Shown here: positions 1 through 48,009 of the stretch, piece by piece | Position numbering within the stretch: the stretch's first letter is position 1 | Layout of the letters: every line of letters starts with the position of its first letter | Virus record (IMG/VR): IMGVR_UViG_3300046804_003778 | Location: 1-48,009 of that record | Length of the DNA stretch: 48,009 nucleotides | Direction: 5' to 3' (one strand) | Source: a virus | Made by a program: the position numbers and the translations under genes | The notes under the pieces: model-generated | What the model saw: the letters and a program-made list of their open reading frames with translations, nothing else | Told to the model about the DNA's origin: nothing | Database searches by the model: none

Positions 1-126
1 TTTTGTAAAATATACAGGATCATCCTTACACTTCAACCACTCTTCAATTTCTTTCGGAGTAAATTGAATTTGCACATTCGCCGCTTTAAGATTGGGCGAA
101 CCTTTATAAACTTGATTTTGTGACAT
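1..126 (-). CDS. 17: Terminase large subunit gp17, N-terminal fragment (cut by window edge)
   Basis: The 42 codons from the ATG at 126 run off the left edge. The peptide starts MSQNQVYKGSPNLKAANVQI and continues with FTPKEIEEWLKCKDDPVYF. This lines up with an internal stretch of T4 gp17 (YMGLPNLKRANI...EEWKKCRDDIVYF) just before its ATPase domain, so this protein starts later than T4 gp17, as cyanophage gp17 proteins do. By family knowledge, gp17 is the ATP-driven packaging motor and headful nuclease. The ATPase and nuclease motifs lie outside the window and cannot be checked. The start is 3 nt after the stop of the HNH gene upstream; only a weak, distant GGAA is visible as ribosome binding site, so translation may be coupled. 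Confidence 0.9.
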   Translation of the reverse strand, partial: MSQNQVYKGSPNLKAANVQIQFTPKEIEEWLKCKDDPVYFTK

Positions 127-129
127 AAA

Positions 130-576
130 TTAGCAATTCCACTTTGTAAGATACTGGTATAGTTTGTAAGCATATTCACTGCTATCATTCATGTTACCTA
201 AAGCAAGATTACATTTATGGCAGAGAAGTTGTCTAACTTCACCAGTAGAATGATTATGATCTACTACTGGTCTTTCATGATATTTATTAGAACCATCAAT
301 TAAAGATACATCACAAATGGCACATTTACATGATTGTTCTGCTAATAAGATATCATACCTTTCCAAGGTAATTCCATATTTTGATGGTAAGTTGTATTTT
401 CTTACATGCTTTTTAGCACAACTTCTACAGGAATAATGTAATCCACTTTTCTGTGATTTATTTTTGTTATATTCTGATGGTAATTTCCACTCACCGCAAG
501 CAGAACACAACCATTCACCATTTTGGTTTGGTGATTTTCTTTTGTTTGGTTTGATAGATCCAAATTTAGCAGACAT
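130..576 (-). CDS. Endonuclease VII-like HNH (His-Me finger) protein, putative homing endonuclease
   Basis: 148 residues. The C-terminal half has the recombination endonuclease VII family layout: YGIT (67-70), a C85-x2-C88 pair, the catalytic-type VDHNHSTGEVR motif (105-115; DHNH at 106-109) and a second pair C119-x2-C122, a zinc-bound His-Me finger. The N-terminal half carries two more CxxC pairs (C24/C27, C50/C53), suggesting an extra zinc ribbon for DNA binding. T4 gp49 of this family resolves Holliday junctions, but stand-alone copies scattered in phage genomes often act as homing endonucleases. Its location between the terminase genes, in its own transcription unit, favours the mobile interpretation. 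The start is fixed by an in-frame TAA directly before the ATG (577-579). No Shine-Dalgarno is visible. A late promoter lies in the loop of an inverted repeat that covers the start codon. Confidence 0.85.
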   Translation of the reverse strand: MSAKFGSIKPNKRKSPNQNGEWLCSACGEWKLPSEYNKNKSQKSGLHYSCRSCAKKHVRKYNLPSKYGITLERYDILLAEQSCKCAICDVSLIDGSNKYHERPVVDHNHSTGEVRQLLCHKCNLALGNMNDSSEYAYKLYQYLTKWNC

Positions 577-627
577 TTATAAACAGCAATAATTTACAAC
601 TATTTATAAAAATTGCTGTTTATAAAT
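575..627. repeat. Perfect 16-bp inverted repeat around the endonuclease start codon
   Basis: Positions 575-590 (atttataaacagcaat) and 612-627 (attgctgtttataaat) are exact reverse complements separated by 21 nt. In RNA read on the minus strand they form a 16-bp stem. The downstream arm includes the first two bases of the ATG and the whole region where a ribosome would load. The loop contains the late promoter 601-608. A long transcript entering from the upstream gene would fold this stem and hide the start; a transcript from the internal promoter could not. No T-tract follows, so it does not look like a terminator. Confidence 0.8.
601..608 (-). promoter_or_regulatory. T4-type late promoter for the HNH endonuclease
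   Basis: On the minus strand this reads TATAAATA, the exact T4 late promoter octamer recognised by the gp55 sigma factor. It leaves 24 nt to the ATG at 576. It lies in the loop between the arms of the inverted repeat 575-590/612-627, so transcripts from it would lack the upstream arm. Confidence 0.75.
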
Positions 628-636
628 TGCTATTCA

Positions 637-1392
637 TCAACACGCCCAAGCTCTTAATGATTTATTTACTCTGCTATCAGGATCACTTGCTGTTTTTTTA
701 CTTGTGAGTTTTTTCTTTAAACCTTTCATTCTTGCACAGAATGACGCCCTACGGGAATTTCCAACCTCTTTGCTTGGTGCTTTAAGGTCGCTTCCAGGAT
801 GTTCTTTTTCATAGGACTTTCTTCCTTTTTCATTGAGTCCGCCATTTTTATTTTGTCCAGATTTTCTGGTCCAGGCTGCTCCTTCATCCAGTTCTAAAAA
901 CTCCTTAAAGGATAGTTTATTTAGTTCTGGTTCAACTTCTTCGTTTTTACTTGACATATAATTTGCAACAGTATTCATATAATCTGTTGCCAGAGTTACT
1001 TTTGATTGAACCCATCCAGGTACTTGCATTTCTGGACCACTGATAACTTCACGAAGCATTTTTACATAACGTTCAATTTCATCAAGTTGATTGAGAATCA
1101 TGCTTCCCTCATCGTCAAGCATTTGACCCATAGCAATAGCAATATGATTTTCTTTAATGGGATCTTTTTTCTTCCACTCGGATTTAAGTTTCTTTTCCAT
1201 GGGCAGTAAATGTTTGTAGTAATCGGGAAATTCCATCACATGCTGAAGAGCAATACCATATGCTTCTTCGTGGGTGGTTACATGCTCACGTTCAACAGTA
1301 GAACCCATCTCTGCTTGGCGAATAACATACTCAACTGATACGTTATGTTTTTTAGCAATTTCTTGCTCTGTAGGAACTCTTTTATTTGCCAT
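637..1392 (-). CDS. Conserved phage protein with DUF5661-like and DUF6321-like regions
   Basis: 251 residues. The start is placed at the ATG at 1392 (MANKRVP), not the in-frame ATG at 1410, because a strong GGAGG lies between them at usable spacing and the upstream stop overlaps this ATG as TAATG. The N-terminal part (HEEAYGIALQHVMEFPDYY, about residues 40-62) resembles DUF5661. A glutamate/lysine-rich helical middle follows. The C-terminus (AAWTRKSGQNKNGGLNEKGR ... RRASFCARMKGLKKK ... DPDSRVNKSLRAWAC) is the DUF6321-type module found in many phages. The C-terminal half is very basic, so nucleic-acid binding is possible but not shown. It lies at the end of the operon that starts with gp13 and is followed by the endonuclease unit. 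Function unknown; the domain names are from recall of the motifs. Confidence 0.75.
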   Translation of the reverse strand: MANKRVPTEQEIAKKHNVSVEYVIRQAEMGSTVEREHVTTHEEAYGIALQHVMEFPDYYKHLLPMEKKLKSEWKKKDPIKENHIAIAMGQMLDDEGSMILNQLDEIERYVKMLREVISGPEMQVPGWVQSKVTLATDYMNTVANYMSSKNEEVEPELNKLSFKEFLELDEGAAWTRKSGQNKNGGLNEKGRKSYEKEHPGSDLKAPSKEVGNSRRASFCARMKGLKKKLTSKKTASDPDSRVNKSLRAWAC

Positions 1393-2756
1393 TAGTAAAC
1401 CTCCCTCCATTGCATACCAACACCAACATCAGTTGTATTTCCAGCACCTGCTGCAGCAAGATTAGTTGCAACTACAACATAAATTTCACTATCATTACCA
1501 TAGTAGTTATGAGAAATGAAATTTTTCTTTGCTGAAGATGATGGATCTGCTGGGGCAACAGATGCAAATACTTTTTGTGAGTTTTGACTTGCTGCAGAAA
1601 CATAACCATTATCCATTTCTTCGCCGCCAGTGTATCCAGATGCAGTTACATTATATTCAACACCGCTGTTATCATTAACAGGAGCCCAACTACCTCCAGT
1701 TAAAGCAGCAGCGTTAGGCAGTTTTAAAACTTTGTATGCAACATTTTGACCCGTACTGAAAACATTAAGATTTCCTAAACGAGCAAACATTCTATTAGGA
1801 TAAGTTTTATATGTTGTTTTCAAACGAATTGCCATAATAGGCAATGTTTGTGCTCCATTTAAAACTCTCAAAGTTGGAGATTGAACTGACCAATCTTGTC
1901 CACTTTCAACATATCCACCTTCAGAAATTACAGTGGAACAAATCTGATCAAAATATCCACCAGATGCAGTTACTCCACTTGCGGCAATTATTTCACAGCG
2001 AATTGGGAGATTTGGGTTACTCATATAAACAGTAGGTTTTACATTACTGTTATAATATTCATGAGCGATAACATATATTCCATTATGAACAAATCCACAA
2101 CGAACTCTACCAACTCCTAACCACTGAAAGTCAGTCCAAAAAATTTGAGTTTTAGTAATATCTAAATTAAATTTAGATGGACCAGTGCCATCACACTTAT
2201 CAATATTCCAATTTGATCTGACAACTCTATTTGTAGCATCATCAGTACTTCCACTAACATAAGTACGAATGTTGAATGCTAATTCTCCACTGGGAGTTTG
2301 TTCAAAAAATATACCATTATTATCATCATAATATCCAGAACGCTTGGTTACTCCAGATGCTGCAGCATAAAAATTAAAAGTACTTTTGATTAGTTGACTC
2401 TTACCAGGCATATAATTATGATACATCTTTGTTTGATGTATCACTCTACTGCCAGTAACTCCACTAACAGTTAATCTTGCACATGCTTTATTTTCTTGAT
2501 ATGTTACAGTAGCACCACTGATGGTTACATCATAAAAATTAGGGTCAATACCATAAAGGTGTTTGTAATCCCCCAGTGTATATGCTTCTGAAGTTCTTTG
2601 CCTACCAAAAGCATCATAGTTTCCGTCACCTAAAGCAACATGTAATGGATTATATGAATCTGTAACTATGCCATCACTATTTGACAGCATTACTACTTCA
2701 AAATTTGTTTTTTCCTGTGCTAGGAAATCTTCGTAGTGTTTGCTATACTGTGCCAT
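1392..2756 (-). CDS. Virion structural (fibre-like) protein, paralogue of the C-terminus of the 3391-residue protein
   Basis: 454 residues without signal peptide or membrane segment, rich in Ser/Thr/Gly/Val. Residues from about 144 (YYDDNNGIFFE) through [20 protein letters not shown] (about 181-200), DFQWLGVGRVRCGF and NPNLPIRCEI match, motif by motif, the last 400 residues of the product of 6230-16405 ([51 protein letters not shown]). Both end in a W-containing beta strand (MQWREVY / LTWTESQA). The N-terminal GRQRTSE element is common at the head of phage fibre-like proteins. It probably is a virion surface or fibre protein; the exact site is unknown. It is coupled by TAATG overlaps to the genes on both sides. 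Confidence 0.7.
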   Translation of the reverse strand: MAQYSKHYEDFLAQEKTNFEVVMLSNSDGIVTDSYNPLHVALGDGNYDAFGRQRTSEAYTLGDYKHLYGIDPNFYDVTISGATVTYQENKACARLTVSGVTGSRVIHQTKMYHNYMPGKSQLIKSTFNFYAAASGVTKRSGYYDDNNGIFFEQTPSGELAFNIRTYVSGSTDDATNRVVRSNWNIDKCDGTGPSKFNLDITKTQIFWTDFQWLGVGRVRCGFVHNGIYVIAHEYYNSNVKPTVYMSNPNLPIRCEIIAASGVTASGGYFDQICSTVISEGGYVESGQDWSVQSPTLRVLNGAQTLPIMAIRLKTTYKTYPNRMFARLGNLNVFSTGQNVAYKVLKLPNAAALTGGSWAPVNDNSGVEYNVTASGYTGGEEMDNGYVSAASQNSQKVFASVAPADPSSSAKKNFISHNYYGNDSEIYVVVATNLAAAGAGNTTDVGVGMQWREVY

Positions 2757-3013
2757 TAGTGTGTGTATCCAACCTTGTTACCATAAACTGCAACATTTCC
2801 ACGAATTCTTTGATCGGAATCTTTTTCTAAAAACTCTACTTGACCAGCAGAAATAGTTATAGTTCCTACTAAAGTGCTATCATCAGATTCATTTAAAGTT
2901 ACGGTTACACCGCTGGATGTGGTATTAATTAATCTGACAACAGTAGCATTTCCAAAAGTATTGCCACTAGATGTTGATAATGCCACTTGCGTCCCAAGTA
3001 ATCTAGTTCTCAT
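2756..3013 (-). CDS. Small beta-rich phage protein, probable structural accessory
   Basis: 85 residues. The sequence alternates hydrophobic and Ser/Thr residues (VVRLINTTSSGVTVTLNESD, GTITISAGQVEFLEKDSDQR), which suggests a small beta sandwich. No enzyme motif is visible. The start is supported by AAGGAA upstream of the ATG at 3013. It lies 12 nt after gp16 and its stop overlaps the next start as TAATG, so it belongs to the neck-terminase operon. It may decorate the virion or work with the 454-residue protein that follows; both ideas are inference. Confidence 0.65.
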   Translation of the reverse strand: MRTRLLGTQVALSTSSGNTFGNATVVRLINTTSSGVTVTLNESDDSTLVGTITISAGQVEFLEKDSDQRIRGNVAVYGNKVGYTH

Positions 3014-3025
3014 CTTAATTTCCTT

Positions 3026-3442
3026 TTATTGATTATTTAGGTTTTTTGATGCGTTCTTAAGCATCTTTGCAAGATCTGCAGTTGACCCAACAAACATAGT
3101 ATTGTTAACAGTTGTTGGAGAAGATTTTTTATCTTCTGTTTTAATATCTTTCATCTTCTTTTGAAGATCTGCTAACTTATCTGTAATGTCAGCAACATTT
3201 TTAATACCCTGAAAAGCAACTTCATATGCTCTAGGATGATTACTACTGCGTGCAACTTCAATAAGTTCATCAATAGCAACTTGACCTTTTTGAATTAATT
3301 CATAAAGTTCCGTGCGAGCATACTTATAATCTGCATCAATATCCTCTTCATTTTGAATAGGAGGTTTTGTTGAAACAACTTCTGTTTCTACTGGTTCAAT
3401 GTCAAAAAGATCTTCCATATTTTCTTGAAATTTATGGTCCAT
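3026..3442 (-). CDS. 16: Terminase small subunit gp16
   Basis: 138 residues against 164 in T4. Landmarks shared with T4 gp16 are an acidic N-terminus, the helical core with SSNHPRAYEVAFQGIKNVAD (T4: ADSPRHMEVFATLMGQM), the KKMKDIK segment and the diagnostic VNNTMFVGSTADLAKML (T4: QNATVFVGSTADLMDEF). By family knowledge it forms a ring that recognises or regulates DNA and stimulates the gp17 ATPase. The start overlaps the end of gp15 by 11 nt; an in-frame ATG eight codons later (MEDLFDI) is an alternative start. Unlike T4, gp17 does not follow directly: four other genes lie between them. Confidence 0.9.
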   Translation of the reverse strand: MDHKFQENMEDLFDIEPVETEVVSTKPPIQNEEDIDADYKYARTELYELIQKGQVAIDELIEVARSSNHPRAYEVAFQGIKNVADITDKLADLQKKMKDIKTEDKKSSPTTVNNTMFVGSTADLAKMLKNASKNLNNQ

Positions 3443-4235
3443 AATACTCTATACCCTCATTAAATCCAAAGTCATCTTCTGCTGTGAGTAATGCTGTGTC
3501 AACAGCATCAATATCACTATCGCCATCTTGATCACTGATTGCTTCTGGTTGAACTTGATATTTAAGAATCCTCGCGTTAGTGACCTTATCGCCAATATTA
3601 ATATTGGCAATAGATTTCTTAATGATGTCACCAGAACTAATTGGACCGTAAAGATAAGTTTTTGCTGTAAATCTTAATGTATATGTAATGGTTCTACGCT
3701 CCATTAAATCACCTTCATATTCATCATTAAAGTCAACACTATTTAATGTAATTGGAATATCACGTTTTTCATCCATTTCTGGAATCATTACGATAGTTAC
3801 AGTAAATTGTGGTTGAAAGAAAGGAAGAATTTGCTCAAGAATTTGTAAAGCATCATCTTGAGATTTTGTGATAATACCTAATTCAAATTCAACATTATAA
3901 GGAACTGGCATATACTGTACATCATATCCTTTTGTCTCATTATTTACCACTCTATTTTGCTGAATGGGTGGAACTTTTCTACTACCATCATATGTAATTG
4001 CAGTCATTTCAAATGACAATCTTGGTACATTAATAGTAAAATTCCTATCAATATCTGGATTTTGTTTTAACCTAGCAAGAAATTTTTGCATAGGTCCATA
4101 TGCCAGAGGAACTTTTTCTTGCTTTACAAAATTTCCTTGAGCATCATATTTTTTAATTTGTACATTATTAAACAGTGTACCAAATGTAGTAACTGTTTTT
4201 CTAATAATTTTGTGATAAAAATAATTTCCTAACAT
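3432..4235 (-). CDS. 15: Tail sheath stabiliser and completion protein gp15
   Basis: 267 residues (T4 gp15 has 272). The N-terminus MLGNYFYHKIIRKTVTTFGT and LFNNVQIKKYD match T4 gp15 (MFGYFYNSSFRRYATLMGDL, LFSNIQIKR). The core QILEQILPFFQPQFTVTI corresponds to T4 QIVEQILPYFQPHFNTTM, and ERRTITYTLRFTAKTYLYGP to the T4 C-terminal strand region. gp15 forms the hexameric ring that caps the tail tube and sheath and joins the tail to the neck. The ATG overlaps the gp14 stop as TGATG, so the two are translationally coupled. The C-terminus extends about 65 residues past the YLYGP motif and is acidic. Confidence 0.93.
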   Translation of the reverse strand: MLGNYFYHKIIRKTVTTFGTLFNNVQIKKYDAQGNFVKQEKVPLAYGPMQKFLARLKQNPDIDRNFTINVPRLSFEMTAITYDGSRKVPPIQQNRVVNNETKGYDVQYMPVPYNVEFELGIITKSQDDALQILEQILPFFQPQFTVTIVMIPEMDEKRDIPITLNSVDFNDEYEGDLMERRTITYTLRFTAKTYLYGPISSGDIIKKSIANINIGDKVTNARILKYQVQPEAISDQDGDSDIDAVDTALLTAEDDFGFNEGIEYYGP

Positions 4236-5341
4236 CAGAAGAATTCCTCCATATCTCCAAATTGACCAAATGGGTTAGACTCAGAGAAATCAATGATGAG
4301 ATCTCCAGCATTTTCAATTTCTCTATTTTCAGAATAATCCATTCCGTCGCTAGTATCAATATCATCTGTTTGAGTGATCGTCCATTTAGCGTTAGAAGTT
4401 TCTCCTCTGATAATTTCACCATCAGCAAAGTCTCCCTTAGCATAAACGACAGTAACAGTTCTATTATCTGGATCCCAAGTAGCAACACTTGCGGTTGAAT
4501 CTTTGGGCGATGCACCTAGAATAATTGAAGGTACTCCAGAGAATGTATAAATTGCTGTTGGTCCAGTTATTGATGTAACCTTACCTCCAGAAATAGTACA
4601 TGAACCGTGATCAATAAAGTTACCCTGAGCATCATAGACAGAAACTATTGGAGGACTTGTATATCCAGCACCAGATGAAGTTACTGTGATAGTGCCAAGA
4701 TAACCTCCAACCAATGCTCCTGAAGCCGTCGCCGTAAATTGAGATCCGACAATTTTTTCACCTGGAGTAAAGTTACCAAGACCACCAACATTAAGAATAA
4801 TAGGATAGTCGCCACTTTCTTTATCCAAGTTATCAATTTGAGAATTGCCTGTATCAAAGATACTGTCTCCATACTCAAATAATTCACATGTTAAGGTATA
4901 AACATATAATTTATTTAGTTGGTAGAATGGACTTTGGTTTTCAACAAATTTAATTTCAAATACATTTTGATTTAAAGGGAAAAAGATAAGGTCACCATCA
5001 TTAGGTCTTCCTTGTACAATTTTATTAGTAGAAAGATCTACAAAATCTTTCCAGCGACGGCGTGATACTGTGAGAGTAATTTCATCAGTAACACGTAATC
5101 CAAATTTAGAAAGCATGTCACCTTTACCACCAAATCCTTCAAAATTTTCAAGATACATTTCAATCAGATAACTATCTTTAAATTCAGAATAGTAAATATC
5201 TTTCCAAAGTTTATCTTCGTAAATTTTTCTTGGGATATAATAGCATTCAAGACCATATATTTTTATATGCTCGTCAATAAGATCTTGAACCAAATTTTGT
5301 TCACCCTTAGTTCCTTGAGTGAAGTATAGATTTCTTGCCAT
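4235..5341 (-). CDS. 14: Neck protein gp14, enlarged by a GSGYT-type insertion
   Basis: 368 residues against 256 in T4. The N-terminal half (MARNLYFTQGTKGEQNLVQD, LECYYIPRK, GFGGKGDMLSKFGLRVTDEI, RPNDGDLIFFPLN, FEIKFVENQSPFYQLNKLYV) and the C-terminal NPFGQFGDMEEFF are those of gp14. The middle (about residues 195-330) holds an extra stretch with SSGAGYTSPPIVSVYDAQGN and SGGKVTSITG, the beta module also seen in gp8 and the giant proteins here. gp14 with gp13 closes the head after packaging and provides the tail docking site. Its start overlaps the gp13 stop as TAATG. Confidence 0.93.
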   Translation of the reverse strand: MARNLYFTQGTKGEQNLVQDLIDEHIKIYGLECYYIPRKIYEDKLWKDIYYSEFKDSYLIEMYLENFEGFGGKGDMLSKFGLRVTDEITLTVSRRRWKDFVDLSTNKIVQGRPNDGDLIFFPLNQNVFEIKFVENQSPFYQLNKLYVYTLTCELFEYGDSIFDTGNSQIDNLDKESGDYPIILNVGGLGNFTPGEKIVGSQFTATASGALVGGYLGTITVTSSGAGYTSPPIVSVYDAQGNFIDHGSCTISGGKVTSITGPTAIYTFSGVPSIILGASPKDSTASVATWDPDNRTVTVVYAKGDFADGEIIRGETSNAKWTITQTDDIDTSDGMDYSENREIENAGDLIIDFSESNPFGQFGDMEEFF

Positions 5342-6150
5342 TATCCGATCAAGTCTAGTGGTGGAAGTTCTGCTGCCAGTTGGAATTCTGCCATAATTTG
5401 CTGAATTTCTGCTTCAGCATCTTCATAAATTTCTCTACCATTTAAAGTAACACCACCAGGCAATGATACATTCTTAAATTTAATAAGATTTTGTCCCCAT
5501 TGACGTTTAATCAGTGCAGTCAGATATCTCTTCATCCACACATCATTCCAAATTTCAGTGCTTTCATTTGGATCAAGCATCCTATAACAATCAATAATTA
5601 AATAATTTCCTGAAGTTAACTGATCCCAATCAGTATCAATCCAAAGTTTATTTTCTCTTTTGTTCCAACGTACTGGTTTAAAGTTTGAGATTACCCAATC
5701 AAGAGTTTCCAAATAACTCTTGATCATATAATAATTTAAAACTTCCATAGAACCAAAGTTATAGAAATCATTCAAAAATAATTGATATTTGATACTAAAA
5801 ATATTACCAGATACTGATGATACACTATTGTCTTGAGCATATACTTGCTGAATACTCAAGATGTGATCTGGAATTGGGACGTAATTATTTTGCTCATAAA
5901 GAGTTGCTGGCGTAACTCCAGATACTGTAATAGTTTTATTTGTTTTTGCTGCTGCTACAATCTCTGGTGTGATTTTATATTTTAAAAATGTGCGAATATT
6001 GCCATCAAAATGACGCTCTTGGAAAAATTGAATAGCATCATCTACCAGATCTTCAATCTGATCATCATCTACATTAATCTCCAACACTGGAAACCCCAAT
6101 CTCCTGAGGCAATAATCAATCAGTTGCTGTCTTGATGCGGGACGGGCCAT
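5341..6150 (-). CDS. 13: Neck protein gp13
   Basis: 269 residues (T4 gp13 has 309). It starts MARPASRQQLIDYCLRRLGF and continues PVLEINVDDDQIEDLVDDAI, the acidic helical start typical of T4-like gp13, followed by FFQERHFDGN and WVISNFKPVRWNKRENKLWI. The adjoining gp14 in the expected order confirms it. gp13 forms the neck ring under the portal. It is the first gene of a long operon (gp13-14-15-16 and onward) that begins at a late promoter 24 nt upstream. A weak AGGAAT lies between promoter and start. Confidence 0.92.
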   Translation of the reverse strand: MARPASRQQLIDYCLRRLGFPVLEINVDDDQIEDLVDDAIQFFQERHFDGNIRTFLKYKITPEIVAAAKTNKTITVSGVTPATLYEQNNYVPIPDHILSIQQVYAQDNSVSSVSGNIFSIKYQLFLNDFYNFGSMEVLNYYMIKSYLETLDWVISNFKPVRWNKRENKLWIDTDWDQLTSGNYLIIDCYRMLDPNESTEIWNDVWMKRYLTALIKRQWGQNLIKFKNVSLPGGVTLNGREIYEDAEAEIQQIMAEFQLAAELPPLDLIG

Positions 6151-6174
6151 TAAGTTACAATATTCCTATAAAAG

Positions 6175-6182
6175 TATTTATA
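6175..6182 (-). promoter_or_regulatory. T4-type late promoter for the gp13-gp16 operon
   Basis: Reads TATAAATA on the minus strand, with 24 nt to the gp13 ATG at 6150. Its first T is the last base of the T-tract of the terminator at 6182-6206, so termination of the upstream unit and initiation of the next are packed into about 30 nt. Confidence 0.8.
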
Positions 6183-6206
6183 AAAAAAGAGGGGGTTTCC
6201 CCCCTC
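6182..6206 (-). terminator. Rho-independent terminator after the 3391-residue gene
   Basis: Minus strand: GAGGGGG, loop GAAA, CCCCCTC, then TTTTTTT. The 7-bp stem is perfect (6189-6195 with 6200-6206) and the T-run is 6182-6188. The loop is a GNRA-type tetraloop, which makes the hairpin very stable. It lies 23 nt past the stop codon at 6230. Confidence 0.9.
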
Positions 6207-6229
6207 CCGTATTGAGTTTTTGGAAAAAA

Positions 6230-9200
6230 TCACGCTTGTGATTCAGTCCAGGTGAGACGTGCGGTTACGAATGTATTACCGCCAGTACCAGTAGTAGGAT
6301 CTGTTGGTACAACCGCGAGAGTCAGAACGTCTGGTCCATTAGGATAGACGAAATCACCGCCCATGATTGAGTTACCAAGTTCAATCAGTTGTCCCAGATC
6401 TTGAGTTACCGATGCAGCAGAAGCAGCACGGAATTCAAATACCACTGTACCACCAGAAACTGTATCATTAATAGCACCTGTGTGCTTAATAACTTGAGTC
6501 AGTGAAGGTGAACCGTAGTTCGTGAAGTAAGCGGACTGCGACAGGTTACCGTTCAGAATCAGACGAACAGAACATGCTCTGTTGTTAACGTTTGTAATAA
6601 CGATACCGCAAGAGTTTGGTTTCAGTGTCATTCGGTTTACAAGATCTCTGGAACCCAGAGCACCTACGAGAGAGCTATCTACGGAAGGTGCGAGACGCAT
6701 TGAGATAATTGGAACCTGAGTACCAAAGAGGGTTGAAGGAACTGTAATAATGTCAGAACCACCAGAACCAGAAGCAGCAGTGAACAGATATGCCTTGTCA
6801 TCCTCAAATGCACCGTCCATAATTACCGATGCACCCCAATGGTAGAGCGATGGTGAATATGTTGGGTTGTTGCCATTCAAGATTTCATAACGTGCAGGCA
6901 GGTTACCAGAACGCAGGTATGCTTCAGTCTTCTTGTTGTTGTGGATAATTTCATGGCAATAGAATACTTTACCATGCGTATCCTTGAATCCGAAACGAAC
7001 TCTACCAGCACCGTACCAGGAATAATCCATGTACGCCATTTGCATTCTGTTCAGATTTAACTTAAATCCACTTACGCCAGTTCCATCACACTTATCAATA
7101 TTCCATTGTGACTGAGGAATTCTGAGTTCTTCAACTTTGGTTACAATCAATCTAGAACCAGCAACACCTCTGTATGCAGGCGAAATGTGAATATTGGTAT
7201 CAGAAATTACAGAAGTTACTTTATAAGTTTGTCCGCGAATTACGATATAATCACCAGCAACTAATTGCTTAGTAAATTTAGTACTTACACCAGTAACTGC
7301 ATTATTATTGAATGATGCAGATACTGTGCCAGCACATTGACCAGTAGAAGATCTTCTTACAGCATAGAGATTTTGACCATCATATTCAAAGAACATACCA
7401 TTTTGATCATCGTACATACCAGCACGTACAGAAGCATCAGTCCATTCATATGCGAAGAGATTTGGATATCCAGATGGTGATAAATCAGATGGTACACCAT
7501 TAGTTGCATAACGAAGTGTGAATTCATCAGGTGTATCAAATACGGTGAAGTAGAGACCGTTTGCTGGGTTAGTATAAGGAGTTGCAGAACCAGATGCTAC
7601 GTTTACATTTTCAATTTTAATTCTATTGCCAGCGGAGAAGTTGTGAGCTTTTCTGGTAACAACAGTTGCATATGTAGATCCATCATGAGTGATGTGTGAA
7701 ACATCAATTGATGGACTGAAGTTGATGCCAGTAGAATACTGCAGACCTTTACCAGACTGATAACGGAAGTATTTACGTGTCTGACGAATGATTTGTGTCT
7801 GTGGATTCTTAGCATTCTGAAGTTCAACACCACCATCAAATGGTCTGTGTACGTTAGTGCAATTTGCTCTTGCGTAAACAGCTGTTGGATAAAGGAAGTT
7901 AATACCCTGAAGAACACCAGCACTGATATTAGCAGCGGTTTGTCCAGAATAGTAGTTTGAACTTGCGATACCAGCAAACTGTACGCCAGATCCCTGACCA
8001 TCAGTAATCAGGTTACCGTTCGTATCATAACGAATATTGGTTGATCCAGCAGGAGTTGCAACTACGATGTAGTGATAGAAACCAGCACCAGTGGTTGTTG
8101 GTACGAATGGAATCATCAGGAGAGCATTAGACAGTGTTGTTGCCAGACGAATTACATCATCATTAATCTTAATTGCATAGTATGTTGTTGAAGAACTGCC
8201 GAGACGCAGACCAATGTTCAGACCAGGAGAATAATACAGTTTAGTGCCAGTCATAATTCCGTGGTTAGGAATATAAATGTCACCATTTGTCAGGTTTACG
8301 ATTGGTAATTGTGTGCCAGATGGTGAATTAAATGTACCTTGTGGGTTAAATGTGAACTGTCTGGATGGGAATGGATCAGTGATAACCATTTCTGTATCAC
8401 TGTTAACAGCGATAACTGTTGGTTCGTAAACTGCACCTTCCAGTTTTTCAAGTCTATGATAGGATCCCAGACCAGCAAACGCAGATCCAGGAACAACCAG
8501 ATCAGTTTGATCAATCAGACGGAATGTACCACTGATTGTGCCTGAGTTTGCACTCAGAATATTTGTCTGATAGGTAATTACCGTAGAACTTGTTACGTTG
8601 ATGGTTACGTTGTATGCATCATAGTTTTCAAAACCAGCGGTATCAACGTTAATTGAAGCCAGATAAGTAGCACCTACCTGAAGACCATGAGCACCAGTTG
8701 TGATACTTACAAGACCAGCAGCAGATCTTGAACCAGAAACACTAGAGAAGGTGAATCCAGCACCAGAGATCATATTAAGTGCGCTTGAAGTATAAGAGTT
8801 ACCCGCGATAGCACCAGAAAGTGATGTGTGTAGGGTGAAGTTACTCGTATCAAGTACGTTTACATAGTAAACATAATCAGCAATGAATTTATCATTATTT
8901 GTAGCAGGGTTGTTTCCTGCTTGTGGTCTCATTGGCAGGTCGCCAGTACCATCAGTAGCACCGTAGATGTTAGAGAGAGTTGTAGCAGCTGCAGTAGCAT
9001 TGTTACCACCAGCAGCATTTACACGATAGATTACTGCATCACCTGTAGTAAATCTATGGTTAGAAACGCCGAAGATACCAGTTGTTGTTGATACAGCATT
9101 ATATGCAAATGGTACAGATCTTGAAGGAACTGTATTGCTAAGTTTCAGTACGTCACCACCCTTATACTGAGCAAGGAATCTTGATGAGTATGCGGGGAGG

Positions 9201-12200
9201 TTTGGAATCTCTTGCCAGTTGTTATTGAATTTACCGTTGTTCTGTACAGGTTGTTGGTTGTTGTTAGCATAAGTACCAGCAGAGGTAATTACACCATTGT
9301 TTGACATGAAGTACTGACTACGGTACAGAACAATATCACCGTAGAAGTAGTTATCTCCAGAAGACCATTCGCCCTTATAAGTGGTTCCTCTCAGTGTTGG
9401 GTTAGAAATCTTGAACTGGTGAAGGTTACCAGTACCACCACCCAGAATATCAACTACGTCAGTGTTGGTGTAAGCACCCACCCAAGAGTTGTGAAGCGAG
9501 AACTGGTTAGCAACGTTGCTTGTATCTGTATAAGAAGATGCAACAACACCACCGCGAGACAGAGCACCAGATGTAATTGGGTTTGGTGCATTATTGATAT
9601 AATAGTTACCGCCATCAGTTAATCCAAGAATTGGAGTACCATTACCCCATACACGATAGATAACGCGGTCACCAGTACTGAAACCGTGAGCAGTGAGTAC
9701 AATTCTCTCAGTTGCAGGTCTAACGTTGTTTGATTGAGTGGTAGTATCAGTAAGGATAGCGTCCTTAGAGTTAATAGTTGCAGTACCATTACCCAATGTT
9801 TCTCCACTTACTTGATAAGAAATCAGTTTATGTCCTGTTTCATTCAGACCAGAAATGGTCATTGTACCAAGAACAAATGTGTTGGTATTAGATGTGTTAG
9901 TTGCTGGGATATCAGTGCCAGGATTGGAATATGTAAATGTATTTGTAGTTGTTACAGTAATCTGTACATTACTTACATTCAATGAGTTGTAAGGAACTAC
10001 AGTAGAACCAGAAATATAAGCACCACCACAGTTGATATCAATGAATGACGCATTATAAACCATACCGACTATCAGACCGTGACCAGCAGCACCAGCAGAC
10101 GTACCAGTTGTGATTGTTGTTACGCCAGAAGTTCTTTGCATCTGATAGATGTTGAACTGCATTGGTACGATCTGGTTTGAACCAGTTGTTGAATAGTTAT
10201 TAATTGCAATACCACTCAGAGCATTTGTTTTTGTTTTTGCGAGGCGGAACAGATCAAAACTATCTCTAATTACATAGTATGTACCTCTTACTGAACATCC
10301 CGTTGAAGGAACAGTAGGAGACCCACCAGTTGTTGTATTTGTTACTGTTACAGTTGTTGATGTGCAAGCAGTAACTTTAAATGTTCCATTGTAACCGTTA
10401 GTCGTACTACCAGATACCAGAACACCAGTTACGTTTACAGTATCGCCAACAGCAAATGGTTCTTGAATTGCATTAGCAAAGGTGTATGTTACAGTTGTGC
10501 CATTTCCTGAAGGAGCAGCAGTCAGATCTAAATCATACAGAGCATTGTAACCAATCTGAGGATGCTGAGTTCCTCTCAGAGACATTGTACCAGTTACTGC
10601 TGTAGAACCTACTACAGTGTTGGACAATGGTGTAATGTATTGAACTTGAGTTGCAGAACTTACATATACAGGAACGTTTACTGCATCAAAAGTTTCAGTG
10701 GTTGCACCAGTACCATCAATATTAATATATTGTGCCTGATAAATTTGTCCAATTGTCAGACCATGTGCTGCAGTGAATGTCAGAGTTGCGAGTCCAGGAG
10801 TACCAGTTGCAGTTGCCTGCTGTACTCTGGTTACGTTATTAATTTGATAATTTCTCTGCTTTTCTCTACCAACCTCAAATGCATTACCATTTCTGGAATA
10901 AATTACTCTAGATCCAGTTGTGAATCCATGACCACTGTAGATAAACTGACCAGTCTTCTGGTTTACAGTTTTTGCTGGGTTGAATGTAAGTTCTCTAGCA
11001 TTAATTGTTAGAGCTGAATTAGTTTGTGGTTTCAGATTCAGTTTTCTTGTGGTTACTGAAGATGCATTGTAAGGACCGTCAATAGAACCTGTAGAAGAAA
11101 CATTCAGCAGTTTATGTGTAGCATCAGAGATGTTTACATAAGACTTCAGAGGAATTGTATCTACAATTGTCGTGAACGATGTAGCAACGTTCGTGATTGT
11201 CATTGAGAAGTCCGAGAATGCTGCTTCTTTTGTAGGAGCAATCTTGAATGAAAAATCAGTAAGGACAATTGCATATACAATTGTAGTACCAACAGTAACT
11301 GTATTACCGAAAGGATCAACGATACCGCCACCACCTGAAGAAAGAAGCAGTGGGTCACCAGTACGCAAGTTGTGTGCTTTTGGAGTACCACCACCAGCTA
11401 CAGTACCACCAAAGTTGAAGATCATGTTGGTGCTATCAATCTGAGCTACTGTAGTACCGAAAGAAAGAGCTCTTGGTTGCAGAAGTACTTGTGAATACAG
11501 CTGGAATGAACCGTAGATCTTATAGAGTGGTGTTCCTTCTGGGACTACAGAAGGAACTGTACCGCCATAACCTCTTGTTACTGTAATCTGATTGCTTCCA
11601 GAAGATGCCAACATATTAGTTGCTGTTGAAATCGTCTGTGCATTATTGATTACATAAGTACCAACTCCTCCCGTAGTTCCGCTGCTCTGACTTACAATAA
11701 CAGTGTTATCAAGAACAGTTTGCAGTGGGTTTGAAGTAGTACCAGAAGTTGTAATTACTTGGTTTGCTGTTAGAGTTCCATTTATTGCTGATACTGTCAG
11801 GGTTGTACCTGAAATTGTAGCAGTGAAAGATGCTGGTGGAGTAACGAGTACTTGCTCAGAACCATCTAAACCAACTTGAAGAATGTCACCTGCTTGGATG
11901 CTAATTGCAGGAACTCCAACAATTGTTGTGGAAGAAACTGTTTGTGGTTGACCATTAACAGTGTAAGTACCAATTCCGCCATTACCAGAACCAAAAGCAG
12001 TAATTACAGTACCAGCAGCAATACCAGTGCCAGTAATTGTCATACCAACCAGAACAAATCCAGAGTTAACTGCAGTAATTGTCAGTGTGTTACCAGCAAT
12101 AGAACCAACGAAGGAATCTGTTACTGTGGTATCAAGATCAAATACTGTTGCAGTTGCGGATGCTGGTCTTGAAAGATTAGTTGATGTTGCGATAGGAGTT

Positions 12201-15200
12201 TTCAGCGAAACGTTCTTGATGGAATATACTTGACCGTTTTGAAGACCAGAAATACCAACGAAGGAACTTGCGATTTCAGAACCACCAGTCGTGTCATAAC
12301 GTACCAGATCGTTCTCAAGGAATCCCATTCTCTGAATTGGAACAATAATTCTATTGCCGTTAGAGTTAGGAATCTTAGCAGAAGCAGTTGTGGCAAACTT
12401 ATATGCGGTTACACCGAAAGGACCACCAACAGTTGAAGTACCTCTTGTACCTACAGTTGCGTTGTTATACGCACCATACGACATTGACTGCGAAGAGTTA
12501 ATTGTGAACTGAATTGTTGGTTGACCTGTTGGCAGGAATGAGGAACCAGTTTGAGTCAGTTTAAAGATATCATTAGTTACTGGAACCATGTTATACTTGG
12601 TTGTTCCCAAAGATCCAGAAGAACCAGAAGAAATAGCATTAGTAGCACTACCGCCGAGTACTGGCATGTTAGCATAAGTTGTATTACCAGTTTGCCAAAC
12701 GTTACCAGTGAAGGTTGTGCTACCTTGCGAAGCAGTACCAGTCTGCGACATAAACAGACTGATTCTTGGCCATTTAATGTTATAACGGTCAGTTACATAA
12801 TCAAATGCTGGTTTTGGATATCCTGCTGCAACAGGAACGATAGATGGAGTATCAGTTGTTCCACCAAAAGCACCAGTAATATAAGATGTTCTTTGACCAA
12901 CAATACCGCCATGGAATGGCAGGAAGAAGGAGTTAGAATATGGGTTCTCTACAATTCTTGTGCAGAAGAACTTAGCAGGTGCAGTTGCAGTTGAAGTACC
13001 AGGAGTTGGGTTACCACCGAAGTCAATTGGTTGACCATTCTGTACAATTGACAGAGCAAATTCACCCTTACCTGAAGGTGCCATTTCAGATCTCTGATAA
13101 CCAACGAAAGTAGTACCACCAGATACTGATTGTGAATTATTAACAGTATAAGTACCAGCTTGACCAGTACCAGACACAAATGAAGTAATAATTGTACCAG
13201 CAGTTACTCCAGTTCCTGATAATTCTTGACCTACTTGCAGAGAACCATAAGTCATGGAAGATACTGTCAATGTAGTTCCAGTAATAGAACCAACAAATGA
13301 AGTTACATTAGTGATAGCTTCTTGAACACTTCTAGTGAAGTACTTATTATACCAAGCATAAGTATTTGGAGTAGTACCTACGTTAGTTGGGAGAGTGGCA
13401 CCAACGTTTGATTTAATAATAATAGGAGCATTATCTGTCAACCATGCTGGAACTTTACCGTAGTTGGTAAGAGCACGATCTCTACCCTGAGAAACTGAGT
13501 TAGTATTATATGTAAAGTTACCAACCATAAAACCAGGATGGAGTTGATAAACACCACCAGTTTGTGTAATTGGAATTACCGAAGGAGTTCCAGATGGACT
13601 CAGAATTACCTGAGCATTACCTGAAATACCAGATGCGTTGGTTAAATAACCACCATATGCACCAATAGTGTTATCAGGTTCCGAAGACCAAAGTGTGAAA
13701 TTATCTCTATCTGTTACTTGAACGAAATAAACATAGCCCTGGTTAACAGATTCATTCATCATTGCTCCAGAAGCAAGTGCAGTTCCACTACCAGCAGAGT
13801 TGACGAATCCGTTACCAGCACCGACGAACATCAATGGTTGACCATTTGAAAGTCCGTGATTTTTGATGTAAATGGAGTGACCAGTGTTTGAAATGCACTC
13901 ACGAGTAAACATCTTAGCAGTGATAGATGCCCAATCGTGGATTGACATTCTTGTGTAGTTCTGCCAAGAGTTAGCACCAGAGTGTGCCTGAGCACGAATA
14001 CCATTCGTATAAATTTTCAGGTTAGAAGCGGCAGTCATTGATACACTACCAACAGTTTGTTGGATGCTTACAAAATAAGTTCCTGCACCACCAGTACCAG
14101 AACCGAATCCAGTAATATATGTTCCATTGAAAACTCCAGTACCGAGTACTAATTGACCAACTTGAAGATATCCAGTTACAGAAGAAGCGGTCAGAGTATT
14201 GCCAGTAATAGTACCAGTGAAAGTAGCAGCACTAGTTGTACCACCAAGAGTTACTGGAGTAACAGCAATTGTTGGATGCGTTGAAGAAAGTGTAAGAGTT
14301 ACAGTTCCAGAAGACAGAACACCTACAGCAGAGACGAAATAATCTAAGTTTGGAGTTACACCAGTCAGAGAACCGAGAGCAGTAAATCTTACTACTGAAC
14401 CTACACGATAAGGATTAGAACCATCACCAAGAGCAGAAACACCAGTTACAGTTACAGTACTACCAGAAACTGCACTAATGGAATTTACATGAATAGTTTT
14501 TTCGTAGCTGCTAAGCGTAAGAATGGTATTCGTTGCAGCAGCAGTTCCAGACAATGAATATGTGACACTAGATGCTTGTGTAGATAAAGCACCAGAAGAG
14601 TTTGTTGGACCCTCCATGATAAAGTGTGTGTCATTCTCATTGAAAATTTCGTTAGAGAAATTGGAAGTTACAGGATATTCCTTAACAACATATACACCAT
14701 CAAGTGAAGATACACCAGTATTGCTGAGTGTAATTTGCATCTCTGGGTAAATATTCAGAGATTTGCAAGTAGTACCAGCAGGGAATGATACTCTTACTTC
14801 AGAAGAAGTTGCTACAGTTTGAATAGAAGAGATGCTTGATTGAATTTCATATCCTCTCTTGTTCATCAGACCGAAGAACAGAGTTGCTGTGGAGTTACCA
14901 CCAAAGCTAGAGAATGAAATTAAGTTAGTGCCGTCATAAGCATCTTTGGGGTTAGTAGCAACTCGGATAAAATCTTTATCAATCGCTACAGCATATAACC
15001 AACCAGAAACGTTTGCGCCACCAGTACCATCATTATTGTAGGTAGGAATATTACCAGAGGAAATTTGGAAATATCCAGCAGATACAGCATTAATTTGTGG
15101 ACTTGTCGTGTGAGTTGTGCCAATATAGCAGAGTGCATCTCCAGTCTGAAGACCGTGATTATCAATTCTGATAAATCCAGCAGTAGGCCAAGATGCAGTC

Positions 15201-16405
15201 AGAGGACCACTAGTTGTAGATTGCGAAATATTAACAGTCCAAGAGTTACCAGAACCACTTAAAATAATGGTATTAGGTGCAACACCAGTACCAGTAATTG
15301 TATGACCTGGCAGAAGTGATGGGTTACCTGTTGTTGTCAGAGTTGTACCAGAAATCTGACCAGAAGCAATTGCTACAGTTGCTCCAGTATTGGTATCAAT
15401 ATAGTTTGCAGGAATTCTTCTGAGTGTGCAACCATCATGAATTGGTTCATAGGGGTTGAAGAAACCTGTATCATAATCAAATGAAGTTCTATCTTCAATA
15501 TTACCGCCAACCGAGAAAGATGCTGGGTCAAAGTTTACTGAAATATTACCGAGACTATTTGTGAGATAGAATGGAGATCCTGGTACAAAACCGTGATCAT
15601 ATGATGTTGTTACGGAAATAGTGCTAGATGGAGAAGTAGCATCAGTTACAATAGGACCATCTTCATTCGCAGAAGTGTTATCAAGGTTGAGTACAGAGTT
15701 AACGTAAAATCTACCAACAACAATTGTGGAATAAGGAGTTAAAATTGATACTGGAACTGAAGTGGTTCCTTGTTGTGTGAAAGGAGTTTCGTAAGTGAAC
15801 TGATAATCAGTTGTTTTACGAATAAGCCAAGTACCCTCAGCAGTAATGGAGTTTAATCCACGAATGTCAATAGGAATACCAGTTGTTAAACCATGAGCAC
15901 TCGCAGTAGTTACCGTTACCTCTCTACCACCATTTGTAGTAATAGCAGTGATGTTTGCGATACTAGTATCACCAGAAATTGAATAGAATGATGGAACATT
16001 ATTACATCTTTCCAGTGTTTCCCACTTAGCAGATTGCAGACCATATTCAAAGTCTGTATCAATCAGAGTGTTTGGTTGAGATACACGCAGTTTGCTGACA
16101 GGATCAATCAAAAATTCAGCAGGTTCAAATTTTACTGCATCTTGCTCAGCAAAAATTTGAAGTGTATCAGTTGATTGATGACCAGCGGCTCCAGTGTCAT
16201 ATGTCAGTACAACTGTAGTCTGATCATTATCAGCATCATAAGTGATTGATGATGCACCCAGCGATGGCTGAGTCATGTTGTAAATGATTACATTACGTGT
16301 TGTGTTGGTAATCAGTAACAGTCTTTTTCTGTTAACATTGCCACTAACTACAACAGTTCTTGTTCCTGGAGTAAAAGTGTAGTAGTACGATAACTGCTTT
16401 GCCAT
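6230..16405 (-). CDS. Giant mosaic virion/tail-fibre protein (3391 residues)
   Basis: The product has no signal peptide or membrane segment and is very rich in Thr, Ser, Gly, Val and Asn. An N-terminal part (about residues 1-170; [20 protein letters not shown], then [20 protein letters not shown]) looks like a fibre base. The body is an array of two module types. One has an HG(L/F)xxG core ([39 protein letters not shown] and about ten more). The other has the form GSIxGxTLTV...GTGVxxGTxIT...GTYTV (near residues 350, 730, 1035, 1430 and 1530). The last 400 residues (from [11 protein letters not shown], about 2990) match the 454-residue protein at 1392-2756. AGGAAA precedes the ATG. No exact late octamer lies just upstream; a strong terminator follows. 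Role inferred: a long, host-facing fibre or whisker. Confidence 0.8.
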
Positions 16406-16455
16406 TTTTTAAATTTCCTGCGAGGGCTGTTTTACGTTATTACTATATATCTAAA

Positions 16456-16644
16456 TCACAAACCGAATACAATTGCCATAGCAATTGCACCATCGGCTCT
16501 GGCTAATTCAATTCCGCCAGCAGTAGAACCATCATGAACAATTGCGGTCTTTTTATCAGTGTCTACTGTAATTTCACCTTGAGCACCAGTAAATACTGCA
16601 TGTTGTGCTGTAGTTCCTCTACGAAACTGTACTTGGGTTGTCAT
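16456..16644 (-). CDS. Small Mtd-N-like protein (62 residues)
   Basis: The peptide MTTQVQFRRGTTAQHAVFTG ... AQGEITVDTDKKTAIVHDGS ... TAGGIELARADG is nearly all of the short beta domain found at the N-terminus of phage receptor-binding proteins (major tropism determinant N-terminal type: RRGT, GE(I/L)xVDTDKK, VHDGxTxGG). Here it stands alone, ending with a short hydrophobic tail (AIAMAIVFGL). In larger fibres this domain fixes the protein to the baseplate or makes a trimer; what a free copy does is unknown. It has its own exact late promoter 24 nt upstream and sits between the two largest fibre genes. No clear ribosome binding site is visible. Confidence 0.75.
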   Translation of the reverse strand: MTTQVQFRRGTTAQHAVFTGAQGEITVDTDKKTAIVHDGSTAGGIELARADGAIAMAIVFGL

Positions 16645-16668
16645 TTGGCGGTTGAATAGTTGCTACTT

Positions 16669-16676
16669 TATTTATA
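16669..16676 (-). promoter_or_regulatory. T4-type late promoter for the 62-residue Mtd-N-like gene
   Basis: TATAAATA on the minus strand, with 24 nt to the ATG at 16644, the same spacing as at 601-608 and 6175-6182. It may also serve the 3391-residue gene, whose start is 50 nt past the small gene's stop. Confidence 0.78.
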
Positions 16677-16683
16677 AAAATTT

Positions 16684-19600
16684 TTAAATTATTGTACCAA
16701 AGATTCTTGCTGGTGTGAACGATACTTTTTCATCCGTAGACTTACCAGAAGTATTGATTTGACCGCCTTCAAATATAGAAATTCTGCTGTAACTATTACG
16801 TTCACCACCGCTAATTCTGAAGAGATTTGTTTCAACAACGATGACAACTCTTTGTGTAATTGTTGCTGAGTTGAGTGCAAACAGAGATCCAGATCCAGTA
16901 AATGCTTGTCTGCGGAGCAAATCTGCATTTCCTGTATACGAGAATTGACCAGATGTTTCTGTTGTGTATACTGAATTGAAACTGGTTGTTGCTGTTCCAG
17001 AAATTCTGTAAAGCAGAGTTTCTGGTGGAATTGCTGTGAATGTAGATTGAGCAGAACCACCAAATTCCGTAATATTTCCATTTCCACTGTAGGAAGAAAT
17101 TGCTCTTTGATTTGCTGCACCTGAAATAAATTCTGATCCAGATCCATTGTAAGTTGGATATGTGCGAGATATTGATGCAGAATTGTAAACAAATTCCGTT
17201 CCTGTTCCTTGATAGGATTCTGTGCGAGTAGTTTTTGCAGAACCAGAAATCTTGAGATCTGTGATTTCTGAAACAGGTGAGAAGGAACTGGATTCTGTCG
17301 CACTCTTGAATGTGAAGAGTGAACCAGAAGCAACATAAATTTTTCTGGTGGATTCTGTATCTGCTCCAGAAATAAATTCTGATCCAGAAGATGTATAATT
17401 TCCTTTGGTAGTAGATTGTGTAGAAACACCAGTAATTCTGAACAGTTGAGTTTCTGGTGGTACTCTGACGGTTGAAGATTCTGCAGCACCACGAAGCAGA
17501 GAAACTTTTCCAGAACCATGATAAGTTGTTCTGATGAACGACTCTCCAACAGAACCATTAATTTTGAAGAGAACTGTAGATGTTGAAACATCTGTTTTGG
17601 ATTCTGTGGCACTCTTGAATGTGAAGAGTGAGCCAGAACCACTGTAAATAATAGTGTTGCTGGTTGCAGCGTTTGAAGAGATAAACTCTGTGCCAGAAGC
17701 AACATAAGATCCGCTGCGAATTGTAGTCGCAGTTCCAAAAATTCTGTAAAGTCTGGTTTCTGATGGAACTGTTCTCGTGGAAGATTCCGTGAGGCCATTG
17801 AATGTAAAGAGTGATCCAGAACCAGCAAAAGATGGAACAAATTTTACATCTGTTGCTGCACCAGAAATAAATTCTGTTCCGCCAACAGAAGAAGTATAAA
17901 CTGTATTGTAACTTGTTGTTGCAATTCCAGAAACTTTGAAGAGTTGAGTTTCTGTTGGTATAATTGCAGTAGTAGATTCTGCAGCACTCTTGAATGTGAA
18001 GAGTGAACCAGAACCAACAAAGTTGTTGGTGTGAAGAGTAGTAGCAACTCCAGAAACTTTGAAGAGTTGAATTTCTGAAGGAACTGAATATGCAAAGGAT
18101 TCTGCAATTCCTTTGGATGTAAACAGAGATCCTGTTCCTTGATATGCTTCGGAACGAGTAGTTGTTGCCTGACCAGAAGTTGTATAAAGTCTTGTTTCTG
18201 ATGGAAGAACTTTGGTAGAAGATTCGGTGAGGCTGTTGAATGTAAACAGAGAACCAGATCCAGCATAGTTTCCTTTGCTGAAGGATTCCTTGAGTTTTCC
18301 TGAAATAAATTCTACACCAGCGCCAATAAATGGTCTGGTTCTTGGCGTAGAAGCAACACCAGAATTGTAAATTACACCCGAACCTACATTCGTGTAAGTT
18401 GCATGATATTCTGTGGATGCAGATCCAGAAATATAAGATGTTCCAGAAACTGTAACATAACGAGGAGTTGGGCGATAGTATAAGTATTCTGGATAAATCC
18501 CTGTCTGTAATGTAATTGAACCAGTACCAATCCAAGAATCTGTAGCTCTTTCTTTGGCAATACCAGAAATTCTGAACAGACCAGTTGCAGGTGGATTGAC
18601 AGCACTGGATTCTGTGAGACTTCTGAATGTGAAGAGTGAACCAGAACCAGCATAATTTCCTTTGCTGAAGGATTCCTTGAGGTTTCCTGAAACAACAAAC
18701 AGTTGTGTTTCGGAACGAGCAATTCTGCTGTATGCATTGCTCTCCCCACCAATTCCGAACAGAGAACCAGAACCACGATATACTCTAGTTGCTTTTTGTG
18801 TAACTGTATTTGAAACTTTGAGAGTTCCAAATGGATATGCATAATCCAGATTCTGGATAGAACCGAAATCTGTTACTCCATATCCAGGTTCAGTTACAGT
18901 ACCATAATCTGATGACAGATCTGGAGCACTGGAAATAAATTGATAATCTGCTGTTCCGTATGGAACAATTGAAGATGTATTATAAGAATATGTCGCCTTT
19001 TCAATCTTCTTACCAATATTAAATACACTACCAGAACCAACATGTCCAAGTGAGAACAGGCACCTGGAAGTTCCTGAAATATTAATGGTATCATCGGATG
19101 TTGGTTTTGGTTTGGCAGAAAGATTGAATACAATGTATACTGATCCAGTAACATTGATAGTTCCAGATCCTCTCCAAGCAAGAATTGGAGCAAACGTTTC
19201 TACAGATCCGCCAGTGATATTAAATCCACCGTAAGGATATACAATATCAGTATCTGCTACTGATCCATAATTAAAGTATGCAGAAGATCCTTCTCCAATA
19301 TTTCCATAATTTTCAAATACTGTTGGACCTTCTCCGATATCCTCATAGTTAAGAGTATTGAATTCAATGATTGCAGAAGAATCATAAACATAGGTTCTGC
19401 TTTCAATCTTAGTTCCGATATCAAACAGAGATCCAGTTCCAGCATAACCAAATGTTCTGATATTGCTGGAAGCACCAGAAATAATAAAGAGTGAAGTTTC
19501 TGCTCTGAGAGACTTTGCTGTTGCTTGAGCACTTCCACCAATAGTAAATAGAGATCCTACGCCACTGTAAATTGCTGGTGCTGTTGTAGAAGCAGAACCA

Positions 19601-22600
19601 GAAATAGCAAATTTACCGTATGGATATACAATACCAGTTTGAGTAATATAACCAAGATTAATATCACCAACAGAAGATTCGGAAATTAATCCAGAATCAA
19701 TTGTTGTGTCTGCAACAGATGTGATATATTCATAGTTACCATAAGAGAATGTTGTAACGGAAGATTCATTATAAGAATAAGTTGCTTTCTCAACTTTTGT
19801 TCCGATATTGAACAGAGATCCAGTTCCAGCATAACCAAATGTTCTGATATTGCTGGAAGCACCAGAAATAATAAAGAGTGAAGTTTCAGTTTGAGTGGTC
19901 TTGACAGAAGATTCTGTAAGACTTCTGAATGTAAAGAGAGATCCAGAACCACGATATATTGCAGTAGTCTTTTGAGCAGAAGCATTTGCAATTTTGATAG
20001 TTCCAAATGGATATGTAATACCAGTTTCGGTAATATATCCAAAGTTAATATCACCAACAGAAGATTCGGAAATTAATCCATAATCATTATATACATTTGC
20101 GATTGAATTAATAAATTCATAATTAGAAGAAGAGAATGAAGTAATTGAAGATTGATCATAAACATATGTTCTGCTTTCAAACTTAGAACCAATATTAAAC
20201 AGTGAACCTGTTGTAATATAAGGTCTGCTGAAGATAGTATTGGCAGATCCATAAACATTGAAAAGTTTTGTTTGACTATCTTTTCCTTCAGAGAAGGATC
20301 TTGTTTCTGCTGATCCTGAATATTCAAACAGAGAACCAGATCCAGCATAAGATGGTCTTCTATAGAATTCAACAGAAGATTGACCGACAAGTGTAAATCT
20401 TCCGTGTGGATATAAAGTTTGTCCGTTGACGATATAACCAAGATTAATATCGCCAACAGAAGATTCGGAAACTAAACCATAATCAAACGTTGTGTCTGCG
20501 GCAGATGCAACATATCCATAATCACTATTTGTAAATGTGAGGATAGAGGATGGATTATATGCATATGTCGCACTTTCAATCTTAGATCCAATATTAAAGA
20601 GTGATCCAGAAGAAATATAAGATGTTACTGGTGTTGTTAATGATGAACCATAGATATTGAAGAGTCTAGTTTCATTATCTTGAGTTTGGGCAAATGCTCT
20701 TGTGTCTGCAGAACCACTTGCAGCAAACAGAGATCCAGTGCTACTATATGCAAAGTTAGGTGCAAATTTATAATTAGAAACTGGTCCGACAATTTTAATA
20801 TTGCCGTATGGAAGAACAGTTTGAGTATCAAAAATATATCCGTAATCAAAGATTGAATTAGTACTATCTGATATCAATCCATAATTAATTGTTGATCCAG
20901 ATCCAGTAATAAATTCATAATCAATTTCAGTAAATTGATTAATTGAGAATTGATTATATACTTTTGCTACTGCCTCTGCAGCACCAGAGAATGTACTAAA
21001 TGCTGCTGTTTCTGTGAATGTTGGTCTAGTAACACTAACATCTGCAGAACCACTGACATTATAAAGATCGGTGCTTTCTGGTCTTGCTTTTGCAGTAAGA
21101 ATTGTAATTGTACTAACATTTCCACTGACTTTGATTTGACCACTACCGTTATAAATCAGCAGAGGAATGAAGTTAATCTTAGGAGTACCACTGATCTTAA
21201 TAGATCCACCATAAGCACGTACAGACTCTGCTACATCAATGTATCCATAATTAATTGGCGAAGCAGTATTTTCATTTGCTCCAATATAACCATAATCCTG
21301 AGAACTTCCGCTAGAAGTAATTGACTCATAATCAATTTTTTCATATAGATTGACTGAATCAATATGATAATTATAAGTAACTCTTTCTGTATGATCTCCG
21401 ATCGTAAAGAGTGAACCAGATGACGTATATCCAAATGCACAAAGTACATTGGTGGCAGATCCAGAAATCGTGAACAGTACTGTATCTGTATCAACTGGTC
21501 TAAATGTGGAGGATGCTGCGCCTTTGGTAGAGAACAGTGAACCAGAAGCAACTGGAGTAAATACTTTGAGTGAAACTGAGGAACCAAAAGTATTGATAGA
21601 ACCAAATCTGGTTGCTTTTTCTCCAATTGTAACTGAAACATAATCTGTGTAAACATCTACAGGATTTGTGATGAATCCATTATTAATTGTATTTCCAGTA
21701 GTTGCTACACTTCCATAATCAATTACTGATGTATATTCTACAGCAATAGAACTGTAGTTGTAAGTTACTGAAGGTGCAGATCCATTTAATGTAAACAGAG
21801 ATCCAGTTGTGCGAGAAGTAAATGTTCTCGTTGGTGCAGCAGAACCAGATACAGAATAAAGACCGTAATCTCTTTCTGTGTAAATTTGTGGTGTTGGTTC
21901 TGCCAATCTGGTAGTTGAAGAACCAGAAATATTGATAGAACCAGATGATTTGTGTGCAAAAGATCTATTGGAAGTTTGATAACTACCGCTAATGTTGAAG
22001 AGACCATAAGGATACTTAATACCAGTATCAATTAGATAACCATAGTTAAATTCTCTATCACTACCAATAGTGATGTATCCATAATCATCAATTACACCAC
22101 TAGATGTAATTGTGCCAATATCAGTTGTTGAATAAGTTGTAGTTGAGGAAGAATTATAACTATATGTTTCAGTACTTGTAGGTGCTTGTTTAATTTCATA
22201 ATCAGAATCTACAATATAATCATCTGTAATAATTAAATCAATATCCTTAGGATAAGCATTTCCTACATACAGAGATCCAGAACCAAAGAATTTATTGGTG
22301 CGAGTAACATATGGAGTTCCACTGATATTAAAGAGATCTGTTGGTTCAAGCGTTTTCTTACCTTGATAGATTGCATTTGCAAATCCACTGATAACATTAA
22401 GAGTTCCAGAACCAACTTGCGTGTAGACATTATATTTTTGAGTAGTTGCTGAACCAGTAACAAATACTTTTCCTTTATATGGGAATTCAGTTTGTGTAAC
22501 AATAATTGAACCATAATCAAGTTTTGCATCACTACCAGTAGTGATTAAACCATAATCACTACTTGTTCCAGTTGTATTGACTGTACCAAGATCAAGTGTA

Positions 22601-25600
22601 GAGAAGTATTCAATTGAACCCAGCGTATATGCATAAGTAATTGAGGATGCTGATCCACCAACAGAGAATAGAGAACCAGAAGATTTGTATTTTGGTGCTG
22701 CAGAAGTTGTTGCGGAACCAGATACTGCATAAAGACCATAATCTTTTTCAACATAAATCTGTACAAATGGTTGTGTGGAGATAACTCCAGCAGCGCCCCT
22801 GATATTTGCAGAACCAGAACCAGCAAATCCAAACGTTCTGGTCGTTTTATAAGTACCGTTAAGATTAAGATTACCGAATGGATAATTGTTGGTTCTATCA
22901 ATTACATAACCATAATCAATTCCGATATCACTTCCGACAACAATAGAACCATAATTGACTGTAGAACCAGAAGTTGTGATGGTTCCAAAATCATTTGTTG
23001 AGAAGGTTGTTGTTGAAGAAGTATTGTAACTGTAAGCTGCAGAGTTTGCAGAACCAGATGCTGTAAAGAGTGATCCAGTTGATGCAAATTTATTGACTGA
23101 AAGAATATTTGCAGAACCAGAAATTGTATAAAGATCTGTACTTTCTGCAATCTGTTTTGCTTTAAATACTTCAGAAGATGCACTACCACTAATTGCACTG
23201 ATTGCTCCAGATGCAACATAAGAACCTTTAGCAAAGCTCTGTAATTGAGATCCAGAAATATTAATCAGACCAAATGGATAGTAAATTGTTCTATCTTCAA
23301 TAGAACCATAATTGAAGAAAGCATCACCAAAATTGCCAACTGCTCCATAGTTTATTAATGTTCCAGAAACAGTAATTAAACCGTAGTCAGAATTATCAAA
23401 TGGTTTGATAGATGATCTGTTATAATTAAATGCAACTGCACCAGAATGACCATTGACATTAAATAATGTACCAGAACCAACTGAATATTTTGTTGATTTT
23501 AATGTAGAATTACCACTTACTGAATAGAGAGTTGTGTCTCTGAAGATAAATCTTCTTGGAGTTTCTGCAGAAGGAGTAGTTGATGCAGAACCAGAAATAT
23601 TGATAGAACCACTGGAGAAATAAGCAAAGGATCTTTTTTGATTTGCATAAGATCCAGAAATTGTAAGAGTTCCATATGGATACTGATTAGATCCATAAAT
23701 TACAAGACCATAATTAACATCACCATCATTAGATGTTGTATTGATAGTTCCATAATTTGAGGATGTATCAACCGAGTTACTTACTAATCCATAATTAGAT
23801 GAAGTAAATGTTGTTGTTGAAGAAGAGTTATAACTGTATACTGAGGAATTATTAACTGTTCCATTTTCATATAAAGAACCACTGATGATAACTTTTCTTG
23901 ACAGTGCAGAATTGGCAGATCCATAAACATTAAACAGAGATGTTTTAGTATCAGTTCTTTCTGAGGATAATGTAGTAGTTGTCGCTCCTTTGAATACAAA
24001 CAGAGAGCCAGAACCAACATATCCTGGTTTCCTGAAGAATGATACTGAGGAAGATCCAGAAATTACTACAGATCCAGAATATGCATAAGTATCTTGATTA
24101 TTGACAATTAAACCATAATTATATTTTATTCCTTCTGGTGGATTTGCAACATATCCATAATCTACTGTAATACCACTGGCAGTAATAGAACCATAATTAT
24201 CGGTTGAATATAGATCTACGCAATCAATTCCATAATTGTAAAGTCTGGAAGAAGTAGAACTATTGAGTGTAAATAATCCACCAGAAGATTTAATTGATCT
24301 AACTGGAGATGTGATAGCACTTCCAGTTACGGAGAAGAGACCATAATCTCTTTCTGGATAAATTTGAGTAAATGGTTCAGTGAATGCTGTTGTAGCAGTC
24401 CCACTGATGGCAATTGAACCAGTTGTAGTAAATTTATTGCTTATACCAATTCTTACAGAACCTGTGGCATAGAGAGAACCGTAAGGATATACATTATCTC
24501 TACTAATGATAAATCCATTATTATATTCTGAATCACTTTGATTGATTACTAAACCATAATCAATATTATCTGCTGCACTGATGATATTTCCAAAATCAGT
24601 AGAAGTAAATGTAGATACTGAAGAATTATTGTAACTATAAGTATGATAATTAATTGAAGTATTACTCTCAATTAGAGATCCAGAACCAGCAAAAGATGCG
24701 ACAAATTTACTGTAAGATTCTCCACTTATAGTAGAGAAGTTTGTGGATACATCTATCGTTCTTGCAGATACAAATATACTTCTGGAATATCCGCCATATG
24801 CGGAGAATAATCCAAAACCAACAAATGTATTAATTTTACTGTAATCAGATCTTCCTGTTACTGAGAATAATCCTTGATATGGATATGCTGTAGTAATATG
24901 TTCAACTGTTCCATAATTGAACGCTGAGGTATTATCATAAATTACAGAACCATAATCTACAGAAATTCCAGAAGATGTGATATATTCATAATCATCACCA
25001 GAAACTACTACAATAGATGATTGATTATAATCATATCTTATTTTTTCAACATTGGTTCCAATACTAAAGAGAGTACCAGAAGATGTATATGAATTTACAA
25101 CTGCAGGTAAATTAGTTGTTACTGATGCTTCACCAAATACAGTAAACAGAGCAATACTTGTATCAGTTTGTCTGCTTCTGAAGAAAAGTACATCAGCATT
25201 TCCATAAGTAGATACTGATCCATATCCAGTATAAACAGATGTTCTGCTATTATTATTGGCATCATTTGTTATCTTGATGCTGCCATATATCTGATCATAT
25301 ATTACTAATCCATAATTTTCATAATCAAAAATATTAAATTCTTCTACAGATCCAAGATCAATTGAATTTTGATATGCTTCTAATGAACCATAATCTTTAC
25401 TTACAAACAGATCATTAGTTACATTTAAATTTTTATCAAATACAGATTTCTTAGAATTACTTGATTCTCCTACAAATTCTAAAGAAATATTTGTATTATA
25501 AATTTTAGTTGTACTGGATCCAATAGGTGGACCAGTAATTCCAGGCGCAACAATTCTAGTAATATCTCCACCAATTTCAAATAGAGTTCCGTTACCGACC

Positions 25601-25953
25601 CAAATGAATGTGGATTTATCTTTATATTCCTGTACTTTAATTACACCATCTCCAGCATAACTTCTTACTGGAATTGATTCTGATGATCCAGATGGTTTAA
25701 GTATGCTATCTGAGAAATCTTGAGAAATGAATCTATTATCAACTACTACTTCAATAGTATTTGCAATAAATCCACAATCAACAAATAAATTTTCTAGTAC
25801 ACTAATTAAATTATAATCTACTTCCGAATATGGTTCTTTGCTTTCTGTAGTGTAATTAAACACCACAGAATTAGATGCAGTAATTCCTAAGGGCGAAACT
25901 GAAACTTCGCCAATTTCAGAATCAATTCTGGAATCGTAGGAAAATACTGCCAT
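16684..25953 (-). CDS. Giant tandem-repeat virion/fibre protein (3089 residues)
   Basis: About the first 165 residues are unique (MAVFSYDSRIDSEIGEVSVS...). The rest is repeats. Up to about residue 2370 a super-repeat of roughly 125-134 residues recurs about 17 times. Each opens with a Y-x-Y-(N/D)-x-S-S block, then has several (D/N)YGxI steps, a YP(Y/F)G step, and then SGSLFxxxGSA and TxLFxISGSA units. From about 2370 to near the end, only the GSGSLFTFxSxxES...ETxLFxISGxA unit of about 25-30 residues continues. The spacing of hydrophobic and Gly/Ser residues suggests a repetitive beta fibre (beta-solenoid or triple helix). DNA copies are partly identical (see repeats), so turnover is recent. 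Only AGAG precedes the ATG, and no exact late octamer lies in the gap; the preceding terminator separates it from the upstream gene. Function inferred as structural. Confidence 0.75.
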   Translation of the reverse strand: MAVFSYDSRIDSEIGEVSVSPLGITASNSVVFNYTTESKEPYSEVDYNLISVLENLFVDCGFIANTIEVVVDNRFISQDFSDSILKPSGSSESIPVRSYAGDGVIKVQEYKDKSTFIWVGNGTLFEIGGDITRIVAPGITGPPIGSSTTKIYNTNISLEFVGESSNSKKSVFDKNLNVTNDLFVSKDYGSLEAYQNSIDLGSVEEFNIFDYENYGLVIYDQIYGSIKITNDANNNSRTSVYTGYGSVSTYGNADVLFFRSRQTDTSIALFTVFGEASVTTNLPAVVNSYTSSGTLFSIGTNVEKIRYDYNQSSIVVVSGDDYEYITSSGISVDYGSVIYDNTSAFNYGTVEHITTAYPYQGLFSVTGRSDYSKINTFVGFGLFSAYGGYSRSIFVSARTIDVSTNFSTISGESYSKFVASFAGSGSLIESNTSINYHTYSYNNSSVSTFTSTDFGNIISAADNIDYGLVINQSDSEYNNGFIISRDNVYPYGSLYATGSVRIGISNKFTTTGSIAISGTATTAFTEPFTQIYPERDYGLFSVTGSAITSPVRSIKSSGGLFTLNSSTSSRLYNYGIDCVDLYSTDNYGSITASGITVDYGYVANPPEGIKYNYGLIVNNQDTYAYSGSVVISGSSSVSFFRKPGYVGSGSLFVFKGATTTTLSSERTDTKTSLFNVYGSANSALSRKVIISGSLYENGTVNNSSVYSYNSSSTTTFTSSNYGLVSNSVDTSSNYGTINTTSNDGDVNYGLVIYGSNQYPYGTLTISGSYANQKRSFAYFSSGSINISGSASTTPSAETPRRFIFRDTTLYSVSGNSTLKSTKYSVGSGTLFNVNGHSGAVAFNYNRSSIKPFDNSDYGLITVSGTLINYGAVGNFGDAFFNYGSIEDRTIYYPFGLINISGSQLQSFAKGSYVASGAISAISGSASSEVFKAKQIAESTDLYTISGSANILSVNKFASTGSLFTASGSANSAAYSYNTSSTTTFSTNDFGTITTSGSTVNYGSIVVGSDIGIDYGYVIDRTNNYPFGNLNLNGTYKTTRTFGFAGSGSANIRGAAGVISTQPFVQIYVEKDYGLYAVSGSATTSAAPKYKSSGSLFSVGGSASSITYAYTLGSIEYFSTLDLGTVNTTGTSSDYGLITTGSDAKLDYGSIIVTQTEFPYKGKVFVTGSATTQKYNVYTQVGSGTLNVISGFANAIYQGKKTLEPTDLFNISGTPYVTRTNKFFGSGSLYVGNAYPKDIDLIITDDYIVDSDYEIKQAPTSTETYSYNSSSTTTYSTTDIGTITSSGVIDDYGYITIGSDREFNYGYLIDTGIKYPYGLFNISGSYQTSNRSFAHKSSGSINISGSSTTRLAEPTPQIYTERDYGLYSVSGSAAPTRTFTSRTTGSLFTLNGSAPSVTYNYSSIAVEYTSVIDYGSVATTGNTINNGFITNPVDVYTDYVSVTIGEKATRFGSINTFGSSVSLKVFTPVASGSLFSTKGAASSTFRPVDTDTVLFTISGSATNVLCAFGYTSSGSLFTIGDHTERVTYNYHIDSVNLYEKIDYESITSSGSSQDYGYIGANENTASPINYGYIDVAESVRAYGGSIKISGTPKINFIPLLIYNGSGQIKVSGNVSTITILTAKARPESTDLYNVSGSADVSVTRPTFTETAAFSTFSGAAEAVAKVYNQFSINQFTEIDYEFITGSGSTINYGLISDSTNSIFDYGYIFDTQTVLPYGNIKIVGPVSNYKFAPNFAYSSTGSLFAASGSADTRAFAQTQDNETRLFNIYGSSLTTPVTSYISSGSLFNIGSKIESATYAYNPSSILTFTNSDYGYVASAADTTFDYGLVSESSVGDINLGYIVNGQTLYPHGRFTLVGQSSVEFYRRPSYAGSGSLFEYSGSAETRSFSEGKDSQTKLFNVYGSANTIFSRPYITTGSLFNIGSKFESRTYVYDQSSITSFSSSNYEFINSIANVYNDYGLISESSVGDINFGYITETGITYPFGTIKIANASAQKTTAIYRGSGSLFTFRSLTESSVKTTQTETSLFIISGASSNIRTFGYAGTGSLFNIGTKVEKATYSYNESSVTTFSYGNYEYITSVADTTIDSGLISESSVGDINLGYITQTGIVYPYGKFAISGSASTTAPAIYSGVGSLFTIGGSAQATAKSLRAETSLFIISGASSNIRTFGYAGTGSLFDIGTKIESRTYVYDSSAIIEFNTLNYEDIGEGPTVFENYGNIGEGSSAYFNYGSVADTDIVYPYGGFNITGGSVETFAPILAWRGSGTINVTGSVYIVFNLSAKPKPTSDDTINISGTSRCLFSLGHVGSGSVFNIGKKIEKATYSYNTSSIVPYGTADYQFISSAPDLSSDYGTVTEPGYGVTDFGSIQNLDYAYPFGTLKVSNTVTQKATRVYRGSGSLFGIGGESNAYSRIARSETQLFVVSGNLKESFSKGNYAGSGSLFTFRSLTESSAVNPPATGLFRISGIAKERATDSWIGTGSITLQTGIYPEYLYYRPTPRYVTVSGTSYISGSASTEYHATYTNVGSGVIYNSGVASTPRTRPFIGAGVEFISGKLKESFSKGNYAGSGSLFTFNSLTESSTKVLPSETRLYTTSGQATTTRSEAYQGTGSLFTSKGIAESFAYSVPSEIQLFKVSGVATTLHTNNFVGSGSLFTFKSAAESTTAIIPTETQLFKVSGIATTSYNTVYTSSVGGTEFISGAATDVKFVPSFAGSGSLFTFNGLTESSTRTVPSETRLYRIFGTATTIRSGSYVASGTEFISSNAATSNTIIYSGSGSLFTFKSATESKTDVSTSTVLFKINGSVGESFIRTTYHGSGKVSLLRGAAESSTVRVPPETQLFRITGVSTQSTTKGNYTSSGSEFISGADTESTRKIYVASGSLFTFKSATESSSFSPVSEITDLKISGSAKTTRTESYQGTGTEFVYNSASISRTYPTYNGSGSEFISGAANQRAISSYSGNGNITEFGGSAQSTFTAIPPETLLYRISGTATTSFNSVYTTETSGQFSYTGNADLLRRQAFTGSGSLFALNSATITQRVVIVVETNLFRISGGERNSYSRISIFEGGQINTSGKSTDEKVSFTPARIFGTII
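18269..18681. repeat. Pair of 26-bp perfect direct repeats, offset 387 bp
   Basis: Positions 18269-18294 and 18656-18681 are identical (start tttcctttgctgaaggattc) and encode LKESFSKGN in both places (GKLKESFSKGNYAGSG and GNLKESFSKGNYAGSG). The offset is again 387 bp although this is in the C-terminal repeat zone. Confidence 0.85.
19424..19887. repeat. Pair of 77-bp perfect direct repeats, offset 387 bp
   Basis: Positions 19424-19500 and 19811-19887 are identical over 77 bases (beginning aacagagatccagttccagc). The offset is 387 bp = 129 codons, so frame is kept. Both encode the same peptide block around TSLFIISGASSNIRTFGYAG. Perfect identity, including third codon positions, points to a recent duplication or gene conversion inside the 3089-residue gene. 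Confidence 0.9.
19658..20080. repeat. Pair of 36-bp perfect direct repeats, offset 387 bp
   Basis: Positions 19658-19693 and 20045-20080 are identical (start ttaatatcaccaacagaaga). A third, slightly diverged copy starts at 20444, 399 bp further on. They encode the SESSVGDIN block of the super-repeat. Confidence 0.88.
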
Positions 25954-25972
25954 TAATACTCTCTATCTAATT

Positions 25973-25998
25973 AAAAGGGGATTACCGTAGTAATCCCC
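25973..25998 (-). terminator. Rho-independent terminator after the 393-residue structural gene
   Basis: Minus strand: GGGGATTAC, loop TACG, GTAATCCCC, then TTTTAATT. The 9-bp stem (25977-25985 with 25990-25998) is perfect and closed by a UNCG-type tetraloop. It sits 35 nt past the stop at 26034 and 19 nt before the start of the 3089-residue gene. The T-run is short, so some read-through into the giant gene is likely. Confidence 0.82.
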
Positions 25999-26033
25999 CT
26001 CAAACTGAATAATATAAGTAGTAAGATCAAAAA

Positions 26034-27215
26034 TCAGTCAAGGCTGACATTCAGAGTGATCTTGATTTGGTCACCGTTGTTTTGAATGGGGTATGGACCA
26101 TTAGTAAATCTTTCAGCGAAAAGGATGCTTGGCAGCAGAGTTGCATTACCAGCACCTGCAAGAGCAGGAGTTGTTGTGAAAGTAGTATTAGTCTTGCTGA
26201 ATACGGTGTAATGTCCAGGAGTTACTGTAGAACCGCCAGAACCAGCAGCAACGTAAATTACGTCACCAACTTGAAGGTTGTGGTTTACAGCACCAGTAGA
26301 TACTACAGACCAGTTCAGATCAACACTGGAGTCAGTAGCAACCTGAATGTTATCTGTCAGGTTAGAAGACAGATAAACCCTTCTGAGAGCAATATCAACA
26401 CCAGTAATTGTAGTACCAGAAGCAACAGCATTGTTTCCAGTTACTCTCTGACCTACGGTAACATCATCCATTACACCAGCAACGTTAGGCAGAGTGATGT
26501 AGTTATTGCCAACAACACCAATACAAGGATTGGTGTTATCGCCTTTAGCAACAGTGCCGTTAGCTGTAGAAGTAGCAGCATCTGATACACCCTGAATAGC
26601 AACAGGCATATTTTGTGCTCTGGACAGATAGTAACCATAAACGTTACCAGCTGCAGATGTAAAAGTAAATACCTGCTCAGGATATGTTGCAGTTGTTACA
26701 CCACCAGTAAAGTTAATAGGACCAGAAACAGTACCAGTGTTAGCTGCATTGAGAGTAATTACCGAACCACTTACATTGCTAACTTTAGCACCAGAAGCAA
26801 CGCCAGTACCAGAAACAATGTTGCCTACGCTAACTGTACCAGTAAGACCAGTTAAAGTAATCTGGAATGCACCAGAAGAACCGCTAGAACCAGTAGAGGA
26901 AGCTACAGGATCTGAAGCAGTAGTAATTGCCCAACGGTTACCATTAAGGAGAATACCGTAGTTAGCAGTATAATCTTGATCAACACGATTATTTACAAGT
27001 GTTGGATATCCAGTTGATGGAGCAGAACCATATCCATTGGTGTTGCTGGAATTATATGGTTCAAAATACGCAGTAGCAGAAGGAACGTCACCTTCAGCAG
27101 GAGTCGTATTAGAAGTGAAGAGTTTCAGAACCAAGTTTCTTGGGATCTGATGAGTCGCATTCAGCAGAGAGCGAAGCGAATCTACCTCACCAATATTTGG
27201 GACTAAAAGAGCCAT
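26034..27215 (-). CDS. Virion structural protein (393 residues) with GTGVxxG-type modules
   Basis: Starts MALLVPNIGEVDSLRSLLNA and QIPRNLVLKLFTSNTTPAEG, a head shared by phage tail-associated proteins. The middle carries ITLTGLTGTVSVGNIVSGTG, the same module family as in the 3391-residue protein, plus GQRVTGNNAVASGTTITG and an NHNLQVGDVIYV element like the HGLxxG modules. The C-terminus (NNGDQIKITLNVSLD) is a beta strand. GGAGGAA precedes the ATG at good spacing. A late promoter lies 48 nt upstream and a strong terminator follows, so it can be a single-gene unit. Likely a minor tail or fibre component; partner unknown. Confidence 0.72.
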   Translation of the reverse strand: MALLVPNIGEVDSLRSLLNATHQIPRNLVLKLFTSNTTPAEGDVPSATAYFEPYNSSNTNGYGSAPSTGYPTLVNNRVDQDYTANYGILLNGNRWAITTASDPVASSTGSSGSSGAFQITLTGLTGTVSVGNIVSGTGVASGAKVSNVSGSVITLNAANTGTVSGPINFTGGVTTATYPEQVFTFTSAAGNVYGYYLSRAQNMPVAIQGVSDAATSTANGTVAKGDNTNPCIGVVGNNYITLPNVAGVMDDVTVGQRVTGNNAVASGTTITGVDIALRRVYLSSNLTDNIQVATDSSVDLNWSVVSTGAVNHNLQVGDVIYVAAGSGGSTVTPGHYTVFSKTNTTFTTTPALAGAGNATLLPSILFAERFTNGPYPIQNNGDQIKITLNVSLD

Positions 27216-27263
27216 TTAAAAGTTCCTCCGAGGAAAAAATTGATTTCGTATTTAATTCAAATC

Positions 27264-27271
27264 TATTTATA
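27264..27271 (-). promoter_or_regulatory. T4-type late promoter for the 393-residue structural gene
   Basis: TATAAATA on the minus strand, overlapping the last codons of the preceding gene. The gap to the ATG at 27215 is 48 nt, longer than for the other units; the leader holds the palindrome TTCCTCGGAGGAA, which contains the Shine-Dalgarno. Confidence 0.72.
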
Positions 27272-27968
27272 ATTTTACTTTCAGTGCGATTGAGAATTTA
27301 TTAATTCCAGTCGCTGAAATAACATTATAATTTAAGATGTCTCCAGCGTTAAGAACTTTATTCCAAGCACTTAGATTATCGCTGGTGTTTTTGTTTTGGT
27401 TCACTAGTTGGGGTCTATCGCCCCCACATATTGTAGTAACGTTTGGATAATCAGCATATGATGATTTTTTAATATCCAGAACTAGACTACCAATTCGGTC
27501 AGCAACCAATACCCAAGATTCTATCACACCTGTGACATCAATTGCAAGGCAACCTTTATCACCAGGAGTAATTGCACTTGAACCATAATCAACAACATAA
27601 TTAATAGTTCTGGTCAAATCAGCAGTGTTTGCTAAGGCAATACCAAAAAATGGAACATTACAAGGAGCAGTAGCAAATGTAATCTGACTTCCTGATACAG
27701 AATATCCTACACCAGGCTGCAATATAACATTATTTATAGATATAATAAGTTGTTGATCATTCAGAGCATTATAAAGAATTCCACCAACTCTAATATCAAA
27801 AGTTTTTTTGATACAATCAAATTGAGCAGAAAGATCATCAATGATCAAGTTCTGATATTGAATTGATTTTGGTGGAGATTGGTAATCAATACCAATCCTA
27901 TAAAGATCTGGATTTTCACCAGTTACCAAATAAGATGGTTGATTTAGCGTTACCTGAAAATCGGACAC
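27267..27968 (-). CDS. Phage structural/fibre-associated protein (233 residues), GTG start
   Basis: Two beta regions are visible. Residues about 40-130 (DDLSAQFDCIKKTFDIRVGG, LIISINNVILQPGVGYSVSG, SQITFATAPCNVPFFGIAL) are the 'optional gene end' module common in marine phage fibres. Residues about 135-233 (CLAIDVTGVIESWVLVADR, GSLVLDIKKSSYADYPNVTT, DNLSAWNKVLNAGDILNYNV) form a second widespread fibre domain. No catalytic motif. The start is GTG at 27968, overlapping the upstream stop as TAGTG, with AGGAG seven bases before it. It is the second gene of the unit starting at 28300. Probably a small baseplate or fibre part. Confidence 0.7.
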   Translation of the reverse strand: MSDFQVTLNQPSYLVTGENPDLYRIGIDYQSPPKSIQYQNLIIDDLSAQFDCIKKTFDIRVGGILYNALNDQQLIISINNVILQPGVGYSVSGSQITFATAPCNVPFFGIALANTADLTRTINYVVDYGSSAITPGDKGCLAIDVTGVIESWVLVADRIGSLVLDIKKSSYADYPNVTTICGGDRPQLVNQNKNTSDNLSAWNKVLNAGDILNYNVISATGINKFSIALKVKL

Positions 27969-28300
27969 TATGTTACTCCTGGAGTTACTGTAGCAATTCC
28001 TTCTACCACTCGTGTTTTGATATTAGCAGGAGAAGTTAATACAATATCGTAAACATAACGCTTAGGATCTAAAGTTGCAGTAGTTGCAGCAGGAAGTGAT
28101 AATGAAATTATGCCCCTAACTCTATCAACAAATCCTACTGCTAAAGCAACTGAATTGGAAGTATAATAACTCTTTTTCATTTTTGCTTCTGCAGTGTATC
28201 CCGTCAGATTCAGATACGAACCATCAAAATTTCTAATTGTGAATGTTGCAGAAAAATCAGTATTCTTCTCAATAACAATATTGATGGTTATAGCAGACAT
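27968..28300 (-). CDS. Small beta-rich phage protein (110 residues), BppU-N-like
   Basis: The sequence ITINIVIEKNTDFSATFTIR, GSYLNLTGYTAEAKMKKSYY, DRVRGIISLSLPAATTATLD and RYVYDIVLTSPANIKTRVVE fits the short immunoglobulin-like domain seen at the N-terminus of baseplate upper proteins (BppU-type) and as separate small genes in T4-like phages. The assignment rests on the motif pattern only. The ATG lies 22 nt after a late promoter that is inside a terminator loop. The AAGGAAGG of that hairpin's second arm is the only Shine-Dalgarno-like run, 13 nt from the start. Confidence 0.62.
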   Translation of the reverse strand: MSAITINIVIEKNTDFSATFTIRNFDGSYLNLTGYTAEAKMKKSYYTSNSVALAVGFVDRVRGIISLSLPAATTATLDPKRYVYDIVLTSPANIKTRVVEGIATVTPGVT

Positions 28301-28304
28301 TTAT

Positions 28305-28339
28305 AAAAAAAGACCTTCCTTTTATTTATAAGGAAGGTC
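28305..28339 (-). terminator. Terminator with a late promoter inside its loop
   Basis: Minus strand: GACCTTCCTT, loop ATAAATAA, AAGGAAGGTC, then TTTTTTT. The 10-bp stem (28312-28321 with 28330-28339) is perfect and is followed by seven Ts (28305-28311). It stands 6 nt past the stop of the small coiled-coil gene at 28346. The loop and first stem base form TATAAATA (28323-28330). Confidence 0.9.
28323..28330 (-). promoter_or_regulatory. T4-type late promoter in the terminator loop
   Basis: Exact TATAAATA, 22 nt before the ATG at 28300. With the usual T4 late start site about 6 nt downstream, the transcript would begin inside the second stem arm, so the new RNA cannot refold the terminator. Confidence 0.75.
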
Positions 28340-28345
28340 AGATTA

Positions 28346-28522
28346 TCATTCTTCTGTGGGTTCTGCCTCTGGTTGCTCCAAAATATTTAAAGCTTCAAGA
28401 GCACCTTTAAGTTTAAGTGCCATTTCTTTTTTTGTAGTCAATTGACTTTCAAGATTATTAATTTCATCAATAACAGAATTAAATTGATTCGTAAAATTTT
28501 CTTTAAGTTCTTGGGGGTTCAT
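28346..28522 (-). CDS. Small coiled-coil protein (58 residues)
   Basis: Start placed at the ATG at 28522 (MNPQELKENF), because GAGGAA lies six bases upstream and the gap to the glycosyltransferase stop is then 7 nt; the earlier ATG at 28567 would overlap that gene by 38 nt and has no ribosome binding site. The peptide has a heptad-like pattern (NQFNSVIDEINNLESQL, KKEMALKLKGALEALNIL) and an acidic tail (EQPEAEPTEE). It is the last gene before the terminator at 28305-28339. Function unknown; it could be an assembly accessory or chaperone-like adaptor, but this is a guess. Confidence 0.65.
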   Translation of the reverse strand: MNPQELKENFTNQFNSVIDEINNLESQLTTKKEMALKLKGALEALNILEQPEAEPTEE

Positions 28523-28529
28523 AATTTCC

Positions 28530-29711
28530 TCAGATAGATTGTAAGTAAGTGAGCATTTTTTTAGCAATATTATCCCATTGATATGCGGGATTTTGAGTCA
28601 TAGTAGCACACGCTTTTGCTTGTGCTGCATAATATTTTTTATCAGAATACAATTTATTTAATTTTTCAACAATACTATCAATAGAAACATATGCTCTATC
28701 AATACCATAATTAACATCTTTACCCATAAAGCAGATATCAGCAAGTTCACCACAATCTGCAAAGATTTCAGCACTTGCTGCATAGTTGGGAAGAACTTGA
28801 GGAGTTCCAGTTGCTGCCATTTCAAATGGCACTAAACCCCAACCTTCACCCTCAGAAGTATTGATGCCAACATCACAAGCATTATAAACGATATTTAAAA
28901 CTTCGGGACTAATATTATTTTTTTCTGGGGTAATGTCAGTTCCTGAAAGATATAATCTTCCCTCAGAATCAATACCATTTTTCGCCATTTCCACATTAAA
29001 AAGTGGAACAATATCCCATCCACAATCTTTAATACCCATGTGAAGATAAAGTTTTGCGTTTGGTTTGTCAACGGCAAATTTGGCAAATGCCATGATAGTC
29101 AAATCAATCCTTTTACGTGGTTGATTTCTATTACCATTGAAGACAATGAAATCATCCTTTTTCATATTGCCAATGATATCTCTACATTCCTGTTTATTTT
29201 TTCTGTAAAAAATATCACTGTCAATGCCATGCTCTAATGTTTCAATTCTGCCAGTATAACCAGCTTCTTTAATTACATTAGAAGCAAAATTTGTATATGT
29301 AATTGCGAGATCAATATCATTAAGGAACTTAACTACCTCAGGGAACCAACCACCACCATCTACGGGGAAATAAGTAACAAACTTAAATCCATCTTCTTCT
29401 TTATATTTTTTTAAAATTTCCCAATAATATTTAATAATCCAAACATCATTAAAAGCAACAATAATATCTGGCTTAATAGCATTATAAAGTTCTTCAACAT
29501 ACTTAAACCCATATGGGTCCACTTGCTGCCCACCTTTCGTGGATGCAGAAAAAATGTTGAACGGGAAATCGTGTTTTTGACCAAAATAATTAATACCCAT
29601 CACATTGGTATCAAATTCTTGATAAATTCTGGTGAGAATAGATTCAGTGACTCTGCCAAATCCGCTTGGGATAACACAATCACCTAACCATAATATTTTC
29701 TTTTTACTCAT
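28530..29711 (-). CDS. Glycosyltransferase, GT4-like (GT-B fold)
   Basis: 393 residues. The N-terminal WLGDCVIPSGFGRVTESI (about 4-21) has the glycine-rich acceptor-domain loop. The C-terminal domain has NGNRNQPRKRIDLTI (about 188-202; the basic R/K that contacts nucleotide-sugar phosphates) and TSEGEGWGLVPFEMAATGTP (about 286-305), the E-x7-E signature of GT4 enzymes (glutamates in EGWGLVPFE). These enzymes move a sugar from a nucleotide-sugar donor to an acceptor. The acceptor here is unknown: Ser/Thr-rich virion proteins encoded on both sides, phage DNA, or host surface glycans are all possible. It has a sigma70-like promoter of its own, unlike its late-promoted neighbours. No Shine-Dalgarno is visible. 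The sequence is more lysine/aspartate rich than the fibre genes around it. Confidence 0.88.
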   Translation of the reverse strand: MSKKKILWLGDCVIPSGFGRVTESILTRIYQEFDTNVMGINYFGQKHDFPFNIFSASTKGGQQVDPYGFKYVEELYNAIKPDIIVAFNDVWIIKYYWEILKKYKEEDGFKFVTYFPVDGGGWFPEVVKFLNDIDLAITYTNFASNVIKEAGYTGRIETLEHGIDSDIFYRKNKQECRDIIGNMKKDDFIVFNGNRNQPRKRIDLTIMAFAKFAVDKPNAKLYLHMGIKDCGWDIVPLFNVEMAKNGIDSEGRLYLSGTDITPEKNNISPEVLNIVYNACDVGINTSEGEGWGLVPFEMAATGTPQVLPNYAASAEIFADCGELADICFMGKDVNYGIDRAYVSIDSIVEKLNKLYSDKKYYAAQAKACATMTQNPAYQWDNIAKKMLTYLQSI

Positions 29712-29734
29712 AAGAACAATAGGGGTTCAGACAC

Positions 29735-29763
29735 ATCATACTATAATTTATATGGGTTGTCAA
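29735..29763 (-). promoter_or_regulatory. Sigma70-type promoter before the glycosyltransferase
   Basis: Minus strand: TTGACA (29758-29763), spacer of exactly 17 nt, TATGAT (29735-29740). The -35 is perfect and the -10 differs from TATAAT at one base. The expected start gives a leader of about 17 nt to the ATG at 29711. Inside the spacer lies TATAAATT (29745-29752), one base off the late octamer, so the region could work both early and late. Confidence 0.72.
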
Positions 29764-29770
29764 GGACGAA

Positions 29771-31765
29771 TTATGCGATGCTTCCTCCGATTGTACCATT
29801 AGCATTAAATACTGTCACAACTGCAGTGCCAGAAGTTACTGCTAATGTAACTGAAGTAACACTAGCACCACCAGCAGATGAACCTGGAGATAAGTTTACT
29901 GCTGCGAATCCTGTGGTTGTTGTGCTAGCTGCAATATTAATTTGTTTTGTGGCAGCGTTAGTATTTCTCAAATAAAGTGTAATAACTCTACCTGCGGTAA
30001 GATTACTGATATTAATTGTTCTTGCAGTACCACTGGCACTCTGTACATATGCATAATATGAAGTGGTTGCCGAATCTACTGTAGCATCTGCATCAGAAGT
30101 TGAACTGGAATTTCCGTAGGTTTTATTTGTAAGTGTATCTGATGTTGCTCTACCAACTAAAGTATCTGTAGAAGTTGGTAAAGTCAATGTTCCAGTATTT
30201 AAAATACTAGAAATAGTTGGTGTGGTTAAAGTTTTGTTGGTTAATGTCTGTGTTCCATCAGTAGTTACTATTTCACCAGCCGCATTAGTAAAACCTTTTC
30301 CTAAAACTTGAGTGCTGGAAAGAACAGTAGTTCCATTGATTTGATAAGTTTTAGTATTTGCAATATTTAAGTTTTCTGTTGATGACCAACGAGTTCCAGT
30401 ATTAGAATATGTGAAAGTAATTCCTGTTGTTCCTAATGTAATTCCAGCACCATCTACTGCTGCTGATGTTGAAGCACCATCGGCAAGAATGATATTAACG
30501 TCATCAATACTTAAAACAGTAGAATTAATTGTGGATGTTGTTCCATTGACAGTTAAATTACCATTGACTGTGACTCCAGAAGCAGTTAAATCTCCAGTAA
30601 AAGATGCTGAAGTTCCAGTTAAACTACCTAAAAGATTGACATTTTTATATGCAATAATTTTTTCTAAACCATCACTTGTTTGAAAATCAAGATATGAATT
30701 ACTGCCTTCTCTAATACTAAGTGCAGGGTTTACATTATCAATTATTGAAACTGTAACACCTTGAGTTGCTAAATCAATACTATTTCCTGATACTTTAAAA
30801 TTATTATTAATTTTTGTTGTTCCAGTACCAATTGCGGAACCAATCCTAACATCACTATTATTAATTAATAAATTAAAAGTATTTTGACTAGAAATAATTT
30901 CACCACCATTGACATTTAAATCTCCATCTAAAATAGTATCATCACTTTTAATTGTAAAATTAGTATTAGGAATACCACTTGGAGCAGCATAACCAATTGT
31001 TATTCCAGATGCTGTTCCAAAAGCATTAACAACTGTCGTCGTGGTATTCCAAAGATTTACAGTTGATTGTGTTCCAACTACTGTCGGATTATTTAATGTT
31101 AATGTTCCCGTAATATATCCTAATGATATAGAAGTTGCATTTGTAAATGCATTTACAGTTAATGGGTTATTTAATAAATTAAATGTATTTGATGAAGTTG
31201 ATAAAGTATCCCCGTTTACTGAAAGATTGCCACCAAATACACCACTAGTAGTTACTGACGAATAATTAGCAAATAAATTTCTTGAAAGGTACAAATCCCT
31301 CCATCTTTGAGAACTTGCACCAATATCATATGTGGCAGTTAAATCAGGAATAATTGTTGAATTAATATCAGCATTAAATACAATATTATCAGTATTTAAA
31401 TCGCCAAATGTTAAGGTTCCACCTGTTCCAGTTCCAGCTCTAAAAGTAACATCACCAGCTACAGTTAAACCACCATTGATGAATACATTATTACTAAATC
31501 CAATCGTGCTTGAATCATATTTGCAAAGACCTAAATTAGTGACACTATCAAATGATAAACTAGGTGAACTTAATGACCCATCTTCAAGTTGAATAGTTTG
31601 TCCAGAAAGAGTGACTAAACCAGCAACTACTTGGTTGACGGAAGTAGTAACTACTTTTGATGGAGTAACTAAGTTTTGACAATCACCAATATCAGTACCA
31701 ATCAGATTGATTAACTGACGTTGTTGTTCAAATGTGTTACTTAATAAAACTTCTCTAATTGCCAT
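29771..31765 (-). CDS. Fibre-like structural protein (664 residues)
   Basis: N-terminus MAIREVLLSNTFEQQRQLIN is the short helical head of many cyanophage fibre proteins. The body has repeated GxLxVNG/NLTVNG strands (GGLTVAGDVTF, GDLNVNGGEII, GNLTVNGTTST), a TATYDIGASSQRWRDLYLSR motif, and TDGTQTLTNKTLTTPTIS followed by SDTLTNKTYG, repeats common in phage tail fibres. The C-terminal 120 residues form a Ser/Thr/Ala beta domain. It lies where T4 encodes gp9-gp12, so a baseplate-attached fibre is a fair inference, but no direct gp10-12 match is clear. The start overlaps the small upstream gene by 11 nt; no Shine-Dalgarno, so coupling is likely. Confidence 0.72.
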   Translation of the reverse strand: MAIREVLLSNTFEQQRQLINLIGTDIGDCQNLVTPSKVVTTSVNQVVAGLVTLSGQTIQLEDGSLSSPSLSFDSVTNLGLCKYDSSTIGFSNNVFINGGLTVAGDVTFRAGTGTGGTLTFGDLNTDNIVFNADINSTIIPDLTATYDIGASSQRWRDLYLSRNLFANYSSVTTSGVFGGNLSVNGDTLSTSSNTFNLLNNPLTVNAFTNATSISLGYITGTLTLNNPTVVGTQSTVNLWNTTTTVVNAFGTASGITIGYAAPSGIPNTNFTIKSDDTILDGDLNVNGGEIISSQNTFNLLINNSDVRIGSAIGTGTTKINNNFKVSGNSIDLATQGVTVSIIDNVNPALSIREGSNSYLDFQTSDGLEKIIAYKNVNLLGSLTGTSASFTGDLTASGVTVNGNLTVNGTTSTINSTVLSIDDVNIILADGASTSAAVDGAGITLGTTGITFTYSNTGTRWSSTENLNIANTKTYQINGTTVLSSTQVLGKGFTNAAGEIVTTDGTQTLTNKTLTTPTISSILNTGTLTLPTSTDTLVGRATSDTLTNKTYGNSSSTSDADATVDSATTSYYAYVQSASGTARTINISNLTAGRVITLYLRNTNAATKQINIAASTTTTGFAAVNLSPGSSAGGASVTSVTLAVTSGTAVVTVFNANGTIGGSIA

Positions 31766-31961
31766 TGGTAATTTGTTTTAGTAATTGCTTGATTTCATCA
31801 AGTTCCTGCTTCAAAGTATTTATCTCGTTTATCATATTCTCTCTATTTGCCTTTGCTTTCATATAACGATCATATTCATCACGATTAGAGTTGATCACAG
31901 CACCACTATTAATATCACGATAAAGACTGCTGTGACCTTCTACCTTTAATTTATCCATCAT
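31755..31961 (-). CDS. Small conserved coiled-coil phage protein (68 residues)
   Basis: The N-terminal KVEGHSSLYRDINSGAVINS is a motif recurring in small proteins of T4-like phages, followed by NRDEYDRYMKAKANRENMIN and a heptad-like helix (EINTLKQELDEIKQLLKQI). No catalytic residues are evident. It overlaps the DUF4815 gene by 4 nt (ATGATG with the stop TGA inside) and the next gene by 11 nt, so all three are translated as a coupled set. It may assist assembly or oligomerisation of the neighbouring fibre; inference only. Confidence 0.75.
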   Translation of the reverse strand: MMDKLKVEGHSSLYRDINSGAVINSNRDEYDRYMKAKANRENMINEINTLKQELDEIKQLLKQITNGN

Positions 31962-34900
31962 GAATGAGCAATTACTCTAAGATCTTCAAGTCTTGGTGCG
32001 AGAGCAGGATTAGAACCACCAAATACAATTTTAATAGCAAATGCTTTAAATGGTTTCAAATTACTTGCAGTATATGAATATTCAATATAAGAATCAAGAT
32101 CCTCAACTGATGGAGAGAATGCTTTTAAATTACTTGGAATTACATCGTTGTTTGAATATCCAGTTCCATTAAAATATTCCCAAGAAATACTATTAATATC
32201 AGTATTACTTCCATCTGCCTTAACCTTATAAAGTACCTTAATGTCCTTATTATCAAAAAGATTTGCAGTAATTTTACAATCAAGAGCAGTTCCTGGAGTA
32301 TCAAGAACAATTTCTTTAGTTACATATTTGGAAATTGAAGAACTACCATAAGGATTTGTTTCGGGAACAAATAAGAATCCATTTGTAGAAGAAACTGCAG
32401 AAACAGTTCTTCCAGTAACTGGAGAAGTTCCTGCATCATCATCATTAATAATATCACCAACTTCAAATGGATTATTAGAAGTTAGTTTAATCTTCAAAGA
32501 TCCAGTTGGAGAATCCCATCCTATAAGTACACCACTCTTGACTACAACAGATGTTGGAGTTGTAGTTACAGATCCTTGAGTAACTATTGATCCAGAAACA
32601 AAATCGCCAGTAATATTAATTAATTTTATTTTTTTGTTAACGAGATCAACACCAACAATTTGACCAGACGCACCAGTTGAAGATTGAGTTAGACGAGTGT
32701 TAGTATCAACTGTATTTGTGAAATTACCACCACTTGAAGTATTATAACTAATGACAACTGATTTAATAGTTTTAGTAGATACAGTTGAAAGTGTAAATGC
32801 AGATGAAGTTGGAACTGTTAATGTTTGAGCAAGTGCTCCAAATCTAGATTCACTTCCAGTAGGATTACTAATTCTAGATCCAACCGTAATAATATTAGAT
32901 CTATTGATATCAATAACTGGAGAAACGTTATCAACTGCAGTTGACATACTTACAGTATAAAGAATTGATCTCTTACCAGTTACAGAAGAAAGACCTCTAT
33001 AAATTTCATTGTTTCTTGAAGCAATTACTCTAGTATCATCAAAATAATAATTATCTCCTGGAGAAATCTCTACAGATTCTGCTGTGGTATATTCATTTGT
33101 TGTTGAGGAATCAATTGCCTTTCCATATACAGTCTTAATATTATGAGATATTGAAGAAGATTGAAATGTAAATGGAACAACTTGAGATTGAATAATTTGA
33201 TATGTTTTATTAGTAGTTGCCTTAACATAACTTCCACCACCAGTTCCAGATCCAGTAACAGAAACATTTGCATCTGCCCAAAGAGTTGAATCAACAGTAA
33301 TACAATAATTATCTAATCCAACATTACTGATTGAATGAATACCATTTAGTAAGCTTACAGGAACTCCAAAAATACCTTCTGGAGATCCAATTCCAGTTAT
33401 TTCTGAAAGAATTACAGTATCTCCTTCTTTCATTCCATGATTTGGATGATTAACTCTAACTACTTTTTGATTTGCTCCAAACAGTGTTGAAATTCCTAAA
33501 GTACTATCAATTGAAATAGGATTGGACGGTAAAATTACATAATCTACATCTTGATTTACAAATTCAATTGTTGAAGTATTTGTTTTATCAAATACACATC
33601 TATTAATTGTAAACTTGAGATCTTCAATAGGATCTGAAATCCATGAAGAAGAATTTTGTGCTTTGTGTAATGATCCTACTCCTGGTTGATCGGGAGCAAC
33701 GATGATGCTATTTAAAAGAGCATCTCCAACTCTAGAACTATAAAGTTTATAGTCTGGAGAAGAACTTGTGACTACCAATGCATAAGTTTTATTATTTTCA
33801 AGATAAACTGGAGATGGGAATTTAAAAGTGGTTTTTACCAATCCACTTGTTGATGTTGCAATTCCCATTTTGACTGCAGGATTTGTAATTCTGATTACAG
33901 ATTCAGCAGTAGCCAGTCCGTCACCACCAGTGATACTGACAGTAGGTGCAACATAGTATCCAGATCCATTATTGGTTACATTAATTTCATAAATTTTACC
34001 ATTATAAATTTTTGCACTTGCTGTAGCAGTTGTTCCAAATGAACCACCATTATCTCCATTGATTGCAATTGTAGTGGCATTTGATAAGTATCCCGAACCA
34101 AAACTAGTAACTCTAATTTTTTCAACAATACCGCAATCTTGATCAATATAGAATGTTGTTGAAGTTATAGCAGGAGAACGATTAACTACAATTTCTTCAC
34201 CAGCAACAAAATTTGTTCCATTATGATTAGAAAGAATTAAATTATATCTAGTATTTGCTGATGAAACAGTCAATGCTGTTTTTACAGTCGCTATAGCACC
34301 AGAAATTTTTCCAGTAATAGTTTCACCTACCGCAAATGTGATACCAGTAGCAACATCATTACCGAGTTTAATGCGAAGTATAGTGTTTGGATTTAATGAA
34401 GATTGACTAAATGGAATGATACTTCTATTTGGAATACCACCAGAAGTTTCGGTTAAATAAACTGATACTGGTCTATCAGTATCATTTCCAGAAGAATTTG
34501 TTTTGGAGTTAAAATACAGATCAACACTAGATGCAAATATTCCTTGTTCGTAATCATTTACAGTAAATGTTTGAGCAAGAGGATCAAGAAGTCCATCTTG
34601 ATTAATATTTACTCTAACACCATTAATAGTTTGTACTGTATCACTATTAGAAGCGGATCTTCTGCTAATTAATAAAGATCTTGTAGATTGAGTATCTGGT
34701 GCTCCAGTGACAACGTACTCAGTTTCTGCAAATGTAGTTACTTCGGAATTTGTAGAACTATTAGTGCTACTTGAAGTTAAACGGAATGCTTTGGTTCCTA
34801 CGGTGAAACTTCTTTGTTGACCAGCTGTATTATAAAATGCTGATGGTGTTACCTGCATATCATAAAGTTTTTTGCCTTCAAATGGTGCATAACCAGAAGG

Positions 34901-37900
34901 TACTAAGAAAATACCACTAATATTACCATTTGAGTCTGTAATAATTGATTTGCCAAATCCTTTTTCTGCATATCCACCAATTCCAGTAAATGGTGTAGTG
35001 ATACCTGTCACATCATCTGGATTTACCCAAGAAGAAACATCAATTCCATCAAAAAATGCATATAATTTAGTATTTGGTTCTAATCCTTTAGCGACAAATT
35101 TTACTACATTTGATCTAATGTATGGACTATAAGCATTAGATACTACTCTCTGATTTGTAGAAGTTGTAGAAGTTCCGTATGGTGTTAATCTATTTTGAGT
35201 ACCATTACGAGATCTGGTTCTAGTTTTTCCTTTAGCAACAGATGTTACTGTAGAATCAAATTGTGTAGTTCCATTTAAATTAAAACTAGCAGAATTATTT
35301 AAGTTATATGATGGAGTTCCTGTCCACATAACTTGCCATTCATTCCAAATACTTCCCCAAAGATTTGAATTCTGATTTTGAATAGTATCAAAAATAGAAT
35401 TTTCATTTGAAATTAATTCTGGAGTTTTATTAGTATCCTTCCATTCATCAATAGAAGGATCAAGAGTCATAATTCCAGAAAACTTAGATGATTTTCCTGG
35501 ATTGATAGTAATAGTTTTTGTTGCATATGGATTACTGATAGTTGATTGCTCAGTAAATGGTAATGTAATCAGTTCTCCTGTTTTTTGATACCCATTTGCT
35601 GTTCGTTGAGTATCATTAAGATTTTTTTCAATTAACTTAGTTTGTGATGCATAATATGCTGGTCTAGCAACACCAGTTTGAGAATCAATAGCACAAGAAT
35701 AATCAACAGAAGTTGTATTACCAATGTTATGACCCTCAAAATTATCTACTAAAATACCATTTTTAAATCTTTCATTGCCAAAAGAATCTCTAACTTGAGT
35801 ATTAAATGTATCTTGTTCAATTAAACTTAATACAGTATAATATTCTAATTTCTCAACTCTCTTCTCCAGTTTTCCAATATCACGCATCGTATAACGTCTA
35901 TTATCAATACTCTTAATTTGAACATCATTTAAACTAAACGTATATGCTGGAATATTAAAATAATACAACAAGATTCCATCAGAAATTTCTGGTGGAGTTT
36001 GTGGATTAAGTGCTGGAGTTCCTCTGGAAACTTTGAATGATCCATCCTTTGAAATATAAATTGCATCAATCCTGTTCAGATAATACTGATATCCCGTATA
36101 ATATGAAGTACCATATAATGGCAATGCTGGTGCTGATGAACCAGTTCCAGTGAATTTTAATGCATTTACTGTAGTAAATTGATTATATCCTGGTAAAACA
36201 GTTTCAGTATCCAATCCTGTGTAGTCAGAAACTCTTGGTCTAAAATCAACTACATCGCGTAAAGAAATTTTACCATATACTGAAGAGTTGAAATATGGGA
36301 TATCTTTATATGTAAAATTATCCGTAAATGTATAAGAATCTACAGTGAAATAATCTCCTGTATTACTACCAATATGTTTAAAGTAATCAAAGACAACCAA
36401 TAATTTATTAGTTGGAATTAATGCTCCTGGTTTTCTAATTAATCTAGTGAGATCATAATGAGTATCTCTTTGTCCACCATCAAAAATAAATCTATCAGTA
36501 ATATCTACATCATTTTTGGTAGCATCGGCCCCAGAAGATGACATATAAACTCCTCTGAGTTTATATCCGTCAGCATATTTAATTGGAATTACAGAATTTG
36601 AAAATCCACTAGTAACTTGATATTCTTGATTTTCAATAAGGGTCTTTGTTTTTGGTGCCGTATCAACTTTTACTACAGGGGCAATTAATTTATATCCAGT
36701 ATTTGCAAAATAAACGCCCAAATTAATAGTAATGGATTGGGCATTTACACCCAAAGTAACAGCATTAGAAAGATCTAAAAGTTTTCCATTAACTGGAGTT
36801 GTTAAAATATAATTATTTGATGAATAATTTAAAAATTGTTCATTAGATCCAACTGTTAATGTTGTGGATCCAGTTCCATCCAAATTACCCAAAAATTCTC
36901 TTTGTACAGTATAATTAATATTTGTATTATTGGAATCTAAAATTGTAGTTTTTACATTTTTATTTGGTAGAGGTAAAAGTAAAGTATTTCCAGAAACACC
37001 ATTCAATTTTGATCTGAGACGTTCAATAGTTTTTGCTGTAAAGTTACTCAAAATTAATCCATAAACATAAATTCTTGCAGTAGAAGAAGTTCCAGATTTT
37101 GCTGCAAATTTGACGATATATTTTCTTATTACTCCAGCATCATCAGTTACTTTAATAATGTCTCCAGAAATAAGATCAAGATCTGGACGAGAATTTAAGT
37201 TGTCGGATGAAATGAAATAAGAATTTTCCACTGCACTAAATGTAGCACCACCAGCGACATTAAATGTGTCTTGCAACGATGCCACATCTCCACTAAATGC
37301 ATTACCTGTAGTAGAATTAAAGAAACTTCTTACAAAAGATGAATCATAATTTATGATATTGCTTTTGTTTAAAACAGGAATATAACTTGCACCACTTCCT
37401 GCTCCAGCAGTAATAGTTACAGTTGGTGCAGAATCAAATTTTCCAATTGCAAGGCGAGCCGCTGCAGTAATTTTAATAGATCTTAGTTGATTTGAAACTA
37501 ATGTAATATTTGAGTATCCAATTTGAGATGTAACATCAACTCCATTAATTGCTACCGTAATACCGCTTAATGTGGTATATCCAGTTCCAAATGATACTGG
37601 TTTTAAATATGCAATTGTTCCATCATCTTCAATGAAATTATATGGAGTAGTTGTTCCATCAAGTTCCGAAAGAACAGTTTCTCCTGATTGGAACTTCCCA
37701 GATACTTGAGACAGAATTACTTCATTAGTATCGGGCGAGAGAAGTTCTACAATTCCAGTAGCACCACTAGACTGTCCTGTAATAATCTTACCCTTAGTAA
37801 AATTTAATGTATTCTTACAAAGAATTTTTGTAAAATATTCAGTTCCAAATAATCCTAATTTAAATAACGAAGAATTTTTATCATACTGACCAGATGTTGA

Positions 37901-39511
37901 ATTTCCAGAAAGGAATTGTAAATATTTTGTTTTTGACAATCCAACATATGCTGTTGTTAATCTTTCTGCAGTTACTACTGTTCCAGTAACACCAGCAGCA
38001 GTCAAAGTATTTCCAGGACCAAAATCAAAAGTTGTTGGATTTGTCACTACAGCAAATGCTTTTGTTGCAGAAGAATTCAAAATATAATATCTTACTTGAC
38101 CGCCAGTAATTGCACCAGATCCAGTATGTGTATATGCGGATCCACTTGGAATTAAAGTAGTTGATGAAAGAGTTGAAAGTGTAAGTATGAAGAATTTTTC
38201 TAACTCTGGTGCTGTAGAATCAATATTTGCAGTTGTTTCTCCAAATACTGTATCAGAATAAGTATCATATAATTTTACTTCTTGATAAGGAACTGTAGTT
38301 ACAAGTCCAGTTCCTGTAATTGTTTGTGATTTTGCTTCAATATCTGGGAATGAATATAGATTTTTTACAGTATAATTAGATCCTTCTAATGCAGATATAA
38401 ATGCATCTGATTGTGTAGCATAGTCTCTAGCTTTATCAATATCAACATATCTTACCGATGTGGTTTCAATTTCATATCCACGAACATATGCTTTTCCTGG
38501 ATCTAATGCTGCAACAAATTTACTTTCACTTCCAGTTAAGTAAACGCCATTATTTGATCCAGTATTAAGATTTTCTTTTAAACTTAATTTAAAATCTCTT
38601 ACAATATAATCTCCAGATTCATCATAAGTTCTTGTAGCAAGAATATCTGTGATAATATTATTAGTTTCTACTTTTTCTACTGTAAGATTTATATTTCCAG
38701 ATTTTACTATGAGTAACTCTACAAAATCTTTCTGATCTGGAGAGGTAATTTCTCTTTTTGAAAGAGTAAGAAGTAAAGATAATCTGTGTGCTCCAGGAGC
38801 AGAGAAATTTGAATATCCCTGAGCATTATCAAGTAAAGAAAAATCTTCTTCTGGAGTTACAAGTCTTTCCGATACTAAAAATCCAACTTTATATGATGGA
38901 GTATTGCTATATTTTTCTAAAATTAAAGTCTGCGCTTCATTTTTTACTAGAGTTCCATTAATAAAATATACACCTTCTTTGATATCTACTGCAAAACCGA
39001 ATCCCAAAGCACTACTATTGGTAGGTTTTACATTTCCAGTAATTCCAACGATAGCGGTTGGATTGCCAGCGGAATCTGCAACAATAGTTTCTCCTTCTTG
39101 AAATGTTTTCTCAATATTTGAAGTTCCACTATTTTCATACTTTACAAATAATGTAGGACTATCGGTGTCGGTAGCAGCTGTAGCATTTACTACGTTAGCA
39201 ACTACTCCACTGGTTGCCCCAGTCATTCTCTTACCAATATAATCAGTAATTGCAAGATTATTTGTAAAAGAACTTATTTTAACATAATTGTATTGTTTAT
39301 CAACAATAATTTCCCCAGGCACTACCATAGAACCTTGCTTGAAATTTGATCTAGCAAGGTTTTCAATTTGATTTTGGAGAATTGATTGTAATGTAGTTAA
39401 TTCTCTAGTCTGGATAGAATATCCAGGTCTAAAAAGAACTCTATAAAAATTCTTTAAAGGATCAAAATCGTCAAAATATGGAGCTTTATTAAGATTAGTA
39501 CTCTGGGGCAT
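31958..39511 (-). CDS. Giant DUF4815-type virion structural protein (2517 residues)
   Basis: N-terminus MPQSTNLNKAPYFDDFDPLK and FYRVLFRPGYSIQTRELTTL QSILQNQIE-type sequence, with DPGKAYVRGYEIETTS near residue 340, is the DUF4815 hallmark found in large cyanophage structural proteins. Later parts include DSAPTVTITAGAGSGASYIP, a predicted coiled coil (GKLEKRVEKLEYYTVLSLIE, about 1205-1230), GSGY modules near 1800 and 1850 (FGSGYLSNATTIAINGDNGG; NGSGYYVAPTVSITGG), an NHPNHGMKEGDTVILSE element, and a beta-rich C-terminus. It follows gp8, where T4 has gp9 and gp10, so a baseplate-rim or fibre-base role is inferred. No clear ribosome binding site is seen before the ATG. Confidence 0.82.
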   Translation of the reverse strand: MPQSTNLNKAPYFDDFDPLKNFYRVLFRPGYSIQTRELTTLQSILQNQIENLARSNFKQGSMVVPGEIIVDKQYNYVKISSFTNNLAITDYIGKRMTGATSGVVANVVNATAATDTDSPTLFVKYENSGTSNIEKTFQEGETIVADSAGNPTAIVGITGNVKPTNSSALGFGFAVDIKEGVYFINGTLVKNEAQTLILEKYSNTPSYKVGFLVSERLVTPEEDFSLLDNAQGYSNFSAPGAHRLSLLLTLSKREITSPDQKDFVELLIVKSGNINLTVEKVETNNIITDILATRTYDESGDYIVRDFKLSLKENLNTGSNNGVYLTGSESKFVAALDPGKAYVRGYEIETTSVRYVDIDKARDYATQSDAFISALEGSNYTVKNLYSFPDIEAKSQTITGTGLVTTVPYQEVKLYDTYSDTVFGETTANIDSTAPELEKFFILTLSTLSSTTLIPSGSAYTHTGSGAITGGQVRYYILNSSATKAFAVVTNPTTFDFGPGNTLTAAGVTGTVVTAERLTTAYVGLSKTKYLQFLSGNSTSGQYDKNSSLFKLGLFGTEYFTKILCKNTLNFTKGKIITGQSSGATGIVELLSPDTNEVILSQVSGKFQSGETVLSELDGTTTPYNFIEDDGTIAYLKPVSFGTGYTTLSGITVAINGVDVTSQIGYSNITLVSNQLRSIKITAAARLAIGKFDSAPTVTITAGAGSGASYIPVLNKSNIINYDSSFVRSFFNSTTGNAFSGDVASLQDTFNVAGGATFSAVENSYFISSDNLNSRPDLDLISGDIIKVTDDAGVIRKYIVKFAAKSGTSSTARIYVYGLILSNFTAKTIERLRSKLNGVSGNTLLLPLPNKNVKTTILDSNNTNINYTVQREFLGNLDGTGSTTLTVGSNEQFLNYSSNNYILTTPVNGKLLDLSNAVTLGVNAQSITINLGVYFANTGYKLIAPVVKVDTAPKTKTLIENQEYQVTSGFSNSVIPIKYADGYKLRGVYMSSSGADATKNDVDITDRFIFDGGQRDTHYDLTRLIRKPGALIPTNKLLVVFDYFKHIGSNTGDYFTVDSYTFTDNFTYKDIPYFNSSVYGKISLRDVVDFRPRVSDYTGLDTETVLPGYNQFTTVNALKFTGTGSSAPALPLYGTSYYTGYQYYLNRIDAIYISKDGSFKVSRGTPALNPQTPPEISDGILLYYFNIPAYTFSLNDVQIKSIDNRRYTMRDIGKLEKRVEKLEYYTVLSLIEQDTFNTQVRDSFGNERFKNGILVDNFEGHNIGNTTSVDYSCAIDSQTGVARPAYYASQTKLIEKNLNDTQRTANGYQKTGELITLPFTEQSTISNPYATKTITINPGKSSKFSGIMTLDPSIDEWKDTNKTPELISNENSIFDTIQNQNSNLWGSIWNEWQVMWTGTPSYNLNNSASFNLNGTTQFDSTVTSVAKGKTRTRSRNGTQNRLTPYGTSTTSTNQRVVSNAYSPYIRSNVVKFVAKGLEPNTKLYAFFDGIDVSSWVNPDDVTGITTPFTGIGGYAEKGFGKSIITDSNGNISGIFLVPSGYAPFEGKKLYDMQVTPSAFYNTAGQQRSFTVGTKAFRLTSSSTNSSTNSEVTTFAETEYVVTGAPDTQSTRSLLISRRSASNSDTVQTINGVRVNINQDGLLDPLAQTFTVNDYEQGIFASSVDLYFNSKTNSSGNDTDRPVSVYLTETSGGIPNRSIIPFSQSSLNPNTILRIKLGNDVATGITFAVGETITGKISGAIATVKTALTVSSANTRYNLILSNHNGTNFVAGEEIVVNRSPAITSTTFYIDQDCGIVEKIRVTSFGSGYLSNATTIAINGDNGGSFGTTATASAKIYNGKIYEINVTNNGSGYYVAPTVSITGGDGLATAESVIRITNPAVKMGIATSTSGLVKTTFKFPSPVYLENNKTYALVVTSSSPDYKLYSSRVGDALLNSIIVAPDQPGVGSLHKAQNSSSWISDPIEDLKFTINRCVFDKTNTSTIEFVNQDVDYVILPSNPISIDSTLGISTLFGANQKVVRVNHPNHGMKEGDTVILSEITGIGSPEGIFGVPVSLLNGIHSISNVGLDNYCITVDSTLWADANVSVTGSGTGGGSYVKATTNKTYQIIQSQVVPFTFQSSSISHNIKTVYGKAIDSSTTNEYTTAESVEISPGDNYYFDDTRVIASRNNEIYRGLSSVTGKRSILYTVSMSTAVDNVSPVIDINRSNIITVGSRISNPTGSESRFGALAQTLTVPTSSAFTLSTVSTKTIKSVVISYNTSSGGNFTNTVDTNTRLTQSSTGASGQIVGVDLVNKKIKLINITGDFVSGSIVTQGSVTTTPTSVVVKSGVLIGWDSPTGSLKIKLTSNNPFEVGDIINDDDAGTSPVTGRTVSAVSSTNGFLFVPETNPYGSSSISKYVTKEIVLDTPGTALDCKITANLFDNKDIKVLYKVKADGSNTDINSISWEYFNGTGYSNNDVIPSNLKAFSPSVEDLDSYIEYSYTASNLKPFKAFAIKIVFGGSNPALAPRLEDLRVIAHS

Positions 39512-39550
39512 ATTATTAAACTATTTTTGAGTTTTGATCTAAAGTATATA

Positions 39551-41113
39551 TTAGAATTCTACGACCAATTTTACATCTTCAATCTGATCAATAGCACGAG
39601 AAACTGTTCTTCTATTTTCAATGTAGATAATATCACCAGTATATTTTTCAACCTCTGGTCTTGAATATCCATTGGCAAATGTTAAATTGGAAGTAGTCAG
39701 ACTATAAGCAGTATCTGGTGTTTCTACTGCACCTGAGGTAGCGCCAGTAATAGCATTTGCTCCAGAAAATAATCCTAAAGAGCCACCCTGATTTCCAGTA
39801 GAAACATCTTCATATTTTGTTTGATATAATTTCAGAATTTTTGTTGAACTATCCCAAGAAACTACTCTTCCTTTTGCTCCAGTAATTGCTTGTGTTACAA
39901 GTTCATCAACAGCAAAAGTTGCTGAAGTGGCAGTTGGGAATTTAATTGCAGTAAGGCAATTATATGTAGATCCTGTAGCAGATACTCCGCTGGAATCTTT
40001 AGGATCGCGAAGAATACCAATTCTTCTAAAGTCATTGTCTACTGGGAATTCCAGAGTTTCATCATACTGAAGTCTAGAGTTAACCATGACTCTTTTCGCA
40101 CCAAGTTCTTTATATACATTAAATCCATGACCACCAGCAGGAGGAATAATAACCTCAAGCGATGCGCCAGATCCAGCACCAATACCAGAGATTTCGGTAG
40201 AATTTACATTAATAATACCATAAGTGTAATATTGACCAGCAGTAGTAATAGTAACACTGGATACTGTTCCAGAATTAACAACAATCGTACAAAGTGCCTG
40301 AACACCTCCAGTTTTCCTTGTATAATCGCCTCTAATGGGCACACTGGTATATGTACCATCAGTATATCCAGAACCACCGTTTTTGATTACTACAGTGTCA
40401 ATAGCACCATCCACAGCAGCGTTCTTTACATCAGTACCATTTGTAGGATCTCCTGCTGATCCAACACCCCAATCAGCTGGAAGTGGCATATAAGATGTAG
40501 TGAGGAATTTCACAACATCATCAGTACCAATGCTATACATAAACTTCCACTTATATCCATCAGCAGTTGTGAATATAGAGTTTGAAGTACCAGTAGGAGC
40601 GACAGTAGATGCAATACCATTAGGATTTGCTACACTAGCACCATTATAAATGCACTTGTATACTTTGTAGCTATTGATTACATAGGATTTAGCGTTGTAT
40701 AAATTAGAAGCATTTTCCGCAGCAGAGTTTGCCTTATAGTCAGCACTATAATTAGAACGATACATTGAATAAATTTGTCCAGATGTCCAATTATATCTTG
40801 GAATAACTAATCTTACATCTGTTGATTGAATTTTTTTCAATGAAATCATATCATCAAACATTTCCCTCTCATATTTAAAACTGTCAATTGGAGTTGGGGG
40901 ATTATTTTCGTCTGGAGATACCAGATAAGAATTACTATGCTGACTTCCTGCTGGTTGTCCTACATATGAAGTTACGCCACTAACAGCGGCAGTATCCCAA
41001 GCTTGAGGTCTACCAATGAAAAAATACATATTAGTAGGAACAGCTTCACCAAATGCTTCTTGAAACTGTTGTGCATTATGAATTCTAAACTGTTCAGAAA
41101 TAAGTGCTGGCAT
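39551..41113 (-). CDS. 8: Baseplate wedge subunit gp8, enlarged
   Basis: 520 residues against 334 in T4. N-terminal YFFIGRPQAWDT corresponds to T4 gp8 IFITFGRSEPWS; VRLVIPRYNWTSGQ to DAVIPRRDWGD; VYKCIYNGAS and ADGYKWKFMYSIGTDDVVKF to VYRCLD and GDGYVWEYLFEIPPDVS. The C-terminus TGDIIYIENRRTVSRAIDQI EDVKL matches SGEMIYMENRPPIIMAMDQT EEINIL. Between them are extra modules, among them KNGGSGYTDGTYTSVPIRGD (about 246) and GAKGRVVSWDSSTKILKLYQ. gp8 forms dimers inside the baseplate wedge. A late promoter is 31 nt upstream; no strong Shine-Dalgarno. Confidence 0.9.
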   Translation of the reverse strand: MPALISEQFRIHNAQQFQEAFGEAVPTNMYFFIGRPQAWDTAAVSGVTSYVGQPAGSQHSNSYLVSPDENNPPTPIDSFKYEREMFDDMISLKKIQSTDVRLVIPRYNWTSGQIYSMYRSNYSADYKANSAAENASNLYNAKSYVINSYKVYKCIYNGASVANPNGIASTVAPTGTSNSIFTTADGYKWKFMYSIGTDDVVKFLTTSYMPLPADWGVGSAGDPTNGTDVKNAAVDGAIDTVVIKNGGSGYTDGTYTSVPIRGDYTRKTGGVQALCTIVVNSGTVSSVTITTAGQYYTYGIINVNSTEISGIGAGSGASLEVIIPPAGGHGFNVYKELGAKRVMVNSRLQYDETLEFPVDNDFRRIGILRDPKDSSGVSATGSTYNCLTAIKFPTATSATFAVDELVTQAITGAKGRVVSWDSSTKILKLYQTKYEDVSTGNQGGSLGLFSGANAITGATSGAVETPDTAYSLTTSNLTFANGYSRPEVEKYTGDIIYIENRRTVSRAIDQIEDVKLVVEF

Positions 41114-41144
41114 TTTTACTAAGTCTGTGGGAAATTTCTTGTGT

Positions 41145-41152
41145 TATTTATA
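41145..41152 (-). promoter_or_regulatory. T4-type late promoter for gp8
   Basis: TATAAATA on the minus strand, 31 nt before the ATG at 41113. Directly upstream the sequence reads GATAAATATAAATA, so a second near-octamer overlaps the stop codon of the preceding gene. Confidence 0.75.
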
Positions 41153-41156
41153 TTTA

Positions 41157-44100
41157 TCATCCTCGCCAAGCAAGATTAAAATAATCTCCTTGATTATGTG
41201 CAACTGGAATTGTGGATTTTACGCCACGAGTACAATTTAATAATGTTACTCCAGAAATAGAAGTATATGAGATAGTTTCATTACCAAATTGAATATAACC
41301 AGATGATGGGAATTTAGCAAGTGATGTCAATCCACTAGCAACAATGGTAGTTCCAGAAGAAGTGATTGAATTGGCAAGAGTCGCCCCAAATACCACATAA
41401 CCATCTTGAGCAATATTCATAATGTTAGTTTCATTAGATCCTGTAGTTCTTCCTGCTCTTGCTGTAAAATCACCTATTGTGAGATTAGGGAAATAACGAG
41501 AGAAAGATTGAATTGTCATACCTTGATACAAGTACGGTGCTTCATCACTATTTAAATTAGCTGTGAGTTCTTTGGGTTCATATGTGAACTTATTGGTATC
41601 AAGTGTCTCAAGAACATATGCTAATGCTGGTCTTGATGGATCTGAATTAGTTTGACTATCAATTTGAACAATATTTTGAGTTGATGTTGTGATTTGAGTG
41701 CTAATACGTGGAAGTTCATACTGCTCATAACGATCTTCAAGCACATTTAATCCTAAAGAAACAGCAGCTGATTTACCATCATATAACCTACTATCAACAA
41801 TTATTTCTTTGGAAATTTTAATTGGATATTTTTGTTTAATAATATTATATCTTTTTGCAAAAACTACATCTGGAGCTGACGTATATCCAGAACCTGGATT
41901 GGTGACAATAATACTTTCTATTTTTTTATTCTTTATAGTTGCGTATGCTTGAGCACCTTTTCCTGGATTATCACAAGATGTTTTGAATAAAACTATAGGA
42001 GGTACATCAAAATCCGTACCAGAATTATTAACATCAACTCTTGAAACGGCATAATCATATACTGTAGGAATTCCAGTAGTACCTGAAATTGCAACTGTTC
42101 CACTTATAGTGACAGTATTAGATCCTGAAATTGGATATCCAGAAACAACAGCAGTAGCTACAGCGTTTTTACCACGAATAAATGTATTATCAGTATATAC
42201 AGCAGCACTATATTCATAATTATCTGAATATTTTGTTGCTGATGTATTGAAATAAATTAATTCTTTTGGTGTTTCTCCTTCAATTTGAATTAAATCACCA
42301 GGAGAAATTAAATCATCATATCCAGGATATTTTACATAAGTTTTACATCCAACGCTATTATTTACTTCATTAAGAATATTAATTTTCTCAAATGGATTGC
42401 CATTCCATACAGTAATTGTCTTTTCAAAAATCTTTCCATAGAAATATAAAAGTTGACATTTCTTACCAGACTGTGGTGCTTCATTAAAAATCAATAAATT
42501 ATCATTGATTGTATATGAGTTATTATAATATTGTGGTACTCCATCTATAAGCACTAATAATTGATCAACATCAGGAATTTTAATATTTTCTTCCAAATAT
42601 TTTAAATCAAAAATAGTATTTTTCTCATTAAATTGAGAAGAAATGTCATTTAAAACTTTATATTTACTAAACGTATATCCAAAAAATTGTCTTTCTTTTT
42701 CATATGCCGAACTAAAGACAATTTTATTAGGATTAGAACCTCTATCAATAGTATAACTTTCACCATAAGTTTGAAGAACTCCATCAATGAAAATTAATAA
42801 ATTTTCGTCATTTAATGTAGTTACATTTGATCCATCTGACTTATAAAGATTAAATGAAGTGGTTAATCCATCAAAAATAATATTTGATAATTTATAAGAG
42901 AATCTTTCATTATCAGATCCATTTAAAAATCTGAAGAATGAAGAATAAAATACAGTTCCTTCTTTTGGTGATTCAAATAATTTAATTGAATTATTTTTAT
43001 ATTCAAATTGACCTTTTACTAATTTAGCATTCAATAATCCAGTTGGAGATACTGATCCAGATGTGCCCAAAAAGTCTGGCAATAAAGTAAAATCTTTTCC
43101 ATAAAGTTGATTTGTAATGGCAAGTTTCATTACATCCCTTGCTTTATTGAAAGCAACGACAGATTGAGGAACTTCACCATAAAGACCATTTGTTATTAAT
43201 GTAGTTCCAGAAGTTGTATAATATGCTTTTGCTGCATTAATAATATTTTGATTACCACCTACAAACATATCAGAAACAACAGCATCAACAATATATCCAA
43301 TATCTCTCTTGCAAATAGTTTCCCCTGAAGTAGTAGTACCAGAAGAAATTAATGGTAGAGCAGTTGGGTAATTTAATGAACCTTGATTTAAATAGAATGA
43401 AACAATTCCAGATAAATTATCAATATTAGTTCTTACATTTGAGCAAGAAGTTGGGTTGATATTAGAAACAACCCCAGATGCTGGTGTTGGATCTGGAGTA
43501 AGAGTCAGATCTTTAATTGTCAATTGATTGGTAATCGCACTCTTCATTAAATCTCTTGCTGCATTAAATGCAGAAATTGATTCGGGAACTTCTCCCTGTA
43601 AACTTGAGGTTAATGAAGTACCATTAGCAACAAAATATTGTTTGAGGAATTCAATTGAATATCTATTACCCCCAGTAATTAAATCAAGAGAAACAGCATC
43701 AACGAAATAACCAATATCACGCTTACACTTAACTGGATTTGGATTTCCAGTAAACCCAGAAATTACAGCAAATGCACCATCAATAATTTCTTGCTTATTC
43801 TGCTGAATTAAGCGATATGAATCTCTATATCTACTTTTTGCTGTGGTTTGTGGTTCGTTTGGATAATAAAAATCTGGATATTGGAGTGCAATTTCTGCTG
43901 CAGCACGATCAATAATTTCTTGTTTATTGAGAGTAATTAAATTACCAGCATCTCTATGTTTGTTTGCACTTACAATTGAAGACACACCAGATGTTGTCCA
44001 AATTCCAGTATTAACTTGAGGAACTACAATTCCAGATGGAGCTGTAATTGCTGTTGTTAAAATACCTACTAAATTATCAATAGTTGATTGAACATCAGCA

Positions 44101-47100
44101 CAAACTGCAGGATCATTATTTGTCAGGTATCCATTTGGATTGTCAAAAAGTACTTTAAAAGTATTTGAACTATTTACAGAATAAATCTCAAATTTATCAT
44201 TAAAGTTAATATCATAACCAGAATAAGTTACACCTTCAATATGAATATATTGATCAGTGGGATAAGTAACTCCAGATTCAGTATATGCATATCCATGATT
44301 GCCAACGGTAGTAATCGTTGCAATATTATCTACATATGAGATTGAAGAGATATTTTTCCTTTCAATTGGTTCTTGGAAAATTTCATTAAGAGAAAGGATT
44401 ATAGATGTATTTTTTGTATCAGAAGGAAAATTGCCGTCAGAACTAGATAAATTGAATTGTGTTATTGAAGAATCAAAATAATCAGAAATATCATCAATTC
44501 TTACAGCATCAATTTGATTTTCTAAGAAATTAAGAGATGCTGCTCCTTCTCCTTGAATAGTAGAAGGTGTTCTAGTATTAATTGTTTGAACCTCATACCT
44601 TCTATAATTAATACTTGATTCTACTGTTAATCCACTTGCACTAATAATAACTACTCTATTATCACTATAATCTACGGGTAAAGTTACGCTACCAGTTCCA
44701 GTGAGACCAGAATTAGTAATACTATCACTACCTTCAATTGCAACTTCACCAAAAAGTTTAAATCCTAAAGGATGAACAGTCTTGTCAATTTTTGACTTAT
44801 AATCTTTTAATGATTTTGTACTTCTAATTACATATGAAAAATCTTGATAATAGTAACTATCAGTTAATTTTTGAGAAGATGAACTTAATTTTCCAATATC
44901 ACTATCAAAGAATCCAGATCTCTTGATATATCCAGAAATATTTCCATAGATTTTAGCATTTTTTACTTCATAAATTTTTGAAGTAGTTGTACTTATAATA
45001 GTTCCTGTAATTACAGATCCTGATACTAAAATACCATCAATTAGTTTAACTTCCAGTAAATACGAATTTACGCCAATTTTTTGCGAAGAAACTGTCTGTA
45101 AAGTTGCTCCATTAGAAGTAGTAAGATATTCAAAGTTTTTATAAATTTCACCAGTTAAATTTGTTATAATTAATTTATAGTATAAAGATAACTCTTTTGA
45201 TAAAGTTCTATCTGGATTGAATTGTGTTCCATAATTTGAATAACGAATTGATTTTACTTTACCAATTGAATCACTAACAGGAAAAATTTCAGCAGCAGTA
45301 TCAATAGCAATAATTTTATCATTGTTGGTATAATTTTTACCACCATCAGCAACTGATACAGACTGAATTTGTCCGTTAATTATTGTTGGTATTAAGATAG
45401 CACCAGATCCAGTTTCACTTACAAATTGAAGTGTAGTTTTGTTTGAATATCTATTTCCAGGGAATAAAATTTTAATACTATCCTGAAGAACCCCACCTGT
45501 TAATCCATAAGCAAACTTAGCATTATCAAATTTTGCATTATCTAACTCTGTATGAACAATACCTCTAACTAGTGGAAGTTTTTTATATCCACCACCACCA
45601 TCAATATTTTTAATTTTAACTATATTTCCAATTGCTGATGCAGAATAAGTATAATATGAAGTATTACTATAATTTGTCTTTTCTGGTTGACCAAGTAAAC
45701 TATATTTGAATGTGTAGTTATCAACTATTTTGATAACATGAGAATTTTCAATATAAGAATCTGCAACAGTAAAATACGTTTTATTATTTTGAATTAAATT
45801 ATTTTGCTCAAAATAATAAACTCTTGAAATCAAAGTATCATTCAAAATTTCATTACTGAAATTTATAACTGCTCCTGGAAGTCCTGGAGTTCCTACTCTA
45901 ATTAGACTAGTAATTTCATTAATATTTGATGAATCTTCACTGAAAATTAAATTATATCCAAGATTACTAGAATCACTAATATCAAAAATATATTTTGTTC
46001 CACGAACCATTTCAAAATTTAAATCTCGGACATAATAATTTCCAGTGTTGGTTGGATCAATTTCCCAATATGTTTTCTTTGTTGTTACTGACGAAATTGA
46101 TACAGGTCTTGGAAGTGTCGTTGAAGAATCATTAATTACACTGGAACTGGTTAATGTTCCAGAAAGAATCCTTATTTCAATTGATGAGTTAACTTTATCT
46201 ACATTATAAATTACACCAGATACACCAGAAGAGTTTAATGAGTCACCAACTTCAAATCTATAATCTGGTTGATCATCAGGAACATACAGACTAACTTTAT
46301 TTGAAATAGTATGTAATCTTAATGGTGTATTAAATTGAGATCTTAGTACAGTAATTTGATTATTGGTATAGTTTATAGAAACAATTTTTAAAATTTCATC
46401 ATTTATAATGATATAATCATTATTTCTAAATCCGCTAGATGATATTACGTTTATTGTATTTTGATCAAAAGATACATTAGCATCAAGAGTCGTGTTGAAT
46501 GATGGTTTATTATATTTTACAATTTGATATGCTGATGATCTTACTTTAAATGTTTTAGTAGTTTGTAAAACAGATCTATCAATATTAAGATAAATTATAT
46601 CATTATTTGAAAGTAAATGTGGCGTAGAAGTAGTTACAAATGCTTCATATGGAATAACACCATTTTGATATGTTACTTTAGTTGGAAATGCAAATTGCGA
46701 TAATCCACCACTTATTGTGACGCCAGAAGCAGTGTAACCAGATGCAACAGCATATGTGACAGAATTTACATGTACACCATTAACTGCCTCAATACTTGCC
46801 AGAGCACCAGCACCTTCAGTATTAGTACTATCAATAAAAAGATAATCTCCAACCTTAAATAAAGAATCAGAATTTCCAATTCCATATGAATCAATAGAAC
46901 CTCTTTCAACAGAATTTACAAGCAATCTAGCATCATAACCAGTATTTGGTGTTTTACTTGTTCTAATTCTTTTAGCTGTTTCTGGGAGATTATATTCAAC
47001 TTGATTAAATGTAGTTAATATATTATTTTTTTGAACCACAGAATTATATGTTTTTCCTACAATATAAGGGAATACACCCTTACCAAAAGCATCTACAGTA

Positions 47101-48009
47101 ATAAAATAGCAATATCTTCCATTTGGAAATTCTGGAGTTTCGCAAAAACGTCCATTGCTTGGGTCAAGATCACCTAATCCATTGACAAATTCATAATCTT
47201 CTATAAATGCTCCTAATGGATAAAGTGAAATACTTGGTCTATTTGATGGAACCGTAGTAATTAATCTATAACTACTAACTATTCTTTTGATAGAACTTGA
47301 ATTATCTAAAGGATCTGAATAACCATATGCACCATAGATAGGATTACCATCATAAGCCCATCCAATAATTGGAGAATGAGTAAATCCAGAAAAAATTTCA
47401 GAATAGTCAGAACCAGATCCATTTACATTATCATTTAAATTATTACGAAGAATTTTTGGATTGAAAGAATATGCGTATTCCAATCCATATGCAGCATTAT
47501 TACTTGGGAATAAATATCCATTTCCAGAATCAACTTTTTTAGATGGAGATAATGACCATTGCTTTGTAGTATCATCTTGATCATAATTTAAACGAAATAC
47601 TCTATCATAATTCCATTTTTTAGTAACAACATTTGCTACTACACCAGAACCTTTAGAAACTAATTTAATAATAATATTATTTTTATCAGAATAATCAATT
47701 CCACCACTCAGTACATCAATAGAAACAACCTGTCCATTTGATATATTAGCTCTAGCAAAGGCTCCTTTGCCTCTTCCTGTAGTATCTGTAATAATAACAT
47801 TTGGTGCAACTATGTAATTATTACCACCATTAGTAACTGTAATAGTTCTTATAGATCCTCTTACAATATCACCAGTATTTACAACTGAAGCAGTTGCATC
47901 AAAACCATAAGCAATTTCTATTTCAGAATCTGATGTATAATTAGACCCTCCAGTTAAAACATTTACTGATAAAATTTTCCCATTCGCAATATTAGCACTA
48001 AATGTTGCA
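41157..48009 (-). CDS. Giant YHYH-like virion structural protein, C-terminal 2284 codons (5' end outside window)
   Basis: The frame is open from the stop at 41157 to the right edge; a TTG at 47483 could be mistaken for a start but lies inside the frame. The edge-proximal part has three GG-x-x-Y modules (VLTGGSNYTSD, VTNGGNNYIVAPNVII, VLSGGIDYSDK). Next comes a YHYH-type region (SPIIGWAYDGNPIYGAYGYS, GLGDLDPSNGRFCETPEFPN GRYCYF). A middle region carries two copies of a Cys-containing helical repeat (CADVQSTIDNLVGI / CSNVRTNIDNLSGI and CKRDIGYFVDAVSLDLITGG / CKRDIGYIVDAVVSDMFVGG). Near the end are NPGSGYTSAPDVVF and DFTARAGRTTGSNETNI. It precedes gp8, the T4 position of gp7, but no gp7 similarity is evident. 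Probable baseplate/tail structural protein. Confidence 0.8.
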   Translation of the reverse strand, partial: ATFSANIANGKILSVNVLTGGSNYTSDSEIEIAYGFDATASVVNTGDIVRGSIRTITVTNGGNNYIVAPNVIITDTTGRGKGAFARANISNGQVVSIDVLSGGIDYSDKNNIIIKLVSKGSGVVANVVTKKWNYDRVFRLNYDQDDTTKQWSLSPSKKVDSGNGYLFPSNNAAYGLEYAYSFNPKILRNNLNDNVNGSGSDYSEIFSGFTHSPIIGWAYDGNPIYGAYGYSDPLDNSSSIKRIVSSYRLITTVPSNRPSISLYPLGAFIEDYEFVNGLGDLDPSNGRFCETPEFPNGRYCYFITVDAFGKGVFPYIVGKTYNSVVQKNNILTTFNQVEYNLPETAKRIRTSKTPNTGYDARLLVNSVERGSIDSYGIGNSDSLFKVGDYLFIDSTNTEGAGALASIEAVNGVHVNSVTYAVASGYTASGVTISGGLSQFAFPTKVTYQNGVIPYEAFVTTSTPHLLSNNDIIYLNIDRSVLQTTKTFKVRSSAYQIVKYNKPSFNTTLDANVSFDQNTINVISSSGFRNNDYIIINDEILKIVSINYTNNQITVLRSQFNTPLRLHTISNKVSLYVPDDQPDYRFEVGDSLNSSGVSGVIYNVDKVNSSIEIRILSGTLTSSSVINDSSTTLPRPVSISSVTTKKTYWEIDPTNTGNYYVRDLNFEMVRGTKYIFDISDSSNLGYNLIFSEDSSNINEITSLIRVGTPGLPGAVINFSNEILNDTLISRVYYFEQNNLIQNNKTYFTVADSYIENSHVIKIVDNYTFKYSLLGQPEKTNYSNTSYYTYSASAIGNIVKIKNIDGGGGYKKLPLVRGIVHTELDNAKFDNAKFAYGLTGGVLQDSIKILFPGNRYSNKTTLQFVSETGSGAILIPTIINGQIQSVSVADGGKNYTNNDKIIAIDTAAEIFPVSDSIGKVKSIRYSNYGTQFNPDRTLSKELSLYYKLIITNLTGEIYKNFEYLTTSNGATLQTVSSQKIGVNSYLLEVKLIDGILVSGSVITGTIISTTTSKIYEVKNAKIYGNISGYIKRSGFFDSDIGKLSSSSQKLTDSYYYQDFSYVIRSTKSLKDYKSKIDKTVHPLGFKLFGEVAIEGSDSITNSGLTGTGSVTLPVDYSDNRVVIISASGLTVESSINYRRYEVQTINTRTPSTIQGEGAASLNFLENQIDAVRIDDISDYFDSSITQFNLSSSDGNFPSDTKNTSIILSLNEIFQEPIERKNISSISYVDNIATITTVGNHGYAYTESGVTYPTDQYIHIEGVTYSGYDINFNDKFEIYSVNSSNTFKVLFDNPNGYLTNNDPAVCADVQSTIDNLVGILTTAITAPSGIVVPQVNTGIWTTSGVSSIVSANKHRDAGNLITLNKQEIIDRAAAEIALQYPDFYYPNEPQTTAKSRYRDSYRLIQQNKQEIIDGAFAVISGFTGNPNPVKCKRDIGYFVDAVSLDLITGGNRYSIEFLKQYFVANGTSLTSSLQGEVPESISAFNAARDLMKSAITNQLTIKDLTLTPDPTPASGVVSNINPTSCSNVRTNIDNLSGIVSFYLNQGSLNYPTALPLISSGTTTSGETICKRDIGYIVDAVVSDMFVGGNQNIINAAKAYYTTSGTTLITNGLYGEVPQSVVAFNKARDVMKLAITNQLYGKDFTLLPDFLGTSGSVSPTGLLNAKLVKGQFEYKNNSIKLFESPKEGTVFYSSFFRFLNGSDNERFSYKLSNIIFDGLTTSFNLYKSDGSNVTTLNDENLLIFIDGVLQTYGESYTIDRGSNPNKIVFSSAYEKERQFFGYTFSKYKVLNDISSQFNEKNTIFDLKYLEENIKIPDVDQLLVLIDGVPQYYNNSYTINDNLLIFNEAPQSGKKCQLLYFYGKIFEKTITVWNGNPFEKINILNEVNNSVGCKTYVKYPGYDDLISPGDLIQIEGETPKELIYFNTSATKYSDNYEYSAAVYTDNTFIRGKNAVATAVVSGYPISGSNTVTISGTVAISGTTGIPTVYDYAVSRVDVNNSGTDFDVPPIVLFKTSCDNPGKGAQAYATIKNKKIESIIVTNPGSGYTSAPDVVFAKRYNIIKQKYPIKISKEIIVDSRLYDGKSAAVSLGLNVLEDRYEQYELPRISTQITTSTQNIVQIDSQTNSDPSRPALAYVLETLDTNKFTYEPKELTANLNSDEAPYLYQGMTIQSFSRYFPNLTIGDFTARAGRTTGSNETNIMNIAQDGYVVFGATLANSITSSGTTIVASGLTSLAKFPSSGYIQFGNETISYTSISGVTLLNCTRGVKSTIPVAHNQGDYFNLAWRG

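Follow-up and report, generated by a model that had tools for sequence, protein, structure and literature searches.

A hairpin around a late promoter octamer as probable translational lock on a homing-type endonuclease gene of a T4-like cyanophage

A perfect hairpin that spans the start of a homing-type endonuclease gene and holds a late promoter octamer in its loop has been found in a fragment of a T4-like cyanophage (IMG/VR record IMGVR_UViG_3300046804_003778, positions 1 to 48,009; this whole stretch of 48,009 nucleotides is termed the window), and this hairpin probably functions as a translational lock on the endonuclease cassette. Read-through RNA from the upstream late operon would carry both arms of the hairpin, upon which the stem would bury the start codon and little enzyme would be made; late RNA polymerase with a gp55-type sigma factor would start at TATAAATA in the loop and produce a leader of approximately 19 nt, in which the start would be open because the 5' arm is lacking. 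The cassette would thereby be insulated from the transcription of the gene it has inserted behind, with its own rate of expression set by its own late promoter. If the lock works, the RNA start point switch of T4 type would no longer count as an oddity of coliphages, but as an adaptation that recurs among mobile endonucleases of a second large phage lineage and with several nuclease folds.

The endonuclease gene and the hairpin over its start

All called genes of the window reside on the minus strand, in the order gp13, gp14, gp15, gp16, two genes of which one encodes a structural protein, the DUF5661/DUF6321 gene, the nuclease gene and the start of gp17 along the direction of transcription (Table 1). 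The names gp13, gp14, gp15 and gp17 rest on gene order and on the matches found in related phages, and gp16 is the terminase small subunit (PF11053). The active site residues D106, H107, H109, R115 and N123 of the nuclease are accompanied by two CxxC pairs, and C85, C88, D106, H107, H109, R115, C119, C122 and N123 are invariant in an alignment of 12 relatives (alignment A1); the equivalent DHHRN signature has been described for the homing endonuclease F-CphI of phage S-PM2 (PMC6083498). The assignment to the endonuclease VII type in the initial annotation is borne out by domain match and DHHRN residues. Nearest solved relatives by PDB profile are the restriction enzyme Hpy99I (3fc3, E=3.4e-17) and T4 EndoVII (1e7d, E=9.8e-8), and judged by these profiles the nuclease is related to the Hpy99I/EndoVII fold. 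Beyond the zinc and active site core, the C-terminal part of T4 EndoVII has no counterpart in the nuclease, with the match spanning only residues 10-74 of the 157 of T4 EndoVII.

Table 1. Positions of the hairpin, the late octamers and the neighbouring genes in the window
Feature	Positions	Strand	Remarks
3' junction TGGAATTGCTAATTTATG	124..141	-	Equals the L008 empty site, where the DUF6321 gene abuts gp17
Endonuclease gene, 148 aa, EndoVII/DHHRN type	130..576	-	Pfam PF02945 E=1.3e-19; PHROG 2633 endonuclease VII
Hairpin 3' arm (RNA)	575..590	-	nt -14 to +2 of the nuclease gene
Hairpin loop, 21 nt	591..611	-	
Predicted start of late RNA	593..597	-	About 5-7 nt past the octamer, by analogy to T4 late promoters; RNA would lack the 5' arm
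Late promoter octamer TATAAATA	601..608	-	Within the loop
Hairpin 5' arm	612..627	-	In read-through RNA only; missing from relatives L003-L005
Upstream gene, DUF5661 plus C-terminal DUF6321, 257 aa	637..1410	-	3' end is the presumed homing target
Late octamer of the gp13-onward transcription unit	6175..6182	-	Unit would read through into the hairpin

The two arms of the inverted repeat are 100% complementary over 16 bp and 21 nt apart, whereby the 3' arm takes in the AT of the ATG (576-574) together with the preceding 14 nt. No other perfect inverted repeat with arms of at least 14 bp and a loop of at most 60 nt occurs in the 48-kb window, and a first-order Markov model with the composition of the window predicts about 0.01 perfect repeats of at least 16 bp per 48 kb. 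The hairpin RNA folds with -34.2 kcal/mol (z = -5.2 versus dinucleotide shuffles). As computed, 16.4 kcal/mol are needed to open the region from -12 to +3 in read-through RNA, where the stem lies over the translation start, versus 0.7-2.4 kcal/mol in loop-started RNA, in which the start region is open for every tested start 2-8 nt past the octamer; the octamer is consequently sited such that late RNA without the 5' arm would present an open start. The perfect repeat over leader and start codon and the exact octamer in its loop had both been claimed in the initial annotation and are confirmed here, and its proposal that read-through RNA sequesters the start, whereas RNA initiated around position 595 leaves it accessible, is supported by the computed energies and the comparison of relatives. 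The stem of the window contains no Shine-Dalgarno sequence, and nothing but the start codon and a leader rich in A/U is covered by it; just 6 of the 16 genes of the window possess a motif resembling a Shine-Dalgarno sequence, many genes having none. Searched against known RNA families, the hairpin gave only a meaningless sub-threshold microRNA match.

The late promoter motif published for cyanophage S-PM2 is NATAAATA (PMC2984593). With 7 copies in the window, the octamer is as frequent as expected by chance (mean 7.0), so that the octamer by itself was rejected as evidence and only position, strand and enclosure count. All 7 copies are located on the minus strand, the same as every called gene, and several are found just upstream of gene starts. 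The genes upstream of the hairpin, gp13 to gp16 and structural genes, lie behind a late octamer of their own. As this upstream transcription unit, which begins at a late octamer, appears itself to be late, a switch between early and late expression is not supported, and the early-versus-late reading of the lock has not been borne out by the gene order; early read-through may still occur. What the lock of the window would tell apart is read-through RNA and the gene's own transcript, and not early and late RNA.

Two additional arrangements of late octamers with terminators are present in the window. An intrinsic terminator (6187-6208) is positioned directly before the gp13 late octamer, which is the same order of terminator and late promoter as at F-CphI of S-PM2. 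Around position 28329 of the minus strand, a GC-containing 10-bp hairpin (GACCTTCCTT, loop ATAAATAA, AAGGAAGGTC), followed by T7 and ATAAATG, resembles a terminator with a late octamer in the loop before a gene of 110 aa, and is also present in the related contig G006 (score 8, at 2804).

Recurrence of the hairpin in cyanophages

Relatives of the window gene, five of which were retrieved from IMG/VR by protein search and further ones by alignment search, differ in how much of the arrangement they possess. The hairpin is retained in L001 and L002 (80% amino acid identity), apart from a single A.C mismatch and a single G.U pair. In L128 (73%), the stem measures 13 bp, and one G-C pair of the window has been exchanged for A-T through changes on both sides; here the stem stops just short of the ATG, and only a small gain is predicted (from 7.5 to 4.4 kcal/mol). 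In L129 (58%), an entirely different 13-bp stem, AAATTGATTAGCA/TGCTAATCAATTT around AATAAATA, directly precedes the ATG, with an opening cost of 14.4 kcal/mol in read-through versus 2.1-2.7 kcal/mol in loop-started RNA. L003, L004 and L005 have TATAAATA at the same place and no 5' arm, which indicates that conservation is stronger for the promoter than for the 5' arm, the latter being gained or lost.

A second EndoVII family (family B) was met through the neighbouring DUF6321 gene at L019, where another EndoVII gene follows an unrelated 17-bp perfect repeat (TTTCATACCTTTTCATT, loop TTTATAAATAATAGT, AATGAAAAGGTATGAAA); AAAAGG is contained in the stem of L019/L082. Among about 30 relatives of family B, many copies carry this hairpin with the ATG in or just past the stem and others are without the 5' arm. 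Exact matches to the family B hairpin pattern in IMG/VR occur on 14 contigs, which are EndoVII contigs (six of them were read through). The isolated phage S-SRM01 (NC_070963) has a 20-bp perfect repeat at gp207, with the octamer in the loop and a matching extra base in both arms. On a tree of 29 proteins, the presence of the hairpin requires 7 changes, at least 4 of which are forced by well-supported branches, and a lock that is ancestral and always kept was rejected on these grounds. Independent evolution, as brought up in the initial annotation, is likely for some of the hairpins in the light of the unrelated stems and of at least 4 forced gains or losses, which falls short of proof. The lock is dispensable, as L003-L005 and several family B members keep the octamer without the 5' arm. 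If the lock works, the many natural pairs with and without this arm (for example, the window versus L003 or S-SRM01 gp207 versus L090) would offer a direct test of what makes silencing on read-through RNA necessary for selfish endonucleases. A lock universal in homing endonucleases of cyanophages was equally rejected, since F-CphI of S-PM2, S-H34 and several family members are without it. On the contig of L028, a family B EndoVII copy near position 688 (L080) has ATA for ATG with the hairpin intact and is possibly a decaying copy.

Hairpins that enclose the octamer were surveyed in 1.31 Mb of cyanophage DNA (S-SRM01, S-H34, eight IMG/VR contigs and the window) with 435 ATAAATA sites, whereby the hairpin score was the length minus 3 per mismatch and the expectation was derived from dinucleotide shuffles of the flanks. 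A score of at least 12 was reached at 10 sites (9 distinct hairpins) versus 0.0 expected, and a score of at least 11 at 11 sites (10 distinct hairpins) versus 0.4 expected; a chance origin of these hairpins is unlikely. Nine of the 10 distinct hairpins with a score of at least 11 precede recognisable mobile endonuclease genes, namely the EndoVII genes of S-SRM01 (gp207), G005, the window, G004/L129 and G002 and, again in S-SRM01, gp066 (EndoVII/HNH-like), gp075 (GIY-YIG/NUMOD3-type), its relative gp152 and the homing endonuclease gp297; the remaining one precedes the unclassified candidate gp091 of S-SRM01, for which an endonuclease class could not be confirmed. As a control, 20 late-octamer genes that have no hairpin were drawn at random; they include one endonuclease. 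Compared to this 1/20, the hypergeometric probability is 4e-7 for 10/10 with gp091 counted as an endonuclease and 3e-5 for 6/6 after dropping the four EndoVII cases that led to those genomes; with gp091 taken as a non-endonuclease the enrichment is weaker but still there. Just below score 11, weaker versions are found at gp225 (EndoVII), gp048 (HNH), gp114 (NUMOD3) and gp320 (HNH, psbA intron), and scores of 9-10 also include genes other than endonucleases, several of which have a very tight loop reminiscent of terminators.

The loops of several S-SRM01 hairpins contain an intrinsic terminator in addition to the octamer, including those at a number of its HNH/GIY-YIG-type genes. The sequence of the arms differs from endonuclease gene to endonuclease gene and each arm pairs best with its own partner, which is partly by construction, as the arms were chosen as repeats. 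These observations might be extended to a more general, at present tentative, suggestion that seems to us slightly more doubtful than convincing: mobile endonuclease cassettes of cyanophages, of EndoVII/DHHRN, HNH and GIY-YIG types, may repeatedly and independently have acquired a portable insulation module, consisting of a late promoter, sometimes with a terminator, within a start-locking hairpin, that uncouples the parasite from whichever operon receives it, late ones included. As such insulation would work inside late operons too, the lock of such a module would read where an RNA began and not when it was made.

A hairpin with an octamer in the loop stands before endonuclease-type genes at 18022, 48504, 51315, 56027, 62478, 77631 and 192487 of NC_070963, mostly also with a terminator. 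Gene gp114 of the same phage (62515-63273), annotated as translation initiation factor 2, contains five NUMOD3 motifs and looks like a homing endonuclease of GIY-YIG type.

Insertion of the cassette at DUF6321 genes

The nuclease genes of both families are closely associated with one domain, as 34 of 35 are located 32-79 nt past a DUF6321-type C-terminus. Occupied as well as empty sites exist at this conserved gene: in comparison with phages that lack the nuclease gene, a check proposed in the initial annotation, the sites L006 and L008 are without nuclease, promoter and hairpin alike, and the DUF6321 stop codon adjoins gp17. The junction TGGAATTGCTAATTTATG, in the window composed of the 3' end of the nuclease gene and the start of gp17, is found with the same letters at the empty site L008. 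Downstream of the nuclease gene, an in-frame DUF6321 C-terminus follows over 27 codons in L090, L092 and L093, 13 codons in L086 and 10 codons in L097. The simplest reading of these in-frame remnants would be that they are footprints of insertion into DUF6321 genes and, equally in its simplest reading, the cassette would insert into the 3' part of the DUF6321 gene and bring along a replacement C-terminus. The footprints lend support, at the level of sequence, to the previous designation of the nuclease as homing-type, and they point to a likely homing target for an uncharacterised, widespread nuclease family. Perhaps they also explain the presence of the domain at the C-termini of unrelated phage proteins.

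Alternative explanations and known systems

Being located between two genes, the hairpin might act on RNA stability or processing, either by shielding the 3' ends of the upstream messages or as an RNase site that splits the two genes, rather than on translation of the endonuclease, and RNase E-like processing is known for Aeh1 mobE and for segB and segG of T4 (PMC2988022). This possibility is considered unlikely, since it leaves unexplained the octamer in the loop, the extension of the stem to the start codon in the window, in L129 and in gp207 and gp152 of S-SRM01, and the marking of endonuclease genes by the hairpin. A role in intrinsic termination of the upstream operon, for which the position after a stop codon and the terminators before other late promoters of the window (6187-6208) might speak, was rejected and has a negligible probability: the AT-rich stem is no GC stem, no U tract follows it and the hairpin is not listed by the terminator scan. 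Template switching in replication typically yields perfect palindromes, and the repeat as a neutral by-product of this process would agree with the 7 gains or losses on the tree and with a 5' arm that came or went recently, as concluded from its absence in L003-L005; template switching could also keep hairpins around late octamers perfect. As neutral palindromes should not cluster at endonuclease starts with an octamer in the loop (11 sites, 10 distinct, versus 0.4 expected) and neither the recurrence with different stems nor compensating changes are anticipated under neutrality, we regard this origin as improbable.

EndoVII enzymes cut cruciforms, and the inverted repeat could instead be an element at the level of DNA, either such a cruciform recognised by the EndoVII-type nuclease or a dimeric operator for autorepression. 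The palindrome encloses the octamer in a manner reminiscent of I-TevI, which binds an operator that overlaps its own late promoter (PMC2988022). However, stems are wholly different between the window and L129 and occur equally before HNH and GIY-YIG-type genes, and the window protein is devoid of the C-terminal region of T4 EndoVII. An I-TevI-type operator that resembles the homing site was rejected, as the similarity of the hairpin region to the 3' region of DUF6321, the putative target, is no greater than that of shuffled sequence. A function as DNA element therefore appears quite remote, and a lock on translation, as proposed above, remains the preferred reading of the hairpin.

A hairpin that blocks translation on read-through RNA with a late promoter inside has been described for I-TevI, I-TevII, I-TevIII, segB and the HNH endonuclease gene mobE of phage Aeh1 (PMC2988022). 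Blocking structures have equally been reported for e, soc and 49 of T4, with the T4-type cases hiding the Shine-Dalgarno sequence and/or the AUG (PMC3014915). The combination of lock logic with an EndoVII-type HNH enzyme, to which the initial annotation drew attention, is accordingly not new in kind and known for Aeh1 mobE and T4 gene 49 (PMC2988022, PMC3014915); as gene 49 encodes endonuclease VII and mobE an HNH enzyme, neither enzyme type is a first. With the group of I-TevI, I-TevII, I-TevIII, segB and mobE the window would share a mobile endonuclease, a stem that blocks the start in read-through RNA and a late RNA that starts inside. However, the T4 intron enzymes hide a Shine-Dalgarno sequence in early or middle RNA, whereas in the window the RNA from upstream appears to be late, the stem holds no Shine-Dalgarno sequence and a cyanobacterium serves as host. 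T4 gene 49 is alike in being an EndoVII-type gene, in the octamer enclosed by structure and in the start codon paired in the long RNA; its sequence places the start in a stem and ATAAATA in the 5' arm, with a computed opening cost of 12.3 versus about 3 kcal/mol without the 5' arm. It differs by this position of the octamer, by a bulged stem and as a resident resolvase, and the sequences are unrelated to those of the window.

Closer to the window, F-CphI of S-PM2, the one characterised relative, is a free-standing nuclease with EndoVII motif, encoded by a T4-like cyanophage and provided with a NATAAATA promoter of its own (PMC6083498), but has a terminator before the late octamer, no lock hairpin and a tie to psbA and not to DUF6321. 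Gene gp207 of S-SRM01 belongs to the same gene family, has the same place after DUF6321 and carries the octamer in the loop, but its stem sequence is unrelated to that of the window. No description of such hairpins in cyanophages was found in the literature searched, and one may exist elsewhere. What the present analysis adds is that such hairpins recur with unrelated stems in cyanophages, that the hairpin of the window is situated within a late operon and that S-SRM01 has variants with a nested terminator. In the latter phage, a hairpin at gp253 (162215-162245; AAGTATGGTTAGTAACCATACTT) is located between the late octamer and the ATG with the octamer outside, and resembles the seg43(25) case of the review.
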